Below, piece by piece: positions 1 to 64,000 of a stretch of DNA of 64,000 nucleotides; positions within the stretch are counted from its first letter, which is position 1, and each line of letters starts with the position of its first letter. The position numbers were made by a program, and so were the translations under genes. The stretch comes from Spongilla lacustris (Eukaryota; Porifera; Demospongiae; Spongillida; Spongillidae), in assembly GCA_949361645.1 (NCBI GenBank), contig OX442416.1, forward strand, positions 8,252,362 through 8,316,361. Reading direction: 5' to 3'. The notes beneath the pieces were generated by a model, which saw only the letters and a list, made by a program, of their open reading frames with translations, had not been told where the DNA came from and did not search any database.

Positions 1-819
1 CAAAATCATTAGTATGATTGATGTGCCGTATATTACTTTCTCTTCCAGATTTTATTTAGGATGAAGGTCAAAATCATTTGTATGATTGATGTGCCGTATA
101 TTACTTTCTCTTCCAGATTTTATCTAGGATGACGGTATAGTTGAAGTGACGAAATAATGTTATTGTTTTGGAAGTCCCTGCAGGGTGCAATACCTGCTTA
201 TCTTGTGGAGGATGACTCAGGCCAAGCATAGTGCACAATGTGATGTGCTGGTATGCATATATAAGTTTTGCCTCACAATACTTACAACATTTGCTTAATC
301 AACGTAGAATACATAACACAATGCACATTATTAATGATTAATACTTGGCAACCACTTCTGCGCTCCATAAAAGTTGCAAGTGATGTGGAATGTTCAACAC
401 AAGGATGCAGGTACATATTTAAATCCCAGTAGTTCAGTGATTGGATGCCCTGATCGAATATTTGTTGTGCGGTCTTGTGCATTATTTCATCTCCCGTTCT
501 CTTGTGAGAAATCCATATATCTTTACTGCAATGTGGGGTCAGTTTTCACAAACCCATATATGCTACAAATCACAAGAACATAGTGCTGAAGCTGAAGGTA
601 CAGATGTATCGTATATAAAAGTTATACGCAATATTTCCATTTATCCCTTCTTTTTCCGTCTTTGTTAATTGATCAATTTGCATATTTGAATTAAGCCTAA
701 TGCTCTCCCTGATATACATTCAATTGCCATTGTGACAGGTTCTAAGGTGGCTCACTGGTAAGTGTCGTCACTTACTCAAAAACAGAGCAGCTGATTTCTT
801 CCCACCCCCATCAATTTGG
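1..819. other. No gene seen; short direct duplication at the start
   Basis: The first ~130 bases contain a direct duplication of about 65 bp (starts near 1 and near 69; both copies carry GATTGATGTGCCGTATATTA). Nothing else in this stretch is supported as coding. The small open frames lack splice context and family similarity. Confidence 0.5.
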
Positions 820-2720
820 TCTAACCAGACCAAGTGGAGAGGTCTACACATTGTGTGAAAATGTCTGAATGAACATTGGACTGATGAAAGCTCTGTGCTG
901 CTCAAGGTTGACCTTACCCATGCCTTGTACATGGTGGCCAGATCCTTATCATATATGCAGTACATTTTCCTGATATTCTACTTAGAGCTAAATGGTGATG
1001 TAGTAAACACCCTCCTTTACTATTGGAAACGTCTCGCCTCAGCAGAGAGTTCACAAAACAGTTCGTCTCGAGCCTTTCGTTTTTTGCCCTGGTTTGTATT
1101 GGCTATTGGAGATGACAATACTGGCTCAGAGCAATGCAGGTACATTGATGACATGTGGAGTTCTGGCAAATCAATTGAAATCAGTTCTAAGCCCTTACAA
1201 CTATTCAGCAGCTAGTACCCACACTTGGCTTGAATAAAAGTGTGAACTGATTGGAGCTGGAGACTTGTCTCAATTTCCCAACTGTATCCCTTCGTCACAC
1301 ATTCCAAACCTTGAACCGTATTGGGTTCTCCAATTGGAGAGATATGTTATGCTCACAGTTTATCACAATGAAGATGCACCCTGCTTTCCCACATACAGCA
1401 GATTGAACTCCATGTTGTTTTTGTTGTACTCTGTTTTTGTGGAGGTATTTCCAAATTCTCCTACATAGCTAGAATTACACCAACTACAATGGCTAGTGCA
1501 GTCCTCAAGCAGTTTGATATCGTTTTGTTCACCCACGTTTCTCAATATGTTTTAGCATTAGATCCATGGCTTTAAACACACCTTTGCCCCAATAGGAGGT
1601 TCAGAACTTTGTTCCTTATTCCATCACTCTTCCACTCAATAGACTGCTAGATCAGGATGCTTCTTTATCGAAAAGCGTGTACTAGCTTACATGTCATTCT
1701 GGAAGTGATTCCATTGCATTACAGAATAAGTTAAGATACTGTTTTGCCAAACTATGCTCTAACACCAGCTTATCTCCTCAATGGATTTCTTGGACTTCTC
1801 TAGGCCAGCTGATGTGCTGGTGCCAAACTGTCCATCTGTTTACTAAGGAATTGATTCTAGGAGCAAGCTTGGCTTCAGGCAACTCTGCACAGTTTGGTGC
1901 AGTATTGGTTTGTGGCAGTATAATGAAAATAACAAAGAAAAACGGATAATTTTTAGAGTATGTGTAACTTGAAATGGTAGTAATCGGTGTGTCTTTAACC
2001 ACATGTTTTATTCCATGTCATCTACTCATAGGGCAAGACTACCCTCTGTACTTCCCCCATGCAGCTGCTTGGTTGTCTGTCACACCATCTGTCAGTTTGG
2101 GCCTTCATTTTGAGATATTGATGACGAGTTACACACTGATATTAAATGGTGGCTCAGAATAGCCCCTCATGGCATATCAGCCTCCATCACATTCATTCTG
2201 CCTGGAAATGATATTCGTGCCATCATAGAACCACATGTAAACTAGGAGGCGATGTTCTCACTCATCACAATCGTCTGTGCAATGCTATAAACAGTGCATG
2301 CCATCGCGCCTTCCTATCTGCCTCTTTGCTGTCTGTGCAATGCTAATTACTTGGGCTCTGATGGACACCTAACTTGTAAGGCTGATATTGTGGCGAGTAC
2401 CTGGGGGTATTAAAGGCTCAGCAGCATTTGATGTCATCATAACGGTAAATTCTCCGCTACATTCCAGTATTGTTAACTGACAGTATGGCAAAGGTGTGGA
2501 TTATGGGGAAAATGATGCTACATGTGGGCTGGATTTGTGTTCCCCATTTGCTGTGGAAACTTCGGGAGTAGTAGCATGTAGTACTTTCTCATTTTTGGCA
2601 AGGCAAGAAAGCACCTTTAATAATGGCAGGCTGAGTTTCAGTCCAATACAAGAGCCACCCTTGCCAGGTCAGGACTTGTCATCAATCATGAAATTGACCC
2701 AAAGCGCTCTGGGATAAAGT
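820..2720 (+). pseudogene. Degenerate reverse-transcriptase retroelement remnant
   Basis: Fragments in several plus-strand frames resemble a family of reverse transcriptases found in animal mobile elements. Near 895 the frame reads LLKVDLTHALYMVARS, like the conserved LLKVD-x-x-NAF-x-x-V-S-R segment of the fingers/palm. Near 2480-2600 there is a stretch with GENDATCGLDLCSPFAVET, like the C-terminal segment 'xNDAKCxELGWxCIPLAVET' of these proteins. The frames are broken by many stops and shifts and no intact catalytic YxDD box was found, so this is a dead copy. The family assignment rests on recalled motif similarity. The exact clade is unknown and the ends are approximate. Confidence 0.5.
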
Positions 2721-3105
2721 TTCATTTTAGTTTATGCTAATTTCATGTTTGTAATATCATAGATTGAAGCCACAGATTATGATACATGCAGCCATTGGGT
2801 TTCCTGGTAACAGGACATGATCCGCATAATCATGACATAACCAAGGAGTTGCCCCTACTTAGTGGTGTGCATCTGAAGCCTGCAGGTAGATGTGTCATTA
2901 CAGTAGCTAGACATTTCCATTACGCCAAGAACTTCATTGCCAGAGCTCTTGTACAAGGAAAATCACTAACACATTTTGTGGTATTTCACACAAATCAAAT
3001 ATGCAAAGATGGGTAGATCCTTGTAAAATGAGCTGATTATATATCAGTGTGTCTGACACCTTATTTGAAGCAGCACACCTGGATTATATCGGAAAGCATT
3101 TACTG
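2620..3105 (+). repeat. Retroelement-tail segment, copy 1 of a dispersed duplication
   Basis: This segment is a diverged copy of 6108-6655. Shared blocks occur in the same order: AATGGCAGGCTGAG, TTGCCAGGTCAGGA, ATTGGGTTTCCT, then TTTGAAGCAGCACACCTGG. It covers and extends past the C-terminal part of the decayed reverse-transcriptase remnant, so it is probably the 3' part of that element. Confidence 0.7.
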
Positions 3106-6100
3106 TCTCATTGTATGAGTTGAATAATCAATGTCCTTCTTTTTTCAGTTCTGCTTCTAGTTTCCCATCACACTTGCATTGGTTTATGGTAACAGTGCAG
3201 CCAATACTACAATGTATTTATAAAGAGCAAACGAGTTGAATGCATGAAGGTCCTCGAGGTTTCTCTCAGTCTAGACCGACTTGTATAATCAATGGCACTG
3301 TAAAATGCAGACAATATTTGCAACACTACATCCCTTGTGTTTATGATAGGTCATCCAATTTCAAATGTATTGTACAGAGATTGTTATTGAGACTTCTATT
3401 TGAAAACCATGGGCCTTCACTTGACAAGAGTGTAGTGCAGGCAAAAACACTTCAGCAAAAGGTCATAAGCCAATAGGATCGAAATATACATTGCTCTAAC
3501 TGCTACTACTGATGAAGTTACACTTTAATAAGACTACTTATGTCACTAATAGACAGAGAGTGTACCATATCACTACAACCACACCTATCATATACAAACA
3601 CCTGGGCAATATGAAGAACATTAGTATAATGAAATATTAATAATAATCAATAAATAAAATCAACAGCAAGTAAATGGGTTCATTCATAAGCACTGTCCTT
3701 TATTCAATTAAAAGTATAATGTCAATGACTGGAATGTGGTATTAATATCAGGCTACAGATACTTTATTCATTGTGTCAAATAGATATAAGCAAGACAAAC
3801 AACCTTCACATGTTGAGGTTATTCCCTAGAGGTCTCTCCATTTTTATTCTCGATTGGTAATTGATGCATGAATTATTGCTGACTACTACCCTCACCCAGT
3901 TGCATAATGTGGCACATCTGATAAATTAAATGCCTTGTCAAGTCAAATAGAGCACGTGGAGACTACTGGCATTGATGTCACTCCACCTCGTGGTGTATGA
4001 CAAGGGAAAGCAGGGCCCACTTGTATTGGCACTGATCATTTATTTCTTTTCTTCTTTTTTGGTCAAAGGTTTTACTAAATCCAATTAAAAAATATTTTGC
4101 AAGTTTTGTCATCGCACTGAACTGTTTATAAAAGAATGCTCTAAACATTGCAAGATTACTGCTGGTGATGTTAAATTTACAAGTCTTATATTATCTCTGC
4201 TGAGGTGGAGCTAGAGTGGAAGTAGGTTGCAGGTCTTCTGGTGAAGGCAATTAAGATGGAGATAGCGATGGGGCATGAGGCTAGGGATCCACACAAAGTG
4301 CAAGTGGCGCACGGCAAAGGTATTAGATGTAAATACATGTAGGTAAAAGGTCGGGACATTACTTCGAGCTGATGTGGCTAATTTGGTATGTCTTATGACT
4401 GCTAACTAGCCTCATCTAAAACACCCCATAATACTAACATTCCTTACTCATGACCCTTCAACTAAACATCTTAAACTTTCTGCACCTGTTCTTGGTTCTA
4501 AGAAAGCCAAAGTGTGACAATCAGATATACGGACAGCTAATCATTGATTATTGGTCGATGATCACAATGGATTACTTCATATCATGCATAAATGATATAG
4601 CTTGAAATGATGTAAATAACATTGCAGTCCAGTTATTAATTTTGGCACATGTGTGGTTTAGGTCTCTCCTTGTATCACTCAGCATCTCAGTAGTATCAGA
4701 TCGTGTAGGCAATAGACCTGTGGTTTTTATGCTTGTCCTTATTCCATGCAACATTGCTTTGAGGTATAAAGACCTGACTATGTCAATAAAATAACAAAAC
4801 TGTTCAAAGCACTCAACTTCAATCAAGGTTTACCTCAGCAATTGCAGCCAGATGTCCATCTTTTGCATCCATGAATTTATACAACTACACATTCGTTGCG
4901 ACAAAACAAACGTAGTTTAGTGATTCTAAACGTGTACTAATCCAAAAGAGACTATCGTATATCCGGATATACATATATATTTAATCATCCATTACAAAAT
5001 TGACTGCATTCTTCGCACTAATTACTTATATAAAATGTGTGGCAATGGCTTTCATAATCCATTTGACCACCACTGTCACAAATCGTTTCTGCTGAGACGT
5101 TCATGGATACAATAATACAGCAGTATAGAAAATGAGTGTGCAAGAACATGAATTCAGCTGCCACAATGTCATTTGTTTGTGTAGTACTCTGTTTTATGCC
5201 AGAACTTCTGTATATCTTCTAATCTAAAGGCGACTATATATGATTGTGACTTTCGCCATCATGATCAGCCCTATTTGGTCATGTACAGATAGAAGTACTG
5301 ATATACATTTACATGGGCATCCATTGGAACATTGACTGCATTCTTAATCACTTTATGTATGGCACCATGGGTACCTAGGTCTGTTGTGGAAAGCTGAATA
5401 TATCCCTATGTTTAGAGCACAAATATTTTCTAACAAAGTGCTGTTATTTTGCAGCAAGTATTTATTACGTCTATGTAATGTTCTCATGTAAAGGAGATAA
5501 CTGCTTTGATCTGTAAGTGATCCATACTTCACTCCAGCTATTTCCCTTTTGAAGCAATCTTGTGGTAAATTACAGCCACCTCTATACAAGGATTTCTACA
5601 TGCGAGCAATGCTCGATGATCCATAATTATTGGTACAGAAAAGAATTTAAATTGCACTCTAAAGTAACAAGACCAGTTCAGAAGAAAAATTTTAGTTACA
5701 AAAGCAGATATTTTGAGTAGAAGAATTTTACGTTCCAAAAAAATGATACCTTCAGCACTCTCAGTTTCAAAAGCAGATATCTTCAAGTTGAAGAAATTTA
5801 GTTGCAAAAACTGATTCATGTCTAGAAGTTAGTTTTTCATGCAGCACGTCTGCATTCTTCATTTCTTCAAGGCTGCTTTTTTCTATAGGCAACGCATAAG
5901 AAAAGTTGTTTTATGTTTCCAAATGTTAATAAATAAGGCCACTGAAGGAATAAATATAGTCTACGACTGCCATATTATTGGTGTCCCCCAATGGCTGTGG
6001 AAACGAATAATGCTTAGGTGGTAGTAGCAAGGTAATACGTTCTTGTTTATGGCTAGGCACGAAGGCATAATAACTAATTCGCCAAAGTGTAAAGTTCCTG

Positions 6101-6107
6101 GTGACCT
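3106..6107. other. Intergenic sequence, nothing recognised
   Basis: AT-rich sequence with only short scattered open frames. A locally repetitive patch near 5680-5820 repeats a phrase of the type AAAAGCAGATAT...AGAAGAATTTTA three or four times. No splice-supported exon or RNA gene was recognised. Confidence 0.4.
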
Positions 6108-6655
6108 TTTAAAATGGCAGGCTGAGTCCAATAGAAGAACTACTCTTGCCAGGTCAGGATTTGCTCTCAATCATATAGCTGACCCAGCATGCTCTGGATC
6201 AAGGTTCTTACATGTATGCTTGTTTCATTTTAATACTACCATATCATATACATGTATATGGTATTTGCACAACAATACCATGTTCTAAATCACACAGCCC
6301 CACAGATCTGCCAGTGTATGATACAATGCAATCATTGGGTTTCCTACTAACATGACAATAACCAAGGACTTGCCCATGCCTAATTAGTGGTGTGCACCTG
6401 CAGTTTGCAGGTAGATGTGTTGTTACAGGTGCTAGGCAAATATTTCATTATGCCAAGAACATTGCCAAGTAGTACTACAAAGCAAAGCTTTTACATGTAC
6501 ATAAGGAACACAATTTTTGAAGGTATTTCAATAGTCGCACAAATCAAATATGTGGCCCAAGATGGGTAGATCGTAATGAATCAAGTTGAGCTGATGATGA
6601 CACAGTGTGTCTGATACCTTATTTGAAGCAGCACACCTGGATTATATAGGCACTG
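6108..6655 (+). repeat. Retroelement-tail segment, copy 2
   Basis: Diverged direct copy of 2620-3105 with the same order of conserved blocks plus small insertions. It ends in the same TTTGAAGCAGCACACCTGG block. No open frame is conserved between the two copies, so both are non-functional remnants. Confidence 0.7.
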
Positions 6656-7790
6656 CTGTTTGGCAGCAAACATATTTATTCTGAGATTGTAATGTTCTCA
6701 TGTTATTATGTAAACGACACTTTGATCTGTATTTTAGGTACAAAAACAGATTTATTCTCAGCAGATGAATTTTAGTTACAAAACATATTCATTTTAGTAG
6801 GATTTGTTTCGTGCACTTCATTTGATTTGACACATCCGCATTCTTCATTTTTTCAAGGCTGCTTTCCCACAGCCCCAATGATGTACGTTTCCAAAAGTTA
6901 AGAAATGAGGCTACTGATAGAATAATGTACCTACAACTGCCATATTGATTAAGTACAATGCAATGCTTCATTTAGAAAATCAGCAGTAAAAAAAAATTCC
7001 ATAATCTGTTGCATTGTGACATGTCTCTTGGTGGGATAAACTGACTTAAAACTGCTTAAAAATCTGAACTGGTATGAAGGGTACGAACCTAAATTCAATA
7101 CTAAATTTAATCCATGGAAAGTTTTTAGTCAACTGTTGTATGCCAGTGTTGTCATGGTACTCACCAGCTACACACTTGATTCACAAAAATAATAGATACA
7201 AGAATTTTTGCTTTTGTAATCAGTACCCAACTAGCATATGTGTTTAACGATAGCTCACCTTTGTATATTTATCCTGCAAAATACCTTTGTATTCCCACAC
7301 CTTTTCAGACACGCAGCAAGTCACCTGACCTAATCTTCTCAGCCTAGGAAGCATACGATTGGAATGGAAGGAGTAGTAAATTGCAAGCAATTTGATTCTC
7401 TCACTACCCCAAGTATAGTGAATCGACATAATGTATGGTACAACTACAAAGATATTTGTCTAAGGCATCTCATTTTAACTAAGCACCTGTAAAGTTCATC
7501 ACATTAATTGAATGTAATACAACAAATTAATTACACTCCCACTCATGAATACCATGTACAAAGTGACGTATTAACATTATAGATCAAAATAAAGTACACA
7601 CCACCCATTGCAACTGTCCATCAATATACCTTCTTTATGCAAATCCTGATGATCACCATGTCCCAGTCGCATCCTCCAGTTTGAGTAAAAGCAGCGAGAG
7701 TGCTCCAATCCTTTGTGATAGTATAGTGTATTCCATCTTATGTATGTGCTCAAATAACTTGATGTAACTGGACATAACAAGAGTAGATCG
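6656..7790. other. Intergenic sequence, nothing recognised
   Basis: No exon, RNA gene or clear repeat was recognised. A weak repeat of the phrase from 5.7-5.9 kb (GATGAATTTTAGTTACAAAA and TTCATTTTTTCAAGGCTGCTT) occurs at 6760-6870. The segment may therefore be a partial copy of that region. Confidence 0.35.
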
Positions 7791-9120
7791 AACAAGACTG
7801 AATATACTTGGCCAGCTAGTAAACCACAACACTGCATCTGGCTGGACTTCATAACAGTACATCTCCATAGCAGGCCAAGGTAAAACATTTCAGGCAACAA
7901 CAGCATACATGCTGCATATATGGTTGGACTGGATATCAGATTGGACACGAAGAACCTGGACTGGATACAGGAACAGTAGATCAGCATGGCTTTTCAAGAG
8001 CACTAATTGAGCTGGACATATCTAAAAGGATTTGGCACCTCAACAGTAGACTTAACTGGACACTGCAACAGCAGATTTGAATGTGTGGACTGGACACACT
8101 GTAGATTGGGTTGGTAGTACATATGGCAGGACTGGTAAATAAAGATCACTTCTACATTGGTGGGATAGTGGCAGAATCTCAGCAGTAGATTTGCATGTGA
8201 GGACTCTGCAATGGTAGATTTGGATTGTGGACTTACCCATAACCACAACTATAAATCTGGCAAGAACGCATGATCTTTCCTGCACTAGTAGGATAGCAGT
8301 AACTCTGGCATGTCAGGACCCCACATCCGTTGTCTCAAAAGTACATCTACATGGACACTGCAACAGGACATTTTGATGTGTGGACTGGACACAATAACTG
8401 TACATTTTGTTGAACTGGACACCTAGACACTGATCGACACCATAGTAGTATATCCAATGGATTGCTATGAACATGTCACTCCTGCACTGGTTGGATAGCA
8501 CTAGTAGACATAGACTCCATAGCAGCATATCTCTCAACAGTGGATATACCAGGACACAGCAACAGTAGAAAAAGCACTGGACACCACAACTGTAGACTAG
8601 ACAACATTAAAGTCTAGACTGAACCTCTCATAGTTGGACTCGATACTGCAGTTAGGTCTCTACCAGGACCGGTAAAAGAACTCACAATCATCCCTATACT
8701 GGTAGGATAACTTTTAATCCAGGAGGACTAGGTGCCACAACTATGGATCTACATGAACACTGTAACAGACGATGTGTACTTGCCTGGACTGGAAACCAAA
8801 ACACTAGATCTGGCAGGACTCGGGACACCATTACAGTTAAGACTGGACACTTGGTAGGACGTGTAAAAAAAACACATGATCACTCCTGAACTGGTTGGCA
8901 CTTCTGCACAGGTTGGATAGCTTTAAGTAGGGCAGGACCTGACACCAGAAGACATGGCTAGATTCGATCGACACCTCAACACACAATACCTGGCCGAACT
9001 GGATCAGGAAACTGCAAATCAGGTAGATATTGGAGGAATGGTAAAATAACATTGGATAGATTCAAATCGGGCAGAACCAGACACTGCAACAGTATGTACA
9101 TCTTTCTGTTCTGGCTGGAC
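7790..9120. repeat. Degenerate CTGGACTGGACACC-type minisatellite, left flank
   Basis: The stretch is built from poorly conserved short units centred on CTGGACTGGACACC followed by a CAACAGTAGAT-type phrase, spaced roughly 35-60 bp. Units are too diverged to give an exact period. Open frames here, such as the 136-codon minus frame near 7577-7987, are by-products of the repeat and show no recognisable domain. Confidence 0.75.
8715..9100 (+). repeat. ~385-bp direct repeat bounding the satellite array, left copy
   Basis: Nearly identical to 17999-18383. Both copies begin AATCCAGGAGGACTAGG and end near CACTGCAACAGTATGTACAT, with only scattered substitutions. The ~230-bp monomer array lies exactly between the two copies. 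Confidence 0.9.
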
Positions 9121-12100
9121 AGCATTTTCATGTGCAGATTCTCATCACCTCTTCTGATTGAGCTGCCAGATGATGTACCAATCTTGCACTGTCCACTCAA
9201 CAGCTCAACGCAATGTTGGAACTGGCTGGACTAACATTGCTGGATTGGTCAGGTCAACACATGTAGCCGGACTGCATTAGGATCACACCTATTCTGGCTG
9301 GACTGCATACAGATGGTTTACGACATGAGGTCGGCACATAAATGTTAGATGGAATGCATTTTGATGTGCAAATTCTCATCTCCATCGATTGAGGTGCCTG
9401 ATGGTGTACCAATCTGGCACTGTCCACTCAACTGCACACCGCAATTTTGGATCTGGCTGGACTAGCATTGCTGGATCAGTCTGGTCAACACATGTAGCTG
9501 GACTGCATAAGGATCACACCTGTTCTGGCTGGACTGCATAAGGATTGATCAAGACATGAGGCAGGCACGTTACAGTGAGATGGAGTGCATTTTGATGGGC
9601 TGTTTCTCATCTCCTCCGATTGAGCTGCTTGATGGTGTACCAATCTGGCACTGTCCTCTGTACTTCCCACCGCAAGTTTGGATAGGACTGGCTATGCTGC
9701 ATTGCTCTGGTCAACACATGTAGCCGGACTGCATAAGAATCACACCTACTAAGGATGGACTACATAAAGATGGTTAAAGACATGATGCCTGCACGTAACA
9801 GTGAGTTGGAATGCATTTTGATGTGCTGATTCACTTCTCCTCCGATTGAGCTGCCTGATGGTGTACTGTATAGCACACCAGAATTTTTGATCTGGCTGGA
9901 CTGGTATTGCTGGATCAGTCTGTTCAACACATGTAGCTGGACTGCATAAGGATTGCACCTGTTCTGGTGGAATGCATAAGGATGGTTCAAGACATGAGGC
10001 AGGCACATTACAGTGAGATGGAATGCATTGTGATGTGCTGATTCTCATCTCCTCTGATTGAGGTGCCTGATGGTGCCCCAATCTGGCACTGTCCACTCAA
10101 CTGCACACCGCAATTTTGGATCTGTCTGGATTGGTATTGCTGGATCGGTCTGCTCAACACATGTAGCTGGACTGCATAAGGATCACACCTGTTCTGGCTG
10201 GACTGCATAAGGATTCATCAAGACATGAGGCAGGCACGTTACAGTGAGATGGAGTGCATTTTGATGGGCTGTTTCTCATCTCCTCCGATTGAGCTGCTTG
10301 ATGGTGTACCAATCTGGCACTGTCCTCTGAACTGCCCACCGCAATTTTGGATGTGGCTGGACTTACATGGCTGGATTGGTATGGTCAACACATGTAGCCG
10401 GACTGCATAAGGATCACATCTATTCTGGCTTGCAGATGGAATGTATTTTGATGCATGTGCTGATTCTCATCTCCTCCGATTGAGCTGCCTGATGGTGTAC
10501 TGTGCAGCGCACCAAAATTTTGGATCTGGCTGGACCGGTATTGCTGGATCAGTCTGGTCAACACATGTTGCTGGACAGCATAAGGATCGCACCTGTTCTG
10601 CCTTGACTGCATCTATATGGTTCAAGACACGAGGCCGGCACGTAACAGTGAGGTGGAATGCATTTTGATTTGCTGATTCTCATCTCCTCGAATTGAGCTG
10701 CCTGATGGTGTACCAATCTGGCACTGTCCACTGAACTGCCTACCGGAATTTTGGATCCGGCAGGACTGGCATTGCTGCATTGCTCTGGTCAACACATGTA
10801 GCCGGACTGCATACATGTAAGAATCACACCTACTCAGGATGGACTACATAAAGATGGTTAAAGACATGATGCCTGCACATAACAGTGAGTTGGAATGCAT
10901 TTTGATGTGCTGATTCTCTTCTCCTCCGATTGAGCTGCCTGATGGTGTACTGTACAGCGCACCAGAATTTTGGATCTGGCTGGACGGTTATTGCTGGAAC
11001 AGTCTGGTCAACACATGTAGCTGGACTGCATAAGGATCACACCTATTCTGGCTGAACTGCATAAGGATTGTTCAAGACATGAGGCAGGCACGTTACAGTG
11101 AGATGGAATGCATTTTGATGGGCTGATTCTCATCTCCTCCGATTGAGCTGCCTGATGGTGCCCCAATCTGGCACTGTCCACTCAACTGCACACCGCAATT
11201 TTGGATCTGTCTGGATTGGTACTGCTGGATTGGTCTGGTCAACACATGTAGCTTGACTGCATAAGGATCACACCTGTTCTGGCTGGGCTGCATAAGGATT
11301 GTTCAACACATGAGGCAGGCACGTTACAGTGAGATGGAATGCATTTTAATGGGCTGATTCTCATCTCCTCCGATTGAGCTGCTTGATGGTGTACCAATCT
11401 GGCACTGTCCTCTGAACTGCCCACCGGAATTTTGGATCTGGCAGGACTTGCATTGCTGGATTGGTCTGGTCAACACATGTAGCTGCACTGCATAAGGATC
11501 ACACCCATTCTGGCTGGACTTCATACAGATAGTTCAAGACATGAGGCCGGCATGTAACTATGAGATGGAATGCATTTTGATGTGCTGATTCTCATCTCCT
11601 CAGATTGAGCTGCCTGATGGTGTCCCAATCTGGCATTGTCCACTCAACTGAACACCGCAATTTTCGATCTGGCTGGACTGGTATTGCTGGATTGGTATGG
11701 TCAACACATGTAGCTAGATTGCATAAGGATCACACCTGTTCTGGCTGGACTGCATACAGATGGTTCAAGACATGAGGCCGGCATGTAACAGTGAGACGGA
11801 ATGCATTCTGATGTGCTAATCCTCATCTCCTTCGATTGAGCTGCCTGATGGTGTACCAATCCGGCACTGTCCACAGAACTGCACACCGCAATTTTGGATC
11901 TGGCTGGACTGGCATTGTTGGATCGACACATGTAGCTGGACTGCATAAGGATCGCACCTGTTCTGGCTGGACAGCATTTTCATGTGCAGATTCTCATCAC
12001 CTCTTCTGATTGAGCTGCCTGATGGTGTACCAATCTTGCACTGTCCACTCAACAGCTCAACGCAATGTTGGAACTGGCTGGACTAACATTGCTGGAATGG

Positions 12101-15100
12101 TCAGGTCAAACCATGTAGCTGGACTGCATTAGGATCACATAAATTCTGGCTGGACTGCATACAGATGGTTTATGACATGATGTCGGCACATAACTGTTAG
12201 ATGGAATGCATTTTGATGTGCTAATTCTCATCTCCATCGATTGAGCTGCCTGATGGTGTACCAATCTGGCACTGTCCACTGAACTGCACACCGCAATTTT
12301 GGATCTGGCTGGACTAGCATTGCTGGATTGGTATGATCAACACATGTAGCCGGACTGCATAAGGATCACACCTATTCTGGCTTGACTGCATACAGATTGT
12401 TTAAAGCATGAGGCCGGCACTAACTTGTGAGATGGAATGCATTTTGATGTGCTGATTCTCATCTCCTCCAATTAAGCTGCCTGGTGGTGTACTGTACAGC
12501 GCACCAGAATTTTGGATCTGGCTGGACCGGTATTGCTGGATCAGTCTGGTCAACACATGTAGCTGAACAGCATAAGGATCGCACCTGTTCTGCCTGGACT
12601 GCATCTATATGGTTCAAGACACGAGGCCGGCACGTAAGAGTGAGGTGGAATGCATTTTGATTTGCTGATTCTCATCTCCTCCGATTGAGCTGCCTGATGG
12701 TGTACCAATCTGGCACTGTCCACTGAACTGCACACCGCAATTTTGGATCTGTCTGGCCTGGCTTTGCTGGATTTGTCTGGTCAAAACATGTAGCTGGACT
12801 GCATAAGGATCGCACCTGTTCTGGCTGGATAGCATACAGATGGTTCAAGATATGAGGTCGGCATGTAACTGTGAGATGGAATGCATTTTGATGTGCAGAT
12901 TCTCATTACCTCTTCCGATTGAGCTGCCTGATGGCGTACCAATCTTGCACTGTCCTCTGAACTGCCCACCGCAATATTGGATCTGGCTTGAATAACATTG
13001 CTCTATTGATCTGGTCAACACATGTAGCCGGACTGCAAAAGATTCATATCTGTTCTGGCTGGACTACATAAAGATGGTTCAAGACATGATGCCTGCACGT
13101 AACTGTGAGTTGGAATGCATTTTGATGTGCTGATTCTCATCTCCTCCGATTGAGCTGCCTGATGGTGTACCAATCTGGCACTGTCCACTGAACTGCACAC
13201 CACAATTTTGGATCTGGTTGAACTGGTATTGCTAAATCGGTCTGGTCAACACATGTAGCCGGATTAATTTTGGATCTGGCTTGACTGGTATTGCTAGATT
13301 GGTCTAGTCAAGAAATGTAGCTGGACTGCATAAGGATCACACCTATTCTGGCTGGATTGCATACAGATGGTTCAAGACATGAGGCCGCCACAAAATTGTG
13401 AGATGGAATGCATTTTGATGTGCTGATTCACATCTCCTCCGATTGAGCTGCCTGATGGTGTACTGTACAGCACACCAGAATTATTGATCTGGCTGGACTG
13501 GTATTACTGGATCAATCTGGTCAACACATGTAGCTGGACTGCATTAGGATCACACCTGTTCTGGCTGGACTGCATAAGGATGGTTCAAGACATGAGGCAG
13601 GCACGTTACAGTGAGATGGAATGCATTTTGATAGGCTGATTCTCATCTCCTTCGATTGAGCTGCCTGATGGTGCCCCAATCTGGCACTGTCCCCTCAACT
13701 GCACACCGCAATTTTGGATCTGTCTGGATTGGTATTGCTGGATCGGTCTTGTCAACACATGTAGCTTGACTGCATAAGGATCACACCAGTTCTGGCTGGA
13801 CTGCATAAGGATTGTTCAAGACATGAGGCAGGCACGTTACAGTGAGATGGAATGCATTTTGATGGGCTGATTCTCATCTGCTCCGATTGAGCTGCTTGAT
13901 GGTGTACCAATCTGGCACTGTCCTCTGAACTGCCCACCGCAATTTTGGATATAGCTGGACTTACATTGCTGGATTGGTCTGGTCAACAAATTTAGTCGGA
14001 TTGCATAAGGATAACACCTATTCTGGCTGGACTGCATACAGATGGTTCAAGGTATGAGGTCGGCACTTAACTTAGTAGGAATGCATTTTGATGTTCTAAT
14101 TCTCATCTCCTTCGATTGAGCTGCCTGATGGTGTACCAATCTGGCACTGTCCACTGAACTGCACACCGCAATTTTGGATCTGGCTGGACTAACATTGCTG
14201 GATTGGTCTGGTCAACACATGTAGCCAGACTGCAAAAGGATCACACATGTTCTAGCAGGACGGCATAAAGATGGTTCATGACACGAGGCAGGCACGTTAC
14301 AGTGAGATGGAATGCATTTTGATGGGCTGATTCTCATCCCCTCCGATTGAACTGCTTGATGGTGTACCAATCTGGCACTGTCCTCCGAACTGCTCACCGC
14401 AATTTTGGATATGGCTGGACTTACATTGCTGGATTGGTGTGGTCAATACATGTAGTCGGATTGCATAAGGATAACACCTATTCTGGCTGGACTGCATACA
14501 GATGGTTCAAGGTATGAGGTCGGCACATAACTGTTAGTAGGAATGCATTTTGATGTTCTAATTCTCATCTCCTTCGATTGAGCTGCCTGATGGTGTACCA
14601 ATCTTGCACTGTCCACTCAACTGCTCACCGCAATGTTGAATCTGGCTGGAATAACATTGCTGGATTGGTCTGGTCAATACATGTAGCCGGACTGCAAAAG
14701 GATCACACCTGTTCTGGCTGGACTGCGTACAGATGGTTCAAGACATGAGGCCGGCATGTAACAGTGAGATGGAATGCATTTTGATGTGCTGATTCTCATC
14801 TCCTCCGATTGAGCTGCCTGATGGTGTACCAATCTGGCACTGTCCACTGAACTGCACACCACAATTTTGGATCTGTTTGAACTGGTATTGCTAAATCGGT
14901 CTGGTCAACACATGTAGCTGGACTAATTTTGGATCTGGCTTGACTGGTATTGCTGGATTGGTCTAGTCAAGAAATATAGCTGGACTGCATAAGGATCACA
15001 CCTATTCTGGCTGGACTGCATACAGATGGTTCAAGACATGAGGCCGCCACAAAATTGTGAGATGGAATGCATTTTGATGTGCTGATTCTCATCACCTCAG

Positions 15101-17990
15101 ATTGAGCTGCCTGATGGAGTACTGTACAGCGCACCAGAATTTTAGATCTGGCTGGACTGGTATTACTCGATTCATCTGTTCAACACATGTAGCTGGACTG
15201 CATAAGAATTGCAACTGTTCTGGCTGGAATGCATAAGGATGGTTCAAGACATGAGACAAGCACGTTACAGTGAGATGGAATGCATTTTGATGGGTTGATT
15301 CTAATCTGCTCCGATTGAGCTGCCTGATGGTGCCCCAATCTGGCACTGTCCACTCAACTGCACACCGCAATTTTGGATCTGTCTGGCCTGGCATTGCTGG
15401 ATCGGTCTGATCAAAACATGTAGCTAGACTGCATAAGGATCGCACCTGTTCTGGCTGGATAGCATACAGATGGTTCAAGATATGAGGTCGGCACGTAACT
15501 GTGAGATGGAATGCATTTTGATGTGCAGATTCTCATTACCTCTTCCGATTGAGCTGCCTGATGGTGTTCCAATCTTGCACTGTCCACTCAACTGCTCACC
15601 GCAATGTTGGATCTGGCTGGAATAACATTGCTGGATTGGTCTGGTCAATACATGTAGCCGGACTGCAAAAGGATCACACCTGTTCTGGCTGGACTGCATA
15701 CAGATGGTTCAAGACATGAGGCCGGCATGTAACAGTTAGATGGAATGCATTTTGATGTGCTGATTCTCATCTCCTTCGATTGAGCTGCCTGATGGTGTAC
15801 CAATCTGGCACTGTCCACTGAACTGCACACCACAATTTTGGATCTGGTTGAACTGGTATTGCTAAATCGGTCTGGTCAACACATGTAGCTTGACTAGTTT
15901 TGGATCTGGCTTGACTGGTATTGCTGGATTGGTCTAGTCAAGAAATGTAGCTGGACTGCATAAGGATCACACCTATTCTGGCTGGACTGCATACAGATGG
16001 TTCAAGACATGAGGTTGCCACAAAATTGTGAGATGGAATGCATTTTGATGTGCTGATTCTCATCTCCTCCGATTGAGCTGCCTGATGGTGTACTGTACAG
16101 CGCACCAGAATTTTAGATCTGGCTGGACTGGTATTGCTGGATCAGCCTATTCAACACATGTAGCTGGACTGCATAAGAATTGCAACTGTTCTGGCTGGAA
16201 TGCATAAGGATGGTTCAAGACATGAGACAAGCACGTTACAGTGAGATGGAATGCATTTTGATGAGCTGATTCTCATCTCCTCCGATTGAGCTGCCTGATG
16301 GTGCCCCCAATCTGGCACTGTCCACTCAACTGCACACCGCAATTTTGGATCTGTCTGGCCTGGCATTGCTGGATCGGTCTGGTCAAAATATGTAGCTGGA
16401 CTGCATAAGGATCGCACCTGTTCTGGCTGGATAGCATACAGATGGTTCAAGATATGAGGTCGGCACGTAACTGTGAGATGGAATGCATTTTCATGTGCAG
16501 ATTCTCATTACCTCTTCCGATTGAGCTGCCTGATGTTGTACCAATCTTGCAATGTCCACTCAACTGCTCACCGCAATGTTGGATCTGGCTGGAATAACAT
16601 TGCTGGATTGGTCAGGTCAACACATGTAGCCGGACTGCAAAAGGATCACACGTATTCTGGCTGGACTGCATACAGATGGTTCAAGACATGAGGCCGGGAC
16701 GTACATGTAATTGTACATCACAATTTTGGATCTGGCTGGACTGGCATTGATGGATTGGTCAGCTGGACTGCATAAGGATCACACCTGGACTGCGTACAGA
16801 TGGTTGAAGACATGAGGTCTGCACGTAACTGTGAAATGGAATACATTTTGATGTGCTGATTCTCATCTCCTCCGATTGAGCTGCTTGATGGTGTACCAAT
16901 CTGGCACTGTGCTCTGAACTGCCCACCGCAATTTTGGAACTGGCTGGACTTACATTGCTGGATTGGTCTGGTCAAAACATGTAGCCGGATTGCATAAGGA
17001 TCACACCCATTCTGGCTGGACTGCATACAGATGGTTCAAGGTATGAGGTCGGCACATAACTGTTATATGGAATGCATTTTGATGTGCTAATTCTCATCTT
17101 TTTTGATTGAGCGGCCTGATGGTTTACCAATCTGGCAGTGTCCACTGATTTGCACACCGCAATTTTGCATCTGGCTGGATTGGTAATGCTGGTTCAGTGT
17201 GGTCAACACATGTAGCTATAATGTAGGTTCTGGCTGGACTGCATACAGATGGTTCAAGACATGAGGCCGCCACAGGATTGTGAGATGGAATGAATGTTGA
17301 TGTGCTGATTCTCATCTCCTCCGATTGAGCTGCCTGATGGTGTACTGTACAGCGCACCAGAATTTTAGATCTGACTGGACTGGTATTGCTGGATCAGTCT
17401 GTTCAACACATGTAGTTGGACTGCATGCATAAGGATTGCACCTGTTCTGGCTGGATAGCATACAGATGGTTCAAGATATGAGGTCGGCACGTAACAGTGA
17501 GATGGAATGCATTTTCATGTGCAGATTCTCATTACCTCCTCCGATTGAGCTGCGTGATGGTGCCCCAATCTGGCCCTGTCCACTCAACTGCCCTACGCAA
17601 TTTTGGATATGGCTGGACTTACATTACTGGATAGGTCTGGTCAACACATGTAGCCGGATTCCATAACGATCACACCTGTTCTGGCTGGACTGCATACAGA
17701 TGGTTCAAGGCATGAGGCCGGCACAAAATTGTGAGATGGAATGCATTTTGATGAGCTGTTTCTCATCTCCTCCGATTGAGCTGCCTGATGGTGTACTGTA
17801 CAGCGCACCAGAATTTTGGATCCGGCTGGACTGGTATTGCTGGATCAGTCTGGTCAACACATGTAGCTGGACTGCATAAGGATCGCACCTGTTCTGGCTG
17901 GAATGCATAAGGATGGTTCAAGACATGAGGTAGGCACGTTACAGTGAGATGGGATGCATTTTGATGTGCTGATTCTCAACTCCTCCGATC
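9120..17990. repeat. Satellite array of ~230-bp monomers (about 38 copies)
   Basis: Tandem monomers of about 215-233 bp, with occasional short ones near 174 bp. Landmark phrases recur in fixed order: CAACACATGTAG, CTGGACTGCATAAGGATC, TGGAATGCATTTTGATG, TTCTCATCTCCTCCGATTGA, then CAATCTGGCACTGTCCACT. Successive CAACACATGTAG landmarks lie at about 9485, 9713, 9928, 10154 and 10385. Each monomer carries three CTGGACTG motifs 30-40 bp apart, the same motif as the flanking degenerate repeats, so the monomer probably grew from that shorter unit. Minus-strand open frames of 61-66 codons recur once per monomer but in more than one frame and never join up, so I do not regard them as genes. Confidence 0.93.
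14640..16590. repeat. Higher-order repeat, two ~971-bp blocks of about four monomers
   Basis: Monomer variants recur at a spacing of about 971 bp. The AAAAGGATCACACCTG variant is at ~14695 and ~15667. The TTGCTAAATCGGTCTGGTC junction variant is at ~14889 and ~15860. The GTCTGGCCTGGCATTG variant is at ~15380 and ~16351. A related junction occurs once more near 13232. This indicates block duplication on top of monomer duplication. Confidence 0.75.
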
Positions 17991-17998
17991 CTGGTATA

Positions 17999-18383
17999 AT
18001 CCAGGAGGACTAGGCACCACAACTATGGATCTACATGAGCACTGTAACCAAAGATGTGTACATGCCTGGACTGGAAACCAAAACACTAGATCTGGCAGGA
18101 CTCGGGACACCTTTACAGTTAAGACTGGACACTTGGTAGGACGTGTAAAAAAAACACATGATCACTCCTGAACTGGTTGGCAATTCTGCACAGGTTAAAT
18201 AGCTTTAAGTAGGGCAGGACTTGACACCAGGAGATATGGCTAGATTCGATCGACACCTCAACACACAATGCCTGGCCGAACTAGATCAGGAAACTGCAAA
18301 TCAGGTAGATATTTGAGGAATGGTAATATATCATTGGATAGATTCAAATCGGGTAGAACCAGACACTGCAACAGTATGTACAT
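17999..18383 (+). repeat. ~385-bp direct repeat bounding the satellite array, right copy
   Basis: Right-hand partner of 8715-9100, in the same orientation. The left boundary cuts directly into a monomer: the array text stops after CTCCTCCGATC and the flank-type sequence begins within a few bases. Confidence 0.9.
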
Positions 18384-19870
18384 TATTCTGGACTGGACAC
18401 CTAGAATGTTGGTTGATGTAACTGAACACCACAGCAGTACGAGTGTATTTGACAGGTAACCAAAACAGAAGTTCAGTTCAGTCTCGACTGTACACTTGGT
18501 CAGACTAGACATCACAGGGTAGATACATTTCTGCCTTGATATATCTGGCTGGACTAGAAACCACAAAATGAACACCTCAACAGTAGACGTGTATTTTGGC
18601 TGAACTGGAACCCAAAACAGTACATCTGGTTGCACTGGACACTATTGCAGCACTCAATCCACTTGGCTGGATTGAGACACCGCCATCATAAATCAGGTCG
18701 ATTTGCCAGAACCAGATAAAAAACACAAGACAGGGCATCTCAACTGTAGATATCTGCAACAGCAATATGCATGTTAGGGCTGGAAATCAGAACTGTAACT
18801 CCGGCAGGAGTTGACACCATTACAATCTAGACTAAACACCTCGGACTGGGGTAGATCTGTAAGACAGGTAAAGAAACTGGACACTGCACTGGCAGGATAT
18901 GTGTGGATCAGGCCATACAGCAAACCATAACAGTATATCTACATGTAGCTGGATTGGACATCTCAAATTGACTGGACAATGCAACAGTAGTAGATATGGA
19001 TGTGTGGAGTGGACACCTTTGCTGTGTGGACTGGACACAATAAATTGTTGAACTGGACACCTCACCAATCCATGGACACTGCAATAGGATATTGGGTGGC
19101 TCAACTAAACACTGGAACAGTACATTTTGCCATCTGAACACCACAACAGCATATGTGTAGAAATGTATATCTGGATGCTCTGTACACCATTGCAGTCTAG
19201 ACTCAACATATCAACACTCAATCACCTTGGCTACCACAGTTAGTCTGCCACGACCAGTACTGCAACAGTGTGGAATGGAAACCAGACTGGACCCATTATA
19301 GTCTATAAACACCTGATCCACCAAGCTGGACTAGAAACCACAACAATACATTATTTGGAGAGAAAAAACATGACCTGCACTGGTTGGTCAGCAGAATACC
19401 TGGCAGGAATGGAGAGACCTGCGTGCGAGAACTGGACACCAACTTGGAAATTCCAAAACCCATCTAAATGGCTGAAATTGACACCGCAGGTAGATCAGCC
19501 ATGTCCAGTAAAAGAACTCGAAGATCACTCCTGCATGCATTGGTTCTATAGCAAATCGGAGTAGGACTGGACACCGCAACAGTATATCTAGCCAGACTGG
19601 ACACCACAAACGTGGAACACTGCAACAGTAGATGAAATATTTGGCTGAACAGGAAACCTATACATGCACAAGACACCATTACAGCTTAGACTTGATATAT
19701 CAACACCACCACAATAGTGTATCAGGTGGATTGCCAGGATAGGCTGAAGACCACAAGACTGCAACAGTGGATTAGCTGGAAACCACAACTGTAAATCTGG
19801 CTAGATTGGACACCTCAACACTGGATTGACTGGACATCATCACAGTACAGCTCACATGGGCACGTATTGA
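18384..19870. repeat. Degenerate CTGGACTGGACACC-type minisatellite, right flank
   Basis: Same diverged short-unit repeat as 7790-9120, with phrases such as ACTGGACACC, CAACAGTAGAT and GGCTGGACTAGAAACC. Open frames of 60-125 codons on both strands are repeat by-products. Confidence 0.75.
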
Positions 19871-20490
19871 ACTGGACATAACTGAACTGCACACCGCAGT
19901 TTTGGATCTGGCTGGACTGGCATTGCTGGAACGGTCTGGTCAACATATGTAGCTGGACTGCATAAGGATCACACCGGTTCTGGCGCGACGACATACAGAT
20001 GGTTCAAGACATGAGGCCGGGACGTACATGTAATTGTACATCACAATTTTGGATCTGGCTGGACTGGCATTGATGGATTGGTCTGGTCAACACATGTAGC
20101 TGGACTGCATAAGGATCACACCTGGGCTGCATACAGATGGTTGAAGACATGAGGTCTGCACGTAAATGTGAAATGGAATGCATTTTGATGGGCTGATTCT
20201 CATCTCCTCCGATTGAGCTGCCGGATGGTGTACCAATCTGGCACTGTCCACTGAATTGCACACTGCAATTTTGGATCTGGCTGGAATGGCATTGCTGGAT
20301 CAGTCTGGTCAACACATGTAGCTGGACTGCATAAGGATCACACCCGTTCTGACTGGACTGCATACATATGGTTCAGAACATGAGGCCAGCACGTACATGT
20401 AACTATGCAATGGAATGCATTTTGATGTGCTGATTGTCATCTCCTCCGATTGAGCTGCCTGATGGTGTACCAATCTGGCACTGTCCGCTC
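19871..20490. repeat. Detached block of ~230-bp satellite monomers
   Basis: About two and a half monomers of the same satellite as 9120-17990, separated from the main array by ~1.9 kb of degenerate repeat. They carry CACATGTAGCTGGACTGCAT, ATGGAATGCATTTTGATG and CAATCTGGCACTGTCC in the standard order. The block stops abruptly near 20486 in the CTGGCACTGTCC phrase, where a C-rich stretch begins. Confidence 0.9.
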
Positions 20491-20720
20491 ACCCTCCTGC
20501 CCCACCCTGCATACTCACAACCTTCTCATATATCTCATCCTATTACATCATTTCTTTCCTGTCCCTGTTCTCGGCCCCTCTATCACCACCCCTCCTTCTT
20601 CCATCCATGAATCTGTAACCTCCACACCCTCATCATCCCTCCCTTCATCCACACACCCTCAGGAATCCCCTTCGTCACCCTCTCCCTCGCCCACCCCTTC
20701 CGTCAACCACTCATAGGATC
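20491..20720 (+). repeat. C/T-rich low-complexity stretch
   Basis: Strongly pyrimidine-biased sequence rich in CCACACCC and TCACCC phrases. An 88-codon open frame through it is of Ser/Pro/Thr composition and is best explained by the base bias. Confidence 0.6.
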
Positions 20721-21855
20721 ATCAGTCACCTTTTCCACCCACCAACAAAATGCAAAGTCCTTTACAGTATGGCAGTTTTATAACACTTGGGTAGTTAATT
20801 GCAATTGACTGTACTGTTGTTCCTCTCACTTTGGGGTGTGGACCAACACAACATGGCTGCCCCATGTGTTGGCAGTACACTTACCACTTCCCCCATCACC
20901 TGTGCACTGCACAGGTGTGCACCTCCCCATACACCACGGTTACTGCACTGTACACAACACACCTTTGTCCCATAAGTGACCACGCTTAAAATCCTACCCT
21001 CCAACAGCATGCACCCATTGCTCTTTCTGAGGAATTTAGGAGTTAGTCACAACATTATAACTGCAGTTATGTTATGAAGGAAAACCAGTACTGCTAATGA
21101 AAAAAATGCACAATTTCATTTTTTAGGAGCGTGATACTATCATTTATCATGCTGTATCGCTATTATAACCTACAATATTATTTGACATGCATCTAATCGT
21201 TTGTGAAACTGTTTTTTTTTTTCATTAGCATTGATGGTTCTTCTTGTAAACAAATTAGCAGTTATAAAGGTGACTTCAATGTATTGGAATAGGTTATGCA
21301 AATGCTTTAATGGTCTCTACCAATGTAATGGTCAAACAATGCTTGCCTTGATTTGCCTGTGTGATTTTACCCTATCTTAACCATTCCTCCATACTCTCTC
21401 CCACTCTCTTTTCACTCATCTCTCCCACACACCTCACTGCTACTCCCCTCCCCCCATTATAAAATCACACTGGTAAACCCAAATACAGGCACATTTGAGT
21501 ACCATCCAATCAGAGGAATGAAGATTTGATAGAATTCTTTGGATACTCAGGTAACACATGCTGTATCCTTAAAGCTCTTGCATGCCTTCTGTGCATAAGT
21601 GAAATCTTTGCACAAATCCTCCACGTGCCACAGATCAGATGCAGCAATTTGAGACAACAATGGAATTCATAGCATCTAGCAAGCTTTGACTTTGTATCTA
21701 TACTATGGTGAGTGAGCGAGCGAGCAAGCGTGGGATTATCGCGGCACATAATTAAGTTTTATGACAACTCCATTGCTGATACAAATTAAAGCTCTGATTT
21801 ATGTGTGCATGCTTTAGTATCTGCACAAGATAACAATCCTACGAGGGTAGTAGCA
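20721..21855. other. Intergenic sequence, nothing recognised
   Basis: AT-rich sequence with no supported exon, RNA gene or clear repeat. Confidence 0.4.
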
Positions 21856-21864
21856 GCTCACAAA

Positions 21865-22105
21865 AGTACATGCACAAATCCACTCACATGCACAAAGCCA
21901 CTCAAACGCTCAAGTTCACACACATGCACAAATCCGCTCACATGCACAAATTCTGCACAAATTCACGTGCACTAATCCCCTCACATGCACACGTCAACTC
22001 ACACGCACAAATTCAACTCCATTTACATGCACAAATCCACTCACATGCACAAATTCCGCACAAATCCCCTCACATGCACAAATCCCTTCACATGCGCACT
22101 TCGTC
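21865..22105 (+). repeat. ACATGCACAAATCC(A/G)CTC minisatellite
   Basis: Around a dozen imperfect units built on CACATGCACAAATCC with CACTCA or CCCTCA linkers. The 87-codon frame (His/Lys/Ser-rich) across it is a by-product. Confidence 0.85.
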
Positions 22106-22883
22106 ACATACATTCAACTCAAGCCCTCATTAAATTTTTTCCAAACCCAGTAAGACATGCCTAAAGCAGAGATCACTCTATGTGAACATGATGGTTGGCA
22201 CCAGTGCAGTAATACCGTGGGTGGATGGGAAGAGTGCCGGGAGAGGTGGCAGTGCACCACCACCCACATGGGCTAGCCACCACACAAGGAAAACACACAA
22301 TACTTTCTTTGTGGGGGGTGGATACCTTCTTTTACATTTGTAGAGTAAATTATACTACTATACCCTATTTGATACCACCCCTGCTGGGTTGGCCCACTAG
22401 TTCACCCAAGGTGGAGGAACTTATGGGATGCTTCATGAATATGAAAGGTTCCCAATTTCATTAATCAATTTATATTTACTTATTTTTCTGCCATACCACA
22501 AAGGACCACGCATTTTACCTGAGAGTGGAGATCTGGGATCCACAAGGCACATACTGTGAACCCCTGAATGAATGGTAGGAAGGGGAGTGGCGATGGTTGG
22601 GACAACACATCAGGGACTGCTGAGGAGATGCTAGGAGGCGAGGCAGGATGATGGTGGGCACAGAGGCGACAGACTGATAGCTGTAGGGAGGAGAAATGGT
22701 GTTAGAGAGAGAGGAGGTGATGGTACTTATTGGGAGAGGTCAGATCAGATTAGGTGAGGATCATGGCGCTGTCAGGGCAGCACACAAAGAATCAGAGGAG
22801 TAGCGGGCGGGGTAAGTTGGTACCAGAAGGGGATGGATGGAACAGATGTGGTGGTGGTGACTGGCAGGTGGAGGAGCTCATGT
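22106..22883. other. Non-coding stretch downstream of the Pro/Ser-rich gene
   Basis: No exon recognised. On the minus strand this lies 3' of the stop codon at 22884-22886 and could include its 3' UTR. It is purine-rich between about 22560 and 22900. Confidence 0.35.
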
Positions 22884-24796
22884 TTACGGTGCTGGCCTCT
22901 TTGCTGGTGGTGGAAGTGGTGGCTCGCTGGTCCTTTTAGCCGTGAGCCGCAGCCGCTGCATTGGCAGTGGTGTCCTTTGTACCATCACAGGTGGAGTGAC
23001 CAATGGAATGGTCATCATAATGGGTGCTCGCACCTGTGATGGTACAAGTGTTGGTGGTGATGGTGGTGCCTGTGGATGTGGATGTGGTGGTGGTGGCGAT
23101 GGTGGTGATGCCTGTGAAGGCAGTGTGGTAGCTGATGTGGTAGGTAGTGGTGTCCTGTGCACCATCACAGGTGGAGTGACCAAAGGAATGGTCATCACTA
23201 TTGGTGCTCGCACCTGTGATGGCACGTGTGTTGATGTTGGTGGCGTCGATGGTGATGATGGCTTTGATGGCAATGGCGATGGTGGCGATGGTGGTGATGG
23301 CTGTGAACGTAGTGGTGGTACAGATAAAAAAAGCATTGGTGCAGAGGCTATAATAGGAGAATCTACAAATTCCGTTACCTCAGCAGGCTTTGATGGCGAT
23401 GGCGATGGTGGCGATGGTGGTGATGCCTGTGAATGTAGTGGTGGTACAGATTTAAAAAAGTATTGGTGCAGAGGCTGTAATAGGAGAATCTACAAACTCC
23501 AAATTATGTTACCTCAGCAAGCTTTGATGGCGATGGTGGTGGTGGTGATGATGGTGGTGGCGATGGTGGCGATGGTGGTGATGCCTGTGAACGTGGTGGT
23601 GATGCCTGTGAACGTAGTGGTGGTACAGATAAAAAAGTATTGGTGCAGAGGCTATAATAGGAAAATCTACAAATTCCAAATTATGTTACCTCAGCAGGCT
23701 TTGATGGTGATGGCAGTGGTGGTGATGGTGGTGATGCCTGTGAACGTAGTGGTGGTACAGATTTAAAAAAGTATTGGTGCAGAGGCTATAATAGGAGAAT
23801 CTACAAATTCCAAATTATGTTACCTCAGCAAGCTTTGATGGCGATGGTGGTGGTGGTGATGATGATGGTGGCGATGGTGGCGATGGTGGTGATGCCTGTG
23901 AACGTAGTGGTGGTACAGATATTGGTGCAGAGGCTATAATAAGAGAATCTACAAATTCCAAATTATGTTACCTCAGCAGGCTTTGATGGCGATGGCGATG
24001 GTGGCGATGGCAGTGGTGGCGATGGTGGTGATGCCTGTGAACGTAGTGGTGGTACAGATAAAGAAAAGTATTGGTGCAGAGGCTATAATAGAAGAATCTA
24101 CAAATTCCAAATTATGTTACCTCAGCAGGCGTTGATGGCGATGGCAATGATGGCGATGGCAGTGGTGGCAATGGTGGCGATGGTGGTGATGCCTGTGAAC
24201 GTAGTGGTGGTACAGATTTTAAAAAGTATTGGTGCAGAGGCTATAATAGGAGAATCTACAAATTCCAAATTATGTTACCTCAGCAGGAGGAGGAGATGGA
24301 GTTGGTGTCCTAATCCTCATCGGGGGGCTCTGTTTCCTTTGAGGATTAGGGCAAAGTGGGTCGCCCATCACTGCAGACTGCCGTTTGCGGGAAGCCCCTT
24401 TAGGAGCAGAGCATGGAGTGCAAGAAAGACTTCAAATGTCTCACCTGATGATGTGGCTGCTGTCGGCAAAGGTGGAGGGTTGAGCACGGCACCCTCCAGC
24501 ATCCATAACCTCCCTTGAAGCCGAACATTTGCTGCCTCAAGGGCATCAAGACGTTGTAGAACGGCTTCAAGGGAGGGCTGCACTGCTGCTGGTGTGGGCT
24601 GCACTGCTGCTGGTGTGGCCAAGGGTATGGCTACTACTGCAGGCAGTACAGCTGGTCCAGGTGGTACGGCTGGTCCAGGGGGCACGGCTGGCGCTGGAGC
24701 TTGCACGACGACTGCATGCTCAACAGCAGCCAGCCGTGCAACAATCCTATGGTGGTTTCGTCTGACACCCCGTAGATCTACATGTGGATGTGACAC
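22884..24796 (-). CDS. Pro/Ser-rich protein gene with tandemly amplified in-phase exons
   Basis: Not a recognised family. On the minus strand the 5' exon opens with MSHPHVDLRGVRRNHHRIVA at 24796 and encodes a short basic region, an Ala/Pro/Val-rich stretch and a leucine/alanine-rich segment (LEAVLQRLDALEAANVRLQG) that could form a short coiled coil. Seven small exons follow at 24279-24329, 24121-24192, 23972-24034, 23824-23895, 23690-23737, 23513-23584 and 23379-23426, all multiples of 3 and phase 0. The last exon is 22884-23300, with two copies of a VPSQVRAPI...IPLVTPPVMV module before the stop. Acceptors read CGTTCACAG or CATTCACAG and donors GAG/GTAAC. The only unresolved junction is between the 5' exon (good GTGAGA donor at about 24439) and 24329, whose phases do not match. 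This could be a host gene or a transposon gene. The reading frame and exon symmetry are the evidence; expression is unknown. Confidence 0.6.
22945..23235 (-). repeat. Two-copy ~180-bp repeat inside the last exon
   Basis: The block CATCACAGGTGGAGTGACCA (plus strand) with its neighbours occurs at about 22984 and 23164. On the coding strand it duplicates the VPSQVRAPI..MTIPLVTPPVMV module, in frame. Confidence 0.9.
23341..24300 (-). repeat. Tandem exon-intron repeat (~130-180 bp unit, about 7 copies)
   Basis: Each unit contains an exon for ASPPSPP...SKPAE-type sequence (42-72 nt) and a short intron of about 85-90 nt. The intron carries a conserved minus-strand block GTAACATAATTTGGAATTTG and a TTCTCCTATTATAG phrase. 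Copy-to-copy length changes inside exons are always multiples of three (SPP units gained or lost). In the intron, a poly-A/T run varies freely (5-8 bases). This contrast supports coding selection on the exon part. Confidence 0.85.
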
Positions 24797-26369
24797 AATT
24801 CCATTAGTATTTCAATATCAATATGCGCAACATGTAGAGACAGGCTGCATCTACAACACTTTGAATTTTTGTATCTGTACATATCTACTTCCATGAGAAT
24901 ACTGATATAACTTATAAAACAGATCAATGTGGATTGATGTTACTGGTATCATTTTGAAGTATTATATGGATGCAAAACATTGTTTTGCCCCTACAGCACT
25001 TGGCATACTGGAAGAATGAAACATTTGATACAATGGCTCCATTTATCCAATTAATCCTCTTATGTGCTAGACTTGCATATCCACCACCAGTGGCTTTTTT
25101 ATAATTACTTTGCAATATTATTAAATATATACACACCAGTAGGCCTACTTGCACGCACAATATAGTGACTTACGGATCATAAGCCCTGGAGCATTTGCCA
25201 CAGTGGGGTGGGCGATCTCTGCAAGTATTCGGTAAAACATTGGCCCATGTCAGTACAAATCCTAAACATTACTTTTAAAGTAACATGTTTATCTGAGTTA
25301 AATTCAAGCAAAGAATATTATTATTTTGTAAGGTACAGTTATAAGCCAGGAAAACAAAAGGAAATGTGCTCAAATTTTGCATTGGTAGCAGCAGAAAAAA
25401 TTATCTTGCAAACACACACACAATAGTTTCAGGTAGAAATGTAGCACCAAGAATAATAAATATATGTTCACGGATACACAGATTTTTTAAACATATCATG
25501 CACATGTTATTAGGTAAGGTAATGAGTGGAACACATTGTTAATTAAAAACAAACACAAACAATGATGTGAAAATGATGATATGATAATTATTTAGCATTA
25601 GTGGGACATGCTCTAGCATGCTGAGTTGTACTAGTAGTAAGGTATATTGGGAAAGCAAATGAAAGCATCACGATTTAGCATAGCTACCCAGATACCCATT
25701 GGCTTTGACTATGATACTTCTGGCAGTCCATTTTAGTCCAGGCTATGATCCTTATGGACTATTTTTATCTAGCAATGGCAACATTCAGTCAAAACTAATA
25801 TCAATATTATTAAGCTTACTCATCACGCTATATTTTCTATACACAAAAGGCAGGCTACCTAATCAGTAATAATGGGACGTTTTCATAACTGATAAAAGGC
25901 TTGAGGGTAGGTAGTCTGTATTTTTTTTGCATTTCAAAGAAAATCTGCTACATGTAGTTTTACAAACCGTATCTGGTTGCAGGGCAAGTAACTAAAGTAT
26001 AGGCCTATAAGGTTATTCTTCTCAAGTGATCTACCAAGTATGTGGCTTACATCCCCTCGACTCCTACACTTGGGCTAACAATCTAGTTGATCAAGCTCGT
26101 ACCAAGTCCACATGTGCATATGTGCACATACATGTATACATGAATCAAAATGAAGTGCAGGTGTTATTACAATCTGTATCCACGTGACTGTTCGCCAAAC
26201 CTTACAAGCAAAGTGAACCATCTCTTAATTAGGTTCAGGTAGGAAGAATTGCCATCTTCATGTAGCTAGATTGCTATACCCCCAAGCCGTACATTATAAT
26301 GTTCGATTTATCAGTTACGAAAACATTCCATTTTTTCTCGGTTTTTCTAAATAGCTTCAGAAGAGAGCC
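24797..26369. other. Intergenic sequence upstream of the Pro/Ser-rich gene
   Basis: No exon recognised. The sequence just above 24796 is the presumed 5' flank and promoter side of the minus-strand gene, but no clear core promoter element stands out. Confidence 0.35.
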
Positions 26370-26372
26370 AAA

Positions 26373-26801
26373 CACAGGGGAAAGTTATAAACATCCAGCC
26401 TGGATTTTTAGGTTGGTTTTTAACAAAAGCCAATTCTGGAATGGAGCAAATAGTGTAAAAATCATCCCGGGATTGAGCGTCCAACAAAAGCCAATTTTGG
26501 AATGGAGCAAATAGTGTAAAAACCATCCCGGGATTGAGCGTCCAGGTTGGGAATTGATATTATTCTACCCTGGTTCTGTCGAACAAAAACCATGTTGAGG
26601 TAATAATACTTCAACATGGGTTTTGTTCAACAAAACCCATGTTGAAGTAATAACACTTCAACATGGGTTTTGTTCAACAAAACCACGGTAGAACAACATG
26701 GATTTTATACTATTCCCACCAAGGACGTTCAATCTCAGGGATGCGTTTTTGTTAAAAACCAGCCTAAAAAATCCAGGCTGGACGCTGACATTTTTCCTGT
26801 G
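26373..26801. mobile_element. MITE with CACAG ends, copy 1 (3-bp TSD AAA)
   Basis: Fold-back element of 429 bp. The left arm begins CACAGGGGAAAGTTATAAAC and runs on into CCAGCCTGGATTTTTAGG. The right arm is its inverted complement, ending ATTTTTCCTGTG. AAA flanks both sides (26370-26372, 26802-26804). The interior repeats a TCCCGGGATTGAGCGTCCA phrase and a TTCAACATGGGTTTTGTTCAAC hairpin. The same family occurs at 44267-44682. Long arms, no coding capacity and a 3-bp target duplication fit a non-autonomous DNA transposon. CACAG ends and 3-bp duplications would suit the CACTA superfamily, which is an inference. Confidence 0.85.
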
Positions 26802-26804
26802 AAA

Positions 26805-27849
26805 TTCCTAGTAGTTGCCCACCTTTAGATCTAGTGAGCTCAGACCAGAGTGGAATTCATTGTGCTGCTTTTGATGCTATTACTACAATGCTGATCTACA
26901 AGTGGGTGTCAACTTGAACAGATAGTGGATACAGGAATTTATGTTACAATGGCGACAGCAGTGCCTGGCCTGGGGGCATGGCCCTTTCTAACCAGCAAGA
27001 GAAGCGCATTAAGCTGAAAACCCAAACCCCTTCTTATACTTTAACCACATTCATGCATATAGACAGAACAGTAGGCCTACTGTAGGCGTATCTTTATTAG
27101 CTATGGGTCTCACACAAACACCCACACACATACACACACACCGTAAATTTGCCCATGGCTAGCATGCAAACAGCTGTATTGCATCTGTAAACATTTTGTC
27201 TACGAAAATCATGAAATGGTTTATCACATGAATATACATGTATCTGTGCAACATTGTTACTATACAATGAATTATATATTTAAATACTGATGTAAAAAAA
27301 TGCTGAATAATAAATGAAAACAATTTTACATCTGGCTTCAACTTCATAACAAATTCAAATTACTAAATCCATATATAACAATATTATCAATGTAGGGTCG
27401 GTGGACTGCTTGCCAACTGCTACTTTATAAGATTTATTTAGTTTCCGAACTGTACATGGATTAACTTTTAATCAATCTTTACTGATCATTTTAAATATGT
27501 GTATTCGTTGGATGAAATTTAGCAGTCATTGTGAATATATAAATGACATGAATATTCAGCGCGTGACGAACGCACATTGAACCATATTAGATATTGATGA
27601 TTGAACCATAGATAATAGTATTATCTATGATTGAACAAACTACGGTACTTACTCAACGAGTACCGGTATGAGAGTTACACCGACGTTCGTTTCGGGGGCT
27701 GTTACGATAAATCTTCTCATCTAAAGCCCAATTATTATGTACCTGACGCTGAAGTTCTATTCCAGCGTCTAACGCTGGACGCATCATTTAGCGAGCGTCA
27801 CATTCTCCCCAGCTTATAGCCGCTATTACTTCCGTACACCCAGACCTAC
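26805..27849. other. Intergenic sequence, nothing recognised
   Basis: AT-rich, with a CA-rich patch near 27110-27140 and a short hairpin (ATAGATAATAGTATTATCTAT) near 27609. No supported gene. Confidence 0.4.
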
Positions 27850-28330
27850 GCCCATTACATCACCGACTCAAGTACTAGTACTAGTATGAACATGCGATGC
27901 ACTTACGGTGAGCCTTTAGCAGATGATGGAGATAGCTCCTTCCTTGGGAGTAGCACCTCCTCTCTACCTCCGCACGCGGAGAGCGCGAATTCAAGTGAGG
28001 TGCACGGGTTCCCTACAAAGTGATTGTAAAGAGATAATAAATTTATATATATCTCTCTCTTCAAAAGTATCGTCAAGACGCGCTTGCAAGCGCTTGTAGG
28101 TTTATGCAGCTACGTACGTACCTGCCACTTCACTGTGAAATTCTCGTGACAGCGGAAGCAGCACAGGGGCCTGGCTTCCGCGGCCAAGAAATTTGCAATG
28201 AGCAAATTTTTTACGTATCCCACGGTGAGCTGCATGCGCATAAAGAAACGTAGGTAGGTCAATGGCAATGCAAGGATGACTTACGGATCGTTGCGGCATC
28301 GCAGCCATAGCAAACAGCTGAGCACAGCCT
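27850..28330. promoter_or_regulatory. CpG-rich island-like segment, possible promoter
   Basis: A locally CpG-dense stretch within AT-rich sequence. On the minus strand a short frame MAAMPQRS (from 28308) runs straight into a strong donor GTAAGTCAT. On the plus strand a 46-codon frame opens near 27887. Either could be a first exon but no downstream exon was identified. Offered only as a candidate promoter region. Confidence 0.25.
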
Positions 28331-31300
28331 CAAGAACGCGGAACTGATATAATTATATATATAATATTATAATTATATTTATTTTTTAAATTTCTGGACG
28401 CAAACTGCAAGGAGCGAAGGAATAATAATTATAATAATTATATATATATATTATTATTTTTCTTTCAAAGCAATATTTTCAAAACAAAGAACTGCAACAA
28501 GACGAGGAACCGCAATAACTGAAGAGATGACTTTTTTTTTTTTGGAAACGCACTTTTACGAACTCACTGAAGAATGGAATAATTTTGCAAGATGGGCGTT
28601 TAAATACATGGACGTATCATGTCATGTTACAATAATAATTATTATTATTACAATCATGCTATACTATTATACATGTATATTGCTAAACTTACGTCTGAAT
28701 GATTGGAGGAAGAGGCGCCGAAAACAAAGACGACTATAGTAAGTTCATAACAGCGTCAACGTCGGGGTGCAATTAGATCTGCTATTGAAATTAAATGAGC
28801 AACCCTGCTAGCAATCCAACCAGTGCAGGTCATGTGTTTATTATTTACCAGACCTGCCATGCAAAAGTATTTTCATTTGAGGTTCTCAGTCTGTTTTTAC
28901 TTGGCCAAAGACACGTGATGTGTCAATATTTTTGAGAAGGTCTCATCTGCTATAATTTAAAAATTTAGCAATTGTAGCAAAAATCACTACCAGTCACAAA
29001 TGTAAAACGATAGGGGCTGGCTATTTGCTGTGTACTGTAGGATGCCAGCCTTCAATAGGCATCTTTGCTCTTGTTGCATACGTTGTACAGAAAGCAGTAA
29101 TGAAACTTTAAGTAAGGACATGTGCAGCCATCGCAAATGATTATCCTAATGAGCAGTTAGAACATAGGCCAGCTTTGTCCACCTGAATACGACCACTTAC
29201 ACATCTAGAGGCTACTAACATGTTAGTGGTCCAGAGGCTGGTTAGGGCAATGCAAGCATGTTGGTCATCCCTGCAACTTGAAATCTATTGGGTTCAATTT
29301 GGGACTGCAATAGTGATGTTTATAACAACTGAGTACAATGTGTTTTCATGCATATGATTTAAACTAAACCTACATGTACATGTACTATCAGGTCATCTTA
29401 TAGCAGGTGTTTTATGACCCAGACTATTGGCCTGCCCTAAACAATAGGAAGGGTGTGTCATAATAATGTGGGTCAGGTACATGTACATGGGACACATATG
29501 CATGGTTTCTGCCAGTGGATAGTATGTCTTCTCCACCTCTTATAGCATTCTGTCTTATGGTCACCATTGCCTTGCCTAGGTAAAAATAAGCCATCAACAA
29601 GTGAGGGTACCTCTGTATAGTGGGAGACTTAATGTGCACACAGCCATAGATCTGTTAAATTGTAGACCCTTTTTTCAATCCCTCAATACAGTCACCATTA
29701 AACATTTGCTCCACCCCCTCTCTATCTTGAGCTTTTTTACGAACTACATAGTGTGAATATAAACCTGCATGGTGTTGTTATCCTCAAGCTATGAATCTTG
29801 AGTTAGCAGTAGGAATACTTGCAGTGTACAGATCAAAGGTGTACTCCAAACCTTAGGCATGGAGAGAGAGAGTGAGAGAGATAGGGAGATGAGTTGGAGA
29901 ACCTTAGTGCTCATTATTTAAAGTGGTCAAAGTTTGTTAGTAATGATCCTGGCAAGGTCACCACATGTACATTGCATTGGACCAAGTCCCTTATGATGAA
30001 GTAATTGTAATGTACATGTAGGTTCAGAGGTACATGTACTTATGTATACATGTGATGTTATCACAATGGTGGATGGGAGGAGTTATACATGTGTACCCAT
30101 TTCTTCTTGGCTGTTGTGAAGTCTTCATTCAAATATCTGGTAAAGGTAGCCTGCATGGAAGCAGAAAACCCTGGATTGCTCTCACAAGTGTATATATTGT
30201 ACATGTAAAGGCCTGCATATACAAATTGACTCATCACATGTTACACAAATGAATATAGGTGCTTTAAGATTCTTTGCAAACTTATGGCTTGTGAAACTTT
30301 TATCCATATTTGTTTGAGTGGTATGTGACAATTTGACCCTTGTGTGCTGGCTGAAGGTAGCTATACCATACCACCTTTACCATCCAGTACGTGACACTTA
30401 TTTGTTATGAGGTTCTTGTGCTTTTTAAAAAGGAACTTCATTGAAAAAAGTCTTTACCTGTTCTTACATGTGTATGTACTGTAGATTTCTGATTTTCCAC
30501 TTTATGTAAGGAGGCCCATCTGCTAACGCATAGTTTCAATGTTGATGACTGAACTGGAGTTTGCATGTACATGTTTTTTTTAAGATGCAGTGAATGGTGA
30601 TGGCGAGGAAGCAGTCAATTAGGTGTGCTGGTGTACACATGGAGCATCCCAAAATGGTCCAATAAATGTGTTGTTAAAATGACAACAATTTTTAATGACA
30701 CTTTCATAGAATGCATTCATATACCTTTGCATTAGAATCAATAACATTAATATTTTCATCTCAACTGCACCTCAAGTGCTGATTTCAGAATAGACATACC
30801 TTACTAATTAGAGCCAATGCCCAAATTACCTTTTCCAGGTCTGAATCAGGTACATAATGCATGAAATCTGTTATTGACTGAAACATTAAAACTGGTATGT
30901 ACCTTGCGTGTGCACTAAGTTCGATACAGAGGCAGGAAGAAGTGACATTCTCCACCCACTTAGACTATAGGCAGGAGGTCAGAACTGGAGTACGGTAAGG
31001 TTGGTGGCTTTCTACATTGATCCCCAAACCTTACTGTTGGAGGGAGATGAAATGGAGAAGGACGATGTGTTATTAATATCATTTATTGGCAGAGCTTATT
31101 ACTTCTTCTGTAATCACAAGCACTTTCTTTCACTTGCTCTCTCCTCAGACTCACCCACTAAATGCAATTAGCTTCACTTACCAAGGCATTGGACCAAGTC
31201 ACTTATGATGACTAAACGGCTGCCATTGCCTGATGCAGGTACAGACGAGTTCCTCGTTGCAAGCTCTCTATAGCACTGACATGATGATACATGTAAGTGA

Positions 31301-31825
31301 GAAAAGTTAACGTTCCTGGTAAATTTTTGATACCACTAAATTATATTAACCTTCATGTAGAGGTAGCATTTTGCAAACAATCAGCTGTGAAAAAAAAGCA
31401 TGATGTAGAGACAATGTGTGTTGCCATGCATATGATATGCTGATACTTATTCTAAGAGTTACATATACATGTACATGTGTAGATATTTGTTTTAATTGGC
31501 CTGGCAGTTCTTTTTACATCCTTCTTTGCCTTCAATAACATGTAAATACACATGCACAAAAGTGCAGTCATTAGTGTATGCTATTATCAATACCTCGCAA
31601 ACATATGATAGTATTTCAGGCAATGTGGCAATGGAGCTTACAGTAACGTGAATCATCCCTTAATTAGCCCTCCTCTAACAGGATATAATTAATTCTGCCC
31701 CAGTAATTTTAGTAGATTATGTTTCAGAACATTAGTTACTTTTTAATAATGTGTTTAGTTATAATAACATAGCTGGAAAGATTTGATGTGGCAGATTGAT
31801 CGGCTGTGATAATATTTTGATCATA
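28331..31825. other. Intergenic sequence, nothing recognised
   Basis: AT-rich tract near 28350-28460 (ATTATATATATA runs), then unique sequence with scattered TACATGTA phrases. No splice-supported exon found. Confidence 0.4.
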
Positions 31826-31834
31826 TACAGCAAC

Positions 31835-31903
31835 ATGGCGGAATCCGAGCGGCTGGTGTCCTCTTCACGACCAGCTGATCCATTCAACAGTGCAACCTTG
31901 TAG
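31835..31903 (+). CDS. Possible first exon or tiny ORF (22 codons)
   Basis: CAACATGGCGG gives a good initiation context. The frame reads MAESERLVSSSRPADPFNSA and stops at TAG shortly after. A GT within that stop region could serve as a donor instead (AACCTT/GTAGTG). No downstream exon was recognised, so this is only a candidate. Confidence 0.15.
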   Translation: MAESERLVSSSRPADPFNSATL

Positions 31904-33534
31904 TGATCAGGAGGACCTCCAGATGGTGAGGCTGTCCAAATGTTAGATTCAGTTGTATAGAATCATTTTACATTTTATTAGGACAACACCCACTCCTGTA
32001 ATATAACAAAGCTTCCTGAAACTACATACAACAATATCATGTAATATCAATAGCAATTGTTTACACCCAGCTGTTATCCTCAAAGACATGGGGAAATAAG
32101 CACCTCTTATCAGTTACAAATAATTTTTATAACAACCTAAGAAGCAAATAAGATTTTTTTTTTAAGACCAATTTCTAATTTTCAATTGCAATTTGAATAC
32201 GTACACCGCTTTGACTTTCAAAGTGGGCAACAGATAAGGTCCTATGAGTTTTTAGCATTAAAAGGCCCACACACTTGCACATTGTCGGTTGTAGCTATAG
32301 ATAGTTGGAAGCACTGAATTTGATAACTTCCATTTGGAAATATCAACAGGGCAGTCCCAGCACCAACACTGCCATTATGTCAAAGTCACCTGATCACCTG
32401 GATATAATTGGCACATTTTGGGTGCTCACTTGACTGATCAGACTGTTAGGTACAAGAGGAAAGGATAATACTTCAACATAGAGTTAAAATCATATGTGTA
32501 TGTAATTATCCCCCTACCCGAAATTACGTTTAGGACCCAGTGGCATACATAGGTATCGCACATAGGTCCCTAATTGGAAAATAGCACACAAATCTTCCAA
32601 TTTCTGGTCACAGGGACACACTAGTTCCATATTATTGCAACCCCATACAGTTTTACCAGTGTAGTAGCATATCAATATCATGTTGTAACTCATGCACGGT
32701 AGCATTGTGTTCATATTATACAGTATATATGTATTGTTATTGAAGGATTTTTATAATCATGTATATGACAAAATAATACACCACTAATGAAAGTGTCAGC
32801 AAGCATGACCTTTTTAGCTTTGGGTTAAAGGGAAAAGGAGATCAGATTGGGGTAGTTGGTAAGACAGTGTGGTGACAAGTACATTTTTATTACAAACAAA
32901 AGGCAAATGAAATAGTACATGTATGCAGGTCACTTGTATGTCTGAAACATACCTGTACGTGTACAAGGTTCCTAGTGTGGCTAATCTGATTCCCCCCATC
33001 CTTTTTGACCCCACCAAATAAGTCGCTCTATTTTGAACCATTAAGTGGAATGCACATTAAATAACATATTCAATGGTGCTTATCCCTTTACATATGCAAT
33101 CTCTCTAAGGAGCCATTTTTGGCTCATGAGAAATAACAGTTTCGCTTATCAGCATGCAGGCAATTGCATAGGTCTTCAGGTATTTCAAAGTAGACCATGC
33201 AGCTGTATAACCTTACATGTGGTTGTTCTTTATTTGGTGTACATTGGGACCAATACAGTTGTGGCAACCATTACATAGGTACCAAGAAGAGTTACCCGTA
33301 TAAATTCTGGTTCTCAGGAATCACTACCTGTGCAATATCCATCAAGGTGGTATCCCCCACTTGACATGTAAGGTGCATGAAATGTTTTAATGCACAGAAT
33401 TACATCCACCACCACCAAAACATCTTATTGAAGACCTTACTTGTTTCAATTCACTAATATACATGTATGTCCCCAAACAAAATGGGGGGGAAAATGAAAC
33501 AAGCATCTTCGCTAATTATAATGGCTAGATATTT

Positions 33535-33955
33535 AACCTAGATGGTGATCCATATTCACCAAATGATAAAAATTTAAATTCCAGAACTTGCAGCATTGAG
33601 GTGGGTGTATATACATTAAGGCTGCACTACTAGCGTGGAACTCAAATGAGCATGGGTAAAAAAGCAGTTTACCCATATTTGCACACAACATGTTGCCTAG
33701 TGTATGATCGCCATCACCGCTAAGCCACCCCGGCCAAAGTGTTAAATGCTACCTATACTAGATGGTGATCCATATTCTCCAAATCATCAATTCCTGAATT
33801 TGCAGCACTGTGTTGGGTATTCATTAAGATTTCAGTAAAACTGATGGCTTACTGAACTTTTGCCTATATCCACTTGAGTTGCAAACAACCATGTTGTCTA
33901 TTGTATTGCAAATGATTTTCATCACTGTAAAGCCACCCCAAAGTGGTTTAACTGT
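33535..33955 (+). repeat. Local direct duplication of ~200 bp
   Basis: Two diverged copies beginning GATGGTGATCCATATTC at about 33541 and 33762. Both continue through a TGCAGCA-TTGGGT-CATTAAG series to a GCCACCCC phrase (33725 and 33932). A phrase in the first copy (GGAACTCAAATGAGCATGGG) recurs in the hAT-like element at 45241-45905. Confidence 0.7.
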
Positions 33956-34135
33956 TAGATAATACACACATGTTGTACAGTATTGTCCCTCTGCAAAAAG
34001 GCAGATATAAGATGTAGGTCAAAATAAGTATATTTAATTATTATTGTATACGTGCTGTAAATAACATTTCTGGTTGTGATTTCTGCTTCTTCCTCCTGGC
34101 CCCTGCTCTCTTACCCACACTGTGCCTCCGTCTCC

Positions 34136-34269
34136 TCAGTAGCCTTCACCATTTTGGAGCTTCTCCTCAGAGGGCAGGGCAGACAAGGTGATAATGTTCT
34201 CTTGGAGGTACTGGGTGGCTCTGATGTGAATGGAGAGGCAGCTGGAGGTGTGGTCCCCATAGCCAGGAT
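34136..34269 (-). CDS. Candidate terminal exon of an unrecognised minus-strand gene
   Basis: After an acceptor ACAGCAAACAG the minus frame reads DPGYGDHTSSCLSIHIRATQ and continues, helix-like, to ..EEKLQNGEGY and a TGA. A second frame is also open (ILAMGTTPPAASP...) and ends at a GTAAGAG donor, so the coding frame is undecided. No homologue recognised and no upstream exon found. Confidence 0.25.
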
Positions 34270-35708
34270 CTGTTTGCTGTGGGGAGGGATGGGGTACACA
34301 GTGGTACAATCTTCCATGCAAATTGTCATGTAAACATGATTTATTTGCTTGTATGATGAGATTATCAGCAATTTTGAAGAGAAAGTACAGTACCGCTCAC
34401 ATTTGCACATACATGTACATTGCGAGTGAGTTGCTTGCTCGTGAAATCATTTGCATGTAACTTTAACAAAGAACCCCAAAGTTGACCTGGCTTCTAGTAC
34501 GTGACTTGCATATAATTTAATTGACATGTGGATGCAATTTAAAAGCCTCCCTCTTGCATTTTCCACAAGGCTGAGCTATGATGGGGCTGATTGCACTAAG
34601 CCGATATGGTGGAGAGAATTCATGGAAAATCAATAATGTAACACAAAGTAAAAGTTTAACATTACAAACTTATTACCAATGTAAATTGTTCAATCAAATT
34701 TGTATGTGGTCAGACATTGGCCAGGCACTATGTGAAGCTATACCGGTAACAGTCTTTGCTGCTAGTAAACAAGTCTGTACATTCTGAATATTAATATTGC
34801 ATGCAATAAGAATATCACAACACATAGCCACCAATTTATAGCAAATAATCAAAACAGGACTAAACCTTTATAAATCATAATGCTAGCATCAATCTTCCTC
34901 AGGACACCATTTTATATGTTGCCCACTCAAGAAGCCGTAGTCTCTGTCAGCTCCACAATATTAGCCTGCATGCAGCATGAACATAATGCTGCAGATTAAA
35001 TGGAGGTCCAATAAAAAGGCTTGCAAATAGAGCACAAGATCGTCCTAAAATTCATATGTAAATAGAAGATTAACTATCTTAGTAATGGTGGCAGAAATGA
35101 CTTCATGTATTCAACAATAGCCTCCAGGTGAAGGATATAAATGTGAAATAATGAGCGCTGGATCATACTGGAAGAAATTGGGGAGAATATTTATTATCTC
35201 TATCATGGCATCAATAGCCATTACATATGTACTACCATAAAGCTGTTTACCATCTTTAAAATCACTCACTCCCAAATGCTTATATTATTTTATTGCCAGT
35301 CTTTCTTTTTATTTTTGTCTGTTGTTACTCCTCCAAAACCATGCATGAATGAGTTCACACCCATATGTCACAACGTTGGGGACACCTAATTAAAGTGTAT
35401 TATAATAAACATGCATGTACACATAATAATGTACATGTAACGTACATGTATAATAGCGGAATATTAACCTGGTTATAATCTACAAGAGTGTTGATCGAAC
35501 TGAACTCGATGCGATAGGTTGGTCTGCAGCCTGGAGGCATGTGTGAATTCTAGGCTGCGTAGGTAGGATGGCTAGCTAATCGTGATATCATGGATGACAA
35601 CGCCCTCCAAGGCCTATATATATGACACACCGGCTCAGATCGAGACAACTGGTACGTGAGCTGTCATGGCCCATGGCGGCTAACGTGCTGCTAATTATCA
35701 TTAGAGGG

Positions 35709-35730
35709 ACATCTGCCATGTGGCAGATGT
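35709..35730. repeat. Perfect 22-bp palindrome
   Basis: ACATCTGCCATG followed by TGGCAGATGT-type complement forms a perfect inverted repeat. It lies ~150 bp upstream of the first recognisable XPOT exon. It could be a hairpin or a dimeric binding site; function unknown. Confidence 0.4.
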
Positions 35731-35876
35731 GTTTTCATTAGCCACTAGGACAGGGTTGGCCGATTTTGTTACCCGGTATCAGTCTACTAGTAGCCTGCGA
35801 TCGCGAAGCCCTCCGCGCGCTTTCTTCAATACCTGTTCATGGGTGTTGGCTAGTACATATGTATACATTATTTTAG

Positions 35877-35999
35877 AAACTGTGAACTTGAATTGCATGA
35901 GAGCCCTGCAGAGGGATGGGAGGGGATCGAACAGCTGGAGTTTTCTCCTGATGGATGTTATGTGCTGCAGACTTCACTCAAAAACATCACAGGTACTGT
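35877..35999 (+). CDS. XPOT: XPOT exon a (N-terminal repeat region)
   Basis: Follows acceptor TATTTTAG. The frame gives WEGIEQLEFSPDGCYVLQTS, matching the family stretch just before the DxxVKFxCxQV motif. With a donor at 35993 (GTACTG) the phase does not fit the next exon; a donor at 36000 (GTTAGT) does, giving a 123-nt exon. Confidence 0.65.
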
Positions 36000-37040
36000 G
36001 TTAGTGTCAGAGAAGTATTACTATGGTTGTGCACCTGCCCAGGTGGCATTGCTGTGAATTTGTAGGGTCAGAAACCCTAATACTGCGTTTTACTATATAC
36101 GTTCATGCACCTATCAATCAATGATTTAATACAGTTCCGAAATGAGAAAGACATCAATGTACATGCGCTTTACAAGCATTGTGCTATTTAGTCTAGTGCC
36201 CAGACCTAGATAAGTACTGTTGTGACATGAGAATACTGATGACTGCTGTGCCTCATGGTGTGTTCTAAACAGAATACAGTAAGGATAAGGCGAGCAACCC
36301 TGCCAGCAAAGTTTTTCTAGCCTGAGAGGCTAGCCAGTTTAAGCTGTTCTACTAACCCAAGAACTTATCTGCACTTGTACTGGCAAAGAACACATGCATG
36401 ATACATGCATGTAGCACCAATCTTCAGTCATGCCATAAAAGCTTTGAAGTTAATAACTATCATGATTCTATTCTACTTGGTTACATACATGTAGAAATTC
36501 CTTCTATTATAGTTATGTAATCTGTCCACAGCTGGGGTCTGGGCACAAGACTATATTATATTGAGGGACATTTTAGACTCTGCATGCAGTGCATTCAGAT
36601 TTACATGTAATTGGAACAGTTCACATTCTCAGCCCAGATAGTCCTTGTTGGTAATATTAGCGTCTTCATTGGCTGCTGGTAACTGCAAATGTACACCACA
36701 ATGGCAAGATCCTGTTTAGAAAAAAATTAATGCATATACACACATATATATGTGAGAGTGTGTCTATGCACTGTGTCATGTTAATGCAAGCTGTTCCATA
36801 ATCATTGCAGCACAGGCACATGCATGTATCACACTGCTAGCCTGGTAAGGTACACTGGGAGTGGTGCAGTGTCGCATGCGCATGCCAACTTAATAATAGC
36901 ACCTGATAGACGTTTACACATGTACATGGGGGGGCTAATTGAGTAATAATGAACCAGTCTAATGGAACAGGTGGATCAAAAGGCCCAGGTGGAGTGGATT
37001 GATGTTTTTATATGTATTGATGTGGTATTTCTATATGCAG

Positions 37041-37167
37041 GGAAGATCAGGTGAAGTTCTTGTGCTTGCAAGTGATGGAGTTCTTTGTTAATGAGCGTTA
37101 CTCCACAAGTCCTGGTGATGATGTCATGTTTTTACGCTCACTTCTTCTCTCGTGGCTACAAACACAG
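37041..37167 (+). CDS. XPOT: XPOT exon b
   Basis: Acceptor ATATGCAG, donor GTACAT. Encodes EDQVKFLCLQVMEFFV...LLLSWLQTQ, the first strongly conserved block of exportin-T. One leading base, then 42 codons, ending in phase 0. Confidence 0.85.
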
Positions 37168-37254
37168 GTACATGCATGGCTATTCTTATCCACTGTGGCT
37201 ATAGCCAAGTCAGTACTGTTAATGACCTTGGGTGATGGCATGGCCTGTTGGTGT

Positions 37255-37288
37255 GCACGCACGCACGCACACGCACACACACGCACAC

Positions 37289-37321
<33 letters not shown>
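37255..37321 (+). repeat. (CA/GC)n microsatellite in XPOT intron
   Basis: GCACGCACGCAC grading into an (AC)n run of about 40 bp. Confidence 0.95.
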
Positions 37322-37323
<2 letters not shown>

Positions 37324-37422
37324 GCACGCAGAATTGAACAATTGATGAAGGTCATGGGGCATGTTAGTTTATACACTAGTGAATATTTTTTATACATTGG
37401 ATTTTGTACTACATGTACGTAG

Positions 37423-37500
37423 GGTGATGGAAAAAACTTTGTTCTGAACAAAGTGGCACAGCTTTATGGATTGGTGTTTGTGCAAGACTACCCACTGAAG
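37423..37500 (+). CDS. XPOT: XPOT exon c
   Basis: Acceptor ACGTAG, donor GTTGGT; 26 codons in phase 0 encoding NKVAQLYGLVFVQDYPLK, matching the conserved NKAAQxxxLLFVxEYxxK block. Confidence 0.85.
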
Positions 37501-37556
37501 GTTGGTGGTCTCTTGCTGTTGATCTACAATCAGAGTGTACCTTACCCTATGTACAG

Positions 37557-37687
37557 TGGACATCATTCCTTGAGACCTGTTGCAGTGTCTGTAGTCGGGC
37601 CTTGTGTGGACTGTGGACCTTTACCTCAGGATTCTGCTGGCCATTGATGAAAATGTTGTTGACAGGCAGACGATCCACACTGCTGAG
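37557..37687 (+). pseudogene. XPOT: XPOT exon d, with internal frame break
   Basis: After a 56-bp intron the frame starts WTSFLETCCSV, matching WTxFFxxxLSV of the family. It must then shift (by +2 or -1) near 37610 to read VDLYLRILLAIDENVVDRQ, which is clearly exportin-T. The break falls in an immediate 7-bp duplication TGTGGACTGTGGAC. Without the shift the conserved second half is lost. Confidence 0.75.
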
Positions 37688-37754
37688 GTGTGTGTTTATT
37701 TGTGTGGGATCGGATTTTTGTTTTAAACGATGTACATGTATCCCCTCTGACTAG

Positions 37755-37838
37755 GAACATGCTCGCAATGTTGCCATCAAAGACAATATGAGGGACACCT
37801 GTGTCCCTAACCTGGTGGAATCATGGCATCAGATTATG
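37755..37838 (+). CDS. XPOT: XPOT exon e
   Basis: Acceptor GACTAG, donor GTTAGT; 28 codons in phase 0. Encodes IKDNMRDTCVPNLVESWHQI, among the best-conserved blocks of the family. Confidence 0.9.
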
Positions 37839-38689
37839 GTTAGTGCATGTGTGAGTATGCTACTATTGTGTGTATGTAGTGTGATTCCATGGTGGGAGGA
37901 GTCACCTTTGTGAGGAGTGGGGGGGGGGGGGGGAGCCACCTTCTTCAGCTTTTAAGGGGCCTTATGATTGTCTTACATTATTTTGTTGCCACTTACATGT
38001 ACGTGAATAGTGATAAATTGAGGAATTGAAAATGTTGAATGTTTAACTCATAAGACATGGTTATTAGAACTCTTGTAGAGTAGATCAATCTTCAACCACA
38101 GATTGATCAGTGCTTTCTTAAGAAAGCCACATACATCATGTACTTAAGAGTTTTTATAAATTATGTTGGTCAGAGTGAAGTGTGTTATTGCCATATAGGG
38201 GAAGGCTTTAAATTACATGTACATGTACATCGCCTCTTGGTTGCATTTTTAATAGTGCACAGTGACAGGCATATTAGTGTGAAAGAATATAGTAATCATT
38301 TTCACAGAACATGCAATCGCTACAGCGATCATTTTACATTACATGGAATAAGCTTACTTACATTTTAATACTGACTGAAAATGCCACAGGAAGCTTGTGT
38401 TCCAGACAAGAAAATTGGGTTCGTTGCGTACATTTACATGTAAGTTTCATTGTTGCTGTTACGAAGCTTGATGAAGCTATATAGAATCACCTTTACTTAT
38501 GTTTAGCATCAGTACAGAAGCTATTTTGCTTGTTATTGTATACAGAGAATACGTTGTAAAGACAAAACCTTAGGTGTTTGTTGCTTACTCAAGTAAGCAC
38601 CAAGTGCATTTGTATAAGTATGAAGGAATTACATGTATAGTCTGTCAGTTGCCAGACTAGCGGTACCTCTTAATGATACAATATTACTG

Positions 38690-38880
38690 GACATACATGT
38701 GTACATACAATATTACTGGACATACATGTACATGTACATGTGCATGGATAGCATACGGACATACATGTACATGTACATGTGCATGGATAGCATACGGACA
38801 TACATGTACATGTACATGTGCATGGATAGCATACGGACATACATGTACATGTACATGTGCATGGATAGCATACTCTGTAT
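38690..38880 (+). repeat. ~40-bp minisatellite (4-5 copies) in XPOT intron
   Basis: Unit ATAGCATACGGACATACATG plus ACATGTACATGTGCATGG, four nearly exact copies after two shorter TATTACTGGACATACATG units. Open frames in all phases follow from the repeat. Confidence 0.95.
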
Positions 38881-39037
38881 GCTGCCTCTAACATACATGT
38901 ACTCCAATTCATGCCCTGTCGGTAAGTACATATTTAAGTATTCATCACACAGCACTTGTCCAATTTGTCTAATTTGATGAGCCACTCCACTTGGTGACAT
39001 ATGTTGTTGTGTTGTTTGCTATGTGGCTTATGAACAG

Positions 39038-39143
39038 CTGGACACCTCCATCTGCTGCCTGACTATGGCTGTGGCCCATGGGAGCATACGTCTCGTGGAT
39101 TGACATAAACCTTATTGCAAATGACCGATTTAGGGTGTATAGG
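39038..39143 (+). pseudogene. XPOT: XPOT exon f, with internal frame break
   Basis: After acceptor ATGAACAG the phase-0 frame reads LDTSICCLTMAVA. One base must then be dropped near 39074 (GCCCATGGG) to read GAYVSWIDINLIANDRF, the hallmark exportin-T segment. Unshifted, the frame meets a stop at WID. Donor GTAAGC after 39143. Confidence 0.8.
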
Positions 39144-40460
39144 GTAAGCAGTTGTAGGCTGAGCCAAAGCAAGTAATTATAACACCGCATTACAGATGTA
39201 ATAAATGTTCATGTGCAAAATATAATTTTGGTGATATACATGTAGGATGTGTACTCAGCGATTCTGTAGGAAGTAAGGAAACAAGAGATTACACATTCAT
39301 GAATTTTATACATTGTAATTATTGCATACCTTTATTTATTAATTAATTTAAATATTTGTGTCCGATATTTAGTACAATTTTGGTATTCATTTATATGTAT
39401 TGCATATTGGAGCATTACATCCGACACATATTTGTTTTTGTAACATTACATAACATGTTCATTGGCTTATACCACTGATGGAGAGGGTCAGGACGCAAAA
39501 ATGATTTACTTCCTTACAGATGTAAATCAAATATGTGCAATATTTTAAAGTTCTCTGATATTATTATAATTCTTCATCACATCACTTAAATTTGACTCAA
39601 TTTACTTCCTCATGCTGGACACCTTCACTGTAGTCCTGTTGTGTAGGACTTGAATGCTTATCCTTTACAAAGATAATTTTACATGATAGGTACATGTACA
39701 TGTATATGTGGTGGATCGGAAATGCAGTGTGTTAAACAAGACTGCTTACTAGGTTTTGTAGGAGAGATTATATGGGATATTTTTTCCATTACTGTATATG
39801 CTTGTTACATAATGCGTGCATGATGGTATGTATTTTAAAATTGAAGTAAGAATATTTAAGACATGGAACATTTTCAGTATGGTATTGTAGTCTGTTTCAC
39901 AGCTTTCATAGTTAGCATACTCGTCGCTCTGGAACAAGGTATTATACACCTACATGTACATACTCATTGCTGCACTACATTCATTTCTGCACATGAAATT
40001 GTTTTGTGTACATTTACTCTTTTGGTCTTGTCCATGGACCATAATCAACAAGTCACGTCTGAAGAGACATTTGTGTTGCTCTGTAGTTCCAACTTACGTT
40101 GTGGTGAATACTTTAATGTACACATGTAAGTGACGAAGATTTTGACAGGTTAACCGTCAAACAGAGTGTTAGGTATTTTATTGTAGAAAAGTTGATGAAA
40201 GGTTTACATTGCATTGTAGCAAAATACAACTCCATATGTGTGTATGTTTTTTATTTATAATCATGCCTTTATAATATAATTATGTGGATGTAGTAGAACC
40301 ATTGCCTTAGGAACCAGATTGACCTTATTGGTATTACCCAGCTGAATCTATTAGAAAGAACTCACGTGTATACTACTACATGTAGTTAATCTGATGACTT
40401 TATATGCATGTAATAAAGAAATTAGATCTGTTGTCATATCCATTAATCTCTTTTCTATAG
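39144..40460. other. XPOT intronic sequence; expected exon not found
   Basis: The family has about 50 residues here (the LREEACDCLFE region) that I could not locate in any frame. A weak inverted pair (CTGTAGGAAGTAA near 39266, TTACTTCCTTACAG near 39505) suggests a small degraded fold-back element. Confidence 0.35.
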
Positions 40461-40540
40461 GAGATGGAATTTCATTTTGAAACGAAGCTTGCGAAGCTGA
40501 TGAGTGGTATGGAGTGTGCTCTGGTGACAAGCTGGAATAA
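40461..40540 (+). CDS. XPOT: XPOT exon g
   Basis: Acceptor TTCTATAG, donor GTATGC; 26 codons plus 2 bases. Encodes ETKLAKLMSGMECALVTSWN, matching the family's FxKLVxGMGxxLxxSWxK block. Confidence 0.85.
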
Positions 40541-41258
40541 GTATGCTGTTATATACACTGCATGTTACTTAAAGATTCAGTTTCAATTATGGTTTGTCTA
40601 TTTGTAGAAGGTTCTAAGCTGCACAAGATATAAATATGTTGATCATTCTCTCTGAGAAGTTTTAGTGGTGTAATGGCAATGGTGGTGTAAAAAGAAAGGG
40701 AACAATGGCTTGGAGATACAATAATTAAATTCCCAATTTTAGCAGAGCAGGATAGCATGTATGTTGCTAAATATAGGTACATGTGTTCATGTATCTCCCT
40801 TTCTTTTTACACCACCACAATCTTCAAATATATACCACTAGCTTTCTCAGTGAGAATTTTCATATATGGTTTCATTTGTGTGACTATAACAAAACCCAGT
40901 CGTTGTAATGCCTTGCAACACAATTTATTGTACATGTAACTGATGACGAGGTTTCCTACTGTATTTAAATTAGATTGTGCGAATAATCTTCTATTCATTG
41001 TGGGGCACATACCTGTAGCATTGCATTCATGCTGTAGTATAAGGACATGTATTTTTATTGAGACATTGGTAAATGTATCAACAAAAAAATGGAAGATAAT
41101 TCATGACCCCTCCCCCTTTGGATAAGGGGTAGGGGAGGTCAGATCAGTGTAGTAGATAAGGCAGCGTGGTGGCAGAGCAGGATCCATGGTGGATCCATGT
41201 TTGAATTTTAAAAAAGAAGAAATGAAGTATACATGTACATGTAAGTACACCTTGCCAG

Positions 41259-41423
41259 AATCCTACTGAGCAATCAAGCCAATTTCAGTTTTGAATGTTA
41301 ATCCTACTGAGCAATCAAGCCAATGTCAGTTTTGAATGTTAATCCTACTGAGCAATCAAGCCAATTTCAGTTTTGAATGTTAATCCTACTGAGCAATCAA
41401 GCCGATTTCAGTTTTGAATGTTA
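41259..41423 (+). repeat. 41-bp tandem repeat, 4 copies, in XPOT intron
   Basis: Unit begins AATCCTACTGAGCAATCAAG and ends TTTTGAATGTT. Copies differ by one or two bases. Confidence 0.95.
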
Positions 41424-41585
41424 GAATGAGACGTCCCTCAGGTATTCATATAGTTTTGTACCTTGGGTTATAATGATTGTACATGTAGGTATTCATATAA
41501 CTTTATGCCTTGGGTTAACTGATTGATTAATTAACAAGGCTTAAGCTATTCTGAGACAATGAATCTACAAGTGTATGTATATAGC

Positions 41586-41603
41586 CCCCCCCCCCCCCCC
41601 CCT
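41586..41603 (+). repeat. Poly(C) tract
   Basis: Run of about 17 C in XPOT intron sequence; prone to length error. Confidence 0.9.
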
Positions 41604-41756
41604 CCCCAAGTAGAATTACATGTACATGGGCTCCTAAAAAAGTCTTCTGTAGAGCCAATGCATGTGAGGAGATGTTACGCTAGAATTTGTTGTACATGTA
41701 ATAATGTACCTAGAAGGTCTTAGCCGTTGATAACAATACATGTTTTATCCCTGAAG

Positions 41757-41837
41757 TTTTTTAAATCGAATGATGAACAAAATTTGGCAGCAACAAGAGA
41801 AGAGCTCTATTGAATCCAAGGTTCCTTACATGCACAG
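41757..41837 (+). CDS. XPOT: XPOT exon h
   Basis: Acceptor CCCTGAAG, donor GTAAGG. Joined in phase to exon g it reads FLNRMMNKIWQQQEKSSIES and KVPYMH, matching the family segment ending AIETKVALM. Another frame is open for part of the exon but breaks, so phase decides the reading. Confidence 0.75.
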
Positions 41838-42706
41838 GTAAGGTGGTGACGAAGTAGTCTTTTTATGGGTTACCTACATGTACATGTACGTCGGTCCTGA
41901 AGGGGAGACTGCATCTTAGGTATGATCTTAACATCAGATTCTGGGGACTGGGGATATCCAAGGATATCCCTACGCATGACTTGACCCTTATTACCAAAGT
42001 TGTACTACATCTATGCATGATAATAAAAGGAAATGCCTATACAGTAGGTGATGGGATATGTGTGCAGGTGGTGGTGATGTGTGGGTTCATAGTACATGTA
42101 CCTGTACATGTTCCTGAGTTAATGTACATCACTGTACATGTACATGTATTGCGTGTAAAAAAAATGTAATAGGTTGTTACATCTTTTATAGTACACCAGC
42201 TTGTTTTGGAGTACATAATTATGTAATAATTTTCTTTTGTTTCTTTGTTTACTAATGCGATACATGTATATACATGTACATGTATACAGTGTAATAGTTA
42301 ATTTCATATCACCTAGAGGGACTGTTTTTGTTTCCAGTTTACTTACATGTATATAGAATTTCTGCTTCAACCACTGATGCTACAAAACTGCTATATTTAC
42401 AGCAAGCCTACATGTTGTATGTTTGGCTGTCATATATCTCTCGAGTTGTCATGCAACTTTTCGAAGCTCTCTGAATTGATAATTGTGAATGATAGTTAAT
42501 AATGCAGCCTGCATTGGAAAACATTCTATGACCATTATGTATACATCTACAATTTATGCATAATACCAAAGAAAGATCCCCCAATTGATGTGTCTACAAG
42601 AGTCAAACTAATGCACTATTAACTTAAAATGTACAATGTATAATTAAGGTAGCTTGGTTTCTTTTACATGTATACAATTTGCAGGATGTTAACACAACAA
42701 TGAAAG

Positions 42707-42794
42707 TGAATTATTGGGACTTATATTTGCAGTACTTGAGCGATGGTCTGAGGCTGTGATTCTTTTTGCTGTGCAGTATTTGGGCATTTTAAAG
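42707..42794 (+). CDS. XPOT: XPOT exon i
   Basis: With acceptor ATGAAAG the exon continues exon h in phase and reads ELLGLIFAVLERWSEAVILF then AVQYLGILK, like the family's NIIGFCYDYLHILK helix. Donor GTACGG. Confidence 0.7.
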
Positions 42795-43066
42795 GTACGG
42801 TGCATGTACATGTACAATTTACATTTACATGTACATACTAAATAGCTACAGGCTATGATGTGTGTACTGTAGGCTGTGGTGTGTGTACTGCAGGCGGTGG
42901 TGTGTGTACTGCAGGTTGTGGTGGGTGTATATACATGTACATATGTGGGGTTATAGTAATGCTTCGGAGGGATCATGTGATAATCATACGATCAGGTGCT
43001 ACACAACTTTAACCCTCTGCCCATGCAGCATTACAGCAGGTCACATGACAACACAGAGCAGATTAG

Positions 43067-43117
43067 ATCAACAAGCTCAAGTACATGTATGATGAAAGCT
43101 ACAACTTTGTTAATGAG
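43067..43117 (+). CDS. XPOT: XPOT exon j
   Basis: Acceptor CAGATTAG, donor GTGAGC; 17 codons in phase 0 encoding KLKYMYDESYNFVNE, matching KKLTYDEEYNFENE. A preceding segment of about 20 residues was not found. Confidence 0.8.
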
Positions 43118-43414
43118 GTGAGCTTCCTTGTTGGCAAGGCACTGTTCCTTTGTACAGGGTGTTTGGTGGCAGCATGTGTTTAGTTGGAATTTGGACTTCG
43201 GTTCAACCATACGTGTAATATTTATCGATTATGTGGCCATACTACATGTACATGTACTTTTGGCTTATTCAACAGTCAACTCAATTTGCATATGTACATG
43301 TACACCTTTTTGTGCATCATTTGGGAAAAGTAGACCCAGCCATATACATGTACATGTATGCAGCGAGCAGGAGCGTGTACTAATGTTCCTAATGATGTGG
43401 TGTTCTTTATTTAG

Positions 43415-43486
43415 GGTGAGGAAGAAGCCATGTTTGTGGAATACCGGAAAGAGTTAAAAGTGCTTTATGATAATATTGTGCTACTG
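43415..43486 (+). CDS. XPOT: XPOT exon k
   Basis: Acceptor TATTTAG, donor GTAAGT; 24 codons in phase 0. Encodes GEEEAMFVEYRKELKVLYD, nearly identical to the family's GEDEAMFVEYRKQLK. Confidence 0.92.
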
Positions 43487-43724
43487 GTAAGTGCATCCTC
43501 CTACATGTACATGTACATCCATGTACATGTACATGTATCCTTGATGTGATACACCCAACCTCCTTAGGTCCTTCCCCTCCATGCCTTACCACCTACATGT
43601 ACATGTACCTCCCCCCACCTTTCATGAATGCTGGCATGGGGGCATACCCCTTTCCTCCTGCTCACATGCTTCCAGCTAACCTACGTGTAGCTCTACCTCC
43701 CCCTCCCTCCCCATGTCACTCTAG

Positions 43725-43841
43725 GACCCCAGGCTGGCATTTAACACATTTCAGTCCTCACTTTCCCGCACATTGGCAAACATCTCATTTGAGCCATTCA
43801 TGAATGTGGAAGTCACCTTGAGGGCCTTCTTCGCAGTGAAG
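43725..43841 (+). CDS. XPOT: XPOT exon l
   Basis: Acceptor CACTCTAG, donor GTAAAC; 39 codons in phase 0 with TFQSSLSRTLANISFEPFMN and VEVTLRAFFAVK, matching the FSSTLQNWQTTRFMEVEVAIRLLYxL region. Confidence 0.85.
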
Positions 43842-44248
43842 GTAAACAGCTTGTCATGTGCTCACTAAGTGGTGTACATCAGCGCTAACATGCACACATC
43901 CTTTGATAGACAACTCTCAAAACCTAATCACATGTACTCCAGATGTGATGTCGTATTTTAACGCTCATGTGTACATTGTGAAGAAGTCTGTTGTCTGTTA
44001 CTTGTATATCGGCACACTTTGCAGACTTCACCTTGCTTGCTTCATATTTCCCGTAGCACATGTAACAAATCAGCTCTGCTAAATTTGTGATGTCACATCT
44101 GGCAGTACACATTATCACATACTGAAAGTTGTCTATTGATGGCAGAATTTGTGGGCATGGCCTACAGTCTTGGCTAATACATGTAGATCCAAGGGAACAC
44201 TGAACACTGTGCTCATAAGTCATTTTAACGTGCCATCATTTTATGCAG

Positions 44249-44721
44249 GAGTATGGCAATGCTGGTCACAGGAAAAAGTTATAAACGTCCAGCCTGGATT
44301 TTTTAGACTGGTTTTTAACTAAAACCCATCTTAATAGCGTAGAAATCATCCTGGGATTGTGCGTCCAGGGTGGGAATAGTGCAAAAACCATCATGGGATT
44401 GAGCGTCCAGGGTGGGAATATGTATGGTTCTACCCTGGTTCTGTCGAACAAAACCCATGTTGAGGCAATTATTATATTCATCCTTGAACATGGATTTTGT
44501 TCGACAGAACCAGGGTAGAACCATACATATTCCCACCCTGGACGCTCAATCCCATGATGGTTTTTGCACTATTCCCACCCTGGACGCACAATCCCAAGAT
44601 GGATTTTAAGCTATTAGGATGGGTATTTGTTAAAAACCAGCCCAAAAAAATCCAGGCTGGACGTTTATAACTTTTTCCTGTGGGTGTTAAAGGATCATCA
44701 TGGTATCGAATTATGGTCATC
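44249..44721 (+). pseudogene. XPOT: XPOT exon m, split by a MITE
   Basis: The exon opens after TTTATGCAG with GAGTATGGCAATGCTGGT and is then interrupted by the 416-bp MITE at 44267-44682. It resumes at 44686 with VKGSSWYRIMVI up to donor GTAAGT. Removing the MITE and one GGT copy leaves 54 nt, in phase 0 at the start. The junction phase with exon n does not fit cleanly, so the 3' boundary or the frame may be damaged. Confidence 0.6.
44267..44682. mobile_element. MITE with CACAG ends, copy 2 (3-bp TSD GGT), in XPOT exon
   Basis: Fold-back element of 416 bp. It begins CACAGGAAAAAGTTATAAAC and ends with the inverted complement ...CTTTTTCCTGTG. GGT flanks it at 44264-44266 and 44683-44685. Same family as 26373-26801: shared GTCCAGCCTGGATTTTTTAG ends and interior GGGATTGAGCGTCCAG units. 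The arms are nearly 200 bp each, so a transcript would form a long hairpin. Confidence 0.9.
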
Positions 44722-45076
44722 GTAAGTACATGTACATGTAGCTAGATATTTGTGGCTTATGGGATTGGTCATTTATTATACATGTATGTAATATATAATG
44801 TGTACTTTACTATTCCTCACGTGCGATATTATGTTTAGATAATATTGTACTGTTACATGTTGAGGTTGGGGGAGGGGTCTACATGCGTACAGTGTATATA
44901 TGGCTAAACACTGTATTTGTGCTGCAGTCTGATTCAGCCATGCATCTGAATTGAGACATTATCATGACTGGGGCATGGTTTACTTACCCGGTCTAATATG
45001 TCTCCCATTAAGCTTACCATATGTGTGTGGTTGTTCGTGTATATGATGTGTGCATTAATCATTCCTTATTTGCAAG

Positions 45077-45126
45077 TTGTTGAAAGCCCAGTTTCTTGTT
45101 ACGACCATGTTGCTGTCCTCCTTGAG
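45077..45126 (+). CDS. XPOT: XPOT exon n
   Basis: Acceptor TTTGCAAG, donor GTTGGT. Reads VESPVSCYDHVAVLLE, matching the family's SSYQHTSVTLE, and runs in phase into the FYE of the next exon. The 5' boundary is uncertain. Confidence 0.8.
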
Positions 45127-45240
45127 GTTGGTACATGTACATGATGGTGCTATAATTTGACACCCCCCAAATAGGGTATCATATTATTTGTTAGATGTCA
45201 TGTGTGCTGTATCTTTCATGCATGTTATATGTGTCAGCAT

Positions 45241-45905
45241 CAGGCCCGTAGGCTGGGGGGGGTCGGTGGGTTCGGTCGACCCCCCCCCGCTCGTCAGAAC
45301 TAGTTCCGCTTGCCATCAAAATAATTTATTCATAACTTCTATACATGTATAGCTATAGCCCGCGAGAATGAGATAACAATACATGCAGGCTTAGCAATCG
45401 CGGGACATCCATTCTAAATGGGGCACCCACGTACCGCGTCCCGCCCACAACAAACAGCAGCGGCGGAACAGGGGGAGGGTCCCTGAATTAAATTACGGCA
45501 ACTCAAATGAGTATGGGTAGAAGTTCCGCGAACCATCAGAATTGCGGAACTTTTACCCATGCATACTGTTACAGTCATTTGAGTTGCATACGAAAAATCA
45601 CCCGGAAGTTGTCCCGTGTATGCCAGCCTTTAGACTCGCAAGTACTTCATTATTGAACGGGAACACAAACTGGGCTATCCATGTTTCTATGCAATTATGC
45701 TATGTTTTGTTGCTGAAAAACTGCAAAAGTTGCAAAGCGGCTGGGGCTCCGCCCCAGACCCCGATGGGGGAGCTTACAGCGCTCCCCCGTCCCTAGCTGG
45801 GCGAGAGGGGGCTACGCCCCCTCCTGCTCCCACCCCCCGCTCTTAATCAGTTCCACCTTATCGCTTTCCCGAACCCCCCCGTCTCCCGACCAGCCTACGG
45901 GCCTG
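45241..45905. mobile_element. Non-autonomous hAT-like element with CAGGCCCGTAGGCTGG ends
   Basis: Starts CAGGCCCGTAGGCTGG and ends with the exact inverted complement CCAGCCTACGGGCCTG. AGCAT flanks both sides (45236-45240, 45906-45910). The interior is GC-rich with a GGGGCTCCGCCCCAGACCCC hairpin. It also holds an inverted pair around CTCAAATGAGTATGGGTAGA and TTTTACCCATGCATACTG. CAGG-type ends resemble hAT elements, but hAT usually leaves 8-bp duplications and only 5 bp match here, so the family is tentative. It lies in the XPOT intron just before the exon hit by the large transposon. Confidence 0.8.
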
Positions 45906-45960
45906 AGCATAAATGTATGCATGTTATTGTCTTCTTGTAGTTTTATGAGGTTTTGGTCAT

Positions 45961-45998
45961 CCCTAAGAAAAAATATCGTCAAGTCTTGCCATGACTTG
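45961..45998 (+). repeat. Left terminal inverted repeat
   Basis: CCCTAAGAAAAAA followed by TATCGTCAAGTCTTGCCATG. It pairs with 52250-52287 with a few mismatches and a one-base length change in the A run. Confidence 0.9.
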
Positions 45999-46065
45999 AC
46001 AAGACATTTCAAGCTTTATCATGACTTGGAAAGCCTTGCAATGTCTTACCATGTATTATTGTGTC
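45975..46065. promoter_or_regulatory. Left subterminal repeats
   Basis: Several copies, in both orientations, of a motif close to CAAGTCTTG or CATGACTTG within about 90 bp. Clustered subterminal motifs are typical protein-binding sites in CACTA elements (bound by TNPA in En/Spm). Binding here is inferred. Confidence 0.65.
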
Positions 46066-46169
46066 CTAGCTGGTCACACAATATTTTCACTTGGCATTAT
46101 GTCTTGCCATATAATTTCTGAAATAGTGGAAAGTACATAGAACAATGTATTTGAATAAAATAGATAAGT

Positions 46170-49100
46170 TTAATTGTGTTCAAACATGTTTGGTTGCCTA
46201 ACTAAATATCTGTTAGCATTGTCAATAACAATTATCATTGACTTTGCTGTTATTGCATCAATTGGGGCTGCAATGAGATGCAGAGATTCTCTCACGACCT
46301 TAACAGCAAAATTGCTAGCTGCCAGAATGTCAATTTCTTTGTATACATTAAGGCACTCTCTGCACGTTGGACCAGCGTCCTTCAAAATAGATGTAACTTG
46401 ATAGGGACTTAGTAACACCATTGGTTGTGAGGTGTACACAAATGATAGTATTTTTCCAAACTTCACAGTATTGGATGATGGATCTCTGAAGGCACAAACA
46501 CTGCTGTCTCGTTTTGTAGTCTTCTTTGTGGATGCACAGTATAGCACACCATGTTTCAATAACTTTTTGTACTTAACTATTCGTCCAGTGCAATCAAGTG
46601 CATTTTTCTCATCAGCATTTGGTTCTTCAATTGATGGGCCATTTAAGAAATAGGTGTGTTGTCCAATACATACCTTATCCTGCAGTGCACCTATATCTAG
46701 ATTACTTCTCAGTATGGTTTGCATTGGTGAATCTGTATCATCAATTATGGGTTGGATTAACTGAAGTGTTTGACTAACATCAATATTAAACAACATTTGC
46801 TGATAAAAAGAACTTTTTCCATGTGACAATTTCTTCAAGTGACCATTTTTACTTTCAAAAGCAAATGTTGAGTGTGTCCATAGTGGTCCCCACAGTCTAA
46901 CATACATGGGTAAATGCAAAAGCATGTGAGCATTAGCTGTGCAATTTTTTTCACCATAGAGCTCAGGTAATAAAGAAACAAAATCTTTCAGCATCATTTC
47001 AGCTGCCTCAACTTGCTGAACGGAAATAGATTCTTGAAGCAATATATGAAGAGCAGTCACTAGTAGGACATAGTGGTGATAGTAAAGTGATGGTAAGTAA
47101 CCTTTAAGGATAGGGACTGAATAAAAAAGTAACCAGTTCTTAAATTCAGATGCCTTCCAGTAATGTAAATGCTTAGAAATTGACCGAGGTCGCCTACTGA
47201 ACTCATGCGGAGGGCGTTGATTTGCCAGAATTTTGTCAATCGTAGACAAATATTTACCCAAGTAGAATGGTTCAGTATGGTTAGAGGAATCGAACCATAA
47301 ATGCATCAATCTCTTTACTACTCCCTCTAGTACACAATGCATATAGTCAAGAGGAATGCCATGAACTAAATCTAATAATGATGACAAAGGAGAAACACCT
47401 TTGACGCCATTCACTGATTGTTTACTGATTTCAGCTGATTGTGCATCATGTAGAATATCAGCATGTGTTCGCATTGGGTAGTCAATTCCTGGTAGGAATA
47501 CACGGGATCCATTGCCAAGGCGTTTACCAGGGTGGAGGCATACATTGCAACCATATTCACCATTGAATTGTTTCATTGTAAGGACTAAAGCCCTTGCTAT
47601 TAGATCAAAGACAGCAGAAACTAGTTTAACTTTACATAACTGTGTCTGACCATTAGAACTGTGCATCATAAAACCAGTTTCATAAAGATTATTCAGATTT
47701 TTTAACACAGGGTCCAGCAAAAGCCTTGCATTCGGCTTGTTCGGTCCATACCATAGTCCACACAAAATTATGTTTTCAGCTTTCTGACGTAGTATTGGAG
47801 GAAGATTCAGTACCATTAAAAGAACAGGCCAAATACTGACTGCACTGGATTTGTAGATTGGTATTCCATCAGTGCAAAGGGTGACAGCTAGATTAAGTGG
47901 TGACTCATTAAAAAAACTGTCTTGAGAAAGGGATGATTGTAAAACAGATCCAGACCAAACATCTGTTAGTTTTCCAACACTGAATTCTCTGTTATTATAA
48001 CTAAGTTGTAGCTCTTGATGATTGCCTAAATAAATTAAAATAACACAGAAAAGTACATGTACATTAGTATAAGCTTATGCTATCATATGCATGCACACCA
48101 CTATTACTTATAAGTTGACCATACTTGTTATCATACACAGTACTAACTGTAAATAGTAAATTGTCACTCACGTGATACAACTGACTGTAAAGATTTCATT
48201 ATTGACATATGGATCAAATGTCCAGGGTTTTCAGACTGTAGAGTACAGGTACATTTGTCTTCAAAAGGAATAGAACATGTAGAACAAATCTTCTGATCTT
48301 TAAAACCTGCAGAGAATTGCTTAAAAAACTGTTTAAGTTTGTGCAGGCTTTTTGGAAGTGCATTTGGTACAGGACATATCAAGTGAAGTAGATGTATAAG
48401 GCCCTCCATAGCTTTGTATGAAAGTTTGTATTTATAAGCATATTGCATTATAATGCAATATGTCATGCAAATATTGATGCTTGCTCCCGAATAAAGAGGT
48501 TGTAAAAAATTTGGATCTAGTTGACATCCATCAAACACTCTACCTTGAAATACATCATTTTCTGATTCAGATTCAGTGTCACCTATTGCAGATTTATCTG
48601 TGTCAGAAATATCTTCCATTTCCTGTTCTATTTCAGGAACAACTTCCACTTCTTCGATTTGATCTACTTCAGCCTCTTCTGTGTCAGACCGATCTTGCAT
48701 GCTCTCAACTTCCTCTGTGTTTGTACTAAGACCTGAGTTTTCATCACCAGTAGTAACTTCATTGTCAGATTCAGTAATGTTTGCTGTTTGTGATACACCT
48801 GTCCAATTATACATTTCATGGCATATGATTATTGCTGTTACATGCATTCAATGCATTTACCAATGATTCCATTAGTAGTGGAATTCTTTGCTGCCAATCT
48901 AAACAGATAAATAAATCACAAGCATGCCATACATATACATGCATGTACTTACATGTATATGTACATCATGTATGTACTTACATGTATGTACATGCATGCG
49001 TATACTAGTTGGGCGTAGCCCGACCTTCACGTATTGGCGTAAGGTCGTGTATCAAGCATATACCTGGATTTGTACCCATCTGATACAATACGCGAAGGTC

Positions 49101-49285
49101 GGGCGACGCCCAACTACATGCGTACATCCTCCTTTTCAACGAGGGGAGGAGGGGGGAAATTAATGGCTTAAAGACTCTAACCTGTATAGACGATGCTTGA
49201 AATGACGCCAAGCTGTAGTACGGGGAATTGCTTTTTCACTTTCGGTTAGATATCTGCGATAGGTGATACATTGTCTCCGCTCCAT
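46170..49285 (-). CDS. CACTA/EnSpm-like DDE transposase, 4 exons, 874 aa
   Basis: Exons on the minus strand are 49285-49182, 48898-48861, 48798-48172 and 48025-46170. All introns are GT-AG and the spliced frame is exactly 875 codons with no break. The start MERRQCITYRRYLTESEKAI lies 71 bp from the divergent BEN gene. An acidic Asp/Glu-rich segment spans roughly residues 55-120. The block YKYKLSYKAMEGLIHLLHL is a usual N-terminal feature of animal CACTA-type transposases. The catalytic region has TLCTDGIPIYKSS (D309), FDLIARA (D397), a C416-x2-C419 knuckle, DYMHCVLEGV (D483) and FAFESKNGHLKKL (E647). I infer D309, D397 and E647 as the DDE triad. Usual product: cuts and joins element ends in the nucleus. 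Taking the internal Met at residue 327 as the start would lose D309, so the spliced start is preferred. Confidence 0.88.
49008..49114. mobile_element. Short mariner-like MITE nested in transposase intron 1
   Basis: 107-bp element: arms GTTGGGCGTAGCCCGACCTT and its inverted complement, with one mismatch over 21 bp, around a ~50-bp loop. TA flanks both ends (49006-49007, 49115-49116). TA duplications and short palindromic arms are typical of Tc1/mariner MITEs. Confidence 0.75.
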
Positions 49286-49356
49286 TCTGAAAAAAACAGA
49301 ACATAATCTAATAACGCATGCGCATTTTGATTCACGTGTTCAGCATTTCAAGGACA
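49286..49356. promoter_or_regulatory. 71-bp bidirectional promoter between transposase and BEN genes
   Basis: Only 71 bp separate the two divergent start codons. The interval contains the palindromic motif GCATGCGC (49316-49323, NRF1-like) and an E-box CACGTG (49333-49338). A shared promoter would co-express the two proteins. The factor names come from general animal motifs and are inferred. Confidence 0.6.
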
Positions 49357-52016
49357 ATGGCGGATTCTGAGCAAAGCACACGTAGGCCTAAAAGAACTGG
49401 AAAAAGAACGCAAAAGGCCCTTGAACAAGAAGGAGGATGTGAAGAGATGCAAACTCGTAAGTATATGTTAATAATGTCTGTATATGCATGGTGTATACCT
49501 GCATGTGTATTAAAATAGTACAGAACTAGCGTGCGACGATAGGCCGTATATGTGCAGATCACTACCGCAATAGTTTTAATGCATTTCTGGTAATTATTAT
49601 ATTTCCCATGCCAGGTATGTGTGTTTGTACTGTTTTCTAACTGCATGATCTACTCAATCGCAATCGCGGATCGTTTGTAGGGCCAATTAAGGTGAAGTGT
49701 GCACAGACCGGGAAAGTGTTCCTGACAAAAGTGTGCAACCTCAGTAAAGAGGATGAATCGGAGTGCATAACTGCCGAGGACCTAAGGCCAGGAGTTGGGC
49801 TATTGTGTGATGTTAAGGGGAAAACGTACCCTATAGAGGTTGTCGCTTTTCAAGGTAAGCCGTACAAGCATGCGCATGCGTTGTACTTATATCTGGGCCG
49901 CGCTTATATAAGATGGTGGTGATTCTTCGGAACAAGAAGTAAGCAGCATGCATGCGTGCAGGATGGGAATCTGGCTAAGTCTAAATTGTGTTTATATAAT
50001 GCATGTAGCCTCTGTCAGAACAGTGCAAGCGAGCCGATACGGGGCGCGATTCAGAAATAGATGGTGGCGATGCTGCTTCAAGTGATAGCACCAGGCGAAG
50101 ACAAGAAGTATTAGTAAGCAGCGCGCATGCAGGATGGGAATCTAAAGTCTAAACTGTGTCTATATCATGTAGCCTCAGTGGAAGCAAGGTGATATGCGGC
50201 GCAATTCTGATGGTGGCGATGCTGCTTCAAGTGATAGCACCAGGCGAAGACAAGAAGTAAGCAGCGCGCATGCAGGATGGGAATCTATAACGTCTAAACT
50301 GTGTCTATACCATGTAGCCTCAGTGGAAGCAAGGTGATATGCGGCGCAATTCTGATGGTGGTGATGCTGCTTCAAGTGATAGCACCAGGCGAAGACAAGA
50401 AGTAAGCAGCGCGCATGCAGGATGGGAATCTAAAGTTTGAACCGTGTGTATATCATGTAGCCTCAGTGGAAGCAAGCTGATATGTGGCACAGTTCTGATG
50501 ATGGCGATGCTGCTTCTAGTGATAGGCGAAGACAAGAAGTAAGCAGCGCGCATGCAGGATGGGAATCTAAAGTTTGAACTGTGTATATCATGTAGCCTCA
50601 GTGGAAGCAAGCTGATATGTGGCGCAGTACAGGTGGTGGCGATGCTGCTTCAAGTGATAGCACCAGGCAAAGACAAGAAGTAAGCAGCGTGCATGCATGC
50701 AGGATGGGAATCTAAAGTTTGAACTGTGTCTATATCATGTAGCCTCAGTGGAAGCAAGCTGATATGCGGCACAGTACAGGTGGTGGCGATGCTGCTTCAA
50801 GTGATAGCACCAGGCAAAGACAAGAAGTAAGCAGCGTGCATGCATGCAGGATGGGAATCTAAAGTTTGAACTGTGTCTATATCATGTAGCCTCAGTGGAA
50901 GCAAGCTGATATGTGGCGCAGTACAGGTGGTGACGATGCTGCTTCAAGTGATAGCACCAGGCGAAGACAAGACGTAAACAGCGTGCATGCAGGATGGGGA
51001 TCTAAAGTTTGAACTGTGTCTATGATGTCATAATCCAAGCCCCTGAAGAGTGTAGAGCAGCATAAACGAGCCATTCTATTGGATGCAATACAGGGAGCTA
51101 CCAGTTCACATGTTTCTAGTGACTGGGCCAGGGTTCGTGAGCACGCATGCATGGAATGTGCTGTGCAACATGCATTTATTTTAATTCTGCAGTTTTCTGG
51201 TCATGAGCAGTCTCCTTCATTGAAGAGTGTAAGCTATAACGTACATTTGTAGATAATACTGTCACATTTTGCCATACATGCCAGCAGTTTAGCAGTTCAG
51301 AGTCTGAACAATCACAGGTAAAAGCATATATATGGCACTGAATGAATGTAAAAAGAAATAACTATGTACATGTACATGTATACTTTTCATGTGGAAGAAT
51401 CAAGAAATGGTACGTGATTACTATGTTATTCAATATAAATGACTTCTTTTCTGTTACAGATTACACTGTTAATGAGCATAAATGGCAAGCTCAGTCACAT
51501 ACTTGACCATATCTCTGAACAAGCCAAATCAGTGTAAGCCCAGCTACGAATAGTGTATTATATATACATGTATTATAAAATGATATACATGTAGTTCTAA
51601 GAAGGAAAGCTCAGCAGTGGAGTTTGCCCAGGAGTCACGTAATGAAGAGGATTGGGTTAGTTTTAGAATAGCAATTTTTCTTTGCTAATACCTTGTATTT
51701 ACATCCAGTTCAATGGTGTTAATTTAACACTAATTCCAAAGAGAAACATTTACACCTATGGCTTGTCGCTGCTTGACATCTTCTTTTCAAAGAAAGAACT
51801 TCGGGAATCCCTGCTTTTTCCTTCTATGAAAAGCCCAAAGCCTTCACTGTGTCCGGAAAAGGTTCAGCGGATAATTGGTAAACAAACATACACAAGATTC
51901 TTCTTACTGACTTGTTGTTCATGGTTGTAGCAACAATCAAGAGGCAGTTCCCAACAGAACCCTTTGATCTTGCAGTTTTCACAACGAAGGCGAACCAGAA
52001 GTGCCGAGATAGTTGA
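49357..52016 (+). CDS. BEN-domain protein of the transposon, 16 exons, 501 aa
   Basis: Exons: 49357-49456, 49681-49854, 49913-49938, 50009-50107, 50173-50256, 50318-50401, 50461-50538, 50596-50679, 50743-50826, 50890-50973, 51040-51228, 51288-51317, 51460-51533, 51595-51655, 51709-51877, 51931-52016. Phases agree at every junction and the sum is 1,506 nt with one stop. The N-terminus is basic (RRPKRTGKRTQKAL). Exon 2 encodes a compact domain (KVKCAQTGKVFLTKVCNL...VGLLCDVKGKTYPIEVVAF). A repeated charged linker follows, then the C-terminal BEN domain (NLTLIPKRNIYTYGLSLLDI...LCPEKVQRIIG...NQKCRDS). BEN domains bind DNA or chromatin proteins. Exon 11 may instead be a shorter exon from 51193, which keeps the same frame. 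Product probably nuclear. A role in transposition is inferred from its location inside the inverted repeats. Confidence 0.85.
50009..50973 (+). repeat. Tandem array of one phase-0 exon with its intron (6 copies plus a diverged first copy)
   Basis: Units of about 135-150 bp. Exon part 84 nt (five copies) or 78 nt (one copy), encoding PQWKQ-DMRRN-S-DGGDAASSDSTRRRQE-type sequence. A 99-nt diverged copy (50009-50107) precedes them. Each intron carries GTAAGCAGCGCGCATGCAGG at its 5' end and ATATCATGTAG at its 3' end. All exon copies start and end in phase 0, so any number can be included or skipped without shifting the BEN frame. Confidence 0.92.
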
Positions 52017-52194
52017 GCTTGAACAAAATGACGTCAATCAACTCTAAAATGACTTACTGTTTTTCCCCTAGTTATTTTTCATGTATTGTGCTGTTTACCA
52101 CTATTAATCTTTCATACACTGTGTGGCATTGCATGGGTGTAATTTACATGGGGCATCTTACATGGCCATGAAAGGACTTGTAAGATCTGTTCCA

Positions 52195-52287
52195 TTTTCA
52201 TGCCAAGACTTGACATAGATCCCAGTCAAGTCTTGTCAAGAAGTCATGGTAAGTCTTGGCAAGACTTGGAGAATTTTTTTCTTAGGG
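52195..52287. promoter_or_regulatory. Right subterminal repeats and right terminal inverted repeat
   Basis: Contains CCAAGACTTG, CAAGTCTTGTCAAGA, GTAAGTCTTGGCAAGACTTG and then the terminal TTTTTTTCTTAGGG. Both orientations of the AAGTCTTG motif are present, mirroring the left end. Confidence 0.8.
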
Positions 52288-52554
52288 ATATATGAGAAGT
52301 TATTTGTTACAGCAAAGCATTATCTGCCTGGAATCATGGTGTGAGTATGTGTGTGCAGTCTGTGGTGTGTCTGTCATACAATAGATATCATTTATATGGT
52401 TTACTTCTATGACCCTGGCATTGTGATTGCATGCACATGATATATTTTAGTTGCCTTTAAGGCATGTAGACAGAGGAGCAAAGAGAACTGTATTTGCATC
52501 ATATGTTTGATTCAGAGTGTGGGTACATGTACACTAAGAAATAGTGTACATGTG

Positions 52555-53095
52555 CCCCAATGCCACCACATACAAACCTTCTCCTTCAGCCACAACCTAC
52601 CCCCCCTACCCCTCCTCCAAACCCAAAACCCAAGAAATCTACCCCTACACCACCTATCCTCCTGGCCACAAATGAGAAAAGAATTACAGCCCCTCACCAC
52701 CACACCCAATGGAAACAAACACAACAAACACCAATAGAAGACCCCACAACAACCAACAACCTATCATGATGCACACCACACGGCGTCCACCCCTACTCAG
52801 GGATCCAACCCCCATCCTTTACCTACCACAATCACAACACACTCAACAAACAAACACATACAATGTACAATACAACGACAACAAGGACTCCCACCACACT
52901 GAACAATCCCCCACCACTAATGTCCCTCAGATTCGGACCACCACCACTGATGTCCCTCAACCTGCACCAAACTCCACCCACAACTACCTACAGGGCTCCC
53001 TCAAGCAAACCAAACTTCCTGTACCACACAACAGCTCCATACCCGCACACCACACCAACCCTTCGACACACTCTTCTTTTTAGAACCCCTCTACC
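52555..53095 (+). repeat. C/A-rich low-complexity stretch in XPOT intron
   Basis: Strand-asymmetric sequence rich in CCACCACAC and AACAAACACAAC, almost lacking G. Open frames of 60-124 codons here (Thr/Pro/His/Asn-rich) are by-products of the bias. Confidence 0.8.
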
Positions 53096-53264
53096 CAAGC
53101 AAAACAAAGACACACAATGGCGTAGAGGGATGCCAAGAGAGACCAACACAAGTTGGCCCCTCCCATTTAAATTACCTTCAGTTTTAGGTCTTCTTTAGAT
53201 AAGCTGCACATGTTATTGTCTACTGCCTATCAATTCTAAATGCTGCCATCTTTTGCTTGTATAG

Positions 53265-53359
53265 GACTGCTTCGACTCTTTGAGCGTGGGTCAAAATGTC
53301 CATGCAACAGTGAGAAGTCAACTATGCTACTTGTTCTGCAGATCTGTCAAGACATTGAA
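53265..53359 (+). CDS. XPOT: XPOT exon p
   Basis: Acceptor CTTGTATAG, donor GTATGT. Reads ATVRSQLCYLFCRSVKTL, matching the family's SAKVRSRTAYLFSRFVKSL. Phase follows directly from exon o. Confidence 0.88.
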
Positions 53360-53521
53360 GTATGTACATGTATTTTTTGTTGTCATTGCTACTGTGTTTA
53401 TGTAATAGAGATTTAGTGTAGAATAGTTCTAAGACACACTAGTTCTTCATGATTATTGCACGACTTGCCCATGTAGAATGGAGTGGCTGCACGTCTTGTT
53501 TTATTTTTCCGTTAATTGTAG

Positions 53522-53592
53522 ACACCAAACGGATGGCTTGGCAGAGCAAATCTTTGGAAGGCTCAGTCAACTACTCACCATGTTTCCAGTAG
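53522..53592 (+). CDS. XPOT: XPOT exon q
   Basis: Acceptor AATTGTAG, donor GTCAAC (weak). Reads HQTDGLAEQIFGRLSQLLTM in phase with exon p, matching FIEDILNRIQDLLEL. Confidence 0.75.
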
Positions 53593-53741
53593 GTCAACTG
53601 CTAAGATCGATAAATTCGTTCATGTTTTTTTGTTTATTGGTTTGAAAGAAATGAGATGAAGAAGGTGCTTACTTCACAGGAAACGATTTGGTTGGTCAGT
53701 TTCTTCTGTTTTTACACAACTGACTCAACCCCTTTTTGCAG

Positions 53742-53798
53742 ATGTTTCTGTATGAGGCTGCAGGATTCTTGATTGTGTCGTGTGCCCTACCACCTGAG
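53742..53798 (+). CDS. XPOT: XPOT exon r, last recognisable exon
   Basis: Acceptor TTTTTGCAG, donor GTTGGT; 19 codons reading MFLYEAAGFLIVSCALPPE, matching LFIYETAGVLIVNSEYPAE. Its phase does not follow exon q directly, so a small exon is missing or the frame is damaged. No later exportin-T exon was found before the LanC-like fragment. Confidence 0.8.
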
Positions 53799-54690
53799 GT
53801 TGGTATAGGACATGTGTGCACATACACTGTATGGGCGTGGGGTCATATGGCCAACAGTACACGGGCAACAATTAGACGGAAATAAGACCTACACCTAGTA
53901 AAAGAAGTCCATATAACGCCTCCAATCGGCAGAGCCATGTTTCCAATTCCTGTATGAATGAATATTCTAAACTCCTCCAGTGTGGTGTTGTATTTACCGT
54001 TCATAATGCCTCCGATCGGCAACATTCCCATTACTTTTCTGGTAGACGTTAGCCGTGTATGTGTCTGTGATGCCTCAGATTATAGTGCTACACAAACACA
54101 AAACTGTGTGGACATAATGACAGCCATGACCTAATGTACCTTTCATCCATTTGACTTGATGAAAAAGTTCATATTTTGTTTCAGCATGCCACATGCATGG
54201 TTTCCACCAGCACTATGCATTTGCATGGCACACAACCATGCACTAATTATGGTTGACCATGTTGATATTGATGTAATGACAGTAGTGGTGTTAACTTTGC
54301 AGTGCATATAATACTTGTGTATCCTATTAGATTTAGATACACTGTTACATTAACCAAGTGCCTAGTATTAACTTAGGGTACAGTAGTTAAGTAGCTATTA
54401 TTTAGTGTCTTATTATTACGTAATTCTTGTTATACATGTATAAACTTTTGAAGCAAAAATATTATAAATATAAATATTATATTATAGATCAATATGGTAT
54501 AAAAATGCCAAATTAGGAGAAGTTTAGTAAAAACAATTAACGCGGTTATGAGTGTAGGTATTTTAAAAGATTGGCATTATTATTGTGTTCATGTATTTCT
54601 GTAATTATCATTGCACATGTGCCTTGTACATGTACATGTATTAGTTGGGATGGTGACTCCAAGGTATACAGGAGAAGCCACAAAAGGTTT
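53799..54690. other. No gene recognised
   Basis: Contains an inverted pair around ATGCCTCCGATCGGCAACAT (54006) and ATAACGCCTCCAATCGGCAGAG (53914), probably a small degraded repeat. No exportin-T C-terminal sequence recognised. Confidence 0.35.
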
Positions 54691-54694
54691 AAAC

Positions 54695-54790
54695 TGTGGT
54701 TGGTGGCTGGGGCTCCACCCCAGACCCCGCTGTCGGGAGTTTACAGCGCTCCCCCAGACCCCCTGAATGGATTTTGGTCCTCCGCATATC

Positions 54791-54835
<45 letters not shown>

Positions 54836-54869
54836 CCCCCCATTCACAAATTCCTAGATCTGCCACTGA
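54695..54869. mobile_element. Truncated hAT-like non-autonomous element with poly(C)
   Basis: Shares GGCTGGGGCTCC(A/G)CCCCAGACC and TTTACAGCGCTCCCCC with the element at 45241-45905. It ends in AATTCCTAGATCTGCCACTG, the inverted form of a CAGTGGCAGATCTAGG-type hAT terminus. No left terminus was found, so it is incomplete. Confidence 0.55.
54791..54834 (+). repeat. Poly(C) tract of about 44 bp
   Basis: Unbroken C run. A polyproline/polyglycine frame across it has no other support. Length is likely to be unreliable. Confidence 0.95.
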
Positions 54870-55843
54870 CTACATGTATTCCTGGGCAGGGACCCTAGGA
54901 CAGTCCTATGGGTCATATAATCCGGGGCCAAGTGAAGGGGCAGGCACCACCTCGAGCTCAAATAACATGCATGTGTACATCATGCGTTCAGACACACACA
55001 CACACACACGTAGGCCTCACACACATCTCGCCAGACCAGGTCCAAGATATCCCTTAGAATGTCAGCTTACTATGGCAGACACGTACATGTATCCACACAA
55101 AAGATGATCAAAGCCCACCTAATTACTCCACCCCTCATTTCCTTTCGACACCCCAATATTGTATACTACAAGGTAAACCCCGGTGTTTGTGTGTGTGTGT
55201 GTGTCAGTGTGTGCTTACAGTCCTCTGTGTTCTTTCCAGACCTAGTACATGTACCTGACCATTGAGTTTCAACTTCAAGTCTCGCGTATGTTAATTCTGC
55301 TACATGTAGTTTGCACTAGTTAGATGAAGGTGTCTAATTGTGTCCATGATTCAAAAAGGTTACACAGGGTATTAACAGGACCATTGATATCCTGCCCCAA
55401 ATAGGCGATATTTTGGGAGAGATTAATAATAATGAACAACAGTTACAGTTTTAGCCTGCACACTACCTTATAGTATTGTTGTACAACCAGTTGTGTTTTA
55501 AATTGACATTCATCCACACGTTTGCCTATGCATGCAGCATATATTGAATTATGGGTATGGGTTTAAATTGTAACGTACATGTACATGTACATCCAGGAGT
55601 TAACGTGCGCATTACAGGGGTAAGGTACATGTACATGTATCTGCACATAAGAATAAGGTTTTTAAAAATTAAAAGCCTTAACAGTTATGTGTTTAAGTGA
55701 GTGGGGTTGTATGGAAGCTGGTTGTATGAAAGCTGATTGTTGTACAATGTGATGTACTTATGAGTACTATATGTGCACATATTTCAACTAGCTAATGTCA
55801 TCACTTTGGGGTTGCTACAATATTTTTATGACATCAGTGACAG
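54870..55843. other. No gene recognised; (AC)n and (GT)n microsatellites
   Basis: Short (AC)n at ~54991-55008 and (GT)n at ~55186-55203. No upstream LanC-like exon was recognised here. Confidence 0.4.
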
Positions 55844-56360
55844 GTGTTTGGTGACAAGAAGTATCTTGATACTGCGGTGAACTGTGTGGAAGAGGTCTGG
55901 GACTGAGGGCTGGGGGTATGGATTATGTCATGGTGTTGCAGGAAATGCCTGCACCTTCCTGTAGCTGTTCAGACTGACCAGCAGGGCAGAGTACTTCAAT
56001 AGGGCAGTGAGGGTGAGTGTGTGTGGATGTGAGGATATATACACATGTAGTAATGGTGCTTGAGTGTGTTGTGGTGGATGCATGCATTAGCTACATATCA
56101 GAGTACATTGTAGTTTCCTCCCATCTAGTAGTTCCTCTCTAGTTCTGACAGGAGGTGTCACCATCCCTTCTCACTGATGATGTATAATGATACATGTGCA
56201 TGTATCTCTCCAGACACATATATACACTACCCAAACAACAAATGTATCTTGTTATGCGCAACCCAGTTCTGTAGGTTTAGCCGGAACAGCCCTCTTCTAC
56301 ACTCCATCACATGCCTTCTACCCAGCCTTGGAGCTGCCCTCCAATAAAAGTACGTCATGA
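55844..56360 (+). pseudogene. LanC-like protein (LANCL) 3' fragment, broken
   Basis: LANCL proteins are eukaryotic relatives of bacterial lantibiotic cyclases, with a zinc site built from conserved Cys-His residues; animal members have been linked to glutathione binding. After acceptor AGTGACAG the frame reads FGDKKYLDTAVNCVEEVW. It must then shift to read GWGYGLCHGVAGNACTFL, containing the GLCHGxAGN zinc motif. That frame meets a TAG where the family has an aromatic/Gln-type residue, then continues LFRLTSRAEYFNRAVR to a GTGAGT donor. The last exon (56275-56360) reads AGTALFYTPSHAFYPALELP and ends at TGA, matching the family's end (FEGMAGT...FPAFEL). The intervening exon and all N-terminal exons were not found. 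One frame shift plus one stop indicate a pseudogene. Confidence 0.7.
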
Positions 56361-57710
56361 GCAACAAGTGGGTGGAGCAGAAAACTTGTGCCTTGCTTAG
56401 CTGCCTCGTATTGTCACTGTTAGTAATGTACATGTATAATGAGTACAATTATAGTGATCAGCACTTGCTTGGCTGGTGCCTCGATCGTAGCAGTCTGTTA
56501 ACTATTGTAGGCAGACTGGAAATGGTGAGGATCCCTTGGTAGGTTTTGCTTACACTGTGTAACCCAGCTGTGAACAGAACCAGTGAACACATGGCTGCCT
56601 ATATGGGACACACCACTTGACCATCAGGGCTGTGGCCATTGACAGAGCCCAACAGACTGTACGAAATCATCTATGCTTGCTAATTTAGGTATCAGTTTGT
56701 TTTGTTTTTTTTTAATTGTCTGTGTTAATTTTTTATTATTCATAAGATATTACAAGTAAGTAAAAACATCTCTGGGAGCGTTGGTGCATATGGTATCATA
56801 GATATTAGTTACTCTAATACTGTAATATCTATGATAGTATATAGGATTTGAAGTTATCCTATAAATGTGCTTATAATAATAGACCCCCACCATTGCCTTC
56901 AAATCCTACATACATGTACATGTACATGTATCACAAAACTTTGTCATATTTCTATTTACTAATATATTTGACAGTCCCCTCCACCAATACTCCCTATTAT
57001 TGCCCCCTCCACCATACTCCCTATTAGTGCCTTCCCTCCCCAACACCTCCCAGTGGTGCAGAAGGGCATGGGAGACTTGCTGTGGTCACCGTCATGAAGG
57101 CATGCGCACCCCTCAAGCAAGGCAGAGTCTATCCTGCTTTGTCGCTATACCAGCCTCTGCCCACCTGCTTGAAAGTGGGCTACTATTTGTGAGTGGATGA
57201 CATATAGGGAGAAACAGGGGAGGGGTGTGAGGTGTGATCAGCATTAAAAAAAAAGGTCAGGCCTTTCAATGCACAAACTGAGCTGTAGTTCAAAGGTGAG
57301 TCAGCAGTTCCTCATCAATGGTGCTACATGTACATGCATGGAGGAGGAGCTGCCTATGTAAGTAGAATGGCTCTAAAGGTTTAATCCATTTAGATCTACA
57401 TGGGTACATGTACCAAAGATCAGCCACATACCAGTAAAGAGTGTACACAACCATCATGTGACACCCTCTCCCAAATCACTATGTGGACAAGTGAGAGGGA
57501 GGGGAGCAGGTATGCAGACCTCAGTTGGCCATTAAAATGGCAGGTTCGGGGTGGGGGTGGCATTGATATGGAATGTTAACAAAGATGATGTAATTATAGC
57601 TACAATAATTATATGTACGCAAACATTGTTATTAAGTGCACACATTGACACACTTTTGATCACATATATGCATGCACAGAACACATACACCCATCCTGCA
57701 ACTTCAGAAC
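56361..57710. other. No gene recognised; short hairpin
   Basis: Inverted pair ATCATAGATATTA/TAATATCTATGAT at about 56795-56835. No supported exon. Confidence 0.4.
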
Positions 57711-57712
57711 AT

Positions 57713-57714
<2 letters not shown>

Positions 57715-57746
<32 letters not shown>
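57715..57746 (+). repeat. Poly(C) tract of about 32 bp
   Basis: Unbroken C run after AACATGT. Polyproline/polyglycine frames over it are artefacts of the run. Confidence 0.95.
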
Positions 57747-57747
<1 letters not shown>

Positions 57748-59262
57748 CCAACACCACCACCATTTTCAGCAAGTTTGTCAGCAAGGAGTTGTATGGAACT
57801 TGGCCCAAAACTCCATCTGATTCAATGGATGCAACAGGGTGTACATGTTCATGAAACATGCCGTGCTTCATGATCATGCAGTTCTGTTTGATCACTCTTC
57901 TTTAAACGGCGCAACCGTCATATTGAGATCTACTACTAGAGGTCGAGAAGATACGATTGGTTCAGGTACATTATATATATCCTCCTTGTACAGTTTACAA
58001 GGAGCCTAGGAGGCTAGGTATACACAAGAGATGCTCTATATAAGCCACCGATTGCATCCTGTTATCTGACTGTAACACACCTATCACAATTCATTATCGG
58101 GACCTACGTTAGTAGGTCCTATGTAGGATTTGAAGTGTCATGAATACGATTAGCAAAACACCAGATTCCATTATTGCCGATGTGCCGTAGAATCAGTTGG
58201 AATTTAGTAAGCGTATTTGGATACAGCCGTCGAATATCTACAGTGCAGTATAACTGCCGACGTTTAGACAGCTCGGACAACAGAGATAACGCTCACTCGT
58301 TCCCACCCTCGAACCTTAAAAAATGTTTCTCCTAATTCTTCTTCTTCTTCTTCCGGATCTGATAAGATAAGATTCACTCGGATAAGAGGTTTATTGCGCT
58401 GTATCTTTGTCACGATTGAAGCGTAATGTTAGCCGTTATGCGGAAGCACTAGAACCACCAAGTTACAAACTTACTGCCGAGTCGGATTTGTTTTATTATT
58501 TTCGTAAGGGGAGTTATGCTTGACACAAATTCGATCTTTAGCAACTTAGTTTTGTTAGCATAGCCCACAACAGATTTTATCAGCCCTTGGAAACCATAAA
58601 GTGAAGATCCAGAATAAACTTGTGGTTGAACACGTGTTTATATGCAGCTGCAGTCACGTCGATCGCCAAGAGAAAAGAATAGTGCAAGAATATTGCCAGT
58701 TAAATTATGACACTGGCAGTTGTACGTGTGGTTGTGCTGACGAGTCGCGCGATGAAGCTTTGAAAGACCGTTCACGTGAAAAAAAAAAGAACAATTGAAC
58801 GCTACAAAGCGGGTTAAGCCGATCGCAAAAGTAAGAAGGATCGATAGGCTAGCATGAAGGCAGTAAGAAGGATAGCGTGAAGGTGGGAAACCACTGCATG
58901 CAACTGGCCGTCGCTATTAAGGCCAAAGAAGTTGGCATTGGTTGGCCATGGGTGACGTTTACAGGTGAGCTACCTAACATACAACGAGAGTAACACTATA
59001 TTTGCGCCCCCCACCCTTATGTAAGCAAGCTGGGACCATTTTTGTTCAATGCCGACAATGATAACGGGAATGTCCTCCACAATTGCGTGGTCCCACTAGA
59101 GCAAATCAGGTGCTGCTCATTCAAGCTGCAAAGGTGATGGAAAACAGAACACCATCCCACCAGGATGGGGGTGAACCACTCCAAATAGGTGGGTGTATGT
59201 GACTGTGTGTGTTGAAAAGTGTGTGCCATGTCTCATGGATATGTTGCCAAGTAGTGTAGTGT
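57747..59262. other. No gene recognised
   Basis: Slightly more CpG-containing between about 57900 and 58900. A 65-codon plus frame at 58601 has no recognised domain and no clear splice sites. A promoter for a gene outside the recognised set is possible. Confidence 0.3.
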
Positions 59263-60295
59263 TGTGCTAGCTATCCCCCTCTCCTTCCCTTCTGTCTCAT
59301 CTTCTCTTCTCTCCTACCCTTCCTCTCCATTCTCTTCTCCCTTCTCCTCATCTCCCCCTCTCCCCCTTCTCTTCTCAACCCTATCTCTCCTCTCCCCTTC
59401 CCTCCTCTCCCCCTTCCCTCCTCTCCCCCTTCCCTCCTCTCCCCCTTCCCTCCTCTCTCCTCTCCCCCTTCCCTCCTCTCCTCTCCACCTTCCTTCCTCT
59501 CTCCTCTCCCCCTTCCCTCCTCTCCCCTCTCCCCCTTCCATCTTCTCCCCTCTCCCCCTTCCCTCCTCTCTCCTCCTTCCCTCCTCTCTCCTCCCCTTCC
59601 CTTCCCTTCCCTCCTCTCTCCTCTCCCCCTTCCCTCCTCTCTCCTCTCCCCCTTCCCTCCTCTCTCCTCTCCCCCTTCCCTCCTCTCTCCTCTCCCCCTT
59701 CCCTCCTTCCCCTCTCCCCCTTCCCTCCTCTCTCCTCTCCCCCTTCCCTCCTCTCTCCTCTCCCCCTCCCTCCTCTCTCCTCTCCCCCTTCCCTCCTCTC
59801 TCCTTTCCCTCCTCTCCCCTTCCCTCCTCTCCCCCTTCTCTCCTCTCTCCCTTCCCTCCTTTCCCCCTTCCCTCCTCTCCCCCTTCCCTCCTCTCCCCCT
59901 TCCCTCCTCTCCCCCTTCCCTCCTCTCCCCCTTCCCTCCTCTCTCCTCTTCCCCTTCCCTCCTCTACCCTTCCCTCCTCTCCCCCTTCCCTCCTCTCTCC
60001 TTTCCCCTTTTCCTCCTCTTCCCTTCCCTCCTCCTCTCCCCCTTCTGTCCTCTCCCACTTCCCTCCTCTCCCCTTCCCTCCTCCTCCTCTCCCCCTTCCC
60101 TCTTCTCCCCCTTCCCTCCTCTCCCCCTTCCCTCCTCTCTTCTCTCCCCATTCCTCTCTCCTCTCTCCTCTCCCCTTCCCTCCTCTCTCCTCTCCCCCTT
60201 CCCTCCTCTCTCCTCATCCCCTTTTCTCCTCTCTCTTCACCCCATTCCCTCCTCTCTCTTCCCCTCCTCCATCCCTCCTTTCTTCATTCCCTTCT
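59263..60295 (+). repeat. ~1-kb polypyrimidine (CCCTTCCCTCCTCTC)n tract
   Basis: Almost pure C/T over about 1 kb, built on CTCCCCCTTCCCTCCTCT with variable CTCT insertions. A 351-codon Ser/Pro/Leu frame (plus) and a 278-codon Arg/Gly/Glu frame (minus) are open throughout only because the repeat lacks stops. Confidence 0.95.
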
Positions 60296-60530
60296 AAAAG
60301 ACGAGCGGAACACGTCTGAAAGTGAGAGCTAGTAGCCCTATTAAAAGAACGACCTTTAAGTTTAGTCGGGCCAGCCCAACTACTTCAAATTTTAGCAAAG
60401 CAAAAGCACGTGCTTGTTTATTGTATGAAGAGGATCAGTATTCAAAATAAAAGGCAGGCAATCTGGTAAGCATCTTTTGTGTGAATGGCGAATTGCTCTG
60501 TTCATATACATGTACTCACATCAAGGACAG

Positions 60531-60846
60531 ACATTTATGGCGATTATTCCTGATGCCTTCACTACTGGCTTTGAAGAACGTATGAGTACCTTCAGTCAAG
60601 AGGTGAGGGCTTTGAATCCTGTGAGGATAGTTGTGATGGAGATTCGGGTTGGGGCTACATGTATGTCAGTTTAGGATGTTTTGGTTGGAGCCATGGGAAG
60701 GGCATTTATGGTTTGAGCTCACATTATATTTTGTGACTTCACTACTAATTCTTCCTTTCCTACGCTACTACTTTCTTTAGGGATCCCCTCATCTTCCAGT
60801 CACATACCAGTTCAGAGACATTAACTGTTTAAAGGAAATTGTTTGA
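60531..60846 (+). CDS. 3' end of an unrecognised gene (two exons)
   Basis: Exon 60531-60602 (acceptor AAGGACAG, donor GTGAGG) gives 24 codons in phase 0: FMAIIPDAFTTGFEERMSTF-SQE. Exon 60781-60846 (acceptor TTCTTTAG) continues in phase with GSPHLPVTYQFRDINCLKEI and a TGA stop. Good splice signals, matching phases and natural composition support a real gene end. I do not recognise the family, and upstream exons were not found across the CT tract. Confidence 0.4.
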
Positions 60847-61026
60847 TTGTAATGTGATTTAATGATGATAGCAAGTGAGCAGAACAAACTGTCCTATTGT
60901 ACATACTGCTGTGATGTATGTGATGCAATGGGTTGTATTCCAAGATTCCCCTTCCTTCTACGTTTGTGCTCCTGCATGCAATGTATAAGTACACGTCGGA
61001 ACCCGCTGGGGAAAAAAAAGGAGTGA

Positions 61027-61333
61027 AACAAGATATAAAAATTAAATTAAAATAAAATTGGTGATGTAGGATTTGTATAGATAGCAATTGAGTAAAAAGT
61101 AAGGAAACAAGGAATTACGGATATTATGCATTCATTAAATTATAAATATTACAGACCTACATTATTTAGCAAATCTACCTGCCTGAAAGTCTGCTAAATG
61201 TAGGTATGTAATATTTATAATTTAATGAATGCATAATATCCGTAATTCCTTGTTTCCTTACTTTTTACTCAATTGCTATCTATACAAATCCTACATCACC
61301 AATTTTATTTTAATTAAATTTTTATATCTTGTT
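61027..61333. repeat. 307-bp near-perfect palindrome (fold-back element)
   Basis: Left arm begins AACAAGATATAAAAATTAAA. The right arm is its inverted complement, ending ATATCTTGTT. Arms of about 140 bp differ at only a few positions and a short loop lies near 61175-61187. No clear target duplication is visible. Part of the arm (AGTAAGGAAACAAG-GATTAC) also occurs near 39273. Confidence 0.9.
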
Positions 61334-61539
61334 AATTTACAATTATAATGGGACTTCTATACAGAGCGACGAACAATGACAACTGTCTACACCAAATTGT
61401 ATCGCTATATTGGGGATCGACTGAAGGGACGGGTTGGTAGATAAATAAACTGGGTTCGAACTATAGCTATATAATTATCTCTGAGAACCCCTGCAAAAAG
61501 AAAAAAAGAAAAGAAAAAAAAAACAATAACAATTGCTGC

Positions 61540-61650
61540 CTTTAGTGCGCGCATGCGCAGTTATCGTTACTATTTCATGCATACTCAGAGAAACTCGAAA
61601 CGTACGTCCGCCGGCGGTCGTGGCTGCTCCAGTCGTTCCTGTACAACTTG
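61540..61650 (+). promoter_or_regulatory. Probable promoter with NRF1-like GCGCATGCGC and possible first exon
   Basis: GCGCGCATGCGCAG at about 61548 resembles an NRF1 site, in a CpG-rich setting. 20-30 bp downstream an ATG (61577) opens 24 codons (MHTQRNSKRTSAGGRGCSSR...) before a perfect donor GTAAGTAG. Direct joining to the exon at 62535 would give a stop, so at least one intervening exon would be needed if they are one gene. Confidence 0.35.
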
Positions 61651-62534
61651 TAAGTAGTACAGCTACGGCGAAAACCTCTCGTACACGTGTGCTTCAGGTA
61701 ACATGATGGGTACACGGTGCGTTGGCAGGTAAGGACCCCATTTCTATGGGAACTTTTTTTATTATTATGCATAATACAGGGCATAATGGACGCGGTGGAT
61801 AAAAGTTTCTGGCGCATGCAGGCGACATGCTACGTAAAGCATTTGCTTTGACGCCGTGCCCATGGTAAGTCAGCATTAGCTAGGTCGTTATCCTCGAGTC
61901 ACGGTTGTATGCGTGCACGTGCCCAGCTCTTCCGTGCATTTCCACTCTCCATTGTATGTAAAGTTACTGTTGGCTGTACATGTGCAAGTGGTGTTGTGGT
62001 GGTGGTGGCTGCGGTATGCAAGGCCAAATGCAATATAAATCATACCGATTTATTTAGCGTATACTTATCGTACTCAGACCTGATCCGAAGATGGCTACTG
62101 TAAACATGTCTGCACATTGCTCAAAGCGCATTGCATGTGGAGTGCGCATCAAATCAAACGTGAATAGAAAATAAAACGATAATAGTGTTACATTGTTGGG
62201 CAAATAATCAGCACCTCACTACACGTGATTATATTCACAAGGCACTGCTGCATCTACCACACAAAATAATCCAACTCGTCGGTATTATCTGATCCTGATA
62301 GTACATGTAATAATTCTAGTAGAGAAGATGTCATCTGCCTCACCTTTGCATCTCATTAATTGACAGGTGCTTAATTTCTCACACTGGCCCGCACAACCTG
62401 CATGCTGTTGTGTTGTTCATTTATGTGATGCAGACAGGCTATTTGGATGGATGTGGGGTTTTTTTTAAAGCGCCGTATTTTACTAATTAGAACCTCAGCA
62501 GCATAAAGGGATGGATGAAAGATAGCTGCATTAG

Positions 62535-62916
62535 AGCGGCAGCTCAATCACCTACCACCACAGGAGAGAAGGCTCTCAATTATGGAGGCCAACGTTGCAG
62601 AGCTCCTCAAGGGCACAGCTGCTCTCCGTAGGGGATGTGGAGAAGGTGGTGAGTATGCTCGAGGCGACAGGTTCTGCCCATGTACATCCCTCTATTCTCC
62701 ATTTTGTTCTCTTCCTCTAACTTCTCGTCTATATCCTCCTTGTATGTCCTCATGGGCCCCGTACCTTCACCCACTTGCATGTTCCCCTCCTACACCTCAG
62801 TGATGCTGATGAGATGATTGTAATCATTAAGGAGACACCTTCTGTTGTGAATCATGTGGAAGAGAGATCATTTCTGGTTCACCTCACGCAGTATATCCGA
62901 GCCCACGTCTATTAAC
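62535..62916 (+). CDS. 3' end of a second unrecognised gene (two exons)
   Basis: Exon 62535-62652 (acceptor TGCATTAG, donor GTATGC) reads RQLNHLPPQERRLSIMEANV then AELLKGTAALRRGCGE. Exon 62801-62916 (acceptor CACCTCAG) continues in phase as DADEMIVIIKETPSVVNHVE-ERSFLVHLTQYIRAHVY to a TAA. Balanced amphipathic composition and phase agreement support a real gene. The family is not recognised. The ATG at 62582 is in frame but the frame is open upstream to the acceptor, so it is probably internal. Confidence 0.5.
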
Positions 62917-64000
62917 GTATACAATGGTACCATTGTTTATGTACTCCACTGCTAAAAATGGCAGGCTGTCATGCTCTGGGTTATAGGGCTTGGGGATGAG
63001 CGTGTGTTGTGAGGGACTGGATTCTGTTATGCATGCTCCTAAATGTGCATACATGTATGTGTGTGCAAGAGTTTCAGATTTTTGATATTGGAGGATTTAG
63101 TATTTTCTATAAGTATCAATAGTCAAATGATCTGAAAATCTTAAGTGTGATTTGGGTTCCAAATATGCCTACATACATGTAGCTGAACTGCCAAACTGAT
63201 GTACATATGGTAACTTATCCATGGGATAGATTTCTGAATTAACAGTGCTGGTCTTGGTCCTGTCACCATTCCTCCAGCATCGCAGGTTGGGAGAGAGAAT
63301 CCGGGGGGTAGGGGGATGGGTTAACAGGCTGTATCTCACTTCAATGTTAGGGCAATTAAATTCGGACTCTCTTTTGCGTATACTTTTTTCTAAGATGTAC
63401 TTCATGTGTGCGGTCATCATGTCAGGAATCTCAAGACAATTTTTTTCTAGCTCTTGTATCTCGCTTTATACCTTCTGTCTCTAGCTTCGTACGCTCAGTG
63501 ACCTTAGCATTTGCATTAGCATCCTTATCTTGTGCTTCTTATTATAGCCGTCGCTATAGGCAGGAATGTCCCCTAGCTTTCATTTAGTGGTATCACATAC
63601 ATAAAATACAGATTTGAAAACAGTTGCCAAAATGTTGAGTTTTGTATTTCTTTTGCTCCGTTGGTGTGAGATGCAGTCTTTTATAAAACAATTAGACATT
63701 TTTGTGAAGGTTAGTGCACTAGTATCCATAGGTTTGGACACTTAAACCGTAAGGTCACATTCTCTTTCACCCACATAGTTATACCGGGGTGGGAGTACAT
63801 GTACTTGTTCCACTCTCCATGTCTCCTCCTCCTTTCTCTCTTGAGGGGTGTCCAGGGGGAGGGCACTTTGGGCATGTCCACCCAATAGTGTTCTCCCAAC
63901 TGGAGAAGCCTTACTCCTCCCTTTCCTTAAGCCGCAGGTCCATGGGTGGAGGGGGAGGGGGCACTTTGGGCACGTGCTCACCTCTCCCACACCATGGATC
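62917..64000. other. 3' flank; small direct duplication near the end
   Basis: No gene recognised. At 63845-63990 the phrase GGGGGAGGGCACTTTGGGCA recurs twice about 100 bp apart, as does a CACC-TCTCC context, showing a local duplication. Confidence 0.4.

Follow-up and report, generated by a model that had tools for sequence, protein, structure and literature searches.

A complete cut-and-paste transposon of 6,327 bp lies at positions 45961-52287 of the window, a 64,000-nucleotide stretch of Spongilla lacustris DNA, and encodes a CACTA-type transposase and a BEN-domain protein as an inherited pair. Based on its sequence, the element is assigned to the CACTA-type, animal CCC-type (TRC, CMC) group. 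Both genes are common to diverged relatives of the element in the host genome (248.6 Mb searched), suggesting that the two proteins probably act together. The BEN gene carried together with the transposase appears to be new, whereas a CCC-type CACTA transposon with a second protein is known (PMC1636069).

The terminal inverted repeat CCCTAAGAAAAAA occupies positions 45961-45973 on the plus strand, and its reverse complement occupies positions 52275-52287 on the minus strand; a 47-nt inverted repeat with 83% identity encloses the termini. The element is flanked by two copies of the dinucleotide AT (45959-45960 and 52288-52289), a target-site duplication. A paralogous empty site on another contig (C1:21929131-21929210) matched the joined flanks with 94% identity over 80/80 bases and aligned gap-free across the junction; thus, the borders proposed in an earlier sequence-only reading of the window are exact. 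The empty site carries AG as the target dinucleotide versus AT in the window, and its similarity to the left flank extends for only 55 bp. The elements were grouped into seven families: F1 (window), F2 (L013, L014), F3 (L015, L017), F4 (L018-L020), F5 (L041), F6 (L042) and F7 (L040, L044, L045, with L051 as a transposase relic). Target-site duplications of 2 bp are present in 13 of the 15 elements with both ends read, except for L018 and L041, and the termini of the elements examined start with CCC, except for one L014 end (CCG). In contrast to the CACTA termini and the 3-base duplication of plant CACTA elements (Tgmt*, PMC2613891), the window element has CCCTA termini and an AT duplication. 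The CCCTA termini had been taken as a sign of an unusual branch. This novelty was dropped because TRC elements, the animal relatives of CACTA elements, were described in 2006 with terminal inverted repeats starting with CCC and 2-bp direct repeats, and the Tribolium TRC example begins with CCCTAG (PMC1636069).

The transposase gene lies on the minus strand and comprises four exons at 49182-49285 (exon 1, with the start codon at 49285), 48861-48898 (exon 2), 48172-48798 (exon 3) and 46170-48025 (exon 4, with the PF02992 Transposase_21 core and the stop codon). Splicing of these exons gives exactly the 875 codons, including the stop, that had been proposed. A 111-bp palindromic insert with 31-nt arms (94%), resembling a small hairpin insertion, is located in the first intron (49006-49116). 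The Pfam match to PF02992 has an E-value of 4.2e-17 and a score of 62.5 bits versus a cut-off of 28.6. The motifs TDG, FDL, CNVC, HMLLH and FES are located at protein positions 308, 396, 416, 623 and 646, respectively, and 10 aligned sequences all share the residues D, D, C, C, H, H and E of these motifs. The CMC pattern is present, with D/D/E and with C(2)C and H(3-4)H between the second D and the E; the choice of the catalytic D follows our reading of the rule in PMC12730594. The protein searches scored the 7,999 and 8,000 candidates that had the most words in common with the query, and 120 of 425 transposase matches were listed. P0089, a relative of the window transposase, has an uncultured Candidatus Thioglobus bacterium as its recorded source and is perhaps contaminating sponge DNA. 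Scanning bacterial genome contigs with P0089 gave no match, and transposase scans of bacterial and viral contigs gave nothing useful.

The BEN gene is divergent from the transposase gene on the plus strand, with the two starts separated by only 71 bp (49285 and 49357). The encoded protein consists of an N-terminal domain, a tandem mini-exon array and a C-terminal BEN domain. Exon 1 (49357-49456) is followed by exon 2 (49681-49854), which encodes the N-terminal domain (CxQTGK...GKxYPV); all seven families have this domain, with a weak match in F7. Exon 3 (50019-50113) is related in sequence to the six tandem phase-0 mini-exons of 78-84 nt, arranged in repeat units of ~147 bp (50173-50973). The linker exons (51040-51132, 51193-51228 and 51288-51317) and two further exons (51460-51533 and 51595-51655) precede the BEN domain exons at 51709-51877 and 51931-52016, the latter including the stop. 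The frame is open, as the sequence-only reading had it, with 470-496 codons depending on the splice choice instead of the 502 then given. A pattern search of five full-length F1 copies found 7, 5, 6, 8 and 7 exon units, exon 3 counted, and the arrays of L009 and L010 contain one irregular unit apiece. Gene models of Ephydatia muelleri support the repeated mini-exons and the BEN exons; the best model (P0121) is without exon 2, which is present in others such as P0134.

The BEN label was not reproduced from the window copy alone, as the window protein has no Pfam match up to E=10. It is carried instead by three relatives with the same exons, which pass the PF10523 gathering score of 23.2 (F3, 28.7; F5, 27.0; F6, 26.7), whereas F7 (20.8) and F4 (16.6) score below it. 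The BEN region of the window protein is 40-54% identical to those of these families. A profile search with the BEN protein found at least 77 proteins; some of them are metagenomic and have a precomputed PF10523 assignment, and P0139 shows the same two-domain layout as the window protein. All 18 relatives in one search are E. muelleri records, as read from their 'Em' gene names, and the BEN exon of one E. muelleri record is identical to that of the window. Nothing useful came from searching PDB sequences with the BEN region of the window element or Rfam with window positions 30000-64000.

The association of the two genes was analysed across the host genome. Merging of 73 rows of transposase matches gave 65 loci, and a single 56-aa exon query placed the BEN exon at 53 or more places, counts that are lower bounds. 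A divergent BEN exon is located within 10 kb at 30 of the 65 transposase loci, compared with 0.07 expected under uniform placement; therefore, co-location by chance was rejected, and the earlier proposal that one transposon combines a BEN protein with a CACTA-type transposase is supported, the two being an inherited pair. The explanation that the genes are neighbours by chance, or that the element borders are wrong, is contradicted by these 30 pairs and also by the empty site and the target-site duplications; nothing in its favour was found, and its probability is negligible. The pairing depends on the identity of the transposase, with a partner at 30 of the 37 loci with a best identity of at least 41% and at none of the 28 loci below. 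No BEN partner was detected at the other seven of the 37 loci. Other copies with both genes exist, but BEN loci with no detected transposase partner (23 of 53, the other 30 having one) speak against a system that always comprises both genes. By hand comparison, seven of these 23 loci adjoin a right end of F7, a family with BEN only.

The two-gene layout is common to F1, F2, F4, F5, F6 and the F7 relics, and the pairing spans six diverged transposase lineages, the transposases of the paired families being 43-70% identical. A FastTree phylogeny of 125 tips, rooted on one BEN-less transposase, placed the F1-F7 transposases in a group of 16 tips with a support of 0.93, six of the tips being database proteins that may or may not have a BEN partner; five sampled BEN-less transposases fall outside the group. 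Database transposases with 450 or fewer core residues were excluded from this tree, leaving 110 of the 120 listed. Within it, the pairs F4+F7 and F5+F6 both have a support of 1.0 and F1+F2 of 0.98, values that apply to the pairs only. The BEN domains of F4 and F7 (70%) and of F5 and F6 (67%) are also the closest pairs, in agreement with the transposases. However, the F1 BEN domain is slightly nearer to that of F7 (54%) than to that of F2 (51%), unlike the transposases. Pairwise identities of the transposases and the BEN domains correlate with r=0.84, a value reached by 16 of 720 permutations. In these comparisons, the transposase and the BEN protein diverge largely in parallel.

Comparisons of substitution rates showed that BEN is under purifying selection where measurable. 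The F5-F6 pair has a dN of 0.29 and a dS of 1.87 over 143 codons, and the F4-F7 pair has a pN of 0.19 and a pS of 0.93 over 132 codons. No information on selection comes from F2-F3, a near-identical pair (dN 0.02, dS 0.01). For the transposase, the F5-F6 pair has a dN of 0.17 and a dS of 1.39 over 584 codons, and the F1-F4 pair was left out for a frame problem in L018. Transposons capture genes, and a transposase partner is lacking at 23 of the 53 BEN loci, as might be expected if BEN were a mere passenger, a host gene captured by chance. However, the retention of the pairing across transposases of 43-70% identity, the parallel divergence and the purifying selection all argue against a passenger, which is thus very improbable.

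The window element is intact and was recently mobile. A search for the F1 termini allowing up to two mismatches found five left and seven right ends, compared with none for the reversed control. The window element, L009, L010 and L039 differ from each other at 2-7 of ~5,170 positions (0.04-0.14%), and L012, the fifth full-length copy, is 0.66-0.72% different; these comparisons excluded the mini-exon array. The window, C17 and C5 copies have an open frame for the transposase core; in the C18 and C20 copies this frame is broken. Partial F1 copies were also found. L034, L035 and L037 contain the BEN side with no left end or transposase within the stretch examined, L036 retains parts of both genes, and L038 shows a greater divergence. 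Short blast rows in or near the repeat array, and BEN rows inside it, were excluded. The C18 copy (L012) is bracketed by two copies of a direct repeat of ~24 bp from the flank; its insertion was therefore into a tandem repeat or next to one.

The ends of the element contain arrays of CAAG/CTTG/CATG half-sites, at 45979-46060 on the left, where they lie on a 5-bp grid, and at 52130-52268 on the right. The density of CAAG, CTTG and CATG is 6.0-11.7 per 100 bp at the ends versus 1.5-2.1 inside. The gaps between half-sites at the ends are divisible by 5 in 18/24 cases in F1, 24/28 in F2, 24/28 in F3, 20/25 in F4 and 18/23 in F7, compared with 12-20% of the interior gaps in these families. This grid is absent in the sister families F5 (2/36 gaps) and F6 (6/25), which share a different end motif, CATGCA/GCATGA. 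The commonest 6-mer at the ends exceeds all 300 interior samples in F2, F5, F6 and F7, and is within the range of the interior samples in F1, F3 and F4. The subterminal repeats noted from the sequence alone are confirmed: the motif CA[AT]GNCNTG occurs three times in each terminal 250 bp of the window element and not once in between. By a second measure, the top end 6-mer (count 7) does not exceed the interior of the same element (a null with a mean of 5.7 and a maximum of 18), which includes the array of 147-bp repeats. The half-helical-turn spacing of the sites suggests an ordered assembly of a DNA-binding protein on the half-sites.

The sequence-only reading had assigned the BEN protein the role of TNPA, and such a role is plausible by analogy. 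The explanation that we favour, and consider rather probable, is that of a CCC-type CACTA element in which the D/D/E transposase would cut at the CCC termini and the BEN protein would bind the helically phased CAAG/CTTG/CATG arrays inside both ends. The bound BEN protein would assemble the element ends for the transposase and/or control the promoters of the element. It would thereby perform a TNPA-like job as a presumably unrelated protein, analogous in role rather than homologous to TNPA. As BEN could act in trans, deletion derivatives with only BEN and the ends could still spread. The subterminal sites could alternatively be bound by the transposase itself.

BEN proteins of hosts act as transcription factors or chromatin factors, and the BEN protein of the element might likewise be mainly a regulator that stays outside the transposition complex and acts in anti-silencing or self-repression at a shared promoter. 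The two genes begin only 71 bp apart, so that one region would drive both, and TNPA also regulates the Spm promoter (PMC1636069). However, the half-site motif is confined to the two ends, with none between the terminal 250-bp stretches and thus none at the shared promoter, and the arrays are retained in the BEN-only family. A mainly regulatory role is unlikely beside the favoured role at the element ends, yet it is the likeliest of the alternatives.

The idea that BEN always accompanies a transposase is contradicted by F3 and F7. The F7 copies L044 (3,110 bp, TA duplication) and L045 (3,122 bp, GT duplication) contain the BEN exons and both termini; of the transposase they keep 23 aa traceable to exon 1 and no core. 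The C7 copy of F7 is similar to these but has a nested insert. The right-end pattern of F7 was located at 11 places, and by hand comparison 10 of them have a BEN exon 394-434 bp away; seven of these 10 are without and three are with a transposase partner. Four F7-like transposase relatives were detected, three at F7 right ends and one by an F7-like BEN exon, and they contain 2, 5, 15 and 21 stops. The F7 and F4 termini resemble each other, and at least one F4 transposase is open (C4:1830248); F7 may thus be mobilised by F4. Similarly, the F3 copies L015 and L017 retain the BEN exons and have lost the middle of the transposase. L016 has a left end of the F3 type together with pieces of the transposase, and showed no BEN in the 9.1 kb examined. 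A BEN protein that serves itself, by limiting the copy number or by hitch-hiking on a foreign transposase, would fit a family such as F7, which lacks the transposase core and whose detected transposase relatives contain stops. Its retention beside the open transposases of F1, F4, F5 and F6 speaks against such a self-serving role, which we regard as improbable. A 477-aa frame in L040 (3654-5087, minus strand) was considered as the F7 transposase and rejected; ten more near-identical long matches lie away from BEN loci, and several of the ten adjoin transposase matches of 28% identity, indicating another, distantly related CACTA-type element that is nested in L040. A 21-bp minisatellite adjoins the frame in L040.

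Comparisons with known systems showed the closest likeness in organization to SmTRC1 of Schistosoma mansoni and to the plant CACTA elements. SmTRC1 has a PF02992 transposase, CCC inverted repeats and 2-bp direct repeats, and a second protein was proposed for the DNA-binding job of TNPA (PMC1636069). However, the second proteins of SmTRC1 arise from alternative splicing and had no detectable relatives (PMC1636069), whereas that of the sponge element is encoded by a separate divergent gene and has a BEN domain. The plant elements (En/Spm, soybean Tgmt*) similarly encode a transposase (TNPD) and a second protein (TNPA), contain subterminal repeats and have non-autonomous derivatives mobilised in trans (PMC2613891). 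Their second proteins show little mutual similarity and their subterminal repeats differ, and the accessible part of the same source does not mention a BEN domain (PMC2613891). Fungal transposons with TET/JBP genes belong to the CMC type and to other groups of DNA transposons; they likewise have an accessory gene and the transposase motifs C(2)C and H(3-4)H. Their accessory gene encodes an enzyme, and the term BEN is absent from the accessible part of that source (PMC12730594). In the accessible part of PMC5704228, the term 'BEN domain' appears in a reference. No transposon-encoded BEN protein was described in the titles and abstract beginnings searched, a scope lying outside Repbase reports and most subscription journals. 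The sponge protein resembles the host BEN-domain proteins (PF10523) in its C-terminal BEN domain, and differs from them in being transposon-encoded and in having a conserved N-terminal domain and, in F1, a variable mini-exon array. To our knowledge, the BEN domain is otherwise known from chromatin factors and viruses, and the binding of transposon ends would be a natural context for it. The conserved linkage, the clear candidate site array and the nearly identical young copies make the proposed role testable, and the BEN-only derivatives let the two functions be separated.

The pair may also exist elsewhere. The longest contigs of P0151 (BEN) and P0010 (transposase) are equal in length (6,513 bp), as are those of P0194 (BEN) and P0086 (transposase) (1,430,248 bp), when 120 transposase matches are compared with 49 of the 77 BEN matches (E. 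muelleri rows excluded); two or more equal contigs arise in 0.9% of a jittered null. These coincidences hint that the pair is present beyond the sponge families, also outside the F1-F7 tree group. Since other contigs appear to encode both genes, the pairing would be older than the freshwater sponges, and mobile elements may thus be a source of animal and viral BEN DNA-binding proteins. Combined with BEN as the missing second component of an animal CACTA lineage, with an ordered phased assembly, action in trans and BEN-only parasites, this forms a joint reading that is attractive but tentative and, as a whole, doubtful.

Five further BEN matches at the Pfam level (C4:6653901, C1:2375675, C2:5472045, C3:14473771 and C5:4925997) coincide with none of the 53 BEN loci and are possibly host or other mobile BEN genes. 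Outside the element, a long inverted repeat is located at window positions 44266-44741; its opposite-strand frames read nearly the same peptide (VGICMVLPWFCRTK...), and it is thus probably a palindromic non-autonomous repeat.
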